From positions 1 through 64,000 of the forward strand of contig JBFLWP010000001.1 in assembly GCA_040757595.1 (NCBI GenBank): a DNA stretch of 64,000 nucleotides, in the 5' to 3' direction. Origin of the DNA: Nitrospirota bacterium. Its GTDB lineage: Bacteria; Nitrospirota; Nitrospiria; Nitrospirales; Nitrospiraceae. The notes under the pieces were generated by a model that saw nothing but the letters and a program-made list of their open reading frames with translations, did not search any database and was not told the DNA's origin. Of the stretch, positions 1 through 64,000 are shown piece by piece. A program made the position numbers and the translations under genes. Within the stretch, counting starts at the first letter, position 1. Each line of letters begins with the position of its first letter.

Positions 1-109
1 TGTCTCAGATGCGGGGGAGCTTACATGGCAACCGGCCCGGAGAGAGGCGCCGATTGACCAGCTTGACGGCCCTGGCTATGCTCGGCCCTGGAAGGACGGA
101 GAGGACTGG

Positions 110-565
110 ATGGTCGAGAAGATCGTCTCGGGCGGGCAGACGGGCGTGGACCGGGCGGCGCTGGACGTGGCTCTCCAGCTCGGAATTCCCTGCGGCGGCT
201 GGTGTCCCAAAGGACGCAAGGCGGAGGGCGGCCGCGTTCCCAAACGGTACCCGCTCGAGGAAACCCCGTCCGACGACTATGCGCAGCGGACGGAATGGAA
301 CGTCCGCGACTCGGACGGGACGCTCGTGCTGACCGTCGGCCCCCCGACGGAGGGCACGGCCTTCACCGTGCAGGTGGCCGAACGGTTGCGGAAGCCTAGC
401 CTGGTGCTGGACCTGGACGACCACCCGTCCGCCGCGACGGTCAAGACCTGGGCGATCACGCACCAGATCCGCGTCCTGAACGTGGCCGGCCCGCGCGAGA
501 GCAAGTGTCCGGGCATCTACGACCGGGCTGCCACGTTCCTCCGCCAGCTCCTGTCCGCTCATTGA
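110..565 (+). CDS. Putative molybdenum-carrier / YpsA-like nucleotide-binding protein
   Basis: A 151-aa soluble protein. The N-terminus (IVSGGQTGVDRAALD) has the glycine-rich SGGQTGxDR signature of the 'putative molybdenum carrier' family, whose Rossmann-like fold binds a nucleotide or pterin-type ligand. The centre (GTLVLTVGPPTEGTA) fits the second conserved loop. The ATG at 110 follows a purine-rich GGACGGAGAG stretch, a credible ribosome binding site. It appears monocistronic and is convergent with the DCC gene. The family name is recognised from motifs; the cellular role is not known from the sequence. Confidence 0.75.
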   Translation: MVEKIVSGGQTGVDRAALDVALQLGIPCGGWCPKGRKAEGGRVPKRYPLEETPSDDYAQRTEWNVRDSDGTLVLTVGPPTEGTAFTVQVAERLRKPSLVLDLDDHPSAATVKTWAITHQIRVLNVAGPRESKCPGIYDRAATFLRQLLSAH

Positions 566-612
566 CCCTTCGACGCTTCGACGGCGCCTGGTTCGACGGG
601 CTCACTGCCCGC

Positions 613-990
613 CTACACCTGGCCGAACAAGCGATACCGATAGCGGGCGACGAGACGATAGACGAGCAGGGCGAGCGGACGCACGAAGGGAATCTTGAGC
701 AGCGCGAGCCAGACCTTCCCGCTCCTCAGCCCGGGCAGCAAAGGCAGGAAGGCGTCGAGTCCGCGGCTGATGCGCCCGTCCCGCTCGACCAGAAAGGCCA
801 CGTCCGGGCGGCCCGGCTTGTAGTCGGCGCCGAGCCGGGCCGCCGCCTCGTCGCTCTGATAGGGCACGAAGCGGACGTCCCGGTCCGCCCCCATCCGCTC
901 CAGCCCTTCCTTAGCGGTCACGCAGAGGCGGCACTCCCCATCGTAGATCAGGACCCGCTCCCGCTGTCGCTCTCTCGGCTCCTGCGCCAT
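613..990 (-). CDS. DCC-family thiol-disulfide oxidoreductase-like protein (DUF393)
   Basis: A 125-aa protein. After a short arginine-rich N-terminus it reads LIYDGECRLC, the D-x-x-C-x-x-C signature that names the DCC family; C20 and C23 would be the redox pair. The middle has a thioredoxin-like VRFVPYQSDEAA segment, and the C-terminal 40 residues are basic and hydrophobic. The reading frame stays open further upstream, but the conserved motif lies 17 residues after the ATG at 990, so that start is preferred. Substrate and partner are unknown. Confidence 0.8.
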   Translation of the reverse strand: MAQEPRERQRERVLIYDGECRLCVTAKEGLERMGADRDVRFVPYQSDEAAARLGADYKPGRPDVAFLVERDGRISRGLDAFLPLLPGLRSGKVWLALLKIPFVRPLALLVYRLVARYRYRLFGQV

Positions 991-1065
991 GGCGATCCGA
1001 CGGTACGCTAGCACTGGGCTGAGGCCCGCGCAAGGCGATTGTCCGGGCCGCAGCGGTCCGCTATC

Positions 1066-1515
1066 ATGCCGGCCATGTCGGCCCATCGGGTCATGGCGGT
1101 CCTGCTCCTGGCCCTCTTCCTGCTGGCCCTTGTAGCACGGATAACCCAAGGGACGGCCGCACACACGACGCTGCTGAACCGGCTGGCCTGGGAGGGCTAC
1201 CTGTTTGGCCTGCCGCTCCTCCTGGGTGGGTTCCTGCTGGCTGGGGCGCGTTGGGCCCTGATGGGCGGCGTGATCTACGGCACGATCGGCCTGGCCCTGG
1301 ACATCTCGACTGTCGTCCAGCTCCTGAGTCACGCCGAGACGCTCGCCGGTGATCTACGCAACCAGATCGTGATGAGCGGGCTGACGGGCTTGCTTAACGG
1401 GCTCCTGATCCTGTTCGGCGGGCGCGGGTTCCTGAACGTCGGTCCTGCTGGCGCCGGGTCAGACGTGCCTCGAGCAGATCCCCCTCCCAATCCCCCGTCC
1501 CTTCCTTCAGCTTGA
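1066..1515 (+). CDS. Hypothetical small membrane protein
   Basis: About 149 aa with roughly four hydrophobic segments (VLLLALFLLALVA; YLFGLPLLLGGFLLAG; MGGVIYGTIGLAL; MSGLTGLLNGLLILFGG) and a proline-rich C-terminal tail. I do not recognise the family. ATG codons at 1066 and 1075 are both possible starts, and a TTG at 1039 is less likely. The 3' end overlaps the convergent methyltransferase gene by about 120 bp, so one of the two C-termini may be shorter than the open frame suggests. Confidence 0.5.
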   Translation: MPAMSAHRVMAVLLLALFLLALVARITQGTAAHTTLLNRLAWEGYLFGLPLLLGGFLLAGARWALMGGVIYGTIGLALDISTVVQLLSHAETLAGDLRNQIVMSGLTGLLNGLLILFGGRGFLNVGPAGAGSDVPRADPPPNPPSLPSA

Positions 1516-2479
1516 TCGGCCTGACCTGCGCGAAGCCGGTTTCCCTCAGCCAGGTTGCGGTCTCACGCAGGCCGTAGGTGTTGCCCCCCTCCGTGAACAG
1601 CAGCATCGTGGCGGCGAACAGGTTGGCTTCAGCCGGATAGAGCCCCTCCCGATCCAGCAGAAAGATGTCCTGGATGAGCAGGCGTCCGCCCGGGTTGAGC
1701 GCGCTGGCCAGCCGGCGGAAGAGCCGCCGGTTCTCCTCCGGCGAGTAGATGTGCAGGACGTTCGAGTACCAGATGACGTCGTACCGGCCCGGCACGGCCT
1801 GCTTCATGAAGTCCAGCGGGAGGTAGGCCAGTCGCCTGCCGTGCCTGTGGGTCGCCGCGATCTCCCTGGCCACCTCGAGCGCCGGCGCCCGGTCGCAGAC
1901 CGTGGCGCGGAGCCGGGGATTGCGCGCCAGAAACGCCAGCGCATAGGTGCCCGGCCCGCCGCCCAGGTCGAGCAGGGTCCCTGCTCCGTCCAGCTTGACC
2001 TGGGCCGCGACCTCGGCCGCGGCCCGAATCGAGCGCTGGTGCATCGCCCAGGAGAACCGGCGCCGGTAGGCCGGCTCGTCCGGATCCTCGTGCTCGACCG
2101 GCCGGCCGGTTCGGACGCTGGTGGTCAATTGGGACCACTCGTCCCAATGGCTGCGAATCAGCTCGAGGTAGGCGCCACGAAAATCGGGGTGGCGGGAGTT
2201 GAGCTCCGTCCTCGCCAGGGTCCCGTTCCGGTAGCGGTCCCCCCGCTTCACCAGGAGGCCGGCGCTGGCCAGGTTCCGGCAGAGGATGTCGAGGCCCCGC
2301 TCGTTGACCTTCAGGCGCCTGGCCAGGGCCGGAACCGTCCAGGCCCGGTCACCCACGGCGGCAAAGAGGTTCAGCTCCAGGGCCGTGATCAAGACGCGGG
2401 GGAGCCGGAACGAAGAAATCGCGTCCCGGAACTGGTCGAAGGTGCGGATGACGCCGGTCCAGACGCGCCGGCCCCTCAT
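1394..2479 (-). CDS. SAM-dependent O-methyltransferase-like protein
   Basis: A 361-aa protein with the two-domain layout of small-molecule O-methyltransferases. Residues about 20-100 form a winged-helix dimerisation domain (LITALELNLFAAV ... LARRLKVNERGLDILCRNLASAGLL). A Rossmann methyltransferase domain follows, with the SAM-binding motif LLDLGGGPGTYA. A later segment, DVIWYSNVLHIYSPEENRRLFRRLASALNPGGRLLI, matches motifs IV-VI. The start ATG overlaps the stop of the upstream aldo/keto reductase gene in an ATGA, indicating translational coupling. The C-terminal 20 residues are basic and overlap the convergent gene. The substrate cannot be told from sequence. Confidence 0.8.
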   Translation of the reverse strand: MRGRRVWTGVIRTFDQFRDAISSFRLPRVLITALELNLFAAVGDRAWTVPALARRLKVNERGLDILCRNLASAGLLVKRGDRYRNGTLARTELNSRHPDFRGAYLELIRSHWDEWSQLTTSVRTGRPVEHEDPDEPAYRRRFSWAMHQRSIRAAAEVAAQVKLDGAGTLLDLGGGPGTYALAFLARNPRLRATVCDRAPALEVAREIAATHRHGRRLAYLPLDFMKQAVPGRYDVIWYSNVLHIYSPEENRRLFRRLASALNPGGRLLIQDIFLLDREGLYPAEANLFAATMLLFTEGGNTYGLRETATWLRETGFAQVRPIKLKEGTGDWEGDLLEARLTRRQQDRRSGTRARRTGSGAR

Positions 2480-3597
2480 GAGAAGAGCCGCGTGAACTGG
2501 TCCAGAGCCAGAGGAGGCCGGCCGGCCACGGCGAGATTGTCCTTCACGTGCGCGGTCTGCTTCATGCCGACCAGGGCCGTGCCCAGGCCGGGCGTGGAGC
2601 GGGCGAACTGGATCGCCCGCTGCGCGTCGCTCCCGTCGCCGAGGACCTCCCGCATCTCTCGCGGCAGGCTTCGGGTGAGCTGGCCCTGGAGCATGGTCGC
2701 GCTGGCCATGACGTACACGTCGAGCACCTTGGCCGCTTCGAGCAGGCTGACCGGTTTGCCGTGAAGCATCTGCGTCTGCTGGGCCAGGGCCTCAGGCATG
2801 CCGAGGTTGAACGGCAGTTGGATCACTTTGAACCGATGGCCCTTGCCGCCCACCTCTTCGGCGAGCCGGACGAGCGTCTCCAACGACAGGTGCCCGCGCG
2901 AGTTCGGGCGGGTCCGATACCCGCTCCAGGTCGCGGTTCCGTACCAGCGGATCTTGCCCTGAGCCACCGCCTCCTCGAACACCTCGAAGGCCGCGCGCAG
3001 ACGTTTGAGGAACTCGGCTTGCGACACCGCATCGAGCTGGGTTTCCGGATTGTGCAGATAGTACACGTCCAGACAGGCCAAGCCCAGGTTCGCCAGGCTC
3101 GCCTGGAGCTGGTGGCGCAGGTAGCCCGGCGTCATGCAGTGGCAGTCCGCGACGATGTCCGAGGACTGGATGACGCCCGGCATGACGAAGGTCTTTTGGA
3201 GATAGGCGTCGGTGTCGTCCGGCGGCGCCCCGTCGAAGGGGATGAACCCGCCCTTGGTCGCGATCACCACTTCGTCGCGGCGGCAGAGCCCGCCGCCGAT
3301 CAGCTCGGCCAGGGCCCGGCCGATCACGCGCTCGCTCCGCTGGCAGCGGTAGTTGATCGCGCTGTCGAAGACGTTGCAGCCCGACGCAACCGCCTGCTTG
3401 ACGGCGGCCAGGTAGAGGGAGTCCGTGCCCTCGTCGTGGCCGCCCAGGTAGGTGCCGAGCCCGACGGAAGAGAGGGTCAGCCCGTCGAATCCCTCCCGGA
3501 AATGCCCGGCGTGGGCGACGTTCCCGGCCACCATCCGGTCCCGGTACCGCCTGGTCCCCTCCGCCGTCGCATGTCCCTCAACTGGCATATGCTTCAC
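2476..3597 (-). CDS. Aldo/keto reductase family oxidoreductase
   Basis: A 373-aa NAD(P)H-dependent oxidoreductase of the (beta/alpha)8 aldo/keto reductase family. The catalytic tetrad is visible in order: Asp and Tyr in FDSAINY, Lys in VIATKGGF and His in YYLHNPE. The C-terminus has a late-barrel motif (QFARSTPGLGTALVGMK) typical of cofactor binding. It is slightly longer than usual (about 320 aa) because of an insertion after the lysine strand (APPDDTDAYLQKTF). It is translationally coupled to the downstream methyltransferase, so the two may act on the same metabolite. Confidence 0.88.
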   Translation of the reverse strand: MKHMPVEGHATAEGTRRYRDRMVAGNVAHAGHFREGFDGLTLSSVGLGTYLGGHDEGTDSLYLAAVKQAVASGCNVFDSAINYRCQRSERVIGRALAELIGGGLCRRDEVVIATKGGFIPFDGAPPDDTDAYLQKTFVMPGVIQSSDIVADCHCMTPGYLRHQLQASLANLGLACLDVYYLHNPETQLDAVSQAEFLKRLRAAFEVFEEAVAQGKIRWYGTATWSGYRTRPNSRGHLSLETLVRLAEEVGGKGHRFKVIQLPFNLGMPEALAQQTQMLHGKPVSLLEAAKVLDVYVMASATMLQGQLTRSLPREMREVLGDGSDAQRAIQFARSTPGLGTALVGMKQTAHVKDNLAVAGRPPLALDQFTRLFS

Positions 3598-3601
3598 CCG
3601 C

Positions 3602-3694
3602 GTGATGGGTGATCGGTGATGGGTGACAGGTTCAAAACGTGCTTGATCCTCCGCAGCTCTTCACCACCCATCACTCGTCACCGTTCACCCTTCA
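3602..3694. repeat. Intergenic inverted word-repeat A (GTGATGGGTGA family)
   Basis: The left arm (3602-3630) is made of repeated GTGATGGGTGA-like words. The right arm (3658-3694) has the complementary words (CACCCATCAC, GTCACC, GTTCACCC). The right arm reaches the stop codon of the next gene. It could fold as an imperfect hairpin. Confidence 0.7.
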
Positions 3695-4120
3695 CATGAT
3701 TTGATCGCGGCACCAGCGGACCGTCTGCACCACGTCGTCCGGCTTCGCCAAGTCCACCGGCCGCTGGAACGTCGCGGCCACGTACTCCCCGTTCATCTCC
3801 ACGGCCTCTTCAAACCCCGCCTCCAGGAGCCGCCTCCTGACCTTGGAAACGACCGGCTGGAGGTAGTACTTCGCCTGTTTGGCCAGCTCGTCCGTGTTCA
3901 GGTCCTCGGGGGTCCCGCCGGAAAGGAGGCTCTTCACGTCGTCCAGATCCATGCCGGTCTGGCAGATCAGGCGCCCGTCCGGCGTGAGCTCCAGCATCCA
4001 CTCCCCGTCGGCCAATTGCAGCGCCAGGGCTCCGCCCGGCTCCAGCTCGTAGAAGCCCGGCTCGCTTTTGCGGAGCCTGGCCCTCGTCTCCTCCCATCCG
4101 ACCGCAGGCGCGCCGCTCAT
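3692..4120 (-). CDS. Conserved hypothetical protein
   Basis: A 142-aa acidic soluble protein with no family I recognise. It has a short beta-rich centre (ALALQLADGEWMLELTPDGRLICQTG) and a helical C-terminal half (DELAKQAKYYLQPVVSKVRRRLLEAGF). The ATG at 4120 was chosen because it overlaps the stop of the upstream TPR gene as ATGA, implying coupled translation. The longer open frame upstream is low-complexity and lies inside the TPR gene. The pairing suggests a role with the TPR protein. Confidence 0.6.
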   Translation of the reverse strand: MSGAPAVGWEETRARLRKSEPGFYELEPGGALALQLADGEWMLELTPDGRLICQTGMDLDDVKSLLSGGTPEDLNTDELAKQAKYYLQPVVSKVRRRLLEAGFEEAVEMNGEYVAATFQRPVDLAKPDDVVQTVRWCRDQIM

Positions 4121-4947
4121 GCCGGCCGCTCCGAGGCCCGGGAAGAGGCCGGCTCGGCCGCGGCTCCGTGCGCGAGCCTGGCCTTCAGGGCCTCCAGCCG
4201 TTTGGCATTCTCCTCCAGCTTGGGCAGATGGTACTTCTGATCCACGCGCACGACCCGCTCCAGCAGCTCCACCGCCTCCCTGAGCCGGCCCAGTTGCTCG
4301 TAGCAATGGGTCATCAGATACCAGGCGCCGCCGACCCGCAGGTCGTCCCGCACCCGCTCGGCCAGGGCCAGGCTCGTCCGGCAGCAGGCCAGGGCCTCCT
4401 CCGGCCGGTCCTGAGTCAGGTAGGTCCGGGCCATCATGCGCCAGGCGTCGGCCATGCCCGCGTGGTTGCCGAGCCGGCGCATGAAGGTCAGCGACTGCTC
4501 ATAGTGCCGCATGGCCTCCTCGTACTGGCCGGTCTCGCGGGCCACGAGCCCGAGGTCCGAATAGAGCACCGCCATGCCCATCTCGTCCCCGGTGCGCCGC
4601 ATCAGGTCCAGCGCCTCCAGATAGTAGGCCTTGGCCCGTTCCCACTCGCCGGCGTCGGCGCGCAGGTTGCCCAGGTTGGCCAGCGTCGTGCCGATGCCCC
4701 GCTCGTCGCCCAGGATCTTCTGGAGCTCCAGCACCTCCTGGTAATAGGCCAGGGCCTGCTCCCGCCTGCCGCTCACGGCGCAGATGTTGCCGAGGTTGCC
4801 GAGCGTGGCCGCCATCGCCCGCCGGTCCCCGCTGAGCCGGTCGCATTCCAGCGCCTGCACGTAGCAGACGTAGGCCTCCGTGTAGAAGCCGCGCGAGAAG
4901 TGGTCGTTGCCCTGCCGGTTGAGCTGCTCTGATTGCGTGGACAGCAT
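4117..4947 (-). CDS. Tetratricopeptide-repeat protein
   Basis: A 276-aa protein made largely of about six TPR units. Recurrent 36-40-residue repeats carry the pattern A-x-x-L-x-N-L-G-x-x-x-x-x-x-G-x-x-x-x-A-x-x-Y, for example LGNLGNICAVSGRREQALAYYQ and LANLGNLRADAGEWERAKAYY. There is no signal peptide or membrane segment, so a cytoplasmic protein-interaction scaffold is likely. A basic, alanine-rich C-terminal tail follows the last repeat. It is co-transcribed with the 142-aa hypothetical protein downstream and lies 5 bp from the stop of the metallo-hydrolase-like gene. Confidence 0.85.
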   Translation of the reverse strand: MLSTQSEQLNRQGNDHFSRGFYTEAYVCYVQALECDRLSGDRRAMAATLGNLGNICAVSGRREQALAYYQEVLELQKILGDERGIGTTLANLGNLRADAGEWERAKAYYLEALDLMRRTGDEMGMAVLYSDLGLVARETGQYEEAMRHYEQSLTFMRRLGNHAGMADAWRMMARTYLTQDRPEEALACCRTSLALAERVRDDLRVGGAWYLMTHCYEQLGRLREAVELLERVVRVDQKYHLPKLEENAKRLEALKARLAHGAAAEPASSRASERPA

Positions 4948-4952
4948 GGAGG

Positions 4953-5549
4953 TCAGGCGCGGAGGGCTTGTTCGACCGCCGGCTTCGCGCCGGTGAGGAC
5001 CGAAGCGCCGTCCCCGACGAGGATCGCGTCGAAGTCGAGCTTGAGCAGGCGGCGCAGGCCGTCCTTCGCCTTGGCCGGGTCGGCGTATTTTTCCTGGGGC
5101 AGGAGCCTGAGCGTGCCGGGCGGCTTCCCGATCAGCGCGTCCCCCACGATCAGGACGCCCTTCCCCTGCTGGATCAAGAGCGCCGACTCCCCGCGCGACT
5201 TCTGGTCCTGGAGCCGGACGACCCAGATGCCGCCCGGCAGCAACTCCCCGTCTTTGTAGGTCCGGTCGGCCTTGATCGTCATTTCAGGCGCGTCCGCTTC
5301 CGGGACCATGACTTTGCAGCCGAACTCGGTCCGGCAGGCCGCGGCCTCCCGCTCGTGGTCGCGGTTGGTCAGGACGAGATAGTCCACCGGGCCGCGCCGC
5401 TTGATCTCCGTCTTCACCTCGGCGGTCATGGGCGGAGGGTCCACGAGGACGCGGTGCTCCCCGACGGTGAGGAACAGCCCGTTGAAGTCGAGCTGCTTCT
5501 CCTCCGAGAACCAGGACCACTGCCAGATGCCGGGGAACAGTTGCTTCAT
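4953..5549 (-). CDS. Metallo-beta-lactamase-fold protein, metal site degenerate
   Basis: A 198-aa protein with the strand order and glycine loops of the metallo-beta-lactamase fold (GLFLTVGEHRVLVDPP; VDYLVLTNRDHEREAAAC; GVLIVGDALIG; DFDAILVGDG). The canonical metal motif HxHxDH is replaced by NRDHERE: only one of the histidines is retained, at a conserved spacing. The GDALIG segment keeps the usual late Asp. It is therefore probably not an ordinary zinc hydrolase. It sits first in a three-gene set with the TPR and hypothetical genes. Confidence 0.7.
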   Translation of the reverse strand: MKQLFPGIWQWSWFSEEKQLDFNGLFLTVGEHRVLVDPPPMTAEVKTEIKRRGPVDYLVLTNRDHEREAAACRTEFGCKVMVPEADAPEMTIKADRTYKDGELLPGGIWVVRLQDQKSRGESALLIQQGKGVLIVGDALIGKPPGTLRLLPQEKYADPAKAKDGLRRLLKLDFDAILVGDGASVLTGAKPAVEQALRA

Positions 5550-5558
5550 AAGAGAAGA

Positions 5559-5663
5559 GCGTATGGCTTATGGCCTATGGCGTATAGCTAATAGCTACAC
5601 AAGATGCAGGATACGGATTTCTGTGTCCTTCGTCTCACGTCGAACGTCTCACGTTTCACGTCT
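5559..5663. repeat. Intergenic word-repeat B (TATGGC words and CGTCTCACGT words)
   Basis: Positions 5559-5595 hold tandem degenerate TATGGC/TATAGC words. Positions 5631-5663 hold tandem CGTCTCACGT/CGTTTCACG words. Two word families seen separately elsewhere in the window are juxtaposed here, flanking about 35 bp of ordinary sequence. Confidence 0.65.
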
Positions 5664-5664
5664 T

Positions 5665-5904
5665 CTAAAGAGAGGCGACGGCGTCTTTGACGACCTTCGC
5701 GACTTTGATCCGGATGTCGTCCTCGTTCGGCAGGTCCATGATGTCGTCCTCGGGGATCGTGATGAACTTGCGGTTGGAGCCCTTGGTGAGGGAGATCAGG
5801 AACAAGCTGTTGGAGGGAGTCACGGGAATCACGACCTGCACGGCCGCGTCAACGTCCTTCACCAACTCCAGGAACTTCTGCTTGCCAGCCTCGATTTCAT
5901 CCAC
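5665..5904 (-). CDS. Conserved hypothetical small protein
   Basis: A 79-aa acidic protein starting at a GTG preceded by a GGAAGGGAG ribosome binding site. It is a single alpha/beta unit without a signal peptide; the best-ordered segment is SLTKGSNRKFITIPEDDIMDL. I do not recognise a family. It lies 19 bp downstream of the thioredoxin-like gene on the same strand and is probably co-transcribed with it. Confidence 0.6.
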   Translation of the reverse strand: MDEIEAGKQKFLELVKDVDAAVQVVIPVTPSNSLFLISLTKGSNRKFITIPEDDIMDLPNEDDIRIKVAKVVKDAVASL

Positions 5905-5923
5905 GTCGGCGGCTCCCTTCCTG

Positions 5924-6457
5924 CTACATCCTCGACGGCGTACCGGCCAGCAGCTTGTCCACCTCCGCGAGGATCACGTCCGGGCCGGCCAGGTCCATGT
6001 TGCCGACCCGCTGCCAGCGGATCACCCCGTCCCGGTCAATGATGTAGACGTTCGGGATGAACCGGCCCCCGCCGTAGAGCTTGTCCGTGACCTTCTCCGG
6101 GTCCACGAGGTACGGATAGGTCACCTTGACCGGAAACTGGGAGAGGAATTCGAGGATGGCCTTCTTGGAATTGCCGGACGAATTCACCCCCACGACCGCC
6201 ACGTCCTTGCCTCTGGTGGCCTCGTACACCTTCTGCAGGTTGGTCCCCTGCATCAGACAGGGCTCGCAGATATGGAACAACCCGAGCACGACCACCTTGC
6301 CCTTCAGGCTGTCCAGCGAGACGGTCTCGCCGGCGACCGAGGTCAGGGTGAAGGTCGGGGCCTTCTCGCCGACCTTGAAGAAGCTCTTGGCCGACACCGT
6401 CGCCGCGAGCGCGGCGAGCAGAACCGGCGCCAGCAGCATCACGATGATCCGTTTCAT
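5924..6457 (-). CDS. Exported thioredoxin-like (TlpA/AhpC-TSA type) protein
   Basis: A 177-aa protein with an N-terminal signal peptide (MKRIIVMLLAPVLLAALAATVSAKS). A thioredoxin-fold peroxiredoxin/TlpA domain follows: GEKAPTFTLTSVAGETVSLDSLKGKVVVLGLF. The redox motif is CEPC (residues about 64-67) instead of the usual CPPC or CGPC. The cis-Pro region (FIPNVYIIDRDGVI) is present. It probably handles thiol-disulfide exchange in the periplasm, for example in cytochrome c maturation or protein repair. The ATG at 6457 is chosen because the signal peptide begins there. Confidence 0.82.
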   Translation of the reverse strand: MKRIIVMLLAPVLLAALAATVSAKSFFKVGEKAPTFTLTSVAGETVSLDSLKGKVVVLGLFHICEPCLMQGTNLQKVYEATRGKDVAVVGVNSSGNSKKAILEFLSQFPVKVTYPYLVDPEKVTDKLYGGGRFIPNVYIIDRDGVIRWQRVGNMDLAGPDVILAEVDKLLAGTPSRM

Positions 6458-6483
6458 GACAGCCTCCCTCAATGGCAACAAAG

Positions 6484-6568
6484 AGCTTATGGCATATGGC
6501 GAATGGCAGTAGAACCCAAAGCAGATAATTCCTGAGCGACTGGCCATCAGCTATGTGCCATATGCTCC
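6484..6568. repeat. Intergenic inverted word-repeat C (TATGGC family)
   Basis: The left arm (6484-6510) is GCTTATGGCATATGGCGAATGGC-like. The right arm (6541-6568) carries the complement words (GGCCATCAG, GTGCCATATGC). It lies upstream of the thioredoxin-like gene. Confidence 0.65.
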
Positions 6569-6628
6569 GTCGGAGAGCTATGGTAGCACGGCGAAATTTT
6601 GAGGGGCAACAGGGGAGTAAACGCGCCA

Positions 6629-6705
6629 ATCGTCGCTCGTCGTTCGTGAAGCGTGGGATGGGAAATCCAGTCCCTCCCTCACGAGAGACGAAAGACGAGC
6701 GACGC
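6629..6705. repeat. Intergenic inverted word-repeat D (CGTCGCTCGTCG family)
   Basis: The left arm (6629-6654) is CGTCGCTCGTCGTTCGTGAAGC-like. The right arm (6678-6705) is the near-complement (CACGAGAGACGAAAGACGAGCGACG). It lies just downstream of purF and could act as its terminator, although no T-tract follows. Confidence 0.7.
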
Positions 6706-6719
6706 TCCTCGGCAGACGG

Positions 6720-8135
6720 TTAGAAGAGCCCGAGCTGCAGCTCTTCCGCTTTCGTGAAGGGGATGGGATAGCGTTCGGTGAAGCAGGCGTTGCAGTAGAG
6801 GTCGGGGGAGCCGGGCGCAGCCTTGAGCATCCCGTCCAGGCTCAGGTAGGCCAGGCTGTCGGCCGTGATGTACTTTCGGATCTCCTGGACCGAGTGGCTG
6901 GAGCCGATCAGCTCCTTCTTGGTCGGGGTGTCGATGCCGTAGAAGCAGGGCGAGAGGATCGGGGGCGAGCTGATCCGCATGTGGACTTCCTTCGCGCCGG
7001 CGTGCCGCAGCATCTTGACGATCTTGCGGCTGGTCGTTCCCCGCACGATCGAGTCGTCCACGACCACCACCCGCTTCCCGCTCAGCACCTCCTGCACCGC
7101 GTTCAGCTTGATCTTCACCCCGAAGTGGCGGATGCGCTGCTCCGGCTCGATGAAGGTCCGTCCCACATAGTGGTTCCGGATGAGCCCGTTCTCGAACGGA
7201 ATGCCGGCGCCCTCCGAGAAGCCCAGCGCCGCCGGCACGCCCGAGTCCGGGACCGGGATCACGATGTCCGCGTCCACCCAGGCCTCCTTGGCCAGTTGCC
7301 GGCCCAGGGCCTTGCGGGTCAGGTAGACCGCGTGGTTCCCGAAGATGCGGCTGTCCGGCCGGGCGAAGTAGATGTACTCGAACACGCACTGGGCCGGCTT
7401 GGCCCTCGCGAAGGGCTTGTAGGAAGTCACCCCCTCCTGGTTCAGGACGACCAGCTCGCCCGGCTCGATCTCCCGCACGTACTCGGCCCCGATCAGGTCG
7501 AAGGCGCAGGTCTCCGAGGCCACCAGCCAGGCCTCCCGCAGCCGGCCCAGGCAGAGGGGCCGGAACCCCCAGGGATCGCGGGCCGCGACGATGCCCTGGT
7601 CCGTCAGGATCACCACCGAGAAGGCGCCGCGCACCTGGCTCAGCGCGTCAATCACGCGGGACAGGAGCGAGTCGGCGCGGGACTGGGCGATCAGGTGGAT
7701 CATGACCTCGCTGTCCGAGGTGGACTGGAAGATCGCCCCGTAGGCCTCCAGTTCGTTCCGGAGCATCTGCGCGTTGATGAGGTTGCCGTTGTGGGCCAGG
7801 GCCAGGTTGCCGAGCGCGAAGTTGACGGTCAGCGGCTGGACGTTCTTGAGGTTGCTGCCGCCCGCTGTCGAATAGCGGTTGTGGCCGATGGCCACGTGGC
7901 CGGGCAGCCGCTTGATCACCGGCTTGGTGTAGATGTCGGCGACGAGCCCCATGCCCTTCTCGACGTGGAATTGCTCCCCGTCGGAGGACACGATGCCGGA
8001 GCCCTCCTGCCCCCGGTGCTGGAGCGCGTAGAGGCCCAGGTAGGTCAGGTTGGCCGCCTCACGGTGGCCGTAGATGCCGAAGACCGCGCACTCCTCGTGG
8101 AATTTGTCGGGGGTGGTCAGCATCATAAAGCGCAT
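6720..8135 (-). CDS. purF: Amidophosphoribosyltransferase PurF
   Basis: A 471-aa enzyme for the first committed step of purine synthesis: PRPP and glutamine to 5-phosphoribosylamine. After a 15-residue propeptide (ending KFHEE) comes the N-terminal nucleophile Cys16 of [10 protein letters not shown], the class II glutamine amidotransferase. The second half has the PRPP-binding motif [12 protein letters not shown]. The presence of a propeptide matches the Bacillus-type, Fe-S-containing PurF; cysteines in the C-terminal part (SPCFYG, YCNACF) are compatible with a cluster. It lies downstream of purL on the same strand. Confidence 0.96.
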
Positions 8136-8212
8136 CTCGTCGTTCGTGAAGCGTGCTGCGTCACGTGCAAAAGGGCTCGATCTTCCATATTTTGCGCTTC
8201 ACGCTTCACGAG
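8136..8212. repeat. Intergenic inverted word-repeat E (CGTTCGTGAAGCGTG family)
   Basis: The left arm (8136-8167) is CTCGTCGTTCGTGAAGCGTG-like. The right arm (8192-8212) is TGCGCTTCACGCTTCACGAGG, its near complement. The right arm overlaps the last codons and stop of purL, and the left arm abuts the purF start. Confidence 0.7.
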
Positions 8213-10472
8213 GTTCGAGCGACCGTTCCAAGCCGTTCGCCCAGAAGTCATGGAGCCGGGCCACATCCGCGTCAATCCGGCAGGCCGGCCCCTTCCGGTC
8301 CGCCTCCACCTCTACGATGAGGCGGTCGCCTCCCACCGTCCCGATCGCCTCCGCGGGCACGCCCAATTCTCCGGCCAGCTTGAGCACCTTGTCCCGCTGG
8401 GCCGGGCCGACCGAGAGGATCACCCGCGACTGACTCTCCCCGAACAGGAGGGCGTCCCGCCTGAGCCCGTTCGCCTTCAATCGTACCACAGCACCGAGTG
8501 TTTGAGCAGGAGCGGACACACAGGATTCAGCCAGCGCTACAGCCAGTCCTCCATCGGAACAGTCATGCGCCGACTTGACCAGGCCCTCGCGGATCAACTT
8601 GAGCACGCAGACCTGCATCCTCTTTTCCGTCTCCAAGTTGAGCGTCGGCGGGGCCCCCTGCTCCCGATGGTGGACCACGCTCAGATATTCCGTCCCGCCC
8701 AGGTCCTCCCCCGTCTCGCCCAGGAGGAGGATCGCGTCGCCTGCCTCCTTGAACCACTGGGTCATCGCCCGGTCCGCCGGCTCGATCAGACCGACCATGC
8801 CGAGCATCGGCGTCGGATAGATCGAGAGCCCGTTGGTCTCGTTGTAGAAGCTGACGTTCCCGCTGACGACGGGAACCCCGAAGGCCTCGCAGGCGTCCTT
8901 GATCCCCTCGATCGCCAGGACGAACTGCCACATGATGTCCGGCCGCTCGGGGTTGCCGAAGTTCAGACAATCGGTCAGCCCGATCGGCTCGGCGCCGGAG
9001 CAGACGAGATTGCGCGCCGCCTCGGCCACCGCGATCGTCGCCCCGACGTAGGGGTGCAGCAGGCAATACCGGCCGTTGCAGTCCACGGTCAGGGCCAGGG
9101 CCTTGTCCGTTCCCTTCACCCGCACGACCGCCGCATCCGAGCCGGGCCGGACGAGCGTGTTCGTCCGCACCATGTGGTCGTACTGCTGGTACACCCACCG
9201 TTTGCTCGCGATCGTGGGGGATTCCAGCAGCGACAGGAGGACAGCCGTCGCGTCCTTCACGTCCGGCAGGAGATCGAGGTTGAGCGACTGGAGGTGCTCC
9301 TGATAGGTGGGCGGCGCATGGGGCCGCTCGTAGCGGGGCCCGTCCTCCGCCAAGGCTCGGGCCGGAATCTCCGCCACGACGACCTTCTCGCCTTGCTGTC
9401 CCTTGTCCCGCACCCGCAGGACTCCGTCCCCCGTCACCCGCCCGACCACCGCCGAGTCCAGGTCCCACTTGCGGCAGATGGCGAGAACTTCCTCCTCACG
9501 GCCTTCCTTGGCGATCATCAGCATCCGCTCCTGCGATTCGGAGAGCATGATCTCGTAGGGGATCATGCCCGGCTCGCGCCGCGGCACCTGTGTGAGGTCC
9601 AGGTCAATCCCCGTCCCACCCCGCGAGGCCATCTCGCAGGAGGAGGAGGTCAGCCCCGCCGCCCCCATGTCCTGGATGCCGACGAGCAGGTCCTTCTCCA
9701 TCAATTCCAGACAGGCTTCCAAAAGCAGCTTCTCCGTGAAGGGATCGCCCACCTGCACGGTCGGCCGCTTGGACTCGGAGGTCTCGTCGAAGGCGTCCGA
9801 GGCCATCGTCGCCCCGTGGATGCCGTCCCGCCCCGTCTTCGAGCCGACGTAGATGACGGGATTCCCGATCCCCGAGGCCTTGCCCTTGAACAGCCGGTCC
9901 TTCCGCGCGATGCCCAGGCAGAAGACGTTCACGAGCGGGTTGAGCGCATAGATGTCGTTGAAGACGACCTCGCCGCCCACCGTCGGCACCCCGATGCAAT
10001 TGCCGTAGCCGGCAATCCCCGCCACCACGCCCTTGAACAGGTGCCGGTTCTTGGCCTGCTCCAGCGAGCCGAAGCGGAGCGAATCGAGCAGCGCAATCGG
10101 GCGCGCCCCCATCGTGAAGATGTCCCGCAGGATGCCGCCCACCCCGGTCGCCGCCCCTTGATAGGGCTCGATGAAGGAGGGGTGGTTGTGCGACTCCATC
10201 TTGAAGACCGCGCAGAGCCCGTCCCCGATGTCCACCGCGCCGGCATTCTCCCCCGGCCCCTGGACCACCCGCAGCCCGGTCGTCGGCAGCTTTCTCAGGT
10301 GGACGCGGGAGCTCTTGTAGGAGCAGTGCTCCGACCACATGACCGAGAACATGCCCAGCTCGGTCAGGTTTGGCTCCCGCCCCAGAATCTCGACGATCTT
10401 CTTGTACTCCTCGTCCGACAGCCCATGCTGCGCGATGAGGTCGTTGGTGATCGGCTGATCTGCAGCTTTCAT
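8199..10472 (-). CDS. purL: Phosphoribosylformylglycinamidine synthase subunit PurL (small type)
   Basis: A 757-aa ATP-dependent synthetase subunit converting FGAR to FGAM with ammonia supplied by PurQ. The length and the presence of separate purQ and purS downstream show the three-component (small PurL) system. Recognisable segments are [16 protein letters not shown] at the N-terminus, two AIRS-type repeats ([36 protein letters not shown]) and [10 protein letters not shown] near the end. The last codons lie in word-repeat E. The start ATG at 10472 overlaps the stop of a 46-aa gene as ATGA. A 48-bp piece of this gene recurs at 11580. Confidence 0.96.
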
Positions 10473-10609
10473 AAGGCCTGTCGTCTGATTTCCTGATCCA
10501 TGGAGCGCAACTTGGCTGCCTCCTTCACTTTCCAGCGGGCGACCCAGCCTCTCTTGTGGGGCTTGCACAGCCCGCAAGCCCGCCGCTTCCGCTTATAAGT
10601 CTTGCGCAT
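10469..10609 (-). CDS. Small basic Cys-containing protein, translationally coupled to purL
   Basis: A 46-aa reading frame: [20 protein letters not shown], then a Trp-rich basic stretch ([17 protein letters not shown]) and an acidic-basic tail. The core C-G-L-C-K-P-H-K looks like half of a zinc-binding knuckle (C12, C15 and H18 as candidate ligands). The stop codon TGA overlaps the purL ATG in an ATGA, a strong sign that it is translated. Sixteen of 46 residues are Lys or Arg, suggesting binding to RNA or ribosomes. No strong ribosome binding site is visible. I believe similar short proteins are known as uncharacterised, but I cannot name the family. Confidence 0.6.
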
Positions 10610-10626
10610 AGGCGCAACGTCCAGAG

Positions 10627-10827
10627 CTAGAGAACCTCGAACTCCATCTGCTTGAGGTTCGCAAGCGGTACCCGGCTCTTGACCCTGAGGATTTCCACAC
10701 CGACAACCTGATTCTGCTCGTTATAGTCCAGCACGACGCCGGGCTCCACCTCCTCAGACTCGATAATCTTGGAGTCATCCAGGCGCAGGTAGATCGCATC
10801 GGCCTTTTCATCAAAATGCACTTTCAT
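10627..10827 (-). CDS. DUF2283-family small protein (antitoxin-like)
   Basis: A 66-aa protein starting MKVHFDEKADAIYLRL, the hallmark of DUF2283 (x-Y-D-x-x-x-D-x-L-Y-I), followed by EEVEPGVVLDYNEQNQVVGVEIL. Members often lie next to a DUF4258-type gene, as here: its ATG overlaps the upstream DUF4258-like stop (10824-10827). Toxin-antitoxin function is inferred from this pairing only. A second copy of the arrangement lies at 16351-16847. Confidence 0.75.
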   Translation of the reverse strand: MKVHFDEKADAIYLRLDDSKIIESEEVEPGVVLDYNEQNQVVGVEILRVKSRVPLANLKQMEFEVL

Positions 10828-11087
10828 AGTCGGCCTCGCTGGGTTCGATCGAAGTAGACGCTGACAATAAGCCAAGGGCTGACAGTGGGATTATAGATCA
10901 CCCTCAACACTCTGTTGCCAAATTCGGGGATGGGGGCCAATGAGTGACGAAGTCCTGCGTCTACACGGTCTGGCTCAGTTCGTACAGGGTGCTCAAGAAC
11001 TAGGACGACCCAGTCTTTCGATATTTCGCGCTCGGCAATCACCTTTGCGGCATGAGCCGTCAACGCATAGGGAAAGTCTTCCGGCAT
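10824..11087 (-). CDS. DUF4258-like small protein (putative toxin of a DUF2283 pair)
   Basis: An 87-aa protein: TAHAAKVIAEREISKDWVVLVLEHPVRTEPD at the N-terminus and NRVLRVIYNPTVSPWLIVSVYFDR at the C-terminus. This fits the compact DUF4258 fold (helix H-A-x-x-x-x-x-x-R-x-I, then a beta sheet ending in V-x-x-Y) that resembles RelE/BECR-type toxins. The gene overlaps the DUF2283 gene by 4 bp. Catalytic residues cannot be assigned with certainty. Confidence 0.65.
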   Translation of the reverse strand: MPEDFPYALTAHAAKVIAEREISKDWVVLVLEHPVRTEPDRVDAGLRHSLAPIPEFGNRVLRVIYNPTVSPWLIVSVYFDRTQRGRL

Positions 11088-11104
11088 ACCGTAAGGTCAG
11101 ACTT

Positions 11105-11320
11105 TCACCGCGGGCGGCAGGTACGAAAGAATATGCGCATGTAGCTCAGACCGGCCAGCACCTGCTCGCGGCGAAGCTGATAGGCCTCCTGCACCGATTC
11201 AAAGGGTTCGCCAGCAGCCAGCGCGCCAACCACGGTGGCGACATCAATCCGCGTGCCGGCCAGACACGGCTTGCCGAAGCGAACATTCGGGTCCATCGAG
11301 ATGCCGGGAAAGATTTCCAT
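11105..11320 (-). CDS. DUF433-family protein (antitoxin-like)
   Basis: A 71-aa protein: ISMDPNVRFGKPCLAGTRIDVATVV, the classic DUF433 N-terminus (I-x-x-D-P-x-x-x-x-G-K-P-x-x-x-G-T-R), followed by a winged-helix-like FESVQEAYQLRREQVLAGL. A GTG nine bases upstream is an alternative start; the ATG at 11320 has the better ribosome binding site (GAGAGG). DUF433 usually pairs with a PIN-like DUF5615 toxin. None is present here, so it may be an orphan left after island rearrangement. Confidence 0.72.
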   Translation of the reverse strand: MEIFPGISMDPNVRFGKPCLAGTRIDVATVVGALAAGEPFESVQEAYQLRREQVLAGLSYMRIFFRTCRPR

Positions 11321-11332
11321 AGCCGTCACCTC

Positions 11333-11563
11333 TCAATTCTTGGACGAATGGGTCCGAATTTCACGAACCACATCGTCCACCGGAATGCCTCTACCCGCAT
11401 CCAGTTCCTCAAGACCTGCCAGAATCCCCTGCTCCTCGTCCTCGCTGAGGGTTTCAGGCGGCTCCATCGGCTCGATCGAATAACGGCCCTGCGGCAGCTC
11501 TCTCAATTCCTTTGGAAGATGACTCCCATCCCACTCGATGACTTTTGGTTTCATGTGAGACAT
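11333..11563 (-). CDS. Hypothetical small acidic protein (possible antitoxin)
   Basis: A 76-aa protein with two parts: MKPKVIEWDGSHLPKELRELPQGRYSIEP (an N-terminal domain common in small antitoxin-like proteins) and an acidic helical tail (LSEDEEQGILAGLEELDAGRGIPVDDVVREIR). The tail resembles the DNA-facing or toxin-wrapping helix of prevent-host-death-type antitoxins. It lies 12 bp upstream of the DUF433 gene on the same strand. No matching toxin is adjacent. Function is inferred from size and location. Confidence 0.5.
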   Translation of the reverse strand: MSHMKPKVIEWDGSHLPKELRELPQGRYSIEPMEPPETLSEDEEQGILAGLEELDAGRGIPVDDVVREIRTHSSKN

Positions 11564-11579
11564 CCCATTGCCAACGGAT

Positions 11580-11627
11580 CGAGAACATGCCCAGCTCGGT
11601 CAGGTTCGGCTCCCGCCCCAGAATTTC
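11580..11627. repeat. 48-bp stray duplicate of an internal purL segment
   Basis: Positions 11580-11627 match 10344-10391 inside purL at 46 of 48 positions by eye (CGAGAACATGCCCAGCTCGG at the start in both). In purL this codes for part of [12 protein letters not shown] near the N-terminus. The copy lies in non-coding sequence exactly at the boundary between the small-gene cassette and the methyltransferase gene, whose stop codon is its last bases. Confidence 0.85.
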
Positions 11628-12897
11628 ATGCTATCGCTGACACCACATATTCATAAAGCTCCTTCTTGGAAGTCCGCTTACGAATCTTCTCTATTGAAGT
11701 ACGATGAAATCCGGCAGAGCGAAATATCTCAGCATATATACTCTCAACAGGAACCATAACATCATAAAACTTTGAGTTACCAACCACATAAAAGACCGCC
11801 GCACCTGATGCCAACACCCTCCGCAACGAGTACACATGCAGGACCGCATCTTCAAAGTATTTATGGACGTATCTGGCTAGGACTTCGCTATGACCTCGAA
11901 TCTTCTCGATCATCGCGTCGAAATCCCGATCGGGAATAATAACGGACTTGTTTGGCTTCCACTTCATGAGGTTACTCGTCGCACAACCCCACGTACCGCC
12001 GATAGCCTGCCAGTCAAGCTCGCCGGCCTGCCTTCCAGACTTAAGGTATCCAAGCCAATACATGTAAGGCCGCAACTCACGGATATAGCTCATGCGATTA
12101 GGGTAGGGCGGAGAGGTAATAACTGCGGTAAAGTCACGGCGCGGCAGCACCTCGATCAAGTTCCTTGAGTCCCCTAGGTGCACCTTAATGCTGCCACTGC
12201 CTGCAGGAACACGGGCAGAGGCAGCAACTTCTTCAAACACTCTCCAAAACAATGGGCCAAGGGAGGGCACGAAGTCATCTTCAAACAGCGCGGAGCTGTG
12301 AGTCCGCTTACGAAAGGACATTGATTGATGACCGAAACTCACGTTTGCAACCTGAATCGCAGCACGACAAAAAGCAATCCTGAGCAAATTCTTGACCGAC
12401 TCCGACAGAGAAGATGAAGAGAGCAAACCGAAGAGGTGCGCCAACGTTGCAAGGTCAGACTTATTCCACCACTTTTCAATCTCATGTAGGTCTGGAACCC
12501 AATGGCCCTCCTTGGATCGACAGGTCCTGCTTTGGCACGCTCTGCGCAAAAACAATCTCGCCCGTGAAATGTCGCTCTCGCTGTAAGTAGTGCACTTCGC
12601 ACGAGCCAGCCAGACTAAAAACGGGTTGATGTCAACCGTATGACATCTCAATCCGGCTTGAGAGCAGACTAGCGCTGTTGTTCCAGTCCCACAGAATGGA
12701 TCCAAAACTAAGTCAGTGTCGCGCAGTTCCGAGACAAGTCGTTGGACCAACTGTAAAGAATAGGCAGGAGTAAGTCGAAGCCAACCGTGCCGACCTTGCC
12801 CCTCGTTACCTTTGAAGGTTAAGTGTTCTCTCCGGCCAAGCGGAACTGTTCTAGACGCTATATCTTCGAAGAGCAGAAGAGTTCTCTCATTTTTCAC
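11626..12897 (-). CDS. Site-specific DNA methyltransferase (amino-methyltransferase type)
   Basis: A 423-aa modification enzyme. It has the SAM motif DPFCGTGTT (residues 66-74) and the catalytic motif SPPYPNR (262-268). S-P-P-Y is typical of N4-cytosine and some N6-adenine methyltransferases. The order (SAM motif first, catalytic motif later) puts the target-recognition part mainly between them or at the C-terminus. The GTG start overlaps the upstream gene by 11 bp. Base composition is clearly more AT-rich than the neighbours, indicating horizontal transfer. Recognition sequence unknown. Confidence 0.85.
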   Translation of the reverse strand: MKNERTLLLFEDIASRTVPLGRREHLTFKGNEGQGRHGWLRLTPAYSLQLVQRLVSELRDTDLVLDPFCGTGTTALVCSQAGLRCHTVDINPFLVWLARAKCTTYSESDISRARLFLRRACQSRTCRSKEGHWVPDLHEIEKWWNKSDLATLAHLFGLLSSSSLSESVKNLLRIAFCRAAIQVANVSFGHQSMSFRKRTHSSALFEDDFVPSLGPLFWRVFEEVAASARVPAGSGSIKVHLGDSRNLIEVLPRRDFTAVITSPPYPNRMSYIRELRPYMYWLGYLKSGRQAGELDWQAIGGTWGCATSNLMKWKPNKSVIIPDRDFDAMIEKIRGHSEVLARYVHKYFEDAVLHVYSLRRVLASGAAVFYVVGNSKFYDVMVPVESIYAEIFRSAGFHRTSIEKIRKRTSKKELYEYVVSAIA

Positions 12898-13696
12898 GAA
12901 GGAGACTCCTTAACACACTTTCGACCTCTCTCCTTAACGTCGTTGAGTTCCGCCTGAAAAACCGAGCCAAATCATATCCCACAATATCTCGCATGAAAAC
13001 ATATGTGCTCGTGAGATCAGAGCCCGTTGTTGTACCTCTCAGAACGAGCCAGCGAGCACGCTGATACCGCTCGGCAACATCGGAGTCGATTTGCGTGGAC
13101 AGCAGTCCTACAATGGGCAAATAATGGAAGGCGTATGCATTCGAGGCGTTAGCAACATCAGCGTTTTGCCGCTTTGAATCTTTGCTTTTATATCCCTGTC
13201 TCACCTCGAATACTGCCCCGTTCAAGGAACGTCTCGTCTGAGCGTTTAAAGCGAGATGACCTGCCGCACGAGAGAGCCATGTTTCAACACGGTCGCGTTT
13301 GATGCGGTCAGGGATTTGTGCAATAGGGATTCGCGCGTCAAGGGATAAGGTCCTTTTACGTCCTTCACTCCCCGGTACAGTATATGACCAGTTCGCATCA
13401 GCCTCTGAAAGGCCAAGGTGGTCACGCAGGATCTGATTGAATAGCCACTGGCAGCCGATTCCAATTTGGCGGTACACCGATGTCATTCCACCTGCCGCCT
13501 TGTGAGCAGCATACATAAGAGGCGAATCCAACCCGAACCACGCATAAAAGGGATCGGCGCGATATAGAGCCTGAAAATCTGAGAGGGAGAAACCACCCTT
13601 TCGACCATGCCCCAGCCGTGGTCGATACTTCGCGCAAACCCTTACCGCATCGACTACAAGAGCAAGATACTGGACATCATTTCCTTTGGCGTTCAG
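12887..13696 (-). CDS. Putative restriction endonuclease partner of the methyltransferase, apparent CTG start
   Basis: The frame is open to an in-frame TGA at 13715-13717 and contains no ATG, GTG or TTG in its first 160 nt. Protein-like sequence continues upstream of the TTG at 13531 (DFQALYRADPFYAWFG), so that TTG is not the true start. The best start is a CTG at 13694-13696, placed 7 nt after a strong AAGGAGG. That gives 269 aa beginning NAKGNDVQYLALVVDAVRVC. The gene overlaps the methyltransferase by 11 bp, as in many restriction-modification pairs. No PD-(D/E)xK motif is assigned with confidence. An IS element sits just upstream of the ribosome binding site. Confidence 0.6.
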   Translation of the reverse strand: MNAKGNDVQYLALVVDAVRVCAKYRPRLGHGRKGGFSLSDFQALYRADPFYAWFGLDSPLMYAAHKAAGGMTSVYRQIGIGCQWLFNQILRDHLGLSEADANWSYTVPGSEGRKRTLSLDARIPIAQIPDRIKRDRVETWLSRAAGHLALNAQTRRSLNGAVFEVRQGYKSKDSKRQNADVANASNAYAFHYLPIVGLLSTQIDSDVAERYQRARWLVLRGTTTGSDLTSTYVFMRDIVGYDLARFFRRNSTTLRREVESVLRSLLREK

Positions 13697-13799
13697 GTCC
13701 TCTCCTCCTTCTCTTCAACCTGAATCATGCGCGAAGCGTTGATCGCAAGTTATTGGACGCTGCTAGCGACGCGGATGTGCACGAAGTTATGCCGTTGCA

Positions 13800-13827
13800 C
13801 TGAACCCTACCTATTAGGTAAGGTTCA
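13800..13827 (+). other. Hairpin just before the transposase start
   Basis: CTGAACCCTACCT pairs with AGGTAAGGTTCAG (one mismatch) around a 2-nt loop, 5 bp before the transposase ATG. Such hairpins in insertion sequences are known to block translation of read-through transcripts; that role is inferred here. Confidence 0.6.
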
Positions 13828-13832
13828 GCGGG

Positions 13833-15134
13833 ATGCCCAAAGGACCCCGTACACTGCGTATTACTTTTGGTGCGGAGACGCTGACTCACTATGGCGGCGT
13901 GTACCTTCTTCATCGGTTTCTCACCCGCATCGGCTTCAAACACGCGCTCGCGCAGGACATCCGCCTTGTGCAACGCAACAATCGTTACAGCGCTGGCGAG
14001 ATGTTTCTGGCCGTGCTCGACCCGATGATCCTCGGACTCGAACGGATCGAGACCACTCAACTCCTGCGGCAGAACGGCGTCTTTCAGTACCTGACCGGGC
14101 TGCCAAGCTATCCCGAGGCGACCACGCTCCGTCGCTTCCTGCTGCGGGTTGCCCCTGGCGGCCTGCAGCGGTTGCGGGCCTTGCACGATCGCGTACTCCG
14201 CCGCATGCTGAGTCAGCCCCGGCGCCCCTCGCGGCTGATCTTCGATGTCGACTCCACCGTCTTGGTGGTCTATGGCAAGCAGGAGGGGGCCCGCATTGGC
14301 TACAACCCCATCAAGCGCGGGCGGTCTTCCTATCATCCCCTGTTGTGCTTCGAGGGCCAGAGCAAGGACTTCTGGCACGGCGAATTGCGCGCGGGCGATG
14401 CCCATACCGCGACGGGCACGCGCGACCTGCTCGCGGCGTGTTTTGCGAAGATCCCGGCTGGCGTCCGGTTGACGATTGTCCGCGCGGACAAAGGGTTCTA
14501 CGACCACACGCTGGTCGAGTGGCTCGAAGCGCGGCGGGCTCGTTTCGTGATCGTCGCCCGGCTGACGGCGCCCATCAAACGCAAGCTGCCGCACCTGCGA
14601 TACACTAGCCCCAGTCGTGGCATCGAGGTTGCCGAGTTTCGCTACCAACCGACCCATTGGCCCCGTCTCTACCGGTTCGTCGTCGTCCGACGGCTCCAGC
14701 CCGAGGAACCGACGGATCAGTTGACGCTCTTCAAACTCGGCCGGTATCACTATCAGGTCCTGGTCACGAATCGCCCCTTGCGTCCCCTCAACCTCTGGCG
14801 GTTCTACAACGACCGCGCCGGGGTCGAGCTGCTCATCAAACAGCTCAAAGGGGATTACGCGATGGGCAACATCCCAACCCGCCACTTCTTTGCCAACGAG
14901 ACCTACTTCCATCTGCTCCTGCTCGCCTACAATCTGGTCAACTGGTTCCGGCGGTTGTGCTTACCAGAGGAATTTCAGCGCGCCACGTTGCAGACGTTGC
15001 GGAACAAAATCCTGCTCATGCCCGCCCAGCTTCTTCGAACTGGCAATCGCCCGCGGCTCGCTCTACCAGCTAGCGGAACCAGGCAGGCGGCATGGGAGTA
15101 CGCCATGCAGAGGATCGAACATCTCAAACTGTGA
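13833..15134 (+). CDS. IS1380-family transposase
   Basis: A 433-aa DDE transposase. The segment FDVDSTVLVVYGKQEGA ... GYNPIKRGRSSYHPL is diagnostic for IS1380. The catalytic acids are likely Asp in FDVDS, Asp in VRADKGFY and Glu in NDRAGVELLIKQLK (Y-x-x-R-x-x-x-E region). The C-terminus has the usual NYFHLLLLAYNLVNWFRRL-type helix. The frame is intact from end to end, so the element may still be mobile. Confidence 0.93.
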   Translation: MPKGPRTLRITFGAETLTHYGGVYLLHRFLTRIGFKHALAQDIRLVQRNNRYSAGEMFLAVLDPMILGLERIETTQLLRQNGVFQYLTGLPSYPEATTLRRFLLRVAPGGLQRLRALHDRVLRRMLSQPRRPSRLIFDVDSTVLVVYGKQEGARIGYNPIKRGRSSYHPLLCFEGQSKDFWHGELRAGDAHTATGTRDLLAACFAKIPAGVRLTIVRADKGFYDHTLVEWLEARRARFVIVARLTAPIKRKLPHLRYTSPSRGIEVAEFRYQPTHWPRLYRFVVVRRLQPEEPTDQLTLFKLGRYHYQVLVTNRPLRPLNLWRFYNDRAGVELLIKQLKGDYAMGNIPTRHFFANETYFHLLLLAYNLVNWFRRLCLPEEFQRATLQTLRNKILLMPAQLLRTGNRPRLALPASGTRQAAWEYAMQRIEHLKL

Positions 15135-15298
15135 AACCATCACTTTTCACGCCGGATTCAGGTTCAACTCTCAGTGCACACTCTTTGAAATATCGCTGCC
15201 CGAAGAACTCCAACAGCCAGGCACCCGCCTGGCCGGTGTCAGAGGCGCCGGAGCGGTTGGCCATGTCCTTACCTGGCATTGGGCGCATCAGCGCCTCT

Positions 15299-16345
15299 TT
15301 AACGCACCGCCACCGTTCTGGTGACTTCGCGACTGAGTTCTTTGCCCTCGGCGGCGCGGGTCAGGGTCACGAGGCCCGTGTAGGCGCCGGTGGTCCAGGA
15401 TTTATCCTTGCGGCGCTTGCCGACGTAGACGAAGCGGCGCGCCTGGGTCTTCTCGATCTGCTCCTCTTCTTCCAGCACCGCCTTCCCATCAGGGCCGGTG
15501 ATCCGAAACCGGAGCCTGTCGCCGGCCTGGACGCCGAACAGGTCCACCCAGAGAACCAGGGCCGGGGCGGTCGCCGGGAACGGCCCGTCTTCCCGCAAGC
15601 CGCTCCGGATCATCTCGACGCTCGGCTTGCTGCTGGCGAAGCCGGCGTTGTAGAGCGCCACCTCCTCATAGGGCACCGGCGCGGACGTCCGCCACAACAT
15701 GGTCCCCGCAAACCCGCAACCGGAGCCCACCGTCCGTCCCGTGAAGGGGTCCACCGCCAGGCCGTTGTGCCGCACGGTCAGGTGTGCGTGGGGAAACTCC
15801 GTCTGACCGGACAGGCCCACGAGCCCCAGTTGCTGGCCAGCCTGCACCCGCTCGTTGGCCCTGACCACGACGCTGCCCTTCCGCAGGTGGCAATATTGGG
15901 TTTCCCAGCCTTCCCCGTGCTCGACCAGCACCCCGTTCCCGCACTCCTTCCCCTTGATCCTGGCGCGAGAAGCCGCATCCGTGAGCGCCACGTCCTCCAT
16001 CCCGTCCCGGACGTTCTTCACGACACCCGGCGCGCTCGCCACGACCGGCACCCCCTTGGCCATCACCGCCAGGTCCCGGATCGCGAAGTCGGTCCCGTCA
16101 TGTCCGTTGTAGGTCCGTTTGCCGCAGCGGAAGTCCTGCGCCTCTGCGGAGGGGTCCATGTCCACGTAGTTGGCCGCCCAGCAGGTCTCGCCGAGGGTGC
16201 AGGCGAGCGGCAGCCCCAGGCCCTCCGCTTCGACCGGATTCGAGGCGGCAGAGGCGTTGGGAACCGCAAGGCACAGGCTCAACCACAGAACAACAGCCGG
16301 CTTCCTAAGCCAATCGAAGGCCGTCGCGGAGGCCCTTCGTCCCAC
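15299..16345 (-). CDS. Exported M23-family (LytM-type) peptidase
   Basis: A 348-aa protein. A basic N-terminus and hydrophobic stretch (VVLWLSLCLAVPNASAAS) form a signal peptide. The M23 zinc-peptidase motifs are present: HxxxD in GHDGTDF and HxH in FPHAHLTV, with a third candidate His in YCHLRKG. About 120 residues of beta-rich sequence follow the catalytic domain. It should cut peptidoglycan cross-bridges or an exported protein. It starts at a GTG 5 bp downstream of the DUF2283 gene, so the three genes 16847-15299 are probably one transcript. Confidence 0.85.
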   Translation of the reverse strand: MGRRASATAFDWLRKPAVVLWLSLCLAVPNASAASNPVEAEGLGLPLACTLGETCWAANYVDMDPSAEAQDFRCGKRTYNGHDGTDFAIRDLAVMAKGVPVVASAPGVVKNVRDGMEDVALTDAASRARIKGKECGNGVLVEHGEGWETQYCHLRKGSVVVRANERVQAGQQLGLVGLSGQTEFPHAHLTVRHNGLAVDPFTGRTVGSGCGFAGTMLWRTSAPVPYEEVALYNAGFASSKPSVEMIRSGLREDGPFPATAPALVLWVDLFGVQAGDRLRFRITGPDGKAVLEEEEQIEKTQARRFVYVGKRRKDKSWTTGAYTGLVTLTRAAEGKELSREVTRTVAVR

Positions 16346-16350
16346 CGTGC

Positions 16351-16551
16351 TCAGAGAGCAACCTCCAGCGGAACCCGCTTCAGGGAGCTCACTTTGAGCA
16401 CTGAAAACCCGATCACATTGCCGGCTTCGTCCACCTTTTCCATAACCAGGTCGTTGCTGGTCTCCCGGAAATACCCCGGCTTCTGGTCAAAGAGCACTTC
16501 CAGATAGTCTCCCTCCGGGTCGTACCAGATTTTCACTTTCCTCTCGGCCAT
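16351..16551 (-). CDS. DUF2283-family small protein (second copy)
   Basis: A 66-aa protein with the DUF2283 signature KIWYDPEGDYLEVLF, then TSNDLVMEKVDEAGNVIGFSVLKVSSL. The ATG at 16551 lies within the 3' end of the upstream gene (19-bp overlap), so translation is coupled. It shares family but little sequence identity with the copy at 10627, so it is not a recent duplicate. It probably acts as the antitoxin of the pair. Confidence 0.75.
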   Translation of the reverse strand: MAERKVKIWYDPEGDYLEVLFDQKPGYFRETSNDLVMEKVDEAGNVIGFSVLKVSSLKRVPLEVAL

Positions 16552-16847
16552 AGTTGCACTCCCTTCTTGATCGTGTCCGTGAGATAGGCCGTGAGTACAA
16601 AGGCGTCCGCCTCCGCGATCTTGACCACTACGCACAGGTATTTGTCGCCGACCTTCGTCCCGAAATAGAAGCGGTAATAGAGCCTCGACTGCGGATCGCT
16701 CAGGGATTCCATGACCGTGTGCGGACCGAGCAAGGTTTCCTCGATCGCCCGCTCACGCCCGGCCATCTCCGGATGTTCGAGAATGTGCGCGAGCCGCTCA
16801 TCGGTCAACCGGATGGATAGCCCCTGATAGTCACGGAGAACTTTCAC
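16533..16847 (-). CDS. Small RelE/BECR-fold-like protein, putative toxin of a DUF2283 pair
   Basis: A 104-aa protein: SIRLTDERLAHILEHPEMAGRERAIEETLLGPHTVMES, then a beta-rich half (SRLYYRFYFGTKVGDKYLCVVVKIAEADAFVLTAYLTDTIKKG). The H-I-x-x-H-P-E segment and the final A-Y-x-x-D-x-I-K-K-G resemble the phage-associated BECR nuclease-like (PBECR) and DUF4258 groups. It overlaps its DUF2283 partner by 19 bp. Toxicity is inferred from the arrangement. Confidence 0.6.
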   Translation of the reverse strand: MKVLRDYQGLSIRLTDERLAHILEHPEMAGRERAIEETLLGPHTVMESLSDPQSRLYYRFYFGTKVGDKYLCVVVKIAEADAFVLTAYLTDTIKKGVQLWPRGK

Positions 16848-16898
16848 CGCTCTCCCGCTCGGAGCACCAAGGCCATTGGGACTTTCAGACCGGCTGCG

Positions 16899-17624
16899 CT
16901 ACCCAGTTAAAACCGTCTTCGGTTGGAGCTTGGCCTTCTTCAGCGCGTCAAGCATGGAGAGGAAGATCAGCCGTCCGTCGTCGTTGCCCAGGACCGCCTC
17001 GGCGCACCGTTCCGGGTGCGGCATCATGCCGAGCACGTTGCCGGCCGCGTTCCTGATGCCGGCGATGCAGTCAAGCGAGCCGTTGGGGTTGGCCTCGTCC
17101 GCGACTTCCCCGTCCGGCGTACAGTAGCGGAAGACCACCTGAGCGTTGGCTTTCAGTTGGGAGAGGGTGACGTCGTCCGTGTAGTAGTTGCCGTCCGCAT
17201 GGGCGATGGGAATCTTGAGCACCTGCCCCGGCTCGCACCGGCCCGTGAAGGGCGTGGCCGCGTTCTCCACCCGCACGTGCACGTCCTTGCAGATGAAGGA
17301 GAGGGACCGGTTGCGGAGCATGGCCCCGGGCAGCAGGCCGGCCTCCAGGAGAATCTGGAAGCCGTTGCAGATGCCGAGGACCATGCCGCCTGCGTCCACG
17401 AACTTCTTGACCGCGCCCATGACCGGCGAGAACCGGGCAATGGCGCCGGTGCGGAGGTAGTCGCCGTAGGAGAAGCCGCCGGGGAGGATCACCGCGTCGA
17501 GCCCGGCCAGGTCCGTGTCCTTGTGCCAGATCTCCCGCACGGTCTGGCCCAGGACCGAGCCGAGCACGTGGACGCAATCATGGTCGCAGTTGCTTCCGGG
17601 AAAGACGACGACGCCGAAATTCAT
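16899..17624 (-). CDS. purQ: Phosphoribosylformylglycinamidine synthase, glutamine amidotransferase subunit PurQ
   Basis: A 241-aa class I glutaminase that feeds ammonia to PurL. The start [16 protein letters not shown] is typical of PurQ. The nucleophilic Cys is in [10 protein letters not shown], and the His-Glu pair of the triad is in [10 protein letters not shown]. The gene belongs with purS (80 bp upstream) and purL, but purL is now about 6.4 kb downstream because of the accessory island. Confidence 0.96.
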
Positions 17625-17627
17625 GGG

Positions 17628-17705
17628 TAGTTTTAAGTTTTGAGTTTTTAGTTTTGAGTTAGGCCGCCCTTAACTAAAAACTCAAAATTCAACACTCAAA
17701 ACTCA
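17628..17705. repeat. Intergenic inverted word-repeat F (AGTTTTGAGTT family)
   Basis: The left arm (17628-17660) is tandem AGTTTTAAGTTTTGAGTTTTTAG-like words. The right arm (17670-17705) is tandem AACTCAAAA/CTCAAAATTC words, the complement. It lies between purQ and purS; the right arm reaches the purS stop. It is strikingly AT-rich against the local GC-rich background. Confidence 0.75.
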
Positions 17706-17945
17706 CTGTGTCAGTTCAAACCGGTATTCTTCGATGATCGTGTTGGCCAGGAGCTTCTCGCACATGGCCTTGACCTGCGCCTCGGCCTTGGCCTTGTCCT
17801 CCTCTTCGAGGTCCAGCTCCAGGTACTTGCCCATCCGCACGTTGCCCGCGTTGGCGAACCCCAGGGTCTCCAGCGCATGCTCGATCGCCTTCCCCTGCGG
17901 GTCCAGTATGCCAGGCTTCAAGGTGACGTGAATCTTGGCTCTCAC
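17703..17945 (-). CDS. purS: Phosphoribosylformylglycinamidine synthase subunit PurS
   Basis: An 80-aa protein: AKIHVTLKPGILDPQGKAIEHALETLGF, the defining PurS start, then VRMGKYLELDL. It bridges PurQ and PurL in the three-part FGAM synthase. It starts at GTG 17945, which overlaps the upstream membrane-protein gene by 4 bp. Length is typical for the family. Confidence 0.95.
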   Translation of the reverse strand: MRAKIHVTLKPGILDPQGKAIEHALETLGFANAGNVRMGKYLELDLEEEDKAKAEAQVKAMCEKLLANTIIEEYRFELTQ

Positions 17946-18193
17946 GATTGCCGCTCCCGTTTCGACGTCTCGGTCAGGCTGCCGATGTACCGTCGCACCC
18001 AGAGAATCCCTCCGATCGTCCCCAGTCCCGCGAACGACAGGGCCGCGAATGACCAGCGCCACACCGGGTCCGGCGTGTGATAGGCCATGAGGGCCACGGC
18101 CGACGCCCAGACGAGGATGGCCGCGATCAGCCCATAGTCCATCAGGCGCTGCGCGATCGTCCGTCGCTCCGGGGCCGGCTCAGGCACAGACAC
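17942..18193 (-). CDS. Small two-helix membrane protein in the purine cluster
   Basis: An 83-aa protein with two hydrophobic helices (YGLIAAILVWASAVALMAY and SFAALSFAGLGTIGGILWV) between charged ends. The GTG start at 18193 lies inside the end of purC, 9 nt after a GGAGG, and the stop overlaps the purS start. It is locked into the pur operon by overlaps at both ends, but no purine role is known. I do not recognise a family. Confidence 0.65.
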   Translation of the reverse strand: MSVPEPAPERRTIAQRLMDYGLIAAILVWASAVALMAYHTPDPVWRWSFAALSFAGLGTIGGILWVRRYIGSLTETSKRERQS

Positions 18194-18884
18194 GGCGGAG
18201 CACCTCCTGGTAGGCCTCCTCGATCTTGCCCAAATCCTTCCGGAACCGGTCCTTGTCCATGGACTCCCTGGTCTTCTGGTCCCAGAACCGGCAGGTGTCC
18301 GGCGAAATCTCGTCCGCCAGGACCAGCTTGCCGTCGTGCAGGCCGAACTCCAGCTTGAAGTCCACGAGCACCAGGCCCCGCTGCTGGAAGAACGGCACCA
18401 GGAGCCTGTTGATCTGGAGCGCCCGGGCCTTGATGTCCGCGACCAGGGACGGATCGGCCAGCTTCATGAGCCGGATGTGCTCGTCGGTGATCAGCGGATC
18501 GCCCAGCGCGTCGTTCTTGTAATAGTACTCGACGACCGGCGGCTCGATCTTCTCCCCTTCCGTGAGCCCCAGCCGCTTCGCCAGGCTGCCGGCCACGACG
18601 TTCCGGACCACCACCTCGATCGGGACGATCGTGACCTTTTTGGTGAGCATCTCGCGATCGCTCAGCCGCTCGACGAAGTGGGTCGGGACCCCTCCCTCCT
18701 CCAGCAGCCGGAACAGACGCTCGGAGACCCGGTTGTTGACAACGCCCTTCTCGACGATCGTCCCGCGCTTCTGGGCGTTGAAGGCGGTCGCGTCGTCCTT
18801 GAAATACTGGATGACGCGGTCGGGCCGGTCCGTGGCGAAGAGCTTCTTGGCCTTGCCTTCGTAGATGAGCGCGCCCTTCGTCAT
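18180..18884 (-). CDS. purC: SAICAR synthetase PurC
   Basis: A 234-aa phosphoribosylaminoimidazole-succinocarboxamide synthase. It starts ALIYEGKAKKLFATD, the ATP-grasp-like signature, with VPIEVVVRNVVAGSLAKRLG and LVLVDFKLEFG ... LADEISPDTCRFW in order. It joins CAIR and aspartate to give SAICAR. It lies 4 bp downstream of the purB stop, its substrate-sharing partner, and overlaps the small membrane-protein gene. Length matches the bacterial short form. Confidence 0.96.
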   Translation of the reverse strand: MTKGALIYEGKAKKLFATDRPDRVIQYFKDDATAFNAQKRGTIVEKGVVNNRVSERLFRLLEEGGVPTHFVERLSDREMLTKKVTIVPIEVVVRNVVAGSLAKRLGLTEGEKIEPPVVEYYYKNDALGDPLITDEHIRLMKLADPSLVADIKARALQINRLLVPFFQQRGLVLVDFKLEFGLHDGKLVLADEISPDTCRFWDQKTRESMDKDRFRKDLGKIEEAYQEVLRRVCA

Positions 18885-18888
18885 GGTC

Positions 18889-20208
18889 TTAGCCCCGCCG
18901 CTTGCGTTTCGCGCTGCTTCCGAACACCCGCCGGTAGATCGTGCCCAGGTGTCGGAGGTAGTACTTGGGGTCGAAGCAGGCCTGGACCTGGGCTGGCGTG
19001 AGGTACCTGGTGACCAGCGGGTCCTTGCCGACCAGGTCCTGGAAGCCGGCCCGGCCCTTCCAGGCCTCCATCGCGCAGCGCTGCACCGCCTCGTAGGCCT
19101 CCTTCCGCTGGGCACCCCGGTCCACCAGCTCGAGCAACAGCCGCTGGGAATAGATGAGCCCGCCGGTGAGGTCCAGGTTCTGCTTCATGCGGGAGGGGTA
19201 GACCAGCAACGTCCGGATGATCTCGGTCAGCCGGGCGAGCATGTAATCCAGGAGGATCGTGCTGTCCGGCAGGATCACCCGCTCGACGGAGGAGTGGCTG
19301 ATGTCCCGCTCGTGCCAGAGGGCCACGTTCTCCATCGCGGCCAGGCTGTTGGCCCGCACCACCCGCGCCAGCCCGCAGAGGTTCTCGGAGGCGATCGGGT
19401 TCCGCTTGTGGGGCATGGCCGAGGAGCCCTTCTGGCCGGCCGAGAAATATTCCTCCGCCTCCAGCACCTCGGTCCGCTGCAGGTGGCGGATCTCCGTCGC
19501 AACCTTCTCGATGCTGGCCGCGAGCAGGGCCAGGCCCGCGAGATAGGCCGCGTGCCGGTCCCGCTGGACCACCTGGCTGGACACGGGATCGGGCGTCAGG
19601 CCAAGCTTCTTGCAGACGTAGGCCTCCACCTCCGGCCCCTGGTGCGCGAAGGTGCCCATCGCGCCGGAGAGCTTCCCGACCGCCACCTCCCCCCGCACGA
19701 CCGCGAGGCGCGCCCGGTGACGCTTCATCTCCTCGTACCAGATGGCCAGCTTGAACCCGAAGGAGACCGGCTCCCCGTGGATGCCGTGGGAGCGGCCGAC
19801 CATGACCGTGTCCCGGTGCTCGAACGCCCGCCGCTTGAGCACTTCCAGGAGGGCTTCCAGGTCGGCCAGGATGAGGTCCAGGGCCTCGACCATCTGGACA
19901 GCCAGGGAGGTGTCCACGATGTCGGAGGAGGTCAGGCCCATGTGGAGGAACCGGGCTTCCTTCCCAACCGGCTCGGCGAGCGACTCCAGAAAGGCGATCA
20001 CGTCGTGCTTGACGACCTTCTCGATCGCCGCGATCCGGCCCGGGTTGATCCTGGCCTTCTTCCTGATGCGGGCCGTGACGCCGCGAGGCACCTTGCCGGC
20101 CCGCTCCAGCGCCTCGCAGGCGAGCAATTCGACCTGGAGCCAGATCTCATACTTGTGCTGCAGCTCCCAGATCGCCTGCATCTGCGGCCGGGTGTAACGC
20201 TCGATCAT
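18889..20208 (-). CDS. purB: Adenylosuccinate lyase PurB
   Basis: A 439-aa lyase of the fumarase/aspartase superfamily acting at SAICAR and adenylosuccinate. The superfamily signature is SSAMPHKRNPI. Also present are TSSDIVDTSLA and GRSHGIHGEPVSFG, the catalytic His region. The ATG at 20208 (MIERYTRP) is the family's usual start; an in-frame codon 30 bp upstream lies in word-repeat G and is unlikely. Confidence 0.96.
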   Translation of the reverse strand: MIERYTRPQMQAIWELQHKYEIWLQVELLACEALERAGKVPRGVTARIRKKARINPGRIAAIEKVVKHDVIAFLESLAEPVGKEARFLHMGLTSSDIVDTSLAVQMVEALDLILADLEALLEVLKRRAFEHRDTVMVGRSHGIHGEPVSFGFKLAIWYEEMKRHRARLAVVRGEVAVGKLSGAMGTFAHQGPEVEAYVCKKLGLTPDPVSSQVVQRDRHAAYLAGLALLAASIEKVATEIRHLQRTEVLEAEEYFSAGQKGSSAMPHKRNPIASENLCGLARVVRANSLAAMENVALWHERDISHSSVERVILPDSTILLDYMLARLTEIIRTLLVYPSRMKQNLDLTGGLIYSQRLLLELVDRGAQRKEAYEAVQRCAMEAWKGRAGFQDLVGKDPLVTRYLTPAQVQACFDPKYYLRHLGTIYRRVFGSSAKRKRRG

Positions 20209-20220
20209 ATAAGCCTCAAG

Positions 20221-20310
20221 GTGCGGGGTGCGAGGCACGAGGCTAGGGGCAAGAACGCTTTCACACCGCTTCGCATGAGCCTACCCCGCGCCCCGCGCCC
20301 CGGGCCCCGC
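20221..20310. repeat. Intergenic inverted word-repeat G (GGGGTGCGAGGCACGAGG family)
   Basis: The left arm (20221-20250) is GTGCGGGGTGCGAGGCACGAGG-like. The right arm (20281-20310) is CCCCGCGCCCCGCGCCCCGGG-like. The right arm runs through the last codons of nusB. Confidence 0.65.
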
Positions 20311-20754
20311 GCCCGCCGTTTCGGCTGCCAGCTCGGCCCGTTTCTCCTTCAGCCGCTCCTCGCTCTTGAGCACGTGGTCCAGAATCCCGTTCACGAACTT
20401 CTTCGTCTCGTCGTCGGCGAACTTCTTGGCCAGCTCGATGGCCTCGTTCACCGTCACCTTGGCCGGCACGTCGGGCATCCAGAACAGCTCGAAGAGGGCC
20501 GCCCGGAGGATGTTCCGGTCCACGATCGGCATGCGGCTGACCTTCCAGTTCGTCGCATAGGCCCCGATCAGCTTGTCCAGCTCGGCCTTGCGGGCGATGA
20601 CCCCCTCCACGAGCCGGTCGGTGAAAGCCCGCACGTCCTCCGGCGCCGGATGCTGGGTCCAGAAGTCTTCCAGCCAGTCCCCGACCTTCCCGTGGATGTC
20701 CCACTGAAAGAGGATCTGCAAGGCCCGCTCTCGTGACTGACGTCTGACGCCCAT
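20281..20754 (-). CDS. nusB: Transcription antitermination factor NusB
   Basis: A 157-aa protein. The start [17 protein letters not shown] and the later [25 protein letters not shown] are diagnostic for the all-helical NusB fold, which binds rRNA boxA with NusE. The last eleven residues ([11 protein letters not shown]) are low-complexity and are encoded by arm G of a word repeat, so the natural end of the domain is about residue 145. It lies 26 bp downstream of ribH, a very common bacterial neighbourhood. Confidence 0.93.
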
Positions 20755-20780
20755 AGTGCTCGAACGGCCGGATTCCCGTC

Positions 20781-21302
20781 TCAGCGCCGCGCCCGTTTCC
20801 GGAGCCGCCTGCTTTTCCTTTCGAACCTTTCCCCTTTCACGTGCAACTGCCTCATGAGCGTCGCCATCTCGACGGCGGTCCGCGCCGCTTCGGCGCCCCG
20901 GTTCCGCTCCGGCGCCCCGGCCCGCTCGAGGGCCTGCTCCACGGTCTCGGTGGTCAGCACGCCGAAGACGACCGGCACGCCCGTGTCCCAGGAGGCCTGC
21001 GCGATCCCCCGCGCCGCCTCCGCGCTGATGTATTCGAAGTGCGGCGTCTCGCCGCGGATGACGGCGCCCAGACAGACGACCGCATCGAACCGGCCCGAGG
21101 CGGCCAGGCGCCGCGCCACGAGCGGAATCTCGAAGGCGCCGGGCACCATCGCCACCTCCACCGCCTGTTCGCCGGCTCCGGCCTTGCTCAGGACTTCCAT
21201 CGCGCCGGCCAGGAGACGGCCTGTGACGAACTCGTTGTATTTGCTGACGACGAGCCCGAAGCGGAGCCCTTTGGCGTCGAGGTGCCCTTCCAGGGTCTTC
21301 AT
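20781..21302 (-). CDS. ribH: 6,7-dimethyl-8-ribityllumazine synthase RibH
   Basis: A 173-aa riboflavin enzyme joining 5-amino-6-ribitylaminouracil and dihydroxybutanone phosphate. Family motifs are [47 protein letters not shown] (catalytic His in the last) and [21 protein letters not shown] basic C-terminal tail ([14 protein letters not shown]) is longer than usual. It follows ribBA after about 140 bp; no FMN riboswitch is visible there. Confidence 0.95.
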
Positions 21303-21445
21303 GCGCGCCGTCCCCCTCCAGACCTCCGGACGGGGCGGACCAGCCGGAAGCGACGAGGGCCCATGTCTTGTCAGGAAACCGGAAGAAAAGGTGGAGCCAC
21401 CCGCACCTTAGCAGGTTCGCGCGAGGGGTGGCAAGAACTAGATTG

Positions 21446-22654
21446 TCAGACTTTGTTGAGGATGTGCCCGAGCTTGGTCTTCTTCGTGCGCAGGTACCGT
21501 TCGTTGGCCTCGCGCGGGGGAATCTCGATGGGTACCCGCTCCACGACCTTCAGCCCGTACCCCTCGATGCCGACGATCTTGCGCGGGTTGTTCGTGATGA
21601 GCCGCAGGTCCCTGATCCCGAGGTTCACGAGGATCTGGGCGCCGACCCCGTAGTCCCGCAGGTCGGGCTTGAAGCCCAGGCGCAGGTTGGCCTCCACGGT
21701 GTCGTGGCCCTCGTCCTGCAGCTTGTAGGCCTTGATCTTGTTGATCAGCCCGATGCCGCGCCCCTCCTGGTTCAGATAGAGCAGCACGCCCCGGCCGGCC
21801 TTCTGGATGATCTCCATCGCCTTCTGGAGCTGGTCCCGGCAGTCGCAGCGGAGGGAGCCGAAGACGTCGGCCGTGAGGCAGCCGGAGTGGACGCGGACCA
21901 GCGTCGGCACGCCGTCGTCCACCCGCCCCTTGACCAGGGCGATGTGCGAGCCTCCGTCAATCTCGTTCTCGAACACGACCGCCTCGAACTCGCCGAAGAC
22001 CGTGGGAAGCTTGGCGCTGGCCACCCGCTTGATGAAGGTCTCCCGGCGCAGCCGGTGCTCGATCAGGGCCTTGATCGTGACGATCTTGAGCTTGTGCCGC
22101 CGGGCGAACTCCGTCAGCTCCGGCACGCGGGCCATCGTCCCGTCCTCGTTCATGATCTCGCAGATGACCCCGGCCGGATAGAGCCCGGCCAGGCGTGCCA
22201 GGTCCACCGACCCCTCGGTCTGTCCGGCCCGTTTGAGCACGCCGCCTTTCTGGGCCTTGAGCGGGAAGACGTGGCCGGGCCTGGCCAGGTCGGACGGCTT
22301 GGTCCCGGGATCCACGGCGACCCGGATCGTCGTGGCCCGGTCGGCCGCGGAGATGCCGGTCGTGATGTCGCGCCGGGCGTCGATCGAGACCGTGAAGGCC
22401 GTCCCGAACGTCGCCGTGTTCTCCGGCGCCTGCGGCGGCAGTTGGAGCTCCTCCACCCGCTCCGGCGTCAGGGCGAGGCAGATCAGGCCCCGGCCGTGCT
22501 TCGCCATGAAGTTGATGGCCTGGGGCGTGACCTTTTCGGCCGCCATCACGAGGTCCCCCTCGTTCTCCCGGTCCTCGTCGTCCACCAGGATCACGAAGTG
22601 GCCCTTCTTGATCTCCTTGACGGCGTCCTCGATGGAATCGAACTCCGGAGCCAT
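21446..22654 (-). CDS. ribBA: Bifunctional DHBP synthase / GTP cyclohydrolase II RibBA
   Basis: A 402-aa fusion. Residues 1-200 are 3,4-dihydroxy-2-butanone-4-phosphate synthase ([18 protein letters not shown], metal-binding). Residues about 205-400 are GTP cyclohydrolase II, with the zinc site [20 protein letters not shown] (three Cys) and [13 protein letters not shown]. It supplies both precursors for lumazine. The ATG at 22654 begins the conserved domain, while the longer open frame upstream is compositionally non-coding. Confidence 0.96.
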
Positions 22655-22727
22655 GCGCTCTCCCTCCACGCCGCGCCGCCCCACCGGGCGATCGGCGTCT
22701 TCACCATAAAGCCTGGGGGCGGAACTG

Positions 22728-23951
22728 TCAATCGGAGAGCCTCTCTTCTCCCGCTCCAGCGCCGGCGGCCCGACGCCGCTGCAGCGCCACGGCCACGCTC
22801 GCACAGGCAACCAGCGCCAGCCCCGCATAGAGGTGGAAGCCGGTCCCGTAGGTGCCGGTCAGATCCTTGAGCAGTCCGAGCCAGGCCGGGAGGAGGAACC
22901 CGCCGAACCCGCCGACCGCCCCGATCAGGCCGGAGGCGATCCCGATCTGCTTCATGAACCGGTCGGAGACGACGCGGAAGACCACGCCGTTGCCGAATCC
23001 CATGCTGGCCACGGCCAGAACCAGCAACAGCGCGGCCCACCCCAGGCCGGGCAACGTGCCGGCCGCCGCCGTCAGGGCCGCGATCGCCGGGAAAAGAACC
23101 AGGAGCACCTTGAGGCCTCCCAGGTGGTCGGCCACGTAGCCGCCGAGAGGCCGAATGAGGCTCCCGGCCAGCCCGCAGAGCGCCGTGAGCGAGCCGGCCG
23201 TCACCAGGTCGAGCCCGTACTGGTCGTGCAGAAAGATCGGCAGGAAGCTGGAGAAGCCGACGAATCCCCCGAACGTCACCCCGTACAGGAAGCAGAGCCA
23301 GTAGATGGATCGCAGCCGGAGCAGCTCGCCAGCCGCGTCCCACCAGCCGGATCGCCGCTCCAGCCTGGCCATCCCGCCGTTGCCCCGGACCATCCAGGCG
23401 AAGAGAAGGAGCGTGAACAGGATCGGCAGGGTCATCAGGCCGAAGACCCCGTGCCAGCCGACGGCCTGCCCCAGTCGCGGCGCGAGCAGCATGGCGAGCA
23501 CCGTGCCGCTGTTGGCCGAGGCCGCCACGCCCATGGCCAATCCCTGGTGCGCCGGCGGATAGGCCCGGCTGGCCAGCGGCATCGCCACCGCGAAGCTGGC
23601 GCCGGCCACGCCGAGGGAGAGGCCCACGGCCAGCATCTCCCCGTAGCTTGAAGCGGCCAGCCAGCCCCAGAGCAGCGCGAGCAACTCGCACCCGAGCAGG
23701 AGCAGGCCGATGGGCTTGGGCCCGAATCGGTCGCTGGCGAGGCCGACGGGCACGCGGAGCAGGGCCCCGCCGAGGAGCGGCACCGCGACCAGCAAGCCCT
23801 TCTGAGTGGCGCTCAGGCCGAACTCCTCCGCAATGGACACGCCCAGCGCCCCGATGAGGAGCCAGGCCATGAAGCTGACTTCGAAATGGAGCCAGGCCCC
23901 GATCAAGGAGGGCCAATGCCCGCTTCGCAAGGCTTTCAGCATGCTGCCCAT
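22728..23951 (-). CDS. NarK/NasA-type nitrate/nitrite transporter (MFS, NNP family)
   Basis: A 407-aa transporter with about 12 hydrophobic helices. The N-terminal [18 protein letters not shown] and [17 protein letters not shown] (the MFS A-motif with Arg) match the nitrate/nitrite porter family. The C-half signature [14 protein letters not shown] fits the NNP nitrate signature (G-x-x-x-G-x-G-N-G). It would import nitrate or export nitrite. No molybdoenzyme is adjacent in this window. It lies downstream of the sigma-factor gene but on the opposite strand. Confidence 0.85.
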
Positions 23952-24062
23952 ACGCCTGCCTGTCGTTGACAGCCCGTCATGTGTCCTTCCCGTTCACGGG
24001 GGCCGTACTATAGGGACAGCGCCCTCGGACAAGCAAGGCTGGCCCCTCCGTTCGATCGCGGT

Positions 24063-24091
24063 TTGGCTCCCGCCGAGGTTCCGTTTATAAT
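24063..24091 (+). promoter_or_regulatory. Sigma-70-like promoter for the sigma-factor gene
   Basis: TTGGCT at 24063-24068 and TATAAT at 24086-24091, spaced 17 bp. The predicted transcript would begin about 5 nt before the ATG at 24103, so the message could be nearly leaderless. Confidence 0.5.
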
Positions 24092-24102
24092 CTCCGGAAC
24101 CG

Positions 24103-25152
24103 ATGGGGAAACCGATTCGATCCAACCGGCGAGACAAGGCCGGCGACCGCCAGGGCCAGCCGCCCAAAGTGGAGACGGACGATCTCGTCGAGATCGAAGC
24201 CGACCTCGACGAGACGGAGCTGTCTGAAGAGGGCGAAGCCCTGCACGACCTGCCGCCTCCCCGATCGGAGGAACAGGCGGAGCACCGGGACGGCGCCACC
24301 GCGGTCGTCCCGGTCACGACCCTTCAGCGCTACCTGGCCGAGGTCCGGCGCTACCCGTTCCTGTCGAAAGAAGAAGAGCTCCAGCTTTTCCACGAATATC
24401 AGGTTCTGGGCAAGCGGGAGGCGGCCGTCAAGCTGATCCTCGCCAACCTGCGCGTCTCCGTCGCGATCGCCTCCGAATACCTGCACACGGGCGCGGACCA
24501 GATGGACCTGATCCAGGAAGGCAACGTGGGGCTCATGCAGGCGATCAAGAAATTCGACCCGACCAAGAACGTGCGGTTCCACGCCTACGCCGCCTGGTGG
24601 GCCCGGGCCTACATCCTCCGCTACCTGCTCAACACCTACCGGCTCGTCAAGGTCGGCACGACGCAGGACCAGCGCAAGCTCTTCTACAACCTCAAGAAGG
24701 AAAAGGCCAAGCTGGAGCGGCAGGGCTTCGCGCCCGACACGAAGCTGCTGGCGGACCGGCTCAACGTGCGCGAGCGGGACGTCATCGAGATGGACCAGCG
24801 GCTGGGGAGCTGGGAGTTGTCCCTGGACCAGCCGCTGAGCCAGGACACGGACGGCACGCTGCTGGACATCCTGCCGGCCCAGGAGCAGCCGGCCGACGAG
24901 GCCCTGGCGGACACCGAGCTCCGCGAGATCTTCCGGGCCAAGCTGGCCGAGTTCATCAAAACGCTGGGAGAGCGGGAGGAGGACATCCTCCGGAATCGCA
25001 TCCTGTCCGAGCCCCCCCTCACCCTGGACGACCTGGGCCAAAAGTACGGGATCACCAAGGAGCGGACCCGTCAACTGGAGGCCCGGATCATCAAACGGCT
25101 CCGGGACTTTCTCAAAAAAGAAATCAAGGATTTCGACCAGCTCCGCTCGTAA
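24103..25152 (+). CDS. rpoH: RpoH-type (heat-shock) group sigma-70 factor
   Basis: A 349-aa sigma factor. Residues 1-70 are acidic and poorly conserved. Then come region 1.2 (LQRYLAEVRRYPFLSKEEELQLFHEY), region 2 (ANLRVSVAIASEYLHTGADQMDLIQEGNVGLMQAIKKFDPTKNVRFHAYAAWWARAYILRYLLN) and region 4 (LTLDDLGQKYGITKERTRQLEARIIKRL). There is no region 1.1 and no large insertion, so it is not RpoD. The position directly before groES-groEL on the same strand favours an RpoH role. A stationary-phase-type sigma is the alternative. Confidence 0.8.
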   Translation: MGKPIRSNRRDKAGDRQGQPPKVETDDLVEIEADLDETELSEEGEALHDLPPPRSEEQAEHRDGATAVVPVTTLQRYLAEVRRYPFLSKEEELQLFHEYQVLGKREAAVKLILANLRVSVAIASEYLHTGADQMDLIQEGNVGLMQAIKKFDPTKNVRFHAYAAWWARAYILRYLLNTYRLVKVGTTQDQRKLFYNLKKEKAKLERQGFAPDTKLLADRLNVRERDVIEMDQRLGSWELSLDQPLSQDTDGTLLDILPAQEQPADEALADTELREIFRAKLAEFIKTLGEREEDILRNRILSEPPLTLDDLGQKYGITKERTRQLEARIIKRLRDFLKKEIKDFDQLRS

Positions 25153-25236
25153 AACATACCTATCCTATTGTTTTTTCATGTCTTTCTTGCCATTTGCTCG
25201 CTTGGCCTGCGTGCAAAGAAAATCTCGACCAGGCTC

Positions 25237-25264
25237 TTGACTCCCCCGGGGGAAGGGCTATCTT
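25237..25264 (+). promoter_or_regulatory. Candidate groES promoter
   Basis: TTGACT at 25237-25242 and TATCTT at 25259-25264 with a 16-bp spacer that contains the palindrome CCCCCGGGGG. No CIRCE inverted repeat is present between 25153 and 25391, so HrcA control is unlikely. Confidence 0.4.
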
Positions 25265-25391
25265 TCCCCTCGCTTCCTGCGCTTCTTCAGGCGCGCGACG
25301 ATATCGGGTGTTTCACCAGGGTTTCTAGGGTCCAACAGAGTCCTCTGAACGGGACCATTCATTATCAGCTTTAGGAAGGAGGAGGTTGGCT

Positions 25392-25703
25392 ATGGCGGCG
25401 AAGACTGAGGAAAAGGCGACCACGGGCACGTCGGCGAAGGGCTTTCAGCCCCTGGGCGAGCGGGTGTTCATCACCTACACGGAGGAGATGGAGCGGACCG
25501 CCGGCGGGATCTACGTGCCGGACACGGCCAAGGAGAAGCCGCAGCGCGGGACGGTCCAGGCGGTCGGCAAGGACGTGAAGAACCTGAAGGTCGGCGATCA
25601 GGTGCTCTTCGACAAGTACTCCGGCACCAAGCTGCGGATCGAGGACGAGGACTGCCTGATCCTGAAGGAAGAGGACGTGCTCGGGATCTTCACGAGCAAG
25701 TAA
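25392..25703 (+). CDS. groES: Co-chaperonin GroES
   Basis: About 103 aa, 7-mer lid of the GroEL cage. It has the conserved start FQPLGERVFI, the mobile loop EMERTAGGIYVPDTAKEKPQRGTV and the C-terminal ILKEEDVLGIF. The family norm is about 97 aa; the extra is a Lys/Thr-rich N-terminal extension of about 16 residues. A strong AGGAAGGAGGAGG precedes the ATG at 25392. It is followed 61 bp later by groEL. Confidence 0.96.
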   Translation: MAAKTEEKATTGTSAKGFQPLGERVFITYTEEMERTAGGIYVPDTAKEKPQRGTVQAVGKDVKNLKVGDQVLFDKYSGTKLRIEDEDCLILKEEDVLGIFTSK

Positions 25704-25764
25704 GACGGCCCCGTTTCGACAGTTCGCGAACGACGCAATCGAAGAACGTTAAGGAGGAACGACG

Positions 25765-27399
<1,635 letters not shown>

Positions 27400-27416
27400 G
27401 CGGAGAGCAACAAGAG

Positions 27417-27445
27417 CCAATGGCGTATAGCCGTTAGCCGGCGGC
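27417..27445. repeat. Word-repeat H (ATGGCGTATAGCC family)
   Basis: A short CAATGGCGTATAGCCGTTAGCC run of the same TATGGC/TATAGC word family as repeats B and C, just downstream of groEL. Confidence 0.5.
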
Positions 27446-27449
27446 TCGA

Positions 27450-27489
27450 CGGCCCGGCGGGGTCACTTCCCGCCGGGCCGTTGCTTTTT
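27450..27489 (+). terminator. Intrinsic terminator of groESL
   Basis: Perfect 12-bp GC stem (CGGCCCGGCGGG with CCCGCCGGGCCG) followed by TTGCTTTTT on the plus strand. The stop codon of the convergent glnE-like gene lies in the loop. Confidence 0.9.
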
Positions 27490-29157
27490 GGCCAGTGCGG
27501 CTTTCAGCAGCGGGCAGCGGCCCGGAGAGTAGAAGAGGCTGCGGAAGACCCGGTTGACCGAGCCGGTGTGCCGCCGGTAATCGGCCGCGAGCCGCTGCAT
27601 CGCCTCGCGCCGGTCCTTGGCCTGATAGCCCAGCCGGATCGCGCAGCGGGTCAGCTCCTCGGCCCCCTCCGGCAGCGCGTGGGTCTGCAGATCGTGCACC
27701 ATCTGGAGCTTGTGCTCCACGTCCCGCAGAAAGAGATAGGCCCGGACCAGCCGGTCGTGCTCCATGCCCGAGAGAAGCCCGTGGAGCTTGAAGCGGGAGA
27801 GGGAGTCCAGGGTGCCCCGGTTCACGATGCCCGGCAGGCGGTTTCCGCACAAAACCTGAACGGCCTGCACGACGAACTCGATCTCCCTGATGCCCCCCGT
27901 CCCCAGCTTGACGTTCCGGCGCTCGTGCCCCCGGAGCGCCATCTTGTCGTCAATCATCTCCTTGACCGCCCGCACCTGCTCTAAAACGGCCTCGGCCTCC
28001 CCGGTCTCCGGCCCGGCCCTGAGCCCGAGGGCGAAGGGACGCACGGCCCGCAGGAACGTATGGCCCAGACGCAGATCGCCGGCGACCGGCCAGGCCTTGA
28101 GCAGCGCCAGCCGCTCCCAGGTCTGCCCCCTCGCCCGGTAATACTGGGCGTAGCCGGCGAGCGGCCTCGCCAGCCGCCCGACCGAGCCCTCCGCCCGGAG
28201 CCGGAGGTCCACCCGGAACACGTGGCCCTCCTGGGTCGCTTCGGTCAGCGCCCTCGTCAGGTCCCTGGCCAGGTATTCGAAATACTCCTCGTTCGGGATC
28301 GAGACCGTCCTGGTGGAACCGGAGCGGCCGACCGTGTGCCCCTCGTCGGAGCCGTACACGTAGATCAGGTCCACGTCCGAGCTGAAGTTCAACTCCCCTC
28401 CACCCAGCTTGCCCATCGCGATCACCGCGAAGCCGGTCTCGACCGACCGGCCTCCCGCACCCCGGTGCACGGGGATGCCGTATCGGCCCCGCAAATCCGC
28501 CGCCACGCTCTCGTAGGCCGCCTGGATCAGCACGGCCGCCAGGTCGGACAGGACCGCAGTGGTTTCCGGCACGTCGGCCAGCCGCAACAGGTCCCTGATC
28601 CCGATCCGCAACATCTGCCGCCGCCGGAACCGACGGAGCGCATCCAGCTTCAACTCCATCGCTCCCACGTTGGCGAGCATCGCCCGCAGCTCCTGCTCGA
28701 GCGAAAGCTTGGTTGGGCGCCTGACGAGTACCTGCGTCTCCGCCAGCCAGTAGACCAGCAGGGGGTCGCGGATGAGCGTCTGGGCCATGGCCGGGCTGTT
28801 CCCGAAGATCGTGCAGAGGAGGTGCAGCATCCGGGGGAAGCCGCGCAGATAGTCGAAGAGCTGGACGCGGTTGACTCCGGCCTCCAGAAACCGCTCCCAG
28901 TAGGTGAGGGCCTGGTCCGGATCGGCCGTCTCGCCGACGGATGCCAGCAGCTCGTCCAGGATCTGGGCGAGCAGCCCGCGCGACCGCGGCTCCCCGGCCA
29001 TCGCCTGGATGTTGGCGTCCGCCCGCTTCGGGTCTGCGAGGCCGTAGGGGGCCAGCAGCGCGATCACTTCCTCCTCGCCCAGACCGGTGGCGAGCAGCAG
29101 CCGCGCCGCAGCCCGCGGGATTTCACGTTTCGAGGCGGGAGTCGTCTTGGGCGTCAT
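27463..29157 (-). CDS. Stand-alone half GlnE, adenylyl-removase-like nucleotidyltransferase
   Basis: A 564-aa protein with one GlnE-type nucleotidyltransferase domain. The motif AMGKLGGGELNFSSDVDLIYVY (about residue 245) keeps the D-x-D metal pair. FRVDLRLRAEG, WERLALLKAWPVAGD and KLGTGGIREIEFVVQ follow. These match the N-terminal, deadenylylating half of enteric GlnE better than the C-terminal half. The usual protein is about 950 aa with two such domains. The other half appears as the divergent gene at 29235. The ATG at 29157 is preferred to an upstream codon. Confidence 0.78.
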   Translation of the reverse strand: MTPKTTPASKREIPRAAARLLLATGLGEEEVIALLAPYGLADPKRADANIQAMAGEPRSRGLLAQILDELLASVGETADPDQALTYWERFLEAGVNRVQLFDYLRGFPRMLHLLCTIFGNSPAMAQTLIRDPLLVYWLAETQVLVRRPTKLSLEQELRAMLANVGAMELKLDALRRFRRRQMLRIGIRDLLRLADVPETTAVLSDLAAVLIQAAYESVAADLRGRYGIPVHRGAGGRSVETGFAVIAMGKLGGGELNFSSDVDLIYVYGSDEGHTVGRSGSTRTVSIPNEEYFEYLARDLTRALTEATQEGHVFRVDLRLRAEGSVGRLARPLAGYAQYYRARGQTWERLALLKAWPVAGDLRLGHTFLRAVRPFALGLRAGPETGEAEAVLEQVRAVKEMIDDKMALRGHERRNVKLGTGGIREIEFVVQAVQVLCGNRLPGIVNRGTLDSLSRFKLHGLLSGMEHDRLVRAYLFLRDVEHKLQMVHDLQTHALPEGAEELTRCAIRLGYQAKDRREAMQRLAADYRRHTGSVNRVFRSLFYSPGRCPLLKAALAKKQRPGGK

Positions 29158-29234
29158 CGCAGGGATTATACCGGCGGGACGACGAACAGACAACGAAGTG
29201 CAATGCCGTCGTGACGCAGGTATACTGACGCACC

Positions 29235-31508
29235 ATGACGCCGGACCGGTTGATCCAGACCCTGCTGCCCTTCTGCCCCCAGGTCGAGGAAGAGGTGCTG
29301 CGCGACTTCGTGTTGCGGATGGACGCGGAGTATTTCGCGCAGTTCCGGCCGGAGGACATCGCCCGGCACGTCGCGCTCGTCGCCCAGCTCGATCCGGACC
29401 GTCCCTGCCTGGCGGCCGTGACCGAAGCCGAGGGCGGCCTGGTCGAGGTCGTCGTCGTCGCCTACGACTACTTCTCGGAATTCGCGACGATCTGCGGTCT
29501 GCTCTCCTCCTTCGGGCTCGACATCCGCGAAGGAGGCGTCTACACCTCGGCCGAAGCCGAGCCGGACGGTCCGGACCGACGCCCCGAGCGGCACTTCCCC
29601 TGGCCGAGACGCGCGCGGGCGAGAGGCAGGGCCGGCCTGAGTCGCAAGAAGATCGTGGACGTGTTCCGCGCCGCCCCGATGCCGGAGATGCCCTTCACCG
29701 CCGTCCAGCGGCGGCGCTTCGCCGAGGAGCTCGACCGGGTGGTCCGGCTCCTGGACGCCAACCGCTTCCAGGAGGCCCGCGGCCTGGTCAACCGGCGGCT
29801 CGTCGAGACGCTCGGCCGCTCCCGCGGCTCCTTCACGGGGCTCCTGAACCCGGTGCAGATCCGGTTCGACAACGACCAGTCCCCGACCGACACGATCATG
29901 GACATCCGCTCCACCGACACGCCGGCCTTCCTCTACGCCTTTGCCAACGCGCTGGCGATGCGGGGCATCTACATCAGGAAGGCCCGCTTCCAGAACGTGG
30001 GGGCCGAGATCCACGATCGGTTCTTCGTGCGGGGCCGGCACGGGCAGAAGATCGTGGACCAGGAGGAGCAGCAGGAGCTGCGGGTGACCGCGACCCTCAT
30101 GAAGCAGTTCACCCACTTCCTGACCTGGGCCCCGGACCCGGCCCGCGCCATCGAGCACTTCGACCGCTTCCTGGACCTGATCCTGAAGGAGTCGCGCGAC
30201 GGCAAGGCCCTGCACTTCCTCAAGGGCAAGGGGAGCCTCCCCCTCCTGGCCCGCCTGCTCGGCACCAGCGACTTCCTCTGGGAAGACTTCCTCCGCCGCC
30301 AGTACGACAACCTGCTCCCGATGCTGGAGAGCTACCAGAAGGTTCCGCTCCTCCGGTCCCGCGCGGCCATGGCCCGCGAGCTGCGCCGCCGCCTCGCCCG
30401 CTCCCGCACGGACGAGGAGCGGCGGCGGGCCCTCAACCAGTACAAGGACCAGGAGCTCTTCCGCATCGACATGAAGCACTTGATGGAGCCCTCCTCCACC
30501 CTGCCGGACTTCTCCCGCTCGCTCACCGACCTGGCCGAGGCGGTCCTGGACCAGGCCGTCCGCGACTCCCAGGCCAAGCTCTCCCGCCTCCACGGCTCGC
30601 CCCGCCTGTCCGGCGGCCGCCCCTGCCCCTTCTCGGTGTTCGGGATGGGCAAGTTCGGCGGACGTGAGCTGGGATACGCCTCGGACATCGAGGTCCTCTT
30701 CGTGTACGGCGGGCCGGGACGCACCGGCGGCCGCCGTCCGCTCGAGCACAGCGAGTATTTCGAGCGGGTGGCCCAGGACATCCTCCAGCGCATCGAGGCA
30801 AAGCAGGAGGGCATCTTTCACATGGACGTCCGGCTGCGGCCTCACGGGGGGAAGGGGCTGCTCGCGAGCCGGTTGGACGAGTTGCGGACCTACTACAGCC
30901 CGGCCGGACTCAGCGCGCCGTTCGAGCGGCAGGCCCTGATCAAGCTCCGGTTCGTGACCGGCGACGAGCGGCTCGGCCGGGAGGTGGAAGCGCTCCGGGA
31001 CGCCTTCGTCTACAGCGGCCGGCCCTGGGACCTGGCGGCCGCCCTGGAGCTACGCCAGCGGCAGGTGAAGGAGCTGGTGGAGCCGGATCAGCGCAACGTG
31101 AAGTACAGCCCGGGCGGATTGATCGACGTGGAATATACGGTCCAGTATCTACAGATCATGCACGGCCACGCAGACCCCCGGCTCCGGACGCCCAACACGT
31201 TGGAGGCGCTGGCGGCGCTAGGAGACGGCGGCGCGCTGGCGCGGGAGGAGGCGGCCCAGCTCAGGGACACCTACCTCTTCCTCCGGGGATTGATTGACGC
31301 GCTCCGCATCGTCCGCGGCGACGCCAAGGACCTGGTGCTCCCCCCGGCCGGGTCGGACGCCTTCGTGTTCCTGGCCCGGCGGATGGGCTACACGACCGAG
31401 CGGTGGGAGGAGGGATCGGCGCGCCTGGCCGCGGACATCGCCCGGCACATGGAGCGGACCGCGGCGCTGTTCGCGAGCAAGTTCGGAGACGGCGCGGTCC
31501 AGCCGTGA
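29235..31508 (+). CDS. ACT-ACT-nucleotidyltransferase protein, adenylylating-half GlnE-like
   Basis: A 757-aa protein. Residues about 65-115 (VEVVVVAYDYFSEFATICGLLSSFGLDIRE) and 215-270 (MDIRSTDTPAFLYAFANALAMRGIYIRKARF) look like two ACT-type modules like those of GlnD. From about 470 a GlnE-type transferase domain begins (GMGKFGGRELGYASDIEVLFVY), continuing with HMDVRLRPHGG and GGLIDVEYTVQYLQ as in the C-terminal adenylylating half of enteric GlnE. The second metal Asp is replaced by Glu (SDIE). It is divergently transcribed from the other half. It likely modifies GlnA (Tyr site conserved here) under amino-acid control. Confidence 0.72.
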   Translation: MTPDRLIQTLLPFCPQVEEEVLRDFVLRMDAEYFAQFRPEDIARHVALVAQLDPDRPCLAAVTEAEGGLVEVVVVAYDYFSEFATICGLLSSFGLDIREGGVYTSAEAEPDGPDRRPERHFPWPRRARARGRAGLSRKKIVDVFRAAPMPEMPFTAVQRRRFAEELDRVVRLLDANRFQEARGLVNRRLVETLGRSRGSFTGLLNPVQIRFDNDQSPTDTIMDIRSTDTPAFLYAFANALAMRGIYIRKARFQNVGAEIHDRFFVRGRHGQKIVDQEEQQELRVTATLMKQFTHFLTWAPDPARAIEHFDRFLDLILKESRDGKALHFLKGKGSLPLLARLLGTSDFLWEDFLRRQYDNLLPMLESYQKVPLLRSRAAMARELRRRLARSRTDEERRRALNQYKDQELFRIDMKHLMEPSSTLPDFSRSLTDLAEAVLDQAVRDSQAKLSRLHGSPRLSGGRPCPFSVFGMGKFGGRELGYASDIEVLFVYGGPGRTGGRRPLEHSEYFERVAQDILQRIEAKQEGIFHMDVRLRPHGGKGLLASRLDELRTYYSPAGLSAPFERQALIKLRFVTGDERLGREVEALRDAFVYSGRPWDLAAALELRQRQVKELVEPDQRNVKYSPGGLIDVEYTVQYLQIMHGHADPRLRTPNTLEALAALGDGGALAREEAAQLRDTYLFLRGLIDALRIVRGDAKDLVLPPAGSDAFVFLARRMGYTTERWEEGSARLAADIARHMERTAALFASKFGDGAVQP

Positions 31509-31805
31509 TCAGGACCCGACCTTCGCCAGGATCGCCGGCATCTCGTCCTCGCCGAAGGCGCGCAGGGTTTCCGACCGGACGTTCCCCAGGGAACCGGCGC
31601 TCATGAGCACGGCGGTCGCGGTCTCGTCGTCCGGGGCCGTAAAGATGAGAACGCCGTCGTACTGCCCCATGGTCCAATAGACGTCTTTGACCTGCCCGCC
31701 GGCCTTCTTGACCAGGGCCTTGAACGCAGCCGCCCGCTTCGTCGTGTCCTTGACACCCTTGATCCCCTGCTCCGTCCACCGGAACAACACGATGTAGGTC
31801 GCCAT
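31509..31805 (-). CDS. GYD-domain protein
   Basis: A 98-aa protein: ATYIVLFRWTEQGIKGVKDTTKRAAAF, then VYWTMGQYDGVLIFTAPDDETATAV, where GQYDG corresponds to the G-Y-D motif that names the family. The fold is a dimeric alpha/beta barrel similar to antibiotic-synthesis monooxygenases; the function is not established. The stop codon directly abuts the stop of the convergent gene at 31508. The start at 31805 faces two copies of a direct repeat. Confidence 0.82.
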   Translation of the reverse strand: MATYIVLFRWTEQGIKGVKDTTKRAAAFKALVKKAGGQVKDVYWTMGQYDGVLIFTAPDDETATAVLMSAGSLGNVRSETLRAFGEDEMPAILAKVGS

Positions 31806-31820
31806 CGCGCACCTCCATAC

Positions 31821-31916
31821 CAAGCTTGCTTGAGCCGCTCACTTCGATCACATGTGAGCGGATAGTTTGTTTGCCTCCAGTACAAGCTTGCGCGAGCCGC
31901 CCGCTTCGATCACGTG
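31821..31916. repeat. Two direct copies of a ~33-bp sequence upstream of the GYD gene
   Basis: Copy 1 at 31821-31853 and copy 2 at 31883-31915 share CAAGCTTGC, GAGCCGC and TTCGATCAC with about five or six differences; the offset is 62 bp. Each contains a small palindrome near its end (CACATGTG or CACGTG). They lie between the CBS gene and the GYD gene on the promoter side of the latter. Confidence 0.7.
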
Positions 31917-31950
31917 CAGGCAGAGTGGGTTTTGGCCCTGTGGGATATTT

Positions 31951-32742
31951 TCACTCGCCGTTCGCGTCCGCTTCTTCGTCCAGCCCGGCCAACTCCGCAT
32001 AGGCCCGCAGCACGTCCGAGACCGAGAGGATTCCGATGATGGTCCGATCCTCGGTCACCGCCAGGTGGCGGACCCCCTTCTGTTTCATCAGCGCGATGGC
32101 GGCGGCCAGCGGCTCGCTGTCCTCGATCGTGAGGACCGGCTTGCTCATGCAGAGCTTGACCGTGGCCTCGTTCGGGTCCAATCCCCGCGCCACCGCCTTG
32201 CGGCTCAAATCCGTGTCGGTGATGATCCCGATGTAGCGGCAGTTGTCGTCCACCAGGAGCGACCCCACCCGCCACTTGGAGAGCAGCCGGCCCGCCTCCT
32301 TCAACGTGGCGTCCTTGTGCACGCTCCGCACGTCGGTGGACATGTAGTCGGCCACCCGCGAGCCGGCCAACGGGGTGCGGCGGTTGCCCTCCGCGCGCAG
32401 GGTCTCCAGCTCCGAGATGCAGCTCTCCAGAACCCGCTTGCGCTGCTGGAGGCTCTCCCGTTCCGTGTCCTGGACTCCGCTCTCCTGGGCCTCTTCCGGC
32501 AGGTTGACCAGGCCTCCGGCTTCGCCCAGCTTGGCATACTGGTAGGCCTCCAGCAGATCGGAGGATTCCCCGAAGATGCGGCTGATGAGCCGTTCGGTCG
32601 CGGCATCGAACTCGTCCAACGACGCGGCAGGCCGGCGTCTGGAGAGGAACGGGCGAAATGCGGCCAACTGCTGCTGCAACCGCTGGATGTCCCGTTCCAC
32701 GAACAGCCGTCTGGCCGGTCGCCGGCCCGCGCCCTTTTGCAT
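31951..32742 (-). CDS. CBS-domain-pair protein
   Basis: A 263-aa protein. Residues 1-125 are helical and charged with no recognised domain. Residues about 130-255 are two CBS repeats (VADYMSTDVRSVHKDATLKEAGRLLSKWRVGSLLVDD ... GIITDTDLSRKAVARGL; LCMSKPVLTIEDSEPLAAAIALMKQKGVRHLAVTEDRTIIGILSVSDVLR). CBS pairs usually bind adenosine nucleotides. It is the last gene of the amt/HAO gene line, 102 bp after amt1, and may sense energy status for that operon. Confidence 0.8.
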   Translation of the reverse strand: MQKGAGRRPARRLFVERDIQRLQQQLAAFRPFLSRRRPAASLDEFDAATERLISRIFGESSDLLEAYQYAKLGEAGGLVNLPEEAQESGVQDTERESLQQRKRVLESCISELETLRAEGNRRTPLAGSRVADYMSTDVRSVHKDATLKEAGRLLSKWRVGSLLVDDNCRYIGIITDTDLSRKAVARGLDPNEATVKLCMSKPVLTIEDSEPLAAAIALMKQKGVRHLAVTEDRTIIGILSVSDVLRAYAELAGLDEEADANGE

Positions 32743-32844
32743 GATCCCCCCTACCGTGACAACCCAACCGACTGCCCGGGAGAAAAAGACTACCTCAACG
32801 ACCGGGCGAGGCTCAAGGGAGGGGATTCGCCCGATCTGGAGCGG

Positions 32845-34182
32845 TCACGAATAGGCCCGTTCGTTGTGCTGGCTCAAATCGAGGCCCATGGACTCCTCCT
32901 CGGCGGAGATCCGCAGCCCGACCACTCGATCCACCAGCTTGAGGATCGCATAGGTGGCGACGAGCGAGAACAGCGCCGTGACGAGCACGGCCAGCGCCTG
33001 GACGCCGAAAAACCCGGGATTGCCGGAGAAGAGGCCGTCGGCTCCGGCCGAATTGACCGACTTCGAGGCCAGCAGGCCCGTCGCCAGAATCCCGACCGCC
33101 CCGCCGACTCCGTGGATGCCGACCACGTCCAGCGAATCGTCGTAGCCCAGCTTGGCTTTCCAGCGGATCACCGCGACGTAGCAGAGCCCCCCGGCGACGA
33201 GCCCGATCAGGAGGGCGGAGAAGGGCCCGACGTAACCGGCTCCGGGGGTCACGGTCGCCAGACCGGCCACCGCGCCGCTGGCCACCCCCAGCACGGTCGG
33301 CGTGCCCCGGTGGACCCACTCGACCGCCATCCAGGTCAGGGCTCCGACAGCCGCCGCCGTGTGGGTCGTGATGAAGGCGCCCACCGCCACGTTGTTTGCG
33401 GACAGGGCGCTCCCCGCGTTGAACCCGAACCAGCCGAACCAGAGGAGCCCGGTGCCCAGGAGCGTCAACGGGAGGTTGTGCGGCGCCATGTAGTCGGTCC
33501 CGTACCCGCGCCGCGCCCCCAGCATCAGGGAACAGACCAGGGCCGCGACGCCGGAGCTGATGTGCACGACCGCCCCGCCGGCGAAGTCCAGCGCCCCCAG
33601 CCTCCCCAGCCAGCCGCCGCCCCAGAGCCAGTGGGCCACCGGACAGTAGACCAGCAGGGACCAGAGGCCGGCGAACAGCAGCAGGGCCCCGAACTTCATC
33701 CGCTCGGCAAAGGCCCCCGTAATCAGAGCCGGCGTGATCGCGGCGAACATGAGCTGGAAGACCATGAAGGCCTGGTGGGGGATCGTCGGACCGTAGGTCG
33801 GATGGGGCTCCGTGCCCACGCCGTTCAGCCCGACCCATTCGAGGCCGCCGATCAGCCCGGCCTTGTCCGGCCCGAAGGCCAGGCTGTACCCGACCAGAAT
33901 CCAGAGGAGGGTCACCAGGCAGAGGATCACGAAGCTCTGCATGACGGTGCCCAACACGTTCTTGCTGCGTACCAGCCCCCCGTAGAAGAGGGCCAGGCCC
34001 GGCACGATCATGGCCAGCACGAGCGCCGATGAAGTCAGCACCCAGACCGTGTCGGCCGTGTCCACCTTGAGCGGCGTGGGCGCCGGGGCGTCCTGCGCCC
34101 AGCCCGTCCCCGCCATCGCCAGCCCCAGGCCCGCTGCCAGTGCGATCAACACCAGACTCGTCAGTCGTCCCGATCGGCTCAT
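32845..34182 (-). CDS. amt: Ammonium transporter Amt (copy 1)
   Basis: A 445-aa protein with signal peptide (ALAAGLGLAMAGTGWAQ) and 11 membrane helices. Amt hallmarks are present: GLALFYGGLVRSKNVL, DFAGGAVVHISSG (Asp and first pore His), WFGWFGFNAGSAL (Phe gate and Ser) and VVGIHGVGGAVG (second pore His). It moves ammonium or ammonia into the cell. It lies downstream of the octaheme cytochrome gene with a strong hairpin between. The C-terminus ([12 protein letters not shown]) is shared with copy 3. The ATG at 34182 follows GGAGAAGGAGAGGG. Confidence 0.94.
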   Translation of the reverse strand: MSRSGRLTSLVLIALAAGLGLAMAGTGWAQDAPAPTPLKVDTADTVWVLTSSALVLAMIVPGLALFYGGLVRSKNVLGTVMQSFVILCLVTLLWILVGYSLAFGPDKAGLIGGLEWVGLNGVGTEPHPTYGPTIPHQAFMVFQLMFAAITPALITGAFAERMKFGALLLFAGLWSLLVYCPVAHWLWGGGWLGRLGALDFAGGAVVHISSGVAALVCSLMLGARRGYGTDYMAPHNLPLTLLGTGLLWFGWFGFNAGSALSANNVAVGAFITTHTAAAVGALTWMAVEWVHRGTPTVLGVASGAVAGLATVTPGAGYVGPFSALLIGLVAGGLCYVAVIRWKAKLGYDDSLDVVGIHGVGGAVGILATGLLASKSVNSAGADGLFSGNPGFFGVQALAVLVTALFSLVATYAILKLVDRVVGLRISAEEESMGLDLSQHNERAYS

Positions 34183-34210
34183 GTCCCTCTCCTTCTCCTC
34201 CATAGACACA

Positions 34211-34246
34211 GCAAAGGCGCCGGCAGGAACCCTGCCAGCGCCTTGC
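34211..34246 (-). terminator. Strong hairpin between the HAO-family gene and amt1
   Basis: GCAAGGCGCTGGCAGG pairs with CCTGCCGGCGCCTTTGC (minus strand) around a GTT loop with one bulge. No T-tract follows, so it may slow or partly end transcription, or stabilise the upstream message, instead of acting as a full terminator. Confidence 0.55.
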
Positions 34247-34267
34247 TCCACCAGGCGGGGACCGGCC

Positions 34268-35683
34268 CTACCCGCCGCCTCGTTTCCCCTGCATCTCCTT
34301 CTCGTAGAATTCGATCATCCGGGCGATCTCCTCCTTGCTCATCCCCTGCTCCACCCACTTGTGGCTCTCCTGCGAGACCAGATCCTTCGCCACGTCGGGC
34401 GACAGCTCCCGCACCATCGGCAGAAACTTGGTGTAGAAATGCTTGGCCACTTCGTAGAAGCCCTGCCAGTGGACGTAGTCCGGCGCGACCTTGGACAGCC
34501 CGTGCCTGGCCCTCCGCCCCTCATGGTGCCAGAGCTCGTAAAACACCCATTCGATCGCTTCGTCATAGGGGGTCGGCGTGATCTTTTTCATCGCGAGCAG
34601 CTTGTCCATCGCCGCCTTGGACGGCTTGCCGAATTTCTCGTTGTACAGCGTGATCCCCTGGTCCATCTGCGTGAAGAACCGCTCCACGATCTCCTCGCTG
34701 TGGCAGGAGGCGCAGACCTGGCGCATGGCCTTTCGCCGGACCTCGTAGTTCTCGAGCCGCGTCGAAACGACCGGCCGGAGGGTCCAACTGATCCGGTCGC
34801 CCACGTCGTGGGTCACCTCCTGCGTGTCGGTGGCGCTCATGTGGCAGGTGGCGCAGGTGGGGAAGAGATAGTCCTTCCCCGGGTGCCACTTCTCCGTCGG
34901 CTGGGCGAGCTTCATCTTGTCCTTGTTCGCGGTGAACAGCACGCCGTGCTTGCTCTCGTAATAGGCCTCGATCTGGGGATGGTCCGGGCCCATGTGGCAC
35001 CGCCCGCAGTTCTCCGGCTGCCGGGCCTGGGCGATCGAGAAGCCGTGCCGCGCGTGGCAGGCGGCGCAGGTGCCCTTCGACCCGTCCGGATTCACCCGCC
35101 CGATGCCCGAATTGGGCCAGGTGGACGGATGGAGCTTCCCGTTGTCCATCACCTTGACCACGCTCCCGTGGCAGCCGGCGCATCCGGTCGTGATCACTTC
35201 CGGCCCTTCCACGACGTTCCCGAGGAAATTGTCGAGGGAATTGGTGAACTGCGCCCCCTTGGCATGGTGGGACTTCTCGAACTCCCGGGCTTCCTTGTCG
35301 TGGCACCTCATGCAGTCCTTGGGCGTCACGAGCGTGGAGATGACCTTGCCGTAGTGGTCGTACGCGTCCGGCTCCCCCTTCTCGGCCTGGTGGCACTCGA
35401 CGCAACCGATGCCCTTGGGAGCGTGGCGGCTGTATTTCCAGTCGTTGATGCCGCCGACCGAGATGTCTTTCGCCGTGTGGCAGTCAATGCACTTCTTGTT
35501 CTCGGCGGAGATGAACGGCCGGAGCCCGCCTCCCCGCCGCTCCTCCACCTGGACGTAGCCGACGCCGGTCAGGGCGAGGAACAGGACCAGACACAACCCG
35601 CCGATCAAGTAGCGGGTGAAATTCAATTTCCCGTTCGGCGCGGTCACGTGGCCCTCGGACTCATCATGGCCCGGCTCTGTCAC
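34268..35683 (-). CDS. Octaheme cytochrome c of the hydroxylamine oxidoreductase family
   Basis: A 471-aa protein. One membrane anchor (residues about 24-44, YLIGGLCLVLFLALTGVGYV) precedes eight CxxCH heme motifs at 65, 94, 124, 168, 206, 226, 277 and 324. The stretch GRVNPDGSKGTCAACHARHG and PENCGRCHMGPDHPQIEAYYESKHG is the conserved core of the HAO family. The C-terminal helical region has WELWHHEGRR-like sequence (FYELWHHEGRRARHG) and APDYVHWQGFYEV. Y403 is a candidate for the heme-linking Tyr of true HAO, but this needs alignment. The membrane anchor and the cytochrome b/Rieske neighbours suggest electron exchange with quinone. Direction (oxidation of hydroxylamine or reduction of nitrite) is open. 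Confidence 0.88.
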   Translation of the reverse strand: MTEPGHDESEGHVTAPNGKLNFTRYLIGGLCLVLFLALTGVGYVQVEERRGGGLRPFISAENKKCIDCHTAKDISVGGINDWKYSRHAPKGIGCVECHQAEKGEPDAYDHYGKVISTLVTPKDCMRCHDKEAREFEKSHHAKGAQFTNSLDNFLGNVVEGPEVITTGCAGCHGSVVKVMDNGKLHPSTWPNSGIGRVNPDGSKGTCAACHARHGFSIAQARQPENCGRCHMGPDHPQIEAYYESKHGVLFTANKDKMKLAQPTEKWHPGKDYLFPTCATCHMSATDTQEVTHDVGDRISWTLRPVVSTRLENYEVRRKAMRQVCASCHSEEIVERFFTQMDQGITLYNEKFGKPSKAAMDKLLAMKKITPTPYDEAIEWVFYELWHHEGRRARHGLSKVAPDYVHWQGFYEVAKHFYTKFLPMVRELSPDVAKDLVSQESHKWVEQGMSKEEIARMIEFYEKEMQGKRGGG

Positions 35684-35705
35684 AGCATCCCTCCTTTAGC
35701 ATCAC

Positions 35706-35787
35706 GGGTGGGAGGCACGAGGCGAGGGGCAAGGGATCGTGGCTGTTCCCTTAGGCATCGCCTCTAGCCCCTCGCCCCTAGCCCGTT
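35706..35787. repeat. Intergenic inverted word-repeat I (GAGGCACGAGGCGAGGGGC family)
   Basis: The left arm (35706-35733) is GGTGGGAGGCACGAGGCGAGGGGC-like. The right arm (35755-35787) is GCATCGCCTCTAGCCCCTCGCCCC-like. It fills the gap between the cytochrome b and octaheme genes. It is the same word family as repeat G. Confidence 0.65.
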
Positions 35788-35789
35788 CC

Positions 35790-36812
35790 TCACATCCTCG
35801 TGTCCAGAATCATCAAGGCCGCGACCGCCAACACCACCGCTGTTCCGACCACCCCGTTGACCAGCGCCATCGGCCAGCCCCGTTCGGACAGGACACGATC
35901 CACGAACGGATAGGCAGCAAAGATGCCGGCGCCGGCCAGAAGACTCCAGAGGGCGACGGGCCCGGGCAGGAGCGTGATCCACATGTAGGGCGCCGAGAAG
36001 TACCAGGGCGGCGACACGTCCGTCGCGACTTCCTGGGGGTTGGCCGGCGGCCCCAGCGTGGGCGGAAAGATCATCACGAGGTCCACGAGCAGGACCAGCA
36101 GCCCGACGGCGATCGCCCCCATGGTGAGGGCGTGTTCCGGGTAGAAGGGATGGAACCCGCGGCTGCCCGGCACCTCCGCGAAGCCGGAGAGCCGGACGAC
36201 GAGCACGTGGCCGATCACGAGGCCGGCCAGCAGAACCGGCAGGAGCTTGGTGTGCAAGTCGTAGAGCCGCAGCAGCGTCCCGCCCGACACCTCCTCCCCG
36301 CCCCGCAGCAGATAGAGGAGCGGGGTGCCGACCACGGGCAAGCTCCCCAGCATGCTGGTCACGACGGTCATGCCCCAGTAGGAAACGTTGTCGTAGACCA
36401 GCGAATAGCCGGTGAATCCCATCGCGAAGGCGAGGAACAGCACGAGCGAGCCGCTCACCCATTTCCACTCGCCCGGCGGCCGATAGGCTCTGGTGACGAA
36501 GACCCGGATCACGTGGAACAGGAGGAACAGGATCATCAGGTCCACGGAGAACTTGTGCAGGCCGCGCACGAACCAGCCAAGGTAGACCTCGTGGGTGATC
36601 TGCTCCACGCTCTCGTAGGCCTTCTCGGGCGAGGGCACGTAGTAGAAGGTCAGCATGAGGCCGGTTGCCACCAGCAGGCCGAACAGGGTGAGCGGAATCG
36701 CCCCGAGCGTGTAGGGCCACCAGTCCAGGTGGGCCGGCAGGTCCTTCTGGATGTAGTCAATCCAGCTTTTCTGTCCTGCCCTGTGCTCGGCCGGTGTCGC
36801 TGCCGACTCCAT
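35790..36812 (-). CDS. Cytochrome b of a bc/b6f-type quinol complex
   Basis: A 340-aa membrane protein of about eight helices. The bis-His heme pairs are H86/H100 (x13) and H187/H202 (x14); the x14 spacing in the second pair is the b6f-like pattern. The Qo motif PEWY reads PPWY (VSPPWYFSAPY). The single chain covers both the cytochrome b6 and subunit IV parts. It acts with the Rieske protein encoded just upstream and probably passes quinol electrons to or from the octaheme protein. Word repeats lie on both sides. Confidence 0.9.
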   Translation of the reverse strand: MESAATPAEHRAGQKSWIDYIQKDLPAHLDWWPYTLGAIPLTLFGLLVATGLMLTFYYVPSPEKAYESVEQITHEVYLGWFVRGLHKFSVDLMILFLLFHVIRVFVTRAYRPPGEWKWVSGSLVLFLAFAMGFTGYSLVYDNVSYWGMTVVTSMLGSLPVVGTPLLYLLRGGEEVSGGTLLRLYDLHTKLLPVLLAGLVIGHVLVVRLSGFAEVPGSRGFHPFYPEHALTMGAIAVGLLVLLVDLVMIFPPTLGPPANPQEVATDVSPPWYFSAPYMWITLLPGPVALWSLLAGAGIFAAYPFVDRVLSERGWPMALVNGVVGTAVVLAVAALMILDTRM

Positions 36813-36830
36813 ACACTGTCCCCACGATCG

Positions 36831-36909
36831 GTTCTCAGTTTTCAGTGATCAGTTATCAGTTATCAGTTTTAGGAACAGACTGATAACTGACGACTGACCA
36901 CTGATAACT
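36831..36909. repeat. Intergenic inverted word-repeat J (CAGTTATCAGTTATCAGT family)
   Basis: The left arm (36831-36870) is TTCAGTGATCAGTTATCAG-like tandem words. The right arm (36879-36909) is CTGATAACTGACGACTGACC-like. It fills the gap between the Rieske and cytochrome b genes and is AT-rich against the background. Confidence 0.75.
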
Positions 36910-37354
36910 AGCCGCTCTGGATGTTCACGTACAACTGGTCTCCCCGCTTCACGACCTCGAACCGATCCAGCGGGCGCGGCGGCGGCCCGGCGATGTTTCG
37001 CCCCGTCTTGTCGAAGACCCCTTGATGGCAGGGACAGAGGAACTGCTGCCGGTCCCTGTTCCAGGACACGAGACAGCCCAGGTCCGTGCAACGCCGGGAA
37101 AAGGCCGCGACGCCTTCGTCCGTCCTCAGGACCACGATCTTGTGGCCTCCGAGATCCATTGACACTCCCTCTCCCAGCGGCACGCGGGACTCGGCCCCGA
37201 TCAGGACCGCCTCGTACCGTTTCGCCTTCGGACTGGGAACCAGGAACTGGGCGAACCGCAGGGCCAGCGTTCCCATCCCGAAGAGGAGCCCGAAGGCCAT
37301 GACCGCTTGGCTAAGGAACCGGCGCCGTCCCAGGTCATCGTGGATGATGGCCAT
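36908..37354 (-). CDS. Rieske iron-sulfur protein with a His-to-Asp change in the first cluster box
   Basis: A 148-aa protein: twin-arginine N-terminus (GRRRFLSQ), one membrane helix (AVMAFGLLFGMGTLALRF), then the Rieske domain. The second box is canonical (C107-P-C109-H110-Q-G). The first box reads C89-T-D-L-G-C94 instead of C-T-H-L-G-C: codon GAC in place of CAC. His at this site is a ligand of the 2Fe-2S cluster, so the cluster would be 3-ligand plus Asp, or altered in potential. A one-base sequencing error is possible. The partner cytochrome b follows. Confidence 0.9.
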   Translation of the reverse strand: MAIIHDDLGRRRFLSQAVMAFGLLFGMGTLALRFAQFLVPSPKAKRYEAVLIGAESRVPLGEGVSMDLGGHKIVVLRTDEGVAAFSRRCTDLGCLVSWNRDRQQFLCPCHQGVFDKTGRNIAGPPPRPLDRFEVVKRGDQLYVNIQSG

Positions 37355-37373
37355 TACAATCCCTTTCACACCC

Positions 37374-37502
37374 GCGAGACGTGAAACGTGAGACGTAAAA
37401 CACTCTGGGACACGGGCCGGATTCTGCTCGCGAAAGCCTTCCTCGTTTCATCCATCACCTTTCACGTCTCACGTTTTACGTCTCCCGTCTCCCGTTTCAC
37501 GA
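37374..37502. repeat. Intergenic inverted word-repeat K (CGTTTCACGTCTCACG family)
   Basis: The left arm (37374-37401) is GAGACGTGAAACGTGAGACG-like. The right arm (37459-37502) is TTTCACGTCTCACGTTTTACG-like and longer. About 57 bp of unrelated sequence separates them. The right arm provides the stop codon of amt2. Confidence 0.75.
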
Positions 37503-38654
37503 ATAGCCCCGCTCGCCGTGCTCGGCCAGGTCCAGCCCCATGATCTCCGCTTCACCGTCCACGCGCGGCCGCATGACGAGGTGGAGCCCCTTGAGCAGCA
37601 GGAAGGTCGCGCCGGCCGCATACATCCAGACCGTCGAGACGGCCACCACCTGGACCAGGAACTGGTAGGGGTACCCATACAGCAGGCCGTCGCTTCCGTC
37701 CGGATTCACCGCCGTAGAGGCGAAGAGGCCGACCGCGATCATGCCCCACGTCCCCCCCACCGCATGCATCCCGAAGACGTCCAGCGAATCGTCATAGCCC
37801 AGGATCGGCTTCACGAAGTTCACGACCATGTAACAGGTCCCGCCGGCTCCGATGCCGATCACGAGCGCCGAGAGCGGGCTGACGTATCCGGCTGCCGGCG
37901 CGATGGCGACCAGCCCGGCCACCGCCCCGCTGACCGTGCCCAGGGCAGTCGGCTTGTCCCGCTGGGCCCACTCCGCGGCGGTCCAGGCCAGGGCCGCCGA
38001 TGCGGCCGAGACCTGAATGGCCACGAAGGCGGCGGTCACCGCCTGCATGGATGCCAGGCCGCGCCCGGCCGCGAACCCGGTCCACCCGACCCAGAGCAGC
38101 CCGGCCCCGCAGACCGACAGCGGCAGGTTGTTCGGCTTCATTTCGGTCCGCCCGAAGCCCTTCCTCGGCCCAACCACGATCGCCGCCACCAGGGCCGTGA
38201 CGCCGGCGCTGACGTGGATCACGGCCCCGCCGGCGAAGTCCAGGCCGCCCAGATCGGCCAGCCAGCCCCCGTCCCAGAGCCAGCGAGCGATCGGGCCGTA
38301 GCAGAACCAGGCCCACAGGAACCCGAAGACGAGGAAAAACGAGAACCGGACCCGTTCGACCAGCCCGCCGGCCACCAGCGCCAGGGCTAGGGCCCCAGCC
38401 ATCGTTTCGTAGACCGGCACCGGCGAGAGCCCAGCTACCCCGAACTCCATCGTCGGGAAGCCGCCCCTGAGCAGTCCTCCGAACACTCCGAGAACCGACA
38501 CGAGCAGGAGGGCCGCCAGCACCAGCCCCATCGTGTTCAGCACGTTCTTCTTCCGCACCATCCCGCCGTAAAACAGGGCCACGCCGGGGAGGGACAGGAG
38601 GAGCCATGCGGAGCAGATCAGGAGCCACCCGATCTGACTGACTTCATGCGGCAC
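37497..38654 (-). CDS. Divergent Amt-family protein with altered pore residues (copy 2)
   Basis: A 385-aa membrane protein, no signal peptide. The pore His pair is kept (AVIHVSAG and FGMHAVGGTWG), as is the ammonium-site Asp (LDFAGG). The Phe gate is changed: GWFGFNAGSA of other Amts reads GWTGFAAGRG (Phe to Thr, Ser to Arg), and the partner Phe helix reads ETMAGALALALVAGG. A different substrate range, or a sensor role, is inferred. GTG 38654 is used; a TTG at 38681 is possible. It overlaps the small winged-helix-like gene by about 11 bp. Confidence 0.82.
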   Translation of the reverse strand: MPHEVSQIGWLLICSAWLLLSLPGVALFYGGMVRKKNVLNTMGLVLAALLLVSVLGVFGGLLRGGFPTMEFGVAGLSPVPVYETMAGALALALVAGGLVERVRFSFFLVFGFLWAWFCYGPIARWLWDGGWLADLGGLDFAGGAVIHVSAGVTALVAAIVVGPRKGFGRTEMKPNNLPLSVCGAGLLWVGWTGFAAGRGLASMQAVTAAFVAIQVSAASAALAWTAAEWAQRDKPTALGTVSGAVAGLVAIAPAAGYVSPLSALVIGIGAGGTCYMVVNFVKPILGYDDSLDVFGMHAVGGTWGMIAVGLFASTAVNPDGSDGLLYGYPYQFLVQVVAVSTVWMYAAGATFLLLKGLHLVMRPRVDGEAEIMGLDLAEHGERGYS

Positions 38655-38934
38655 CGTGGATCCCCACTCCCTGTCCAACACCGGGCCCCATGCCGCCGGC
38701 AGGCCCCAGCGACACCAGATATTCGCGATTGCCGGCCCGCCGCATGGTCACCGCGCCGACCCGGCTGAGCCGATCCACCGCCAGGAACACCTGGCTCCAG
38801 CTCACGGAGGGGAGCAGAGAGGCCAACTGGTCAATGGTCCTGGCTCCGCCCATCCGCAGTGCCTGAAGCAGCGTCAGCTCAACCGACGACAGATCCCCTT
38901 GCCCCTGTCCCGTGCGGATCCCCTGCAGCGCCAT
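38644..38934 (-). CDS. Small winged-helix-like protein, first gene of the HAO/Amt operon
   Basis: A 96-aa protein: SSVELTLLQALRMGGARTIDQLASLLPSVSWSQVFLAVDRLSRVGAVTMRRAGNREYLVSL. This reads as a compact winged helix (helix, turn, recognition helix, beta wing), so DNA binding is likely. The tail is Gly-rich. It is the first gene after a sigma-54 promoter and has a good AGGAGG. It overlaps amt2. I do not recognise a named family. Confidence 0.6.
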   Translation of the reverse strand: MALQGIRTGQGQGDLSSVELTLLQALRMGGARTIDQLASLLPSVSWSQVFLAVDRLSRVGAVTMRRAGNREYLVSLGPAGGMGPGVGQGVGIHGAA

Positions 38935-38978
38935 CGCACCCTCCTCAACGGACGCAACCCTCACGCTGCACAGGCAAC

Positions 38979-38994
38979 AGCAAATTCAGTGCCA
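38979..38994 (-). promoter_or_regulatory. Sigma-54 promoter of the HAO/Amt operon
   Basis: On the minus strand: TGGCAC-TGAAT-TTGCT, which matches the consensus, with GG at -24 and GC at -12 (10 bp between). Transcription would begin near 38967, giving a leader of about 33 nt before the first gene. Confidence 0.88.
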
Positions 38995-39063
38995 TCGCCC
39001 CTTGCCAATTTCCTTGGAAAAGCTCGTTCCTGTGACGGATTCGCTCCGCTCTTGCGACAATTT

Positions 39064-39079
39064 TGTCGAAGGCCCGACA
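39064..39079. promoter_or_regulatory. NifA-type upstream activating sequence
   Basis: TGTCGAAGGCCCGACA is TGT-N10-ACA, the classic NifA binding pattern. Its centre lies about 104 bp upstream of the predicted sigma-54 start, the usual range. An extra half-site-like ACA lies nearby (CGACAATTTTGTCG). Confidence 0.7.
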
Positions 39080-39180
39080 AAATGGGAGGAACGGAAAATT
39101 GAAGAGACGAATGGACGGAAAGAGAACGGGGGAGCGCCTGCAACGGACTCGCCGCAAGCGCTCCGCCGAAACACGAATGC

Positions 39181-39294
39181 TCAGTGCTGCTGGGCCCAGC
39201 CCTCGTCGTCGGAATAGGGCAGCGCCTTGCCGCTCGCGGCCCTCAGAGCCGCCGCGTGGCTCCAATGACGAGAATGCCTCGGATGCCGATCCAC
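39181..39294 (-). CDS. Possible 37-codon small frame downstream of cynS
   Basis: GTG start at 39294, stop at 39181-39183. The product is rich in His near its start (HPRHSRHWSH) and ends SGKALPYSDDEGWAQQH, which looks protein-like. There is no clear ribosome binding site. It could be a remnant of a longer gene. Low confidence. Confidence 0.2.
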   Translation of the reverse strand: MDRHPRHSRHWSHAAALRAASGKALPYSDDEGWAQQH

Positions 39295-39299
39295 GCCGC

Positions 39300-39752
39300 T
39301 TACTTCGTCTGCTCGATGTGGGGAAGGAACTTCCCGTTCCAGGTCATCAGCACACGATCCTCCCCCTGGCTGCCCTTGATTTTTTGGATCGTGAACTTGA
39401 AGTCGATCGCCGACATGATGCCGTCGCCGAACATCTCGTGAATGACCGCGAGGATCCCGTCGCCGTAGTGCGCGCAGACTTCGGTCATCCGGTACACGTG
39501 GGGCTCTTGCAGAATGGCCGGGTCGTATGAGCGGAGCGGCGGCTTCCGCATCTCCTTGAGGAGGTCCTCGGTCAAGCCGGGGACCAGCTTCACCAGCTTG
39601 CCCTCGGTCTCCTTCTTGAGCTGCGCCTGACGACGGAACAACTGGGCCACGTAGACGTTGCAGAGCCCAAGAGCCTCCGCCAGCTCCGTATAGGTTTTTC
39701 CGGAAGCCTCCTTCAAGGCAAGGAGTTTGGCGACGACGTCCTTTTTCTCCAT
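39300..39752 (-). CDS. cynS: Cyanate hydratase (cyanase)
   Basis: A 150-aa enzyme converting cyanate and bicarbonate to ammonia and CO2. Residues 1-75 form a helix-turn-helix-like domain (TYTELAEALGLCNVYVAQLFRRQAQLK). The catalytic domain has Arg and Glu in YRMTEVCAHYG and Ser in GDGIMSAIDF, the catalytic triad positions. It lies after the ABC transporter genes, so the transporter may carry cyanate. The product ammonia links it to the three Amt and GS genes. Confidence 0.95.
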   Translation of the reverse strand: MEKKDVVAKLLALKEASGKTYTELAEALGLCNVYVAQLFRRQAQLKKETEGKLVKLVPGLTEDLLKEMRKPPLRSYDPAILQEPHVYRMTEVCAHYGDGILAVIHEMFGDGIMSAIDFKFTIQKIKGSQGEDRVLMTWNGKFLPHIEQTK

Positions 39753-39850
39753 GTCTGGGTCCTCCTTTTGGCTAAGACTCCCGCTCCGAAGAGCCGGAGA
39801 TGGTCAGAAGATGGCGAGCGCACCGTCACGATCCACGCGGCCTTCCGCCG

Positions 39851-40702
39851 TCAGAATCTCACGACGAGCGGCGCGGTTCCCGTTCCGCCTTCGTCGGCCG
39901 CGCCGGCATCGTCCCCCGCCGCGTGGGTGGCGTGACGAACCAGGAAGTGGATCACGTGGTTTCTGATCTTGTAATAGTGGGGGTGCTCGATGATCGAATC
40001 CCTCGACCTCGGCCTGGGGATCGTCACGTCGATGATCTCGGCGATGCGGGCCCCCGGCCCGTTGGTCATCAGCATGATCCGGTCCGAGAGCAGGATCGCC
40101 TCGTCCACGTCGTGCGTGACCATGAACACGGTGTTGCGGGCCGTGGTCCACATCTGGACCAGCTCCTCCTGGATCACGCCCCTGGTCAGCGCGTCGATCT
40201 GGGCGAACGGTTCGTCCAGGAGCAGAACCTTCGGCTCGATCGAGAAGGCCCGGGCCAGCCCCACCCGCTGCTTCATGCCCCCGGACAGGGCCGTCGGCCG
40301 CTTGTCCTCCGCCCCCTTCAACCCGACCAGCTCGATGTATTTGCGGACGTGCGCCGCCACCTTCTCCTGGTCCCAGTCCGGATAGGCCGCCCGCACGGCC
40401 AACCGGATGTTCTCGAACACGGTCATCCAGGGCATCAGCGAGAAGTTCTGGAAGACCACCATGCGGTCCAGGCCCGGGCCGGACACCTCCTTGCCGTTCA
40501 GGATGATGCCCCCCTCCGTCATCGTCTCCAGCCCCGCGATGATGTTCAGCAACGTGCTCTTGCCGCAGCCGGAGTGCCCGATCGTGGTGACGAACTCGCC
40601 CTTTTCGATCTTGATCGTAACGTCCTTGAAGATGCAGACCTGGCCCGTCCCGGACGGGCTCGGGAAGTACTTCGTCACGTGGTCAATCTGTAGAAACGCC
40701 AT
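39851..40702 (-). CDS. Nitrate/cyanate-type ABC transporter ATP-binding protein
   Basis: A 283-aa ATPase. Walker A GHSGCGKST, signature TALSGGMKQRVGLARA, Walker B KVLLLDEPFAQID and switch His VTHDVDEA. It is closest in layout to NrtD/CynD/SsuB ATPases. The C-terminal 25 residues (HAAGDDAGAADEGGT) are an acidic tail. It overlaps none of its neighbours; the permease stop is 3 bp upstream. It energises import of the oxyanion bound by NrtA. Confidence 0.9.
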   Translation of the reverse strand: MAFLQIDHVTKYFPSPSGTGQVCIFKDVTIKIEKGEFVTTIGHSGCGKSTLLNIIAGLETMTEGGIILNGKEVSGPGLDRMVVFQNFSLMPWMTVFENIRLAVRAAYPDWDQEKVAAHVRKYIELVGLKGAEDKRPTALSGGMKQRVGLARAFSIEPKVLLLDEPFAQIDALTRGVIQEELVQMWTTARNTVFMVTHDVDEAILLSDRIMLMTNGPGARIAEIIDVTIPRPRSRDSIIEHPHYYKIRNHVIHFLVRHATHAAGDDAGAADEGGTGTAPLVVRF

Positions 40703-40705
40703 GGC

Positions 40706-41584
40706 TTACTCCTGATAGGTGACAAGTCCGGCCAGCTTGTTGAACCCCGAATCCAGGACGACCCCCACTGCTCCCACGACGAGGATGGCGAAGATCACGC
40801 CGGCGATGTCCAGGTTGTTCCACTCGATCCAACTCAGGTACCCGACGCCCAGCTCGCCCAGCAGCATTTCCGCCGGCACGACCGCCACGAGCGCGCTCCC
40901 GAAGGAGATGCGCAGCCCGTTCACGATCGTCGGGGCCGCCCCCGGCAGGATCACCTTGTACAGACGCTTGATCCAGGACAACTGCAGGATCGCCGCCACG
41001 TGCAGATAGTCCTTGCGCAGAGAGTTGACTCCGAAGGCCGTGGTGGCGAGCGTGGGCCAGACCGCCGCCATGAAGACGACCAGGACGGCGGTCCACTTCG
41101 GGTCCCGCACCGTGTAGAGCAGCAGCGGCATCCAGGCCAGGGGAGAGATCGGCTTGAGGATCTGGATGTAGGGATTGACCGCCCGGTAGAGCACCTTGTT
41201 GAGCCCCAGGATGACCCCCAGAATGATCGCCACCACCGAGGCCGCCAGGAAGCCGGCTGCGAAGCGCGTGACCGTGTAGAGCACCAGCCAGGCGATCCCG
41301 TGGTCGTTCGTGCCCTTCTTCTCGAAGGCCTCGCCCAGCTCGACGCGGGTCTTCTCCAGCACCGTCAGCGGACCCGGCACGCCCTTGACCTTCTCCTTCT
41401 CCGGATTCCAGGCGTAGCTCCCGTCCGGATTCCGGACGATGTCTCCGTTGAACTCCATGAGTTGCAACTGCTCCTCGGTCAGCCCCTTCGGATCGAAGGC
41501 CTTCTGCAACGTCGCCACGTGCCAGACCACCAGAAACAGGATCAGCAGCGTGACCGAGATCAGCCACGTGTCTTTTCCGGCCAT
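40706..41584 (-). CDS. Nitrate/cyanate-type ABC transporter permease
   Basis: A 292-aa membrane protein. After one N-terminal helix and a hydrophilic stretch of about 80 residues (LTEEQLQLMEFNGDIVRNPDG) come five helices. The permease coupling loop is LPGAAPTIVNGLRISFGSALVAVVPAEML, the EAA-type motif. The long periplasmic insertion is unusual next to standard NrtB and may serve in binding-protein docking. Confidence 0.9.
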   Translation of the reverse strand: MAGKDTWLISVTLLILFLVVWHVATLQKAFDPKGLTEEQLQLMEFNGDIVRNPDGSYAWNPEKEKVKGVPGPLTVLEKTRVELGEAFEKKGTNDHGIAWLVLYTVTRFAAGFLAASVVAIILGVILGLNKVLYRAVNPYIQILKPISPLAWMPLLLYTVRDPKWTAVLVVFMAAVWPTLATTAFGVNSLRKDYLHVAAILQLSWIKRLYKVILPGAAPTIVNGLRISFGSALVAVVPAEMLLGELGVGYLSWIEWNNLDIAGVIFAILVVGAVGVVLDSGFNKLAGLVTYQE

Positions 41585-41593
41585 GTGATTACC

Positions 41594-42871
41594 TCATGCC
41601 ATGCTGTGGATTTTGAAGCTCTTGACGTACTGTTCCGGCTGACTGGGATCGAACACCTTGCCCATGATCGTGTGTTTCATCGCCGTCGCATTGTGAGTCG
41701 GGTAGCCCAGCTCCTTCGCGATCCGGTCGCAGTCCGCCGCCAGGTAGACCTGCTCGGCCACCGCCTTGTAGTTGACGTCCCCCTTCAGGTGCCCCCAACG
41801 CCTCATCTGGGTCAGGATCCAGATCGCCATCGAGTGCCAGGGATAGGGGTCGAAATCGATGCGGTCGGGCACCTTCTTGATGCCGCCCAGCCCGTCCGCG
41901 TAGGTGCCGGTGAGCACCTGCTCGAGCACCGTGACCGGCTGGTTCAGGTAGTTGGCCGGCGCGATCGCGGCCGCGATCTCCTTCCGGTGCGCCGGATTGG
42001 ACGCATAGTGCGTGGCGTCCACGATCGCCCGGAACAGGGCTCCGAACGTGTTCGGATAGGTCGTCGCGAATTCCTTCGACACCGTGAAGGCGCAGCAGGG
42101 ATGCCGGTCCCAGATCTCTTTCGAAAGCTTGTAGATGAACCCGACGTTCTCGTACACGGCCCGCTGGTTGAACGGGTCCGGCGCCAGGTACCCGTTCACG
42201 TTCCCGGCTTTCAGGTTCGCCACCATCTCGGGGGGCGGGACGACGCGGATCTGCACGTCCTTGTCCGGGTGGACTCCCCCATCGGCCAGGAAATACCGCA
42301 GCAGGTAGTTGTGCATGGAATAGTCGAACGGGACGCAGAACCGGAATCCCTTCATGTCTGCGGCGGTCTTCACGTCCTTGTGCTTGATGTGCAGGGTGAT
42401 GGCCTGCCCGTTGATGTTCTCCACCGCCGGCATGTAGAACGGGACCGGCACCGAGCCGGCGCCCAGCGTGATCGCGAGCGGCATCGGCGTCAGCATGTGG
42501 GCCGCGTCCACTTCCTTGTTGATCGCCCAGTCCCGGACCATGGCCCATCCCGCCGCCCGCTTCACCGACGCGTTCAGCCCGTGTTTCTTGTAAAAGCCCA
42601 GCGGCTCCGCCATGATGATCGGGGTCGCGCAGGTGATCGGAATGAAGCCGACGCTGAGATCCTTTTTCTCCGGCTTCCCGACCGGATCGGCCGCGAAGGC
42701 CGTGAGCTTCCCGAGCGGCAGCACCTCCGCGATCAGCGCCGTCAGCGCCGCCCCGCCCAATCCGGCCAGGAACTGCCGCCGACTCGGCCCCGCCGCCCGC
42801 AGGACCGCCTCGACCACGGACCGCTCGACCGTCTTCTCGAAGTACTGTTCCGAAGTCAGTTTCGGCTCCAT
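41594..42871 (-). CDS. NrtA-type substrate-binding protein (nitrate/nitrite/cyanate)
   Basis: A 425-aa exported protein with a twin-arginine signal (SRRQFLAGLGGAALTALI). The NrtA/CynA-type lobe motifs are present: VGFIPITCATPIIMAEPLGFYKKHGLNASV, HMLTPMPLAITLGAGS and DRHPCCAFTVSKEFATTYPN. The family binds nitrate, nitrite, bicarbonate or cyanate. The adjacent cynS favours cyanate or nitrite here. It lies 19 bp downstream of the NifA-like gene. Confidence 0.9.
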   Translation of the reverse strand: MEPKLTSEQYFEKTVERSVVEAVLRAAGPSRRQFLAGLGGAALTALIAEVLPLGKLTAFAADPVGKPEKKDLSVGFIPITCATPIIMAEPLGFYKKHGLNASVKRAAGWAMVRDWAINKEVDAAHMLTPMPLAITLGAGSVPVPFYMPAVENINGQAITLHIKHKDVKTAADMKGFRFCVPFDYSMHNYLLRYFLADGGVHPDKDVQIRVVPPPEMVANLKAGNVNGYLAPDPFNQRAVYENVGFIYKLSKEIWDRHPCCAFTVSKEFATTYPNTFGALFRAIVDATHYASNPAHRKEIAAAIAPANYLNQPVTVLEQVLTGTYADGLGGIKKVPDRIDFDPYPWHSMAIWILTQMRRWGHLKGDVNYKAVAEQVYLAADCDRIAKELGYPTHNATAMKHTIMGKVFDPSQPEQYVKSFKIHSMA

Positions 42872-42890
42872 CTGGCGCGCTCCTTTCGTT

Positions 42891-44102
42891 TCACGTTGAC
42901 GGTTCACGAATCCCGTACTTCCTCATCTTGTAGGCCACCTGCCGCGGGGTGAGGCCCAGCCCCCGGGCCGCCCGCGCCTGCACCCAGCCGGCCTGCGCCA
43001 GGGCCTCCACGAGCCGGCGGCGCTCCAGGGCCTGCACGCTCTGGCCCAGCGACCCCCCGGACGGCTCGCTCCCCCCGGGCTCCCGGCCCCCTTGCGTCAC
43101 CTGCCACAGGTCCGCAAAGTAGCCCCGCAGGGAGGAGGGCAGCCGCTCCAGCGTCACCCACTCCTGGCCCGGCTCGGCCATCACCACCAGCCGCTCCACA
43201 CAGTTTTGCAGCTCCCGCACGTTGCCGGGCCAGTGATAGCGGGCCATCAGGGCCAGCAGCTCCGGCCCCAGCCGGACCCGCCGCCGATTCTCCCGGTTGA
43301 ACCGCGCCAGGAAGTGCGCGATGAGCAGGGGCACGTCCCCCGCCCGCTCCCGCAGCGGCGGCAGCGTGACCGGCACGACGTTGAGCCGGTAATAAAGGTC
43401 CTCCCGGAAGGTCCCGGCCCGCACCAGCGCCTCCAGATCCCGGTGCGTGGCCGAGATCACCCGTACGTCCACCTGGATGGGCCTCGTGCCCCCCACCCGC
43501 TCGAAGCACCGGTCCTGGAGCACGCGCAGGAGCTTGACCTGGGTCGCCGGCGGAATGTCGCCGATCTCGTCCAGGAACAGGGTCCCCCCGTCCGCCAACT
43601 CGAACCGCCCCTTGCGGCTCTCCACCGCTCCGGTAAAGGCCCCCCGTTCGTGCCCGAACAGCTCGCTCTCCAACAGCGTCTCGGTCAGCGCCGCACAATG
43701 GAGCCGCACGAACGGGCCCCGGGCCCGGGGACTCTCCAGATGGATCGCTTTCGCCACCAGTTCCTTGCCGGTGCCGCTCTCCCCGCGCAGCAGCACGGTG
43801 GCCGGACTGTGACTCACGCGCCGGATGGCCTCGTAGACTTGCCGCATCGCCTCGCTCTGCCCGACGAGGCTCGCATGGAGCCCGCCGCCCGCGCTCCCAC
43901 AGGCGCCGCCGCCCGCCGCCCCTGCCGGTTCCTGGCTCAGATCCCCCCGGGCCCGCAGGCACCGCAGGCGCGCGCGGACCAAGTCCAGCCCCTCCTCCAG
44001 CCGGGCCTGCACGGGCCCCGGCTTGGTCAAGGCGGCCGCGATCGCTTCCAGCACCGTCCACTCCTGCAGCACCTGCTCCTCCACCACATCCGCCACACGC
44101 AT
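42891..44102 (-). CDS. Sigma-54-dependent activator, NifA-like, without N-terminal sensor domain
   Basis: A 403-aa protein. Residues 1-80 hold no recognised sensor (only helical and Gly/Ala-rich sequence). The AAA+ domain follows: Walker A GESGTGKE (107-114), GAFTGA (154-159), Walker B GGTLFLDEIG (172-181) and the arginine region REDLYYRLNVVPVTLPPLRER. The C-terminal helix-turn-helix ARAARGLGLTPRQVAYKMRKYGI is of NifA type. The start at 44102 is preceded by a regulated leader (44148-44257). It probably binds the TGT-N10-ACA site at 39064. It is the first gene of nrtABC-cynS. Confidence 0.88.
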   Translation of the reverse strand: MRVADVVEEQVLQEWTVLEAIAAALTKPGPVQARLEEGLDLVRARLRCLRARGDLSQEPAGAAGGGACGSAGGGLHASLVGQSEAMRQVYEAIRRVSHSPATVLLRGESGTGKELVAKAIHLESPRARGPFVRLHCAALTETLLESELFGHERGAFTGAVESRKGRFELADGGTLFLDEIGDIPPATQVKLLRVLQDRCFERVGGTRPIQVDVRVISATHRDLEALVRAGTFREDLYYRLNVVPVTLPPLRERAGDVPLLIAHFLARFNRENRRRVRLGPELLALMARYHWPGNVRELQNCVERLVVMAEPGQEWVTLERLPSSLRGYFADLWQVTQGGREPGGSEPSGGSLGQSVQALERRRLVEALAQAGWVQARAARGLGLTPRQVAYKMRKYGIREPST

Positions 44103-44147
44103 GGGCGACCGCCGTGCCTCTCCGTGCTCTCCGTCAGCCCGCGAACC

Positions 44148-44218
44148 AAAAAAAGGCGCCAGGATTCCGGAGCAGGAGCCCGCCCGCAGGCGACTCCCAC
44201 CCGGTCCTGGCGCCGTTG
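44148..44218 (-). terminator. Intrinsic terminator that competes with hexaloop P2
   Basis: GGCGCCAGGA (44205-44214, minus strand) pairs with TCCTGGCGCC (44155-44164), followed by seven T (44148-44154). The long internal loop holds a secondary hairpin. The 5' arm includes half of the P2 hexaloop and its 3' stem, so the two folds exclude each other. Confidence 0.85.
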
Positions 44219-44257
44219 CCACGGGAGGGGACCCGACGCCGTTGTCGGGCCCCCTCC
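44206..44257 (-). ncRNA. ANTAR-type dual-hexaloop leader RNA
   Basis: P1 (44224-44257): a 14-bp stem with one G-U pair and loop AACGGC. P2 (44206-44224): stem TGGC/GCCA, extendable past a bulged G, and the same loop AACGGC. Both loops have A at position 1 and G at position 4, the pattern recognised by ANTAR antiterminators. The two hairpins are adjacent, and P2 overlaps the terminator arm. The leader lies between glnA and the activator gene. Confidence 0.82.
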
Positions 44258-44311
44258 GTCTTGGACCTGCCCCGTCTGGCCACCCCGTCGCGGCCGGCCG
44301 GACGCGGCTCC

Positions 44312-45721
<1,410 letters not shown>

Positions 45722-45749
45722 TCCACGCCTCCTTTCCTCATCCACCTAA

Positions 45750-50217
<4,468 letters not shown>

Positions 50218-50252
50218 CGTCCCCTCCTCCCCCCGGATGGTGTGGGCGCTCC

Positions 50253-52028
50253 TCAGACGTTCCGATAACCGTTCGTGATCGGCATCCGCCGATCTTTGCC
50301 GAAGGCCCGGTGGGTGATCTTGATTCCGATCGGCGCCTGTCGCCGCTTGTACTCGCTGCGATCCACCATGGCGATCACGCGCGTCACCGTGCCCCGGTCG
50401 AACCCCATCGCGACGATCTCTTCCGGCGACCGGTCCTCCTCCACGTACGCCTTCAGGATCGGATCGAGGATCGCATAGGGCGGCAGCGTATCCTCGTCCC
50501 GCTGGTTCGGCTTGAGCTCCGCCGACGGAGCCCGATCCAGAATCCGTTTGGGAATGACCGGCTGGGAGGCGGCCCGGTTCCGCAACCGCGCCAGATCGTA
50601 CACCATCGTCTTGGGCACGTCCTTGATCACGGCGAAGCCGCCGGCCATGTCTCCGTACAGCGTCGCATAGCCCACGCTCATCTCGCTCTTGTTCCCGGTC
50701 GTCAGGACCAAGTGTCCGAACTTGTTGGAGATGGCCATCAGGATGTTGCCCCTGATGCGCGCCTGGATGTTTTCTTCCGTCGCATCCGGCTTCCGCTGGG
50801 CAAACACCCCGGCCAACGTGCGGAGGTAGGACCGGAACGTGCCCGTGATCGGGATCGTGCACTGCTCGATCCCCAGGCGGCGAACCAGCTCCGCCACGTC
50901 CTCCCGGCTCTCGCGCGACGTGTAGGGCGAAGGCATGAAGGCCCCCAGAACATGGGCCGGCCCCAGGGCATCCACCGCGACCACGGCGGTCAGGGCCGAG
51001 TCCACCCCGCCGCTCAACCCGATGACGACCTGCTTGAATCCGTTCTTCCGGACATAGTCCCGCACGCCCAGCACGAGCGCCTCGTAGACCTCTTCCAACG
51101 GACTTATCGGGGCTTCACTGTGGGGCACGAGCCCGGGGCGCGGCCTGGCCGCGGGAGCGTCGGAGACGACGATCCGCTCGATGGACGCGGCGGCCCTTCC
51201 GGCCGGCCATTTTCTCCTTCCGTGCAGGCTGGTTCTGGCCACGGCCGACACGTTCAGGTCGGCCACCAGCAGGTCCTCTTCAAACGCCTTGCCGCGCAAG
51301 ACTACCTCGCCGGTCTGGTCTAGGATCAGGCTGTTCCCGTCGAAGACCAACTCGTCCTGCCCGCCCACCGTGTTGGTATAGGTCACGATCACGCCGTTCT
51401 CGCGCGCCCTGGTCGCCAGCATCTGCTCGCGGAACCGGCTCTTACCCACGTGGAAGGGCGAGGCGTTGATGTTCACGATCACCTCGGCCCCGGCCGCGGC
51501 CTGCATCCTGGTCGGCCCCTCCGGAAACCAGATGTCCTCGCAGATGTTCACGCCCAGCACGGTCCCGTTCAGAACGATGAGCGGTACCCTGCGGCCCTGG
51601 TGAAAATACCGGCTTTCGTCGAACACTCCGTAGTTGGGCAGGAACATCTTGCAATAGGTGGCGACCAGCCGCCGATCGGCGATGACGGCCGCCGCATTGT
51701 ACAGCTCGTGCCGGCCTGCCGGCACGACCATGGGATGGCCCGGCTTGGGCTCCGCCATGGCACCCTCGGCCACGTAACCGACGACGGCGGACGTGTCGCG
51801 GCACCTGGCCACCACTTCCTCCAGCGCCCGTCTCGTATCCTCCAGAAACCTGGGCTTGAGCAGGAGGTCCTCCGGCGGATAGCCGGTGATGGCCAGCTCG
51901 GGGAACGCGACGAGATCCGCCCTCGCCTTCCTGGCCTCCCGCAGCCAATCCGCAATCCGGCGGACGTTGCCGCTCAGGTCCCCCACGGTGGGGTTCATCT
52001 GGACCATGGCGATGCGGAACGTGCGCAC
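50253..52028 (-). CDS. nadE: Glutamine-dependent NAD+ synthetase
   Basis: A 591-aa fusion. Residues 1-270 are a nitrilase-type glutaminase with triad Glu (FPELAITGY), Lys (YCKMFLPNYGVF) and Cys (GVNICEDIWFP). Residues about 310-590 are the NAD synthetase with PP-loop GLSGGVDSALT. It uses glutamine nitrogen to amidate deamido-NAD. Its own promoter and an attenuator-like leader lie upstream (52072-52230). It opens the nadE-amt-glnBDA gene line. Confidence 0.95.
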   Translation of the reverse strand: MRTFRIAMVQMNPTVGDLSGNVRRIADWLREARKARADLVAFPELAITGYPPEDLLLKPRFLEDTRRALEEVVARCRDTSAVVGYVAEGAMAEPKPGHPMVVPAGRHELYNAAAVIADRRLVATYCKMFLPNYGVFDESRYFHQGRRVPLIVLNGTVLGVNICEDIWFPEGPTRMQAAAGAEVIVNINASPFHVGKSRFREQMLATRARENGVIVTYTNTVGGQDELVFDGNSLILDQTGEVVLRGKAFEEDLLVADLNVSAVARTSLHGRRKWPAGRAAASIERIVVSDAPAARPRPGLVPHSEAPISPLEEVYEALVLGVRDYVRKNGFKQVVIGLSGGVDSALTAVVAVDALGPAHVLGAFMPSPYTSRESREDVAELVRRLGIEQCTIPITGTFRSYLRTLAGVFAQRKPDATEENIQARIRGNILMAISNKFGHLVLTTGNKSEMSVGYATLYGDMAGGFAVIKDVPKTMVYDLARLRNRAASQPVIPKRILDRAPSAELKPNQRDEDTLPPYAILDPILKAYVEEDRSPEEIVAMGFDRGTVTRVIAMVDRSEYKRRQAPIGIKITHRAFGKDRRMPITNGYRNV

Positions 52029-52071
52029 GCGCCGTCACCCTCTTCAGCGCTCACAACCCCGGATCAAAGGC

Positions 52072-52120
52072 AAAAAAAAACGCCCTCGCCCCACCGACTC
52101 TCTTCGGGGGCTGAGGACGT
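52072..52120 (-). terminator. Intrinsic terminator in the nadE leader
   Basis: On the minus strand a long stem (CGTCCTC plus CCCCC arms against GGGG plus GAGGGCG, small internal loop) is capped by CCGA-AGAGAG-TCGG and followed by nine T (52072-52080). The tip is itself a hexaloop with A1 and G4. Another hairpin with AGAGCA in its loop lies at 52134-52150. Confidence 0.75.
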
Positions 52121-52202
52121 CGTCGTCCGTCATCCGGCCTGCTCTGCCGGGCTCACTTCCAATGGGGAAACGTCGTTGTCTCCCTACGCAATTGAACGAC
52201 CT

Positions 52203-52230
52203 TGTATCATCGGCCAGCCCGACCTGTCAA
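52203..52230 (-). promoter_or_regulatory. Sigma-70-like promoter of nadE
   Basis: On the minus strand TTGACA (52225-52230) and GATACA (52203-52208), spacer 16 bp. It overlaps the stop of the ANTAR gene and would give a leader of about 165 nt before nadE. Confidence 0.6.
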
Positions 52231-53492
52231 GCCCTTTTTCGGTCGACCTGCCGTTCGATGCCGATCGCCAGGATCACGGCTTCGGCGATCTCGCGCATGG
52301 ATTTCCTGGTGTCCATGCTCTGGCGCTGCATCAGGCGGAAGGCGTCTTCTTCCGAGATGCCCTTGGCTTGCATGAGGCAGCCCTTGGCCCGCTCCACCAG
52401 CTTCCTGACCTCGAGGGCCTCCTGCATCTCGAAGGACTTCTCCACGAGCTTGGCGTTCTCGATCGCGATGGCCGCCTGGTTGGCCACGGCCTGCAGGACC
52501 TTGATCTCCTCGGCGGTGAAGGTGTGGGGCACGGAAGTGTAACTGTTGATGACCCCGACCGCCCGGTCACGGATGAGCATCGGGACCGACACCAGCGAGC
52601 AGAGCCCCTCCTTGCGGGCGATCTCCGGGTACATGTAGTCCCGCTCCTTGGTGACGTCCGGCACGATGATGGGACGGCGCTCCTGCACGGCCCGGCCGCT
52701 GATGCTCTGCCCGACCTTCAGGTTCGGCTTGCGGCGGTATTGCTCGCTCAGGCTCTGCGTGGCCATGATGCGCAGCTCGTCGCTCTCCGGGTCCAGCAGC
52801 ATAATCGAGCAGATCTTGGAGTTCAGCATCTGCGCGGTCACCGTCACGATCAGTTGCAGGATGTCCTGCAGCAGCCGGTTCGAGGCCACGGTCTCCGAGA
52901 CCTGCGAGAGCGTGTCCACCTGCACGGCCTTGCGCTTCATCTCGGCGTAGAGCCTGGCGTTTTCGATGGCGCCGCCCACCTGGTTCGCGATCGTCGAGAG
53001 TAGGGCCAGCTCGTCGGGCCGATACCGGCGGGGGCGCTTGTGCTGCACGTTGATCACGCCCACGACCTCGTTCTTCGCCATGATCGGCACCGAGACGAAG
53101 GCCTGGTACCGGTCCTCGGGCAGGTTGTGGAAGAACTTGAACCGGGGATCGTCGTTGGCGTTGCTGGGGATCACGACCCGCGTGCGCTCGCGCGCCACCC
53201 AGCCGGTGATCCCCTCTCCCAGCCCGATCGTGATCCGCCCGATCAGCCGGGGATGGGGATTCTTGGACGCGCGCAGGATCAGCTCCTCCCGGCTCTCGGA
53301 GAGCAGGTAGAGCAGGCAGGCGTCGGCCTTGGTGACCTCCACCACCACCTCGACGATGTGCTTGAGCACCGCTTCCAGGTCGAGCGTCCCGCTGATGGAC
53401 TCGCTGATCCGGTGCAGCACGTCCACCTCGCGGGTCTTCTCCCGCAGGGCCTGCTCGAGCTGTTGGGGTGAGGGCGTCCGCTTGGAAATCAT
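52227..53492 (-). CDS. GAF-GAF-ANTAR protein, putative RNA-binding antiterminator
   Basis: A 421-aa protein. Two GAF sensor domains (residues about 35-190 and 205-350; VTKADACLLYLLSESREELILRAS, MLNSKICSIMLLDPESDELRI) are followed by an ANTAR domain (about 360-415; VRKLVERAKGCLMQAKGISEEDAFRLMQRQSMDTRKSMREIAEAV). ANTAR domains bind paired RNA hexaloops and stop terminator formation. A dual-hexaloop leader lies 8 kb downstream on the same strand. The start overlaps the aroB stop as ATGA. The ligand of the GAF domains is not known; a nitrogen signal is inferred. Confidence 0.9.
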   Translation of the reverse strand: MISKRTPSPQQLEQALREKTREVDVLHRISESISGTLDLEAVLKHIVEVVVEVTKADACLLYLLSESREELILRASKNPHPRLIGRITIGLGEGITGWVARERTRVVIPSNANDDPRFKFFHNLPEDRYQAFVSVPIMAKNEVVGVINVQHKRPRRYRPDELALLSTIANQVGGAIENARLYAEMKRKAVQVDTLSQVSETVASNRLLQDILQLIVTVTAQMLNSKICSIMLLDPESDELRIMATQSLSEQYRRKPNLKVGQSISGRAVQERRPIIVPDVTKERDYMYPEIARKEGLCSLVSVPMLIRDRAVGVINSYTSVPHTFTAEEIKVLQAVANQAAIAIENAKLVEKSFEMQEALEVRKLVERAKGCLMQAKGISEEDAFRLMQRQSMDTRKSMREIAEAVILAIGIERQVDRKRA

Positions 53493-54607
53493 AATGGCTT
53501 CCGCCTCCGGCTGCGATGCGTGCGCTGCCGGAACCAGTCCTTGACCGCAGTGCGTTCCAACGGCGCGATCCGGACCGCGCCGACCCGCTCGGGCAGGACG
53601 CAGTGGACGAGGCCCTGGGCGACCTTCTTGTCGTGCTGCATCGCGTCCCACAGCTCGGCAAAGGTCACGGGCGGCAGCGCGTCCGGCAGCCCGGCGGCCC
53701 GCACCAGCTCCCGCAGGCGGGCCACCACGGCCTCGTCGCACAGGCCCAGGTGCCGGGCCAGGTCCGCTTCCTGCACCATGCCGATCGCGACCGCTTCGCC
53801 GTGGATCAGGTTCCGATACCGCCCCAGGGACTCCAGCGCGTGGCCGATGGTATGGCCGTAATTGAGGACGCGCCGTCGGCCGGACTCCCGCTCGTCCTCC
53901 GCCACGACCGCCGCCTTGATCTGACAGGAGCGGGTGATCACGTGCGCCACCGGCTCCTCCTCCACCTTCAACAGGCCCTCCATGTGCCGCTCCAGGTAGG
54001 CGAAGAACGTCTCATCCTCGATGACCCCGTACTTGATCACCTCGGCCAGCCCGGCCACCCATTCGCGGGCCGGCAGGGTACGGAGCGTCGCCGGATCAAT
54101 GAGGACGAGCCGCGGCTGGTGGAAGGCCCCGATCAGGTTTTTCCCCAGCGGGTGGTTCACCCCGGTCTTCCCGCCGACGCTGGAGTCCACCTGGGACACC
54201 AGCGTGGTCGGGGCTTGAACGAAGGGAATGCCGCGGACGAAGATCGCGGCGGCGAACCCCGCCAGGTCTCCGACGACTCCCCCCCCCAAGGCCAGCAGGA
54301 CGGATTGGCGCTCGAATTTCCCCCTGACGAGTCCGTCCAGGACCGAGGACACCCAGCGGAGGGTCTTGGCCCGTTCGCCGGCCGGCACCACGACCGTGCG
54401 GGTCTCGTAGCCGGCCCTCTTCAGGGAGCGGACGACATCCGGGGCGTACAGCCGGGCGACGGTCCGGTCCGTCACGACCGCCACCTTCCCGGAGAGCCCG
54501 AGCGCCCGCAGCCGCGCGCCGGTCTCTTCCAACAAGCCGGCCTTGATCAGGATGTCGTAGCTGCGTTCGGCCAGGGAGACCGTCACGCAACGGGGTTTCG
54601 CAGTCAC
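53489..54607 (-). CDS. aroB: 3-dehydroquinate synthase AroB
   Basis: A 372-aa shikimate-pathway enzyme. Motifs are LALGGGVVGDLAGFAAAIFVRGIPFVQAPTTLVSQVDSSVGGKTGVNHPLGKN (NAD and substrate loop) and RRVLNYGHTIGHALES (zinc His). The GTG at 54607 is the most likely start, since the frame upstream is non-coding. The C-terminal tail is basic. It is coupled to the ANTAR gene by a 4-bp overlap, an unusual partner, and follows aroC after 159 bp. Confidence 0.95.
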   Translation of the reverse strand: MTAKPRCVTVSLAERSYDILIKAGLLEETGARLRALGLSGKVAVVTDRTVARLYAPDVVRSLKRAGYETRTVVVPAGERAKTLRWVSSVLDGLVRGKFERQSVLLALGGGVVGDLAGFAAAIFVRGIPFVQAPTTLVSQVDSSVGGKTGVNHPLGKNLIGAFHQPRLVLIDPATLRTLPAREWVAGLAEVIKYGVIEDETFFAYLERHMEGLLKVEEEPVAHVITRSCQIKAAVVAEDERESGRRRVLNYGHTIGHALESLGRYRNLIHGEAVAIGMVQEADLARHLGLCDEAVVARLRELVRAAGLPDALPPVTFAELWDAMQHDKKVAQGLVHCVLPERVGAVRIAPLERTAVKDWFRQRTHRSRRRKPL

Positions 54608-54766
54608 CTCAAGACCTCGCCCACCGATGCCGGAACTCAAGCCGCAGGAAGACTCCTGCCTTCCGGGAGAAGGTCCCCAGCCGGAGGCACGGAGTTCGCC
54701 GAGACTCCTATCGGCTTGCTGGGACGGAGTGGAACTGCGGGGATGGTACCACAAGCGGAGCGGAAG

Positions 54767-55942
54767 CTAAAAGGCTTTCACGTAGGCCTGGTAGGACTCG
54801 ACGTTCCGCTTCATCTCCTCGAGACTGTCGCCGCCGAACTTTTCGATCATGGCGTTGGCCATCTCGAACGCGATGACCGCCTCCCCGACGACCCCGGCTG
54901 CCGGCACCGTACAGATGTCCGACCGCTCGACCGTGGCGTCGAACGGCTCCTTGGTCTGGATGTCCACGCTCTTCTTGGGACTGTAGAGGGTGGAAATGGG
55001 CTTCATGGCCACCCGCAGGACGATGGGCTCGCCGTTGGTGATCCCGCCCTCGAGTCCGCCCGCGTTGTTGGTCTTGCGCACGAACCGCCGCTCACCGTGG
55101 TCGTAATAGATGTCGTCGTGCACCTCGGAGCCGAACCGGCGTGCCGCCTCGAAGCCCATGCCGATCTCCACGCCCTTCATCGCCTGGATGCTCATGGCCG
55201 CCATGGCCAACCTGGCGCTCAGGCGCCGGTCCCACTGGGCGTAGCTCCCTAGCCCGATCGGGGGGTTCGTGACCACGACCTCGAAGACGCCGCCCAGCGT
55301 GTCCCCCCGGTGCTTGGCCGTCCTGATCCGCTCGATCATCTGGGCCCCGGCCTCCGGGTCGGGACACCGGACGTCGGAGGATTCGGCCCGCTCGTAGGCG
55401 GCGAGGTAGTCCGCCGGGCTCGAGCCTTCCGGCCTCTTGGCCAGGATCCCGCCGATCTCGGTCGTGTAGCTGAGCACCGTCACACCGAACTGCGCCAGCA
55501 GGGCCTTGGCGACGCCGCCCACGGCCACGCGGATGGCCGTCTCGCGCGCGCTGGCCTTTTCGAGCACGTTTCGCACGTCCCGATGGCCGTACTTGATCGC
55601 CCCAACCAGGTCGGCGTGCCCGGGGCGAGGCCGGGTCACGACCTTTTCCTGGGGCACCGGCCCCGGCTCCGCCGCCATCACCTCTTTCCAATTCTCCCAG
55701 TCCTTGTTGGCGACGATCAGCCCGACCGGATTCCCCAGCGTCAACCCCTTGCGGACCCCGCAGGCGAACTCGACGCGGTCCTCCTCGACCCTCATGCGAC
55801 CGCCCCGCCCGTAGCCCTTTTGACGGCGGGCTAGGTCCCGATTGACGTCCTCCGCCGTCAGGGGCAGGCCGGCCGGCACGCCTTCCAGCACGGCGAGCAG
55901 ATACTTCCCGTGCGATTCACCCGCATTGAGGTACCGCAGCAT
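54767..55942 (-). CDS. aroC: Chorismate synthase AroC
   Basis: A 391-aa FMN-dependent enzyme making chorismate. It has the three family signatures: GESHGKYLLAVLEGVPAGLPL, the middle RPRPGHADLVGAIKYGHRDVRNVLEKASARETA and RKTNNAGGLEGGITNGEPIVLR. Length is normal. The start is 12 bp from the pilQ stop, so it may be read from the pil operon. Confidence 0.97.
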   Translation of the reverse strand: MLRYLNAGESHGKYLLAVLEGVPAGLPLTAEDVNRDLARRQKGYGRGGRMRVEEDRVEFACGVRKGLTLGNPVGLIVANKDWENWKEVMAAEPGPVPQEKVVTRPRPGHADLVGAIKYGHRDVRNVLEKASARETAIRVAVGGVAKALLAQFGVTVLSYTTEIGGILAKRPEGSSPADYLAAYERAESSDVRCPDPEAGAQMIERIRTAKHRGDTLGGVFEVVVTNPPIGLGSYAQWDRRLSARLAMAAMSIQAMKGVEIGMGFEAARRFGSEVHDDIYYDHGERRFVRKTNNAGGLEGGITNGEPIVLRVAMKPISTLYSPKKSVDIQTKEPFDATVERSDICTVPAAGVVGEAVIAFEMANAMIEKFGGDSLEEMKRNVESYQAYVKAF

Positions 55943-55954
55943 AGAAACTTCGCC

Positions 55955-58225
55955 TCAGCTCTTCAGGATGATCGGCGTGAGGAAGATCAGCAGTTCCTTC
56001 TTGGAGATGTTCTCCGTCTTGCTCTTGAACAGCCACCCGATGATCGGAATGCGCGACAGGTAGGGAACGCCGTTCACCGTGTTCGTCTGCACGTCTTCCA
56101 TGATCCCGCCGATGACCATCGTCTCCCCGTCGCGCACGAGCACCTGGGTGATCGCCTCCCGCTTGGAGATGTTGACGCCCGCATTCGGGTTGCTCGCGGA
56201 GCCAGGCGCGTTCCTCGTGGCCCTGACCTTCATCAGGATCTGTTTCGCCGGGTCCTTGGGGTCCCGCGAGGTGATCTGAGGCGTGATCTGGAGCGTCAGC
56301 AACGCGTCCACGAACGTGGTCTGGGTTCCCTGGAGCGACGTGGTCTGGTAGGGAATCGATTCCCCCTGCTCGATCTTCGCCTCCCTCTTGTCGAGGGTCG
56401 TAATCTTAGGAGCGGCGAGCGTTTTGGTCAAGCCCAAGGATTCGCCCGCGGAGAGCCGCATGTCCAGCAGCGTGCCGGTCGTCTTCCCCAGCGTGATGCC
56501 CACCGCCGGGACCGTGAAGCCGGGCGACGCCGGCAGGTTGACGAGGAAGTTCCCCGTCTGCGCCGCGAAGTTGCCCGTGTTCCCGCTAAAGAAGTTGAAC
56601 ACCCGGTCGTTGGGCAGGTTGGTCAGGTTCTGGACCCCCCACTGGACCCCCAGCGACCGGATGTACGTCGTGTCGGCCTGGACGATCCGGGCCTCGATCT
56701 GGATCTGGGGCACTTCGATGTCGAGGTCCTCGACGAGCTTGGCAAACGCGGCGATGCGGGACTCCGTATCCTGGATGACCAGGGCGTTCGTAGCCTGGGC
56801 CACCTGGACCTGCCCCCTGGCGCTCAGGTACTGACGGAGCGTCTGAAGGAGCTCCTGCGCCTGGACGTTCTTCACATAGACGATCCTGGTGACCAGGTCC
56901 TCGGCTTTGACCCTGGACTCCTTGGCCTTGGCCTCCTCGTCCTGCTGCTTGGCGATGTTGGCGAGCGTGTCGATCCAGATGATGTTGCCCTCTTTGATCA
57001 TGCCCAGGTTGTTCATCTTCAGCAGCATGTCCAGGGCCTGATCCCAAGGGACGTTGATCAGCTTCATCGTCACCTTGGCCTTGACCGCCTCGCCGACGAC
57101 GATGTTGAGCCCGCTCACGTCGGCCAGCAGCCGCAGCACGTTCGTGATGTCCGCGGCCTGGAAATCCAGCGAGATCCGCCGTCCCACGTAACGGGACTGC
57201 CCGATGTCCTCCGACTCGGCGGTTCCCTTGGCCTCCGGCGCCATCTGCGCGAGGCGCGGGCTTTCCTCGATCTGAGCCAGCCGCTCGGGGAACGGCACAC
57301 GGCCCGCCGGGGCGACCCGGACACGTTCGCCGGCCTGGCCGGTTTCCGCCGATTCGGCTTCCCGCCGGTCAGCTCCGCCGGGACCCGGGTCGGCTCCGGC
57401 CAGGGCGGTCAGCCGGATCGCGAGCGAATTGGGGCCCCGCTGCACGGTGTACGAGGACTTTCGCGGCAGGTCGAGCACCACCCGCACCTTCTGAGAATGG
57501 TGCCCGACCCGGATTTGCTTGAGGAGCGGATGGTCCACTGGCAAGACCTGCAGGCGAAGCGGAGACGCGACATTGGGCAGATCAACCACCAGACGATCCT
57601 GGCTCAGCGGCCGTACGTCATAGGTGAACTCCCCGTCCCCGTGAATGACGACGGTGGCCTCCCGATCCCCCCGCTGGACCTCCACCTTGGTCATGGTCTT
57701 CGCCGGTTTCCGGTCCCTGCCAGAAGGTTCCTGTTGAACCACGAGCGACTCGGACGCCGCCGCCTCCGGCCCCTCCCCGGCCTGGACCTTGGCCTTCCCC
57801 ACGGGAAACTCCACAAAGAGGCGCGTCCCTTCGACCTTGACGGCGGGCTCCACCACCGTCGTCAGCGAGAACACCAGTTGCAGGGCCGGCTTGGGAGCGG
57901 CGATCTCGGTGGGAGTCATCTGGAGGACCGGCGGCTTGTTCACCTCCAGACGTTGCAAGTCAGCGCCTTTGGAGAATCCGGGCAACTCCACCGTCACGCT
58001 CGACGGAGCCACGCTGCTCGAGACGTCGTAGCTGAACGGACGATCGCTCTCCATCTCGAACCGCAGACGATCCCCCAGATCGACCATCCGGACCCGTTCA
58101 AGGGGCCGGACTTCCTGGCCGGAGAATCCGTCGGAAGGATCGGTCGGCTGGTGCACGCAGCCAGCCAAACTCCAAACCGTCAGCGCAACCACGAAAGGAA
58201 CGACTGTCATGTGGCGGAGCTTCAT
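55955..58225 (-). CDS. pilQ: Type IV pilus secretin PilQ
   Basis: A 756-aa outer-membrane secretin. The N-terminus has a lipobox-like LAGC (signal peptide MTVVPFVVALTVWSLAGC). Two AMIN-type domains follow (RLRFEMESDRPFSYDVSSS; ATVVIHGDGEFTYDVRPLSQDRLVVDLPN). STN/N0 (RISLDFQAADITNVLRLLADVSGLNIVV) and N1 (VTRIVYVKNVQAQELLQTLRQYLSARG) come next, then the secretin core (AAPKITTLDKREAKIEQGESIPYQT; GVPYLSRIPIIGWLFKS). It overlaps pilP. Confidence 0.95.
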   Translation of the reverse strand: MKLRHMTVVPFVVALTVWSLAGCVHQPTDPSDGFSGQEVRPLERVRMVDLGDRLRFEMESDRPFSYDVSSSVAPSSVTVELPGFSKGADLQRLEVNKPPVLQMTPTEIAAPKPALQLVFSLTTVVEPAVKVEGTRLFVEFPVGKAKVQAGEGPEAAASESLVVQQEPSGRDRKPAKTMTKVEVQRGDREATVVIHGDGEFTYDVRPLSQDRLVVDLPNVASPLRLQVLPVDHPLLKQIRVGHHSQKVRVVLDLPRKSSYTVQRGPNSLAIRLTALAGADPGPGGADRREAESAETGQAGERVRVAPAGRVPFPERLAQIEESPRLAQMAPEAKGTAESEDIGQSRYVGRRISLDFQAADITNVLRLLADVSGLNIVVGEAVKAKVTMKLINVPWDQALDMLLKMNNLGMIKEGNIIWIDTLANIAKQQDEEAKAKESRVKAEDLVTRIVYVKNVQAQELLQTLRQYLSARGQVQVAQATNALVIQDTESRIAAFAKLVEDLDIEVPQIQIEARIVQADTTYIRSLGVQWGVQNLTNLPNDRVFNFFSGNTGNFAAQTGNFLVNLPASPGFTVPAVGITLGKTTGTLLDMRLSAGESLGLTKTLAAPKITTLDKREAKIEQGESIPYQTTSLQGTQTTFVDALLTLQITPQITSRDPKDPAKQILMKVRATRNAPGSASNPNAGVNISKREAITQVLVRDGETMVIGGIMEDVQTNTVNGVPYLSRIPIIGWLFKSKTENISKKELLIFLTPIILKS

Positions 58226-58788
58226 GGGGCCCGCTCTTTCTCGCGCAGGCGCTTGATGTACTCCCGCACCTGCTTCTTGCCGTAGACGTCCGTATAGTGC
58301 TCCTGGACGATCACGGCGCTTTCGGTGATCGCGCTGACCACGCCGTTGTTCGGTCCGATCTTCGTGCCCTTACGCACCGTGTAGCCCTTCCCGTCCGGCG
58401 TCTGCACCATGGCCGTGTAGCCGAAGCCGCCCCACACGATCGCGATGACGTTGAGCTCCGTGAGCGGCGCCCGCATCAGCGGGGGCAGATCCAGGTTTTC
58501 CTCGCCCGGCTGCTGGCTCTCTATGCCGACCGGCTTGAACGGGTCCCGCCTCTGCGACGGGTCGTAGGAATAGCCGCCCCCGCCGGAGGCGTTGGGCAGG
58601 GCCGGATCCTGCGCCGATGGGGCGGCCTGAGGGGCGCTCCCGACCGATGGCGCCGGCGCAGCTTGGTTCGCCTGGGCAACCAGCATGCTGCCTCCCGCAT
58701 GATCGGCGGACACGCCCATGAGCCAGCCGCTCCCCCACACCAACGCCACCGCCAACCAGCTTGTCCCCCGCCAGAACGGAGTCCCCAC
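58222..58788 (-). CDS. pilP: Type IV pilus inner-membrane lipoprotein PilP-like
   Basis: A 188-aa protein with an N-terminal signal or anchor (GTSWLAVALVWGSGWLMGVSA), a Pro/Ala-rich linker, then the PilP domain: YDPSQRRDPFKPV and LTELNVIAIVWGGFGYTAMVQTPDGKGYTVRKGTKIG. It lacks a clear lipobox Cys. It couples the PilMNO platform to PilQ. The C-terminus overlaps the pilQ start by 4 bp. Confidence 0.88.
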   Translation of the reverse strand: MGTPFWRGTSWLAVALVWGSGWLMGVSADHAGGSMLVAQANQAAPAPSVGSAPQAAPSAQDPALPNASGGGGYSYDPSQRRDPFKPVGIESQQPGEENLDLPPLMRAPLTELNVIAIVWGGFGYTAMVQTPDGKGYTVRKGTKIGPNNGVVSAITESAVIVQEHYTDVYGKKQVREYIKRLREKERAP

Positions 58789-58843
58789 TCCCCCTCCTTC
58801 GGCCCCGCTCCGTGATCCGATTCCGCCTCTCTCACGGACGCCG

Positions 58844-59458
58844 TTACTTCTTCGCCGGCGGCGCCGTCTCCTTGCTTTCGGGAGGCGCCGCGAACGCCGT
58901 CAGTTCGAATACGGTCTGGATCACCACCCGCTCCCGCTCGACCTTCGGAGATCCCATGCGCAGATCCGCGACGCTCATGATCCGGGGCATCTTGCTGATC
59001 CGGTCGAAGAACAACCCGGCCGTATGGTAGCTGCCCGCGACCTCCACGTTCACCGGCATCCGCACGAACAGTTTGGACTGGTCCTGAGCCGGACTGCCCG
59101 GCTTCCAGAGTTTGATGTCGAGGCCGAGCCGCACGCCCAGATCCGAGAGCTGCTTGAGCAGCGAGACCGCCTCTTCTTCCGGGGGGAGTCGTTCCTTTTT
59201 CTTGTTGAGCTCCTCTTCGAGCTGTTTGCTGGCCGCAATCAATTCCTCCAGGTGCTTGACCTTGATGCTGGTCGCCTGGATCTCCGCGTCCAACCTGCCG
59301 ATATCCGCCTGCAGGCTGGCAACGAGATCCGACTTCGGCACCGCCACATAGTAATAGAACCCCACGGCAACTCCGGCCACGACGATCGCCAGCAGGGCGA
59401 CTTTCTGGGCGACCGGCACCGTGCGGAGGACTTCCAGGTTGAGCTTGGGCAGGTCCAC
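58844..59458 (-). CDS. pilO: Type IV pilus assembly protein PilO
   Basis: A 204-aa protein with one membrane helix (QKVALLAIVVAGVAVGFYYYV), a coiled coil (LQADIGRLDAEIQATSIKVKHLEELIAASKQLEEELNKKK) and a ferredoxin-like C-terminal domain. In the conserved PilO region VNVEVAGSYHTAGLFFDRISKMPRIMSV, the G-x-Y-x-x-x-x-x-F-F-x-x-I motif is clear. It pairs with PilN in the inner membrane. Confidence 0.92.
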   Translation of the reverse strand: MDLPKLNLEVLRTVPVAQKVALLAIVVAGVAVGFYYYVAVPKSDLVASLQADIGRLDAEIQATSIKVKHLEELIAASKQLEEELNKKKERLPPEEEAVSLLKQLSDLGVRLGLDIKLWKPGSPAQDQSKLFVRMPVNVEVAGSYHTAGLFFDRISKMPRIMSVADLRMGSPKVERERVVIQTVFELTAFAAPPESKETAPPAKK

Positions 59459-59459
59459 G

Positions 59460-60011
59460 TCATCCCTTCACGGCCAAGTTGAGCTTGAACTGATAGACCG
59501 CCGCCTTGCCTTCCGTGCCGGACCGTGTCTCCGCCAGCCGGATCGCGCTGAAATAATTGGTCCGCCGCAGGTTGTTGACGAACTCGACGACGTCGTCGTT
59601 GCTCATCGCCCGCCCTTCGAGTTCGACATCGCCCCCCTTGACCTGCAACCTCACGAGCCAGAGCTTGAGCGGCTCCAGGCTCTGACTGACGTAATCCATG
59701 ACCCGGACCGGGCCGACACGGGCCTTCTCCAGCTGCTCGATGATCCGATTCTTGTCCTCGAGCTGCTTTTTCTTCTGCTCGAAATCCTCGACCTGCTTGA
59801 CCTTCTCCTTGAGCGCCGTCAGCCGCTTGCCTTTCTCCTGCTTCTCCAGCTGACGGGCTTCGATCTCCCCGTCCAGAACCCCCGAATAGTACCAGCAGCT
59901 CGCCAAGGTCAGAAGAATCAGGCCCGCGGCCCCAGCCGCCTCCAGCCGGACATCCCATTGTTTCTGGGCCGCGCGTGCGCGTGGTCCGGGAAGCAGGTTG
60001 ATTCGGATCAT
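59460..60011 (-). CDS. pilN: Type IV pilus assembly protein PilN
   Basis: A 183-aa protein. The cytoplasmic start MIRINLLPGPR is the conserved PilM-binding peptide. A membrane helix (AAGLILLTLASCWYYSG), a coiled coil (KGKRLTALKEKVKQVEDFEQKKKQLEDKNRIIEQLEK) and a small C-terminal domain (LVRLQVKGGDVELEGRAMSNDDVVEFVNNL) follow. It overlaps the pilM stop by 4 bp. Confidence 0.94.
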   Translation of the reverse strand: MIRINLLPGPRARAAQKQWDVRLEAAGAAGLILLTLASCWYYSGVLDGEIEARQLEKQEKGKRLTALKEKVKQVEDFEQKKKQLEDKNRIIEQLEKARVGPVRVMDYVSQSLEPLKLWLVRLQVKGGDVELEGRAMSNDDVVEFVNNLRRTNYFSAIRLAETRSGTEGKAAVYQFKLNLAVKG

Positions 60012-61117
60012 CGATCGCCGATCGTCCGCAGCGCCAATCCGACTCCGACCGCTGCCTGGGGCGCCACGCTGGACAGGAACTCCGGGTCCAATTGCGCGCC
60101 GGTCGTATCAACCTGGCTGAAGGGATTGGCCAGTTCGACGGCTACTCCCATGCGATCCCGCAACTGCTGAACCAATCCGGCTACTCTGGCGCATCCTCCG
60201 CACAACAGGATCCGGCTCACCTCCAGGTCCGAGTAAATCGACCTGAAGTGGTCGATGGAGCGGGCAATCTCCGTGGCGACTTCCGCGTTGACGTTTTCGA
60301 TCACGGTGGCGACGGCATCCAGGTCCAGCCCTTCACGGCGCTCCCCCTGCTTGGCCGCCTCCGCCTCCTCGTATGAAACACCCAGGTCTCGCTGGATGGC
60401 TTCGGTGTAGCGATTGCCGCCGATGGAAATATCCCGCGTGAACAGCGAGACGTTCCCCTTCAAGATATTGACGTTCATCACGCTGGCGCCGACGTTCACC
60501 AACGCCGTGATCTCGTCCGCCCCTGGCGAATAGTTGATCCCGTGCATGTTCTCAATGGCAAAGGCGTCCACGTCCAACACCATCGGGTTCAATCCTGCGC
60601 CCTTGACCAATTCAGTCAATTCGTTCACCTTCTCCTTCTTGGCCGCAACCAACAGGACCGACATTTGGGGCTGCCCGTCATCCGACTGCTCCAGCGGGTT
60701 CAGAATGTGAAAGTCCAGGTTGACTTCGTTGATGTCGAACGGAATGTATTGCTCGGCGGCGAGCTTGACCTGCCCTTCCAGCTCCTCATCCGGCATCGGG
60801 GGGAGCGCGATCTTCTTCACGATGACTGAATGTCCGGAGATGGACATCGCGACGTTCTTCAGCTTCGTCCCGGACTCCTGCAACAACTCCTTGATGACGG
60901 TGACGACTCGGGCCGCGTCCATCACCGTCCCGTCCACGATCACTTCGGGCTCCAGCGGCTTCATGCCGAACTTCTGAAGCGCATATTTCCCCTTGTAGCC
61001 CTTCATCTGGACCAGCTTGATCGAGCTGGAGCCGATGTCCAAGCCCAGCAGCTGCTTGGACGGTCCGAAAAGCGTTCCGACGTCCATCTCCAGCAGTCTC
61101 TTGAACGGCTCGAACAC
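60008..61117 (-). CDS. pilM: Type IV pilus actin-like ATPase PilM
   Basis: A 369-aa protein: LLGLDIGSSSIKLVQMKG (phosphate 1 motif of the actin fold), ALVNVGASVMNVNILKG and SRILLCGGCARVAGLVQQL (adenosine motif). It lies on the cytoplasmic side and binds the PilN N-terminus. It starts 13 bp after the stop of the MerR-like gene, so both share the promoter at 61404. Confidence 0.94.
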   Translation of the reverse strand: MFEPFKRLLEMDVGTLFGPSKQLLGLDIGSSSIKLVQMKGYKGKYALQKFGMKPLEPEVIVDGTVMDAARVVTVIKELLQESGTKLKNVAMSISGHSVIVKKIALPPMPDEELEGQVKLAAEQYIPFDINEVNLDFHILNPLEQSDDGQPQMSVLLVAAKKEKVNELTELVKGAGLNPMVLDVDAFAIENMHGINYSPGADEITALVNVGASVMNVNILKGNVSLFTRDISIGGNRYTEAIQRDLGVSYEEAEAAKQGERREGLDLDAVATVIENVNAEVATEIARSIDHFRSIYSDLEVSRILLCGGCARVAGLVQQLRDRMGVAVELANPFSQVDTTGAQLDPEFLSSVAPQAAVGVGLALRTIGDR

Positions 61118-61129
61118 ACTCGCCTCCGG

Positions 61130-61330
61130 TCAAAGCGTTGCGTTCCGGGTTTGAATGATCCGCTTGATCTCCCTGATGTTCTGGTCCGTGTACACCCGCC
61201 AATTCCGCCAATCGCGTGACGGACCGGAGATCAAGCCCTCCCGCTCCCATCGGAACAGCGTCGCGCGTGAAACGTCAAAGAGCTTGCACACCTCAATGGT
61301 CTTGTAACGCTTCTTCGCCTGCTCAACCAT
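61130..61330 (-). CDS. Small MerR-like DNA-binding protein
   Basis: A 66-aa protein that is only a DNA-binding domain: RYKTIEVCKLFDVSRATLFRWEREGLISGPSRDWRNWRVYTDQNIREIKRII. The helix-turn-helix and wing resemble MerR/HTH_17 domains, with no effector domain. It is the first gene of the pilMNOPQ operon and may regulate it. A GTG 9 bp upstream is an alternative start. Confidence 0.8.
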   Translation of the reverse strand: MVEQAKKRYKTIEVCKLFDVSRATLFRWEREGLISGPSRDWRNWRVYTDQNIREIKRIIQTRNATL

Positions 61331-61403
61331 TCGTCTCACGTCTCCAATCCCCGCTGAGGTCCTCGTTCAAGGCATAAACCGCCAATCTATAATGTGCCAC
61401 CTA

Positions 61404-61431
61404 AGTATAGTCAGTATAGTTGAGCTGTCAA
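61404..61431 (-). promoter_or_regulatory. Strong sigma-70-like promoter of the merR-pil operon
   Basis: On the minus strand TTGACA (61426-61431) and TATACT (61404-61409), 16-bp spacer. A second TATACT lies at 61413-61418, giving a direct repeat ACTATACTGACTATACT that could serve as an operator. Confidence 0.7.
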
Positions 61432-61516
61432 GCAACAGGCGCATTTCGTGCAGGGCGGAACCGGAGGGTTCACCGAAAGGAGACCTGGTCCGGGGGGGGA
61501 GGAACCGGTCGGCCGG

Positions 61517-62383
61517 TCAACTCTTCTGCAGGTCGCGATGGCGCAACACACTCTCCCGCCCGAGGGCCACGAGCCGTTCACGCAACCTGGCCGCAATGGC
61601 CACGGAGCGATGCCGGCCACCGGTGCAGCCGATGGCAATGGTCAGGTAGCTGCGGCGCTCCCGCTCGTAGAGGGGCAAGAGGAGCTTGAGCATGGCTTCG
61701 AGCTGATCGAGAAACGCGACGGCATCTGGATCGTCAAGAACATACGCCTGTACGCGCCGGTCCTCCCCGGTCAGCGGCTTCAACTCGTCCACGAAATTCG
61801 GATTCCGGAGGAATCGCACGTCAAACAGCAGATCGGCCTCGTAGGGAATGCCGAACTTGAAGCCGAACGTCAGCAGGGAGATGGTCATGGGGTGACTCTC
61901 TCCCTGCCGCAGAAAGTGCCTGGCCAACTGATCTTTGAATTCGTGGACCGTAATGTCGGAGGTGTCCACGATCCAGTCGGCCCGTCGCCGGAGATCCTGG
62001 AGACGCTCCCGCTCCAGACGGACGCCTTCGAGGACCGGGGACTGCGGGAGAAGCGGGTGCGGCCGGCGTGACTCCGAGAAGCGTCGGACGAGAACTTCGT
62101 CGCGGGCATCGAGAAAGATCAGCTCGACGGAGTGGCCGAGGGACTTCAACCGGTCCAGATCGCTCAGCAGGTCCGCAAGGAAACCCCGTTCGCGGATGTC
62201 GATGCCCAGCGCGACGCTGCGGACTTCCCCTCCCTGCTGCAAGCACAGCTCGACGAACTTGGGAAGCAGAGGCAGCGGCAGATTGTCCACGCAGAAGAAC
62301 CCCAGATCCTCACAGCACTTGATCGCGTAAGTCTTCCCGGATCCCGAGAGCCCGCTGATGATCACGAGGCGGAGCGTCTGCAT
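61517..62383 (-). CDS. rapZ: RNase adapter / nucleotide-binding protein RapZ (YvcJ family)
   Basis: A 288-aa protein. Walker A GLSGSGKTYAIKCCEDLGFFCVDNLP at the N-terminus and the C-terminal TIAIGCTGGRHRSVAIAARL are the family signatures. It binds nucleotides and, in enteric bacteria, directs an RNase to a small RNA. It lies with hpf and rpoN, the usual neighbourhood, though no ptsN-type gene is seen within this window. Confidence 0.94.
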   Translation of the reverse strand: MQTLRLVIISGLSGSGKTYAIKCCEDLGFFCVDNLPLPLLPKFVELCLQQGGEVRSVALGIDIRERGFLADLLSDLDRLKSLGHSVELIFLDARDEVLVRRFSESRRPHPLLPQSPVLEGVRLERERLQDLRRRADWIVDTSDITVHEFKDQLARHFLRQGESHPMTISLLTFGFKFGIPYEADLLFDVRFLRNPNFVDELKPLTGEDRRVQAYVLDDPDAVAFLDQLEAMLKLLLPLYERERRSYLTIAIGCTGGRHRSVAIAARLRERLVALGRESVLRHRDLQKS

Positions 62384-62396
62384 GGGCTGTCCCAGA

Positions 62397-62921
62397 CTAG
62401 ACCGGCTGGGGGTCGATCAGTTCGGCGTCACCGTTCTCCAGCCGCCTGAGGAGCTGGAGTCGATCGGAGGCGGCGTTGACAAAGATCACGATCGCAGATG
62501 GTTGGGAGCCGAGGCGACCGACGGCCTCCGCCACGGTGAGGGAAGGAACCTCCAGCCGCACGCTCTTGATTGGCGCCGATTTGGCGGGCGTCTCGGCTCC
62601 GGGGACGACTCGTCTCGCGAAAGGCGAATCGCCTTTGTGTTCGACCAGCTTCTCTTTGTGCTTGCGGATCTGCCGGCTGATCTTGTCGAACAGGTCGTCG
62701 ATCGACCCGTACATCTCCTTCGTCGAGCTCCTGGCCTGTACGCCCACTCCGTTCAGGTTGAGCACGACCTCGGCCGTGTGCCGGTACTTCTCCACCGCCA
62801 GGACGACCTGGGCCCCGCCAAGCTTCAAGCCGTACCGATCCAGCCGCTGCATGCGTGATTCGATGTAGCGTCGCAAGGCCGGCGTGACTTCAACGTGGCG
62901 ACCGGTGATCCTGACGCGCAT
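62397..62921 (-). CDS. hpf: Ribosome hibernation-promoting factor (long form)
   Basis: A 174-aa protein. The N-terminal domain (MRVRITGRHVEVTPALRRYIESRM ... AEVVLNLNGVGVQARSSTKEMYGSIDDLFDKISRQIRKHKEKL) binds the 30S decoding centre. A linker and a C-terminal dimerisation domain (LTVAEAVGRLGSQPSAIVIFVNAASDRLQLL) make it the long type that pairs 70S ribosomes. It lies between rpoN and rapZ. Confidence 0.94.
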   Translation of the reverse strand: MRVRITGRHVEVTPALRRYIESRMQRLDRYGLKLGGAQVVLAVEKYRHTAEVVLNLNGVGVQARSSTKEMYGSIDDLFDKISRQIRKHKEKLVEHKGDSPFARRVVPGAETPAKSAPIKSVRLEVPSLTVAEAVGRLGSQPSAIVIFVNAASDRLQLLRRLENGDAELIDPQPV

Positions 62922-62955
62922 AGAAGGGTGCCCGTGAAAGCAACAGGGAGAATGG

Positions 62956-64000
62956 CTAATAGGGTCGCTTCCGCTGGCTGGCCGACGGGATGTTCACTTC
63001 CGCACGATACTTGGCCACGGTCCGCCTGGCGATCATGATGTTGTGGCTGCGGAGGCGCGCCACGATTTCCTGGTCCTTGAGCGGGTGCTGTGCGTCTTCC
63101 TCCGCCACCATGCGCCGGATCATGTCCCGCACGGTGACCGAGGACAACATCTCTTCGCTCTGGTCGGCCCGCTGGATCCCCGTGTTGAAGAAGTATTTCA
63201 GCTCGAACATCCCTTGCGGGCAGTACACGTACTTGTTCGCGGTCACTCGGCTGACCGTGGATTCGTGCATCCCGATGTCTTCCGCCACCTGCTTCAGCAC
63301 CAGGGGTTTGAGCTGTTGCACGCCCTTTTCGAAGAACTGCTCCTGAAACTTGACGATGCTCCCCACCACCTTGAGGATGGTCTTGTTGCGCTGCTCGATG
63401 CTCCGAATGATCCACTGGGCCCCGCGCAGCTTCTCCTCCAGATAGGCCTTGGTGGCCTCGGATTGATCCTGCTTGCCCACCATCAGCTTCCGGTAGTACG
63501 GGCTGATGCGCAATCTCGGCAGCCCGTCATCGTTCAGCAGGACCTCCCATTCGCCCTCGTTCTTGACGACGAACACGTCGGGCACGACCACGTAGTTCTC
63601 TGAGGAGAAGTAGGGACGCCCCGGCTTCGGCTCGAGCGCCTCGATCACCTTGGTTGCCTCGAATACCTCCTCGGCCGTCACGCCCAGGGCCTTCGCGATG
63701 CGCCCGTAATGTTTCTTCTCCAAGTCCTTCAGATGATTGCTGACGATGGCCTCGATCAGCGACCCCTTGAACGACCGGCTTTGGCGTAAACCGGTCCTCA
63801 TCGGATCGTTGTCGAGGTGCCCGAGCTGGATGAGCAGGCACTCGCGGAGGTCGCGCGCGCCCACTCCGGTGGGATCGAAGGTCTGGACGTGCCTCAGGAC
63901 GGTTTCGACCTGCTCCACGGAGGCTTCGGCATCGGCGGCCAACTCTTCGATCGGGGTCCTCAGGTATCCGTCTTCGTCCAAGTTCCCGATGATGACCCGC
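62956..64000 (-). CDS. rpoN: RNA polymerase sigma-54 factor RpoN, C-terminal part (cut by the window edge)
   Basis: About 348 aa are visible and the frame is open at the edge. The core-binding part (VGARDLRECLLIQLGHLDND), the helix-turn-helix region (LVLKQVAEDIGMHESTVSRVTANKYV) and the RpoN box (ARRTVAKYRAEVNIP) are present. The N-terminal activator-contact region lies outside. It is the sigma factor required for the promoter at 38979 and the NifA-like activator. Confidence 0.96.
   Translation of the reverse strand, partial: RVIIGNLDEDGYLRTPIEELAADAEASVEQVETVLRHVQTFDPTGVGARDLRECLLIQLGHLDNDPMRTGLRQSRSFKGSLIEAIVSNHLKDLEKKHYGRIAKALGVTAEEVFEATKVIEALEPKPGRPYFSSENYVVVPDVFVVKNEGEWEVLLNDDGLPRLRISPYYRKLMVGKQDQSEATKAYLEEKLRGAQWIIRSIEQRNKTILKVVGSIVKFQEQFFEKGVQQLKPLVLKQVAEDIGMHESTVSRVTANKYVYCPQGMFELKYFFNTGIQRADQSEEMLSSVTVRDMIRRMVAEEDAQHPLKDQEIVARLRSHNIMIARRTVAKYRAEVNIPSASQRKRPY

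Follow-up and report, generated by a model that had tools for sequence, protein, structure and literature searches.

A probable ANTAR-target RNA leader ahead of a sigma-54 activator gene, and its relatives at nitrogen-assimilation loci of Nitrospira-type bacteria

Background

In the NasR and NasT systems the sensor is either a nitrate-binding domain or the partner protein NasS, and the target genes are gated directly. In the eut leaders of Enterococcus faecalis, the targets of EutV/EutW, two hexaloop hairpins (P1 and P2) have an A at position 1 and a G at position 4 of the loop (A1/G4) and P2 lies inside an intrinsic terminator (PMC3369931, PMC8934654), an arrangement shared by the leader described here. 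Arg142, Lys149 and Glu160 of EutV hold the G4 base and Met172 acts as a plug of the loop (PMC8934654). Ramesh et al. (2012) noted that proteins of the GAF-ANTAR and PAS-ANTAR kinds were all still uncharacterised at that time (PMC3369931). Our literature search found nothing tying ANTAR proteins or antitermination to the nitrogen genes of Nitrospira-type bacteria, which account for much of the nitrite oxidation and complete ammonia oxidation worldwide.

We have analysed a 64-kb stretch of a Nitrospirota genome (the window, at its full length) for which a reading made from the letters alone (hereafter the sequence-only reading) had proposed an ANTAR-type dual-hexaloop leader between glnA and a NifA-like activator gene. 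Conservation, covariation and co-occurrence with the ANTAR gene support this proposal.

Structure of the leader

The leader is found on the minus strand between glnA and the sigma-54 activator gene. Its anatomy, read from the sequence and from folding, comprises P1, P2 and an overlapping terminator (Table 1). The two adjacent hairpins with identical AACGGC loops that had been proposed are present, with the loops at 44243-44238 and 44217-44212, both of them A1/G4. The 14-bp stem of P1 is also as described (5' arm 44257-44244, 3' arm 44237-44224). P2 had been placed at 44206-44224, and here the hairpin stands but its extent does not, as it consists of UGGC (44221-44218), the loop and GCCA (44211-44208) and does not touch P1. 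The P1-P2 linker is thus 2 nt below the 14-bp P1, within the range of about 2-25 nt given for ANTAR-target RNAs (PMC8164766). Most relatives form a fifth P2 pair, where the window has a G-G mismatch. Likewise, P2 does share its 3' arm with a seven-T terminator, whereas the span of 44148-44218 assigned to the latter has to be replaced by a stem at 44214-44155 followed by the T tract at 44154-44148. The 5' arm of this terminator is made of the last three bases of the P2 loop (GGC) plus the P2 3' arm, so P2 and the terminator are mutually exclusive.

The leader (212 nt) had a minimum free energy of -131.4, compared with -109.5 on average for shuffled sequences (z -5.0), and 0 of 200 shuffles were as low. 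Folding from P1 to the U-tract gave both of the alternative states that the sequence-only reading had envisaged, the terminator state at -83.1 and the P1+P2 state at -68.2 kcal/mol. Furthermore, a descriptor of a dual hexaloop with an overlapping terminator matched only once in the 64-kb window, at the leader, and never in 120 dinucleotide shuffles. The leader has every feature of an ANTAR-target RNA that can be examined in a sequence. An Rfam scan of the window gave no family for it at the gathering threshold and nothing useful at a relaxed one; a weak match to the narK RNA at 44209-44250 (14.5 bits, E 3.1, threshold 43.2) is possibly due to hexaloop hairpins in the narK leader too.

An ANTAR protein might bind such a leader and repress it, or act on RNA stability or translation and not by antitermination. 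Mycobacterial ANTAR binding represses translation (PMC8164766), and in some relatives P2 is paired with a hairpin that blocks the Shine-Dalgarno site. However, the alternative to P2 in the window is a seven-T intrinsic terminator located about 46 nt ahead of the activator start codon, and the motif contains no ribosome site, leaving only a slim chance for this explanation.

Table 1 Features of the leader and of the neighbouring genes (positions in the window)
Feature	Position	Strand	Remarks
GAF-GAF-ANTAR protein, proposed reader of the leader	52227-53492	minus	Only ANTAR protein of the genome
glnA, glutamine synthetase	44312-45745	minus	Upstream gene
P1 hairpin	44224-44257	minus	14 bp; hexaloop AACGGC; from sequence and folding; upper 7 bp covary in relatives
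P2 hairpin	44208-44221	minus	UGGC-AACGGC-GCCA, 4 bp; from sequence and folding
Terminator stem-loop	44155-44214	minus	5' arm made of the end of the P2 loop and the P2 3' arm
U-tract, seven T	44148-44154	minus	End of the terminator
Sigma-54 activator, NifA-like AAA+	42891-44102	minus	GAFTGA, Fis-type HTH, no N-terminal sensor domain
nrtA-like substrate-binding protein	41594-42907	minus
nrtB-like permease	40706-41584	minus
nrtC/D ATP-binding protein	39851-40702	minus	TIGR01184 over cut-off
cynS, cyanate lyase	39300-39752	minus
Sigma-54 promoter	38979-38994	minus	TGGCAC-N5-TTGCT, exact consensus; conserved in activator-bearing relatives
Small conserved protein	38644-38934	minus	First gene after the sigma-54 promoter; no NCBIfam family, longer ORF without Pfam match
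amt, ammonium transporter	37497-38681	minus	Translation read directly; homologous genes in relatives
Rieske protein	36908-37369	minus	Translation read directly
Cytochrome b-like protein	35790-36812	minus	Translation read directly
Octaheme cytochrome, HAO/HDH kind	34268-35683	minus	8 CxxCH motifs

Conservation and covariation of the leader

The family search detected activator orthologs (64-73% identity, with paralogs at about 50%) in 11 other genomes of the family, and in 10 of them the same leader precedes the gene. The exception, G026, has the ortholog after an amt gene on a 3.3-kb contig, without a recognisable leader (L013 / L199). In G025 glnK, not glnA, is found upstream of leader and activator, indicating that the leader belongs to the activator and not to glnA. 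The P1-P2 linker is enlarged in four relatives (G012, G019, G021 and G031), to 34-64 nt, or 47 nt between loops, and a third hairpin fills it in most of them (the contig of G021 stops short of the downstream gene). At loci L004, L008, L009 and L183 P1 and P2 are separated by a third hairpin or some other insert, with linkers of 34-64 nt, a length at which EutV reportedly no longer functions. These linkers in four relatives beyond the EutV tolerance, together with the short 4-bp P2 helix, are points against an ANTAR-target RNA, although the third hairpin could hold the loops near each other.

A covariance model built from eight leaders detected further leaders in many additional family members and, over 270 genomes of the class, none outside the family. 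Covariation was then analysed in a family-wide set of 28 different P1+P2 units. Pairing in this set was 98.8%, and in P1 5 of the 7 pairs and 22 cells were changed on both sides, a level that 0 of 500 shuffles reached and to which slid controls came nowhere near. The sixth pair from the loop, for example, was seen as CG, AU, UA, GU, GC and UG. G4 was present in both loops of all 28 units, and A1 in all of the P2 loops and 26 of the 28 P1 loops. P2 showed no compensatory pairs and a nearly invariant helix, varying too little for covariation since it is also constrained by the terminator. On the eight compact orthologs alone the covariation was not significant, as the sequences are too alike and the wider set was needed. 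The sequence-only reading had staked its proposal on covarying stems and A1/G4 loops in the homologues, and as far as sequence can show the homologues bear it out, with the leader retained, a covarying P1, a constant G4 and an A1 in nearly every loop. In two genomes of one genus the P1 loop starts with G (GAAGGG, GATGTT) and A1 is kept in P2 (L172:5255-5300 and 13864-13910; L200:5268 and 13878).

The search of leader and homologues with a covariance model, another check that had been suggested, found the window leader too. A second model, made from 14 leaders and excluding the window, scored its leader at 41.4 bits (E 7e-8, the E-values of the model being rough) and the next site of the same genome at 19.2 bits. 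This genome has one strong leader site and one ANTAR protein. Applied to the ANTAR-bearing genomes in search of more leaders, the same model rarely rose above a background of about 20 bits, because a second leader type has other stem sequences, seen when glnA-nrtA gaps were read by eye. A scan of other genomes with the activator as query retrieved mainly generic sigma-54 activators of other phyla.

The GAF-GAF-ANTAR protein and its co-occurrence with leaders

The GAF-GAF-ANTAR protein was found where the sequence-only reading had located it, and its ANTAR domain (PF03861) scored 76.3 bits against a cut-off of 27.3. Aligned by hand with EutV, it keeps Arg142, Lys143, Lys149, Glu160, Met172 and Arg175. 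Lys147, Tyr164 and Asn173 are replaced by Arg, Phe and Asp, respectively, and Arg168 and Arg177 by Gln and Ser, these last two changes counting against the assignment as reader. The first GAF domain is closest to those of PtsP and NifA. Since glutamine binds the GAF domain of PtsP (PMC4848567), a nitrogen signal would be a reasonable guess for the small molecule putatively sensed by the GAF domains, with glutamine and 2-oxoglutarate as the leading candidates. The single-sequence AlphaFold model (mean pLDDT 44) was poor outside the ANTAR helices and accordingly we drew no ligand inference from it.

Among 144 genomes of the family 99 encode an ANTAR domain, nearly always in one copy. A leader of either type was detected in 74 of these 99 genomes and in only 2 of the 45 without ANTAR (Fisher p = 2e-16, a value that overstates independence because the genomes are related). 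In one genus (g6) the contrast was complete, with leaders in 9/9 ANTAR-bearing genomes and 0/39 of the others; most of its members thus have neither the GAF-GAF-ANTAR gene nor any detected leader and make a natural comparison set. Many of the relatives' genomes are incomplete. Twenty-five ANTAR-bearing genomes of the 144 had no detected leader, and the two leader-bearing genomes without a detected ANTAR gene are 89% and 82% complete. Outside this set there were two more of the latter kind, one of them 87% complete; the other, in which the leader match is weak, is 90% complete with 6% contamination.

These data bear on two further explanations. The leader could be an ordinary glnA terminator with chance hairpins, the activator having its own promoter, and there is indeed a strong terminator in the first intergenic gap after glnA. 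But P1 takes no part in this terminator and is nevertheless conserved, showing compensatory changes and a fixed G4, the leader stays with the activator in G025 where glnA is not upstream, similar leaders are found ahead of other nitrogen genes, and leader presence tracks the ANTAR gene, all of which makes mere coincidence very improbable. To the same very small degree one could credit a riboswitch, or an attenuator of some other protein, that senses the signal itself and is only indirectly linked to ANTAR: a novel aptamer is formally possible given the lack of an Rfam match at threshold, but the conserved part is two small A1/G4 hexaloop hairpins and little else, with no junction or pocket, published work identifies the dual A1/G4 hexaloop as the element that ANTAR proteins recognise (PMC3369931), and nearly all genomes lacking the ANTAR gene lack leaders too.

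The activator operon and the sigma-54 promoter downstream

The activator likely starts at the ATG at 44102 and has a PF00158 AAA+ domain with GAFTGA plus an HTH_8 domain. The designation NifA-like is justified by similarity but goes no further, since the match to NifA (TIGR01817) covers only residues 76-399 with 458.9 bits, below the cut-off of 528.85, and the GAF domain of NifA is missing. Lacking a sensor domain, the protein probably conveys the signal through its abundance.

A step beyond the sequence-only reading is the conserved sigma-54 promoter located after cynS and ahead of the amt/octaheme-cytochrome operon. An exact promoter of this kind is expected 0.06 times per window. The site is found at the same position in 8/8 activator-bearing genomes (one with two mismatches) and in 0/6 activator-less loci (p = 3e-4), and on this ground the leader probably gates a relay from the GAF-ANTAR protein through the sensorless sigma-54 activator to the nitrite-assimilation operon. 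Other sigma-54 activators are also encoded in the genome, so we infer the pairing of the leader-gated one with the promoter at 38979-38994. The octaheme cytochrome of the operon is probably an octaheme nitrite reductase (ONR), an enzyme that a published study places close to glnA in N. japonica and N. moscoviensis (PMC5767232). In two activator-less genomes (G011 and G020) a type I leader is found directly ahead of the amt/octaheme-cytochrome operon, which suggests a rewiring in which the same end genes are placed under ANTAR either directly or via the sigma-54 relay.

Leaders elsewhere in the family

The leader-bearing loci that we examined are nitrogen-assimilation loci. In activator-less relatives the leaders are placed directly on nrtA, nirC or amt genes. 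Several of these genomes have the second leader type in the glnA-nrtA or glnA-nirC gap. Its P1, for example GUUCAGGC-AACGGC-GCCUGAAC, is followed by a spacer of a few tens of nucleotides and by a P2 of the form ACGGAC-AANGGC-GUCCGU within a terminator, and in most cases by a further hexaloop, GGAC-AANGGC-GUCC, within a second terminator. The P2 core pattern was found in 60 of the 144 genomes and not once in the reversed control. Tandem leaders of this type (P2 core ACGGACAANGGCGUCCGU) are located between glnA and nrtA/nirC at L225:13150-13440, L226:8815-9160, L231:16919-17262 and L190:5820-6190, with hexaloops in successive terminators.

Among 40 type I leaders 22 have no terminator, and where the downstream genes were examined these are mostly found before DUF6733-amtB (L171:5449-5600, L172:5255-5390, L176:11531-11400 and L232:16083-16128, among others). 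Here the pairing partner of the P2 3' arm is GGAGG(C/U)G(C/U)CAUG, so that the Shine-Dalgarno site and the start codon are covered, as in the pairing of GGCGCCAGAG with CUCUUUGGAGGCGUCAUG. ANTAR binding should open this blocking hairpin and turn translation on. An engineered circuit built on NmPAL, a light-controlled ANTAR receptor, activates translation in this way (PMC11381354); in the literature we found no natural example of a positive translational ANTAR mode, this engineered circuit being the only one.

On balance we favour a scheme in which a single GAF-GAF-ANTAR protein and a single dual-hexaloop element would serve two outputs in Nitrospira and related bacteria. P2 would compete with a terminator ahead of nrtA, nirC, amt or the sigma-54 activator, and with a hairpin masking the Shine-Dalgarno site and start codon ahead of DUF6733-amtB, where translation would be turned on. 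The amt/octaheme-cytochrome operon would be under sigma-54 where the activator is present, and under a direct leader in two genomes without it.

Proposed mechanism and significance

The combined evidence makes it highly likely that the leader is an ANTAR-target RNA at which binding of the active GAF-GAF-ANTAR protein leads to antitermination into the activator gene, nrtABC and cynS, and from there to the sigma-54 promoter. By default the nascent RNA would fold P1 and then the terminator, and transcription, either read through from glnA or begun at a local promoter, would end near 44148. A nitrogen signal would activate the GAF-GAF-ANTAR protein, which would bind the A1/G4 hexaloops of P1 and P2. 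P2 would then occupy the terminator bases and the polymerase would continue into the sigma-54 activator, nrtABC and cynS. Finally, the activator would fire the promoter at 38979-38994, giving expression of the small ORF and the amt, Rieske, cytochrome b and octaheme cytochrome genes. Very probably, then, the ANTAR protein binds this switch, which would tie nitrogen status to the uptake of nitrite, cyanate and ammonium.

The kind of RNA is known; what is new here is the lineage, the putative GAF-ANTAR partner and sigma-54 relay, and a family-wide regulon with two types of output. One GAF-ANTAR protein now has a defined candidate RNA partner. With regulator, RNA target, regulon and downstream sigma-54 promoter all named, the system can be tested in vitro and in cultured Nitrospira.

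Comparison with known ANTAR systems

Like the protein encoded in the window, EutV is an ANTAR reader with the same G4-contacting residues (PMC8934654). EutV is a phosphorylated response regulator, whereas the window reader is a one-component GAF-GAF-ANTAR protein. The window leader also differs from the eut leaders in its target, nitrogen assimilation via a sigma-54 activator, and some of its relatives in their third linker hairpin. Closer in function are the leaders of Klebsiella NasR/nasF and of Paracoccus and Bradyrhizobium NasT, where ANTAR antitermination likewise controls nitrate/nitrite assimilation genes (PMC7496416, PMC3795266, PMC6759348); by comparison, the window reader has GAF domains and its system a putative sigma-54 relay.

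The actinobacterial ANTAR-target RNAs contain the same motif, and some of them control transcription factors while some overlap the ribosome site (PMC8164766). In contrast to these, the window leader is predicted to act on termination. ANTAR binding in actinobacteria is described as repressing translation (PMC8164766), whereas the Shine-Dalgarno leaders of the relatives look built for activation. Finally, Ramesh et al. (PMC3369931), whose main text does not name Nitrospira, predicted nitrogen ANTAR regulons in Desulfotomaculum and Pelobacter, where the leaders precede genes for PII, amt, nitrite transport and glutamine synthesis. The regulon proposed here differs from those in being a compact cluster under a single ANTAR protein per genome.
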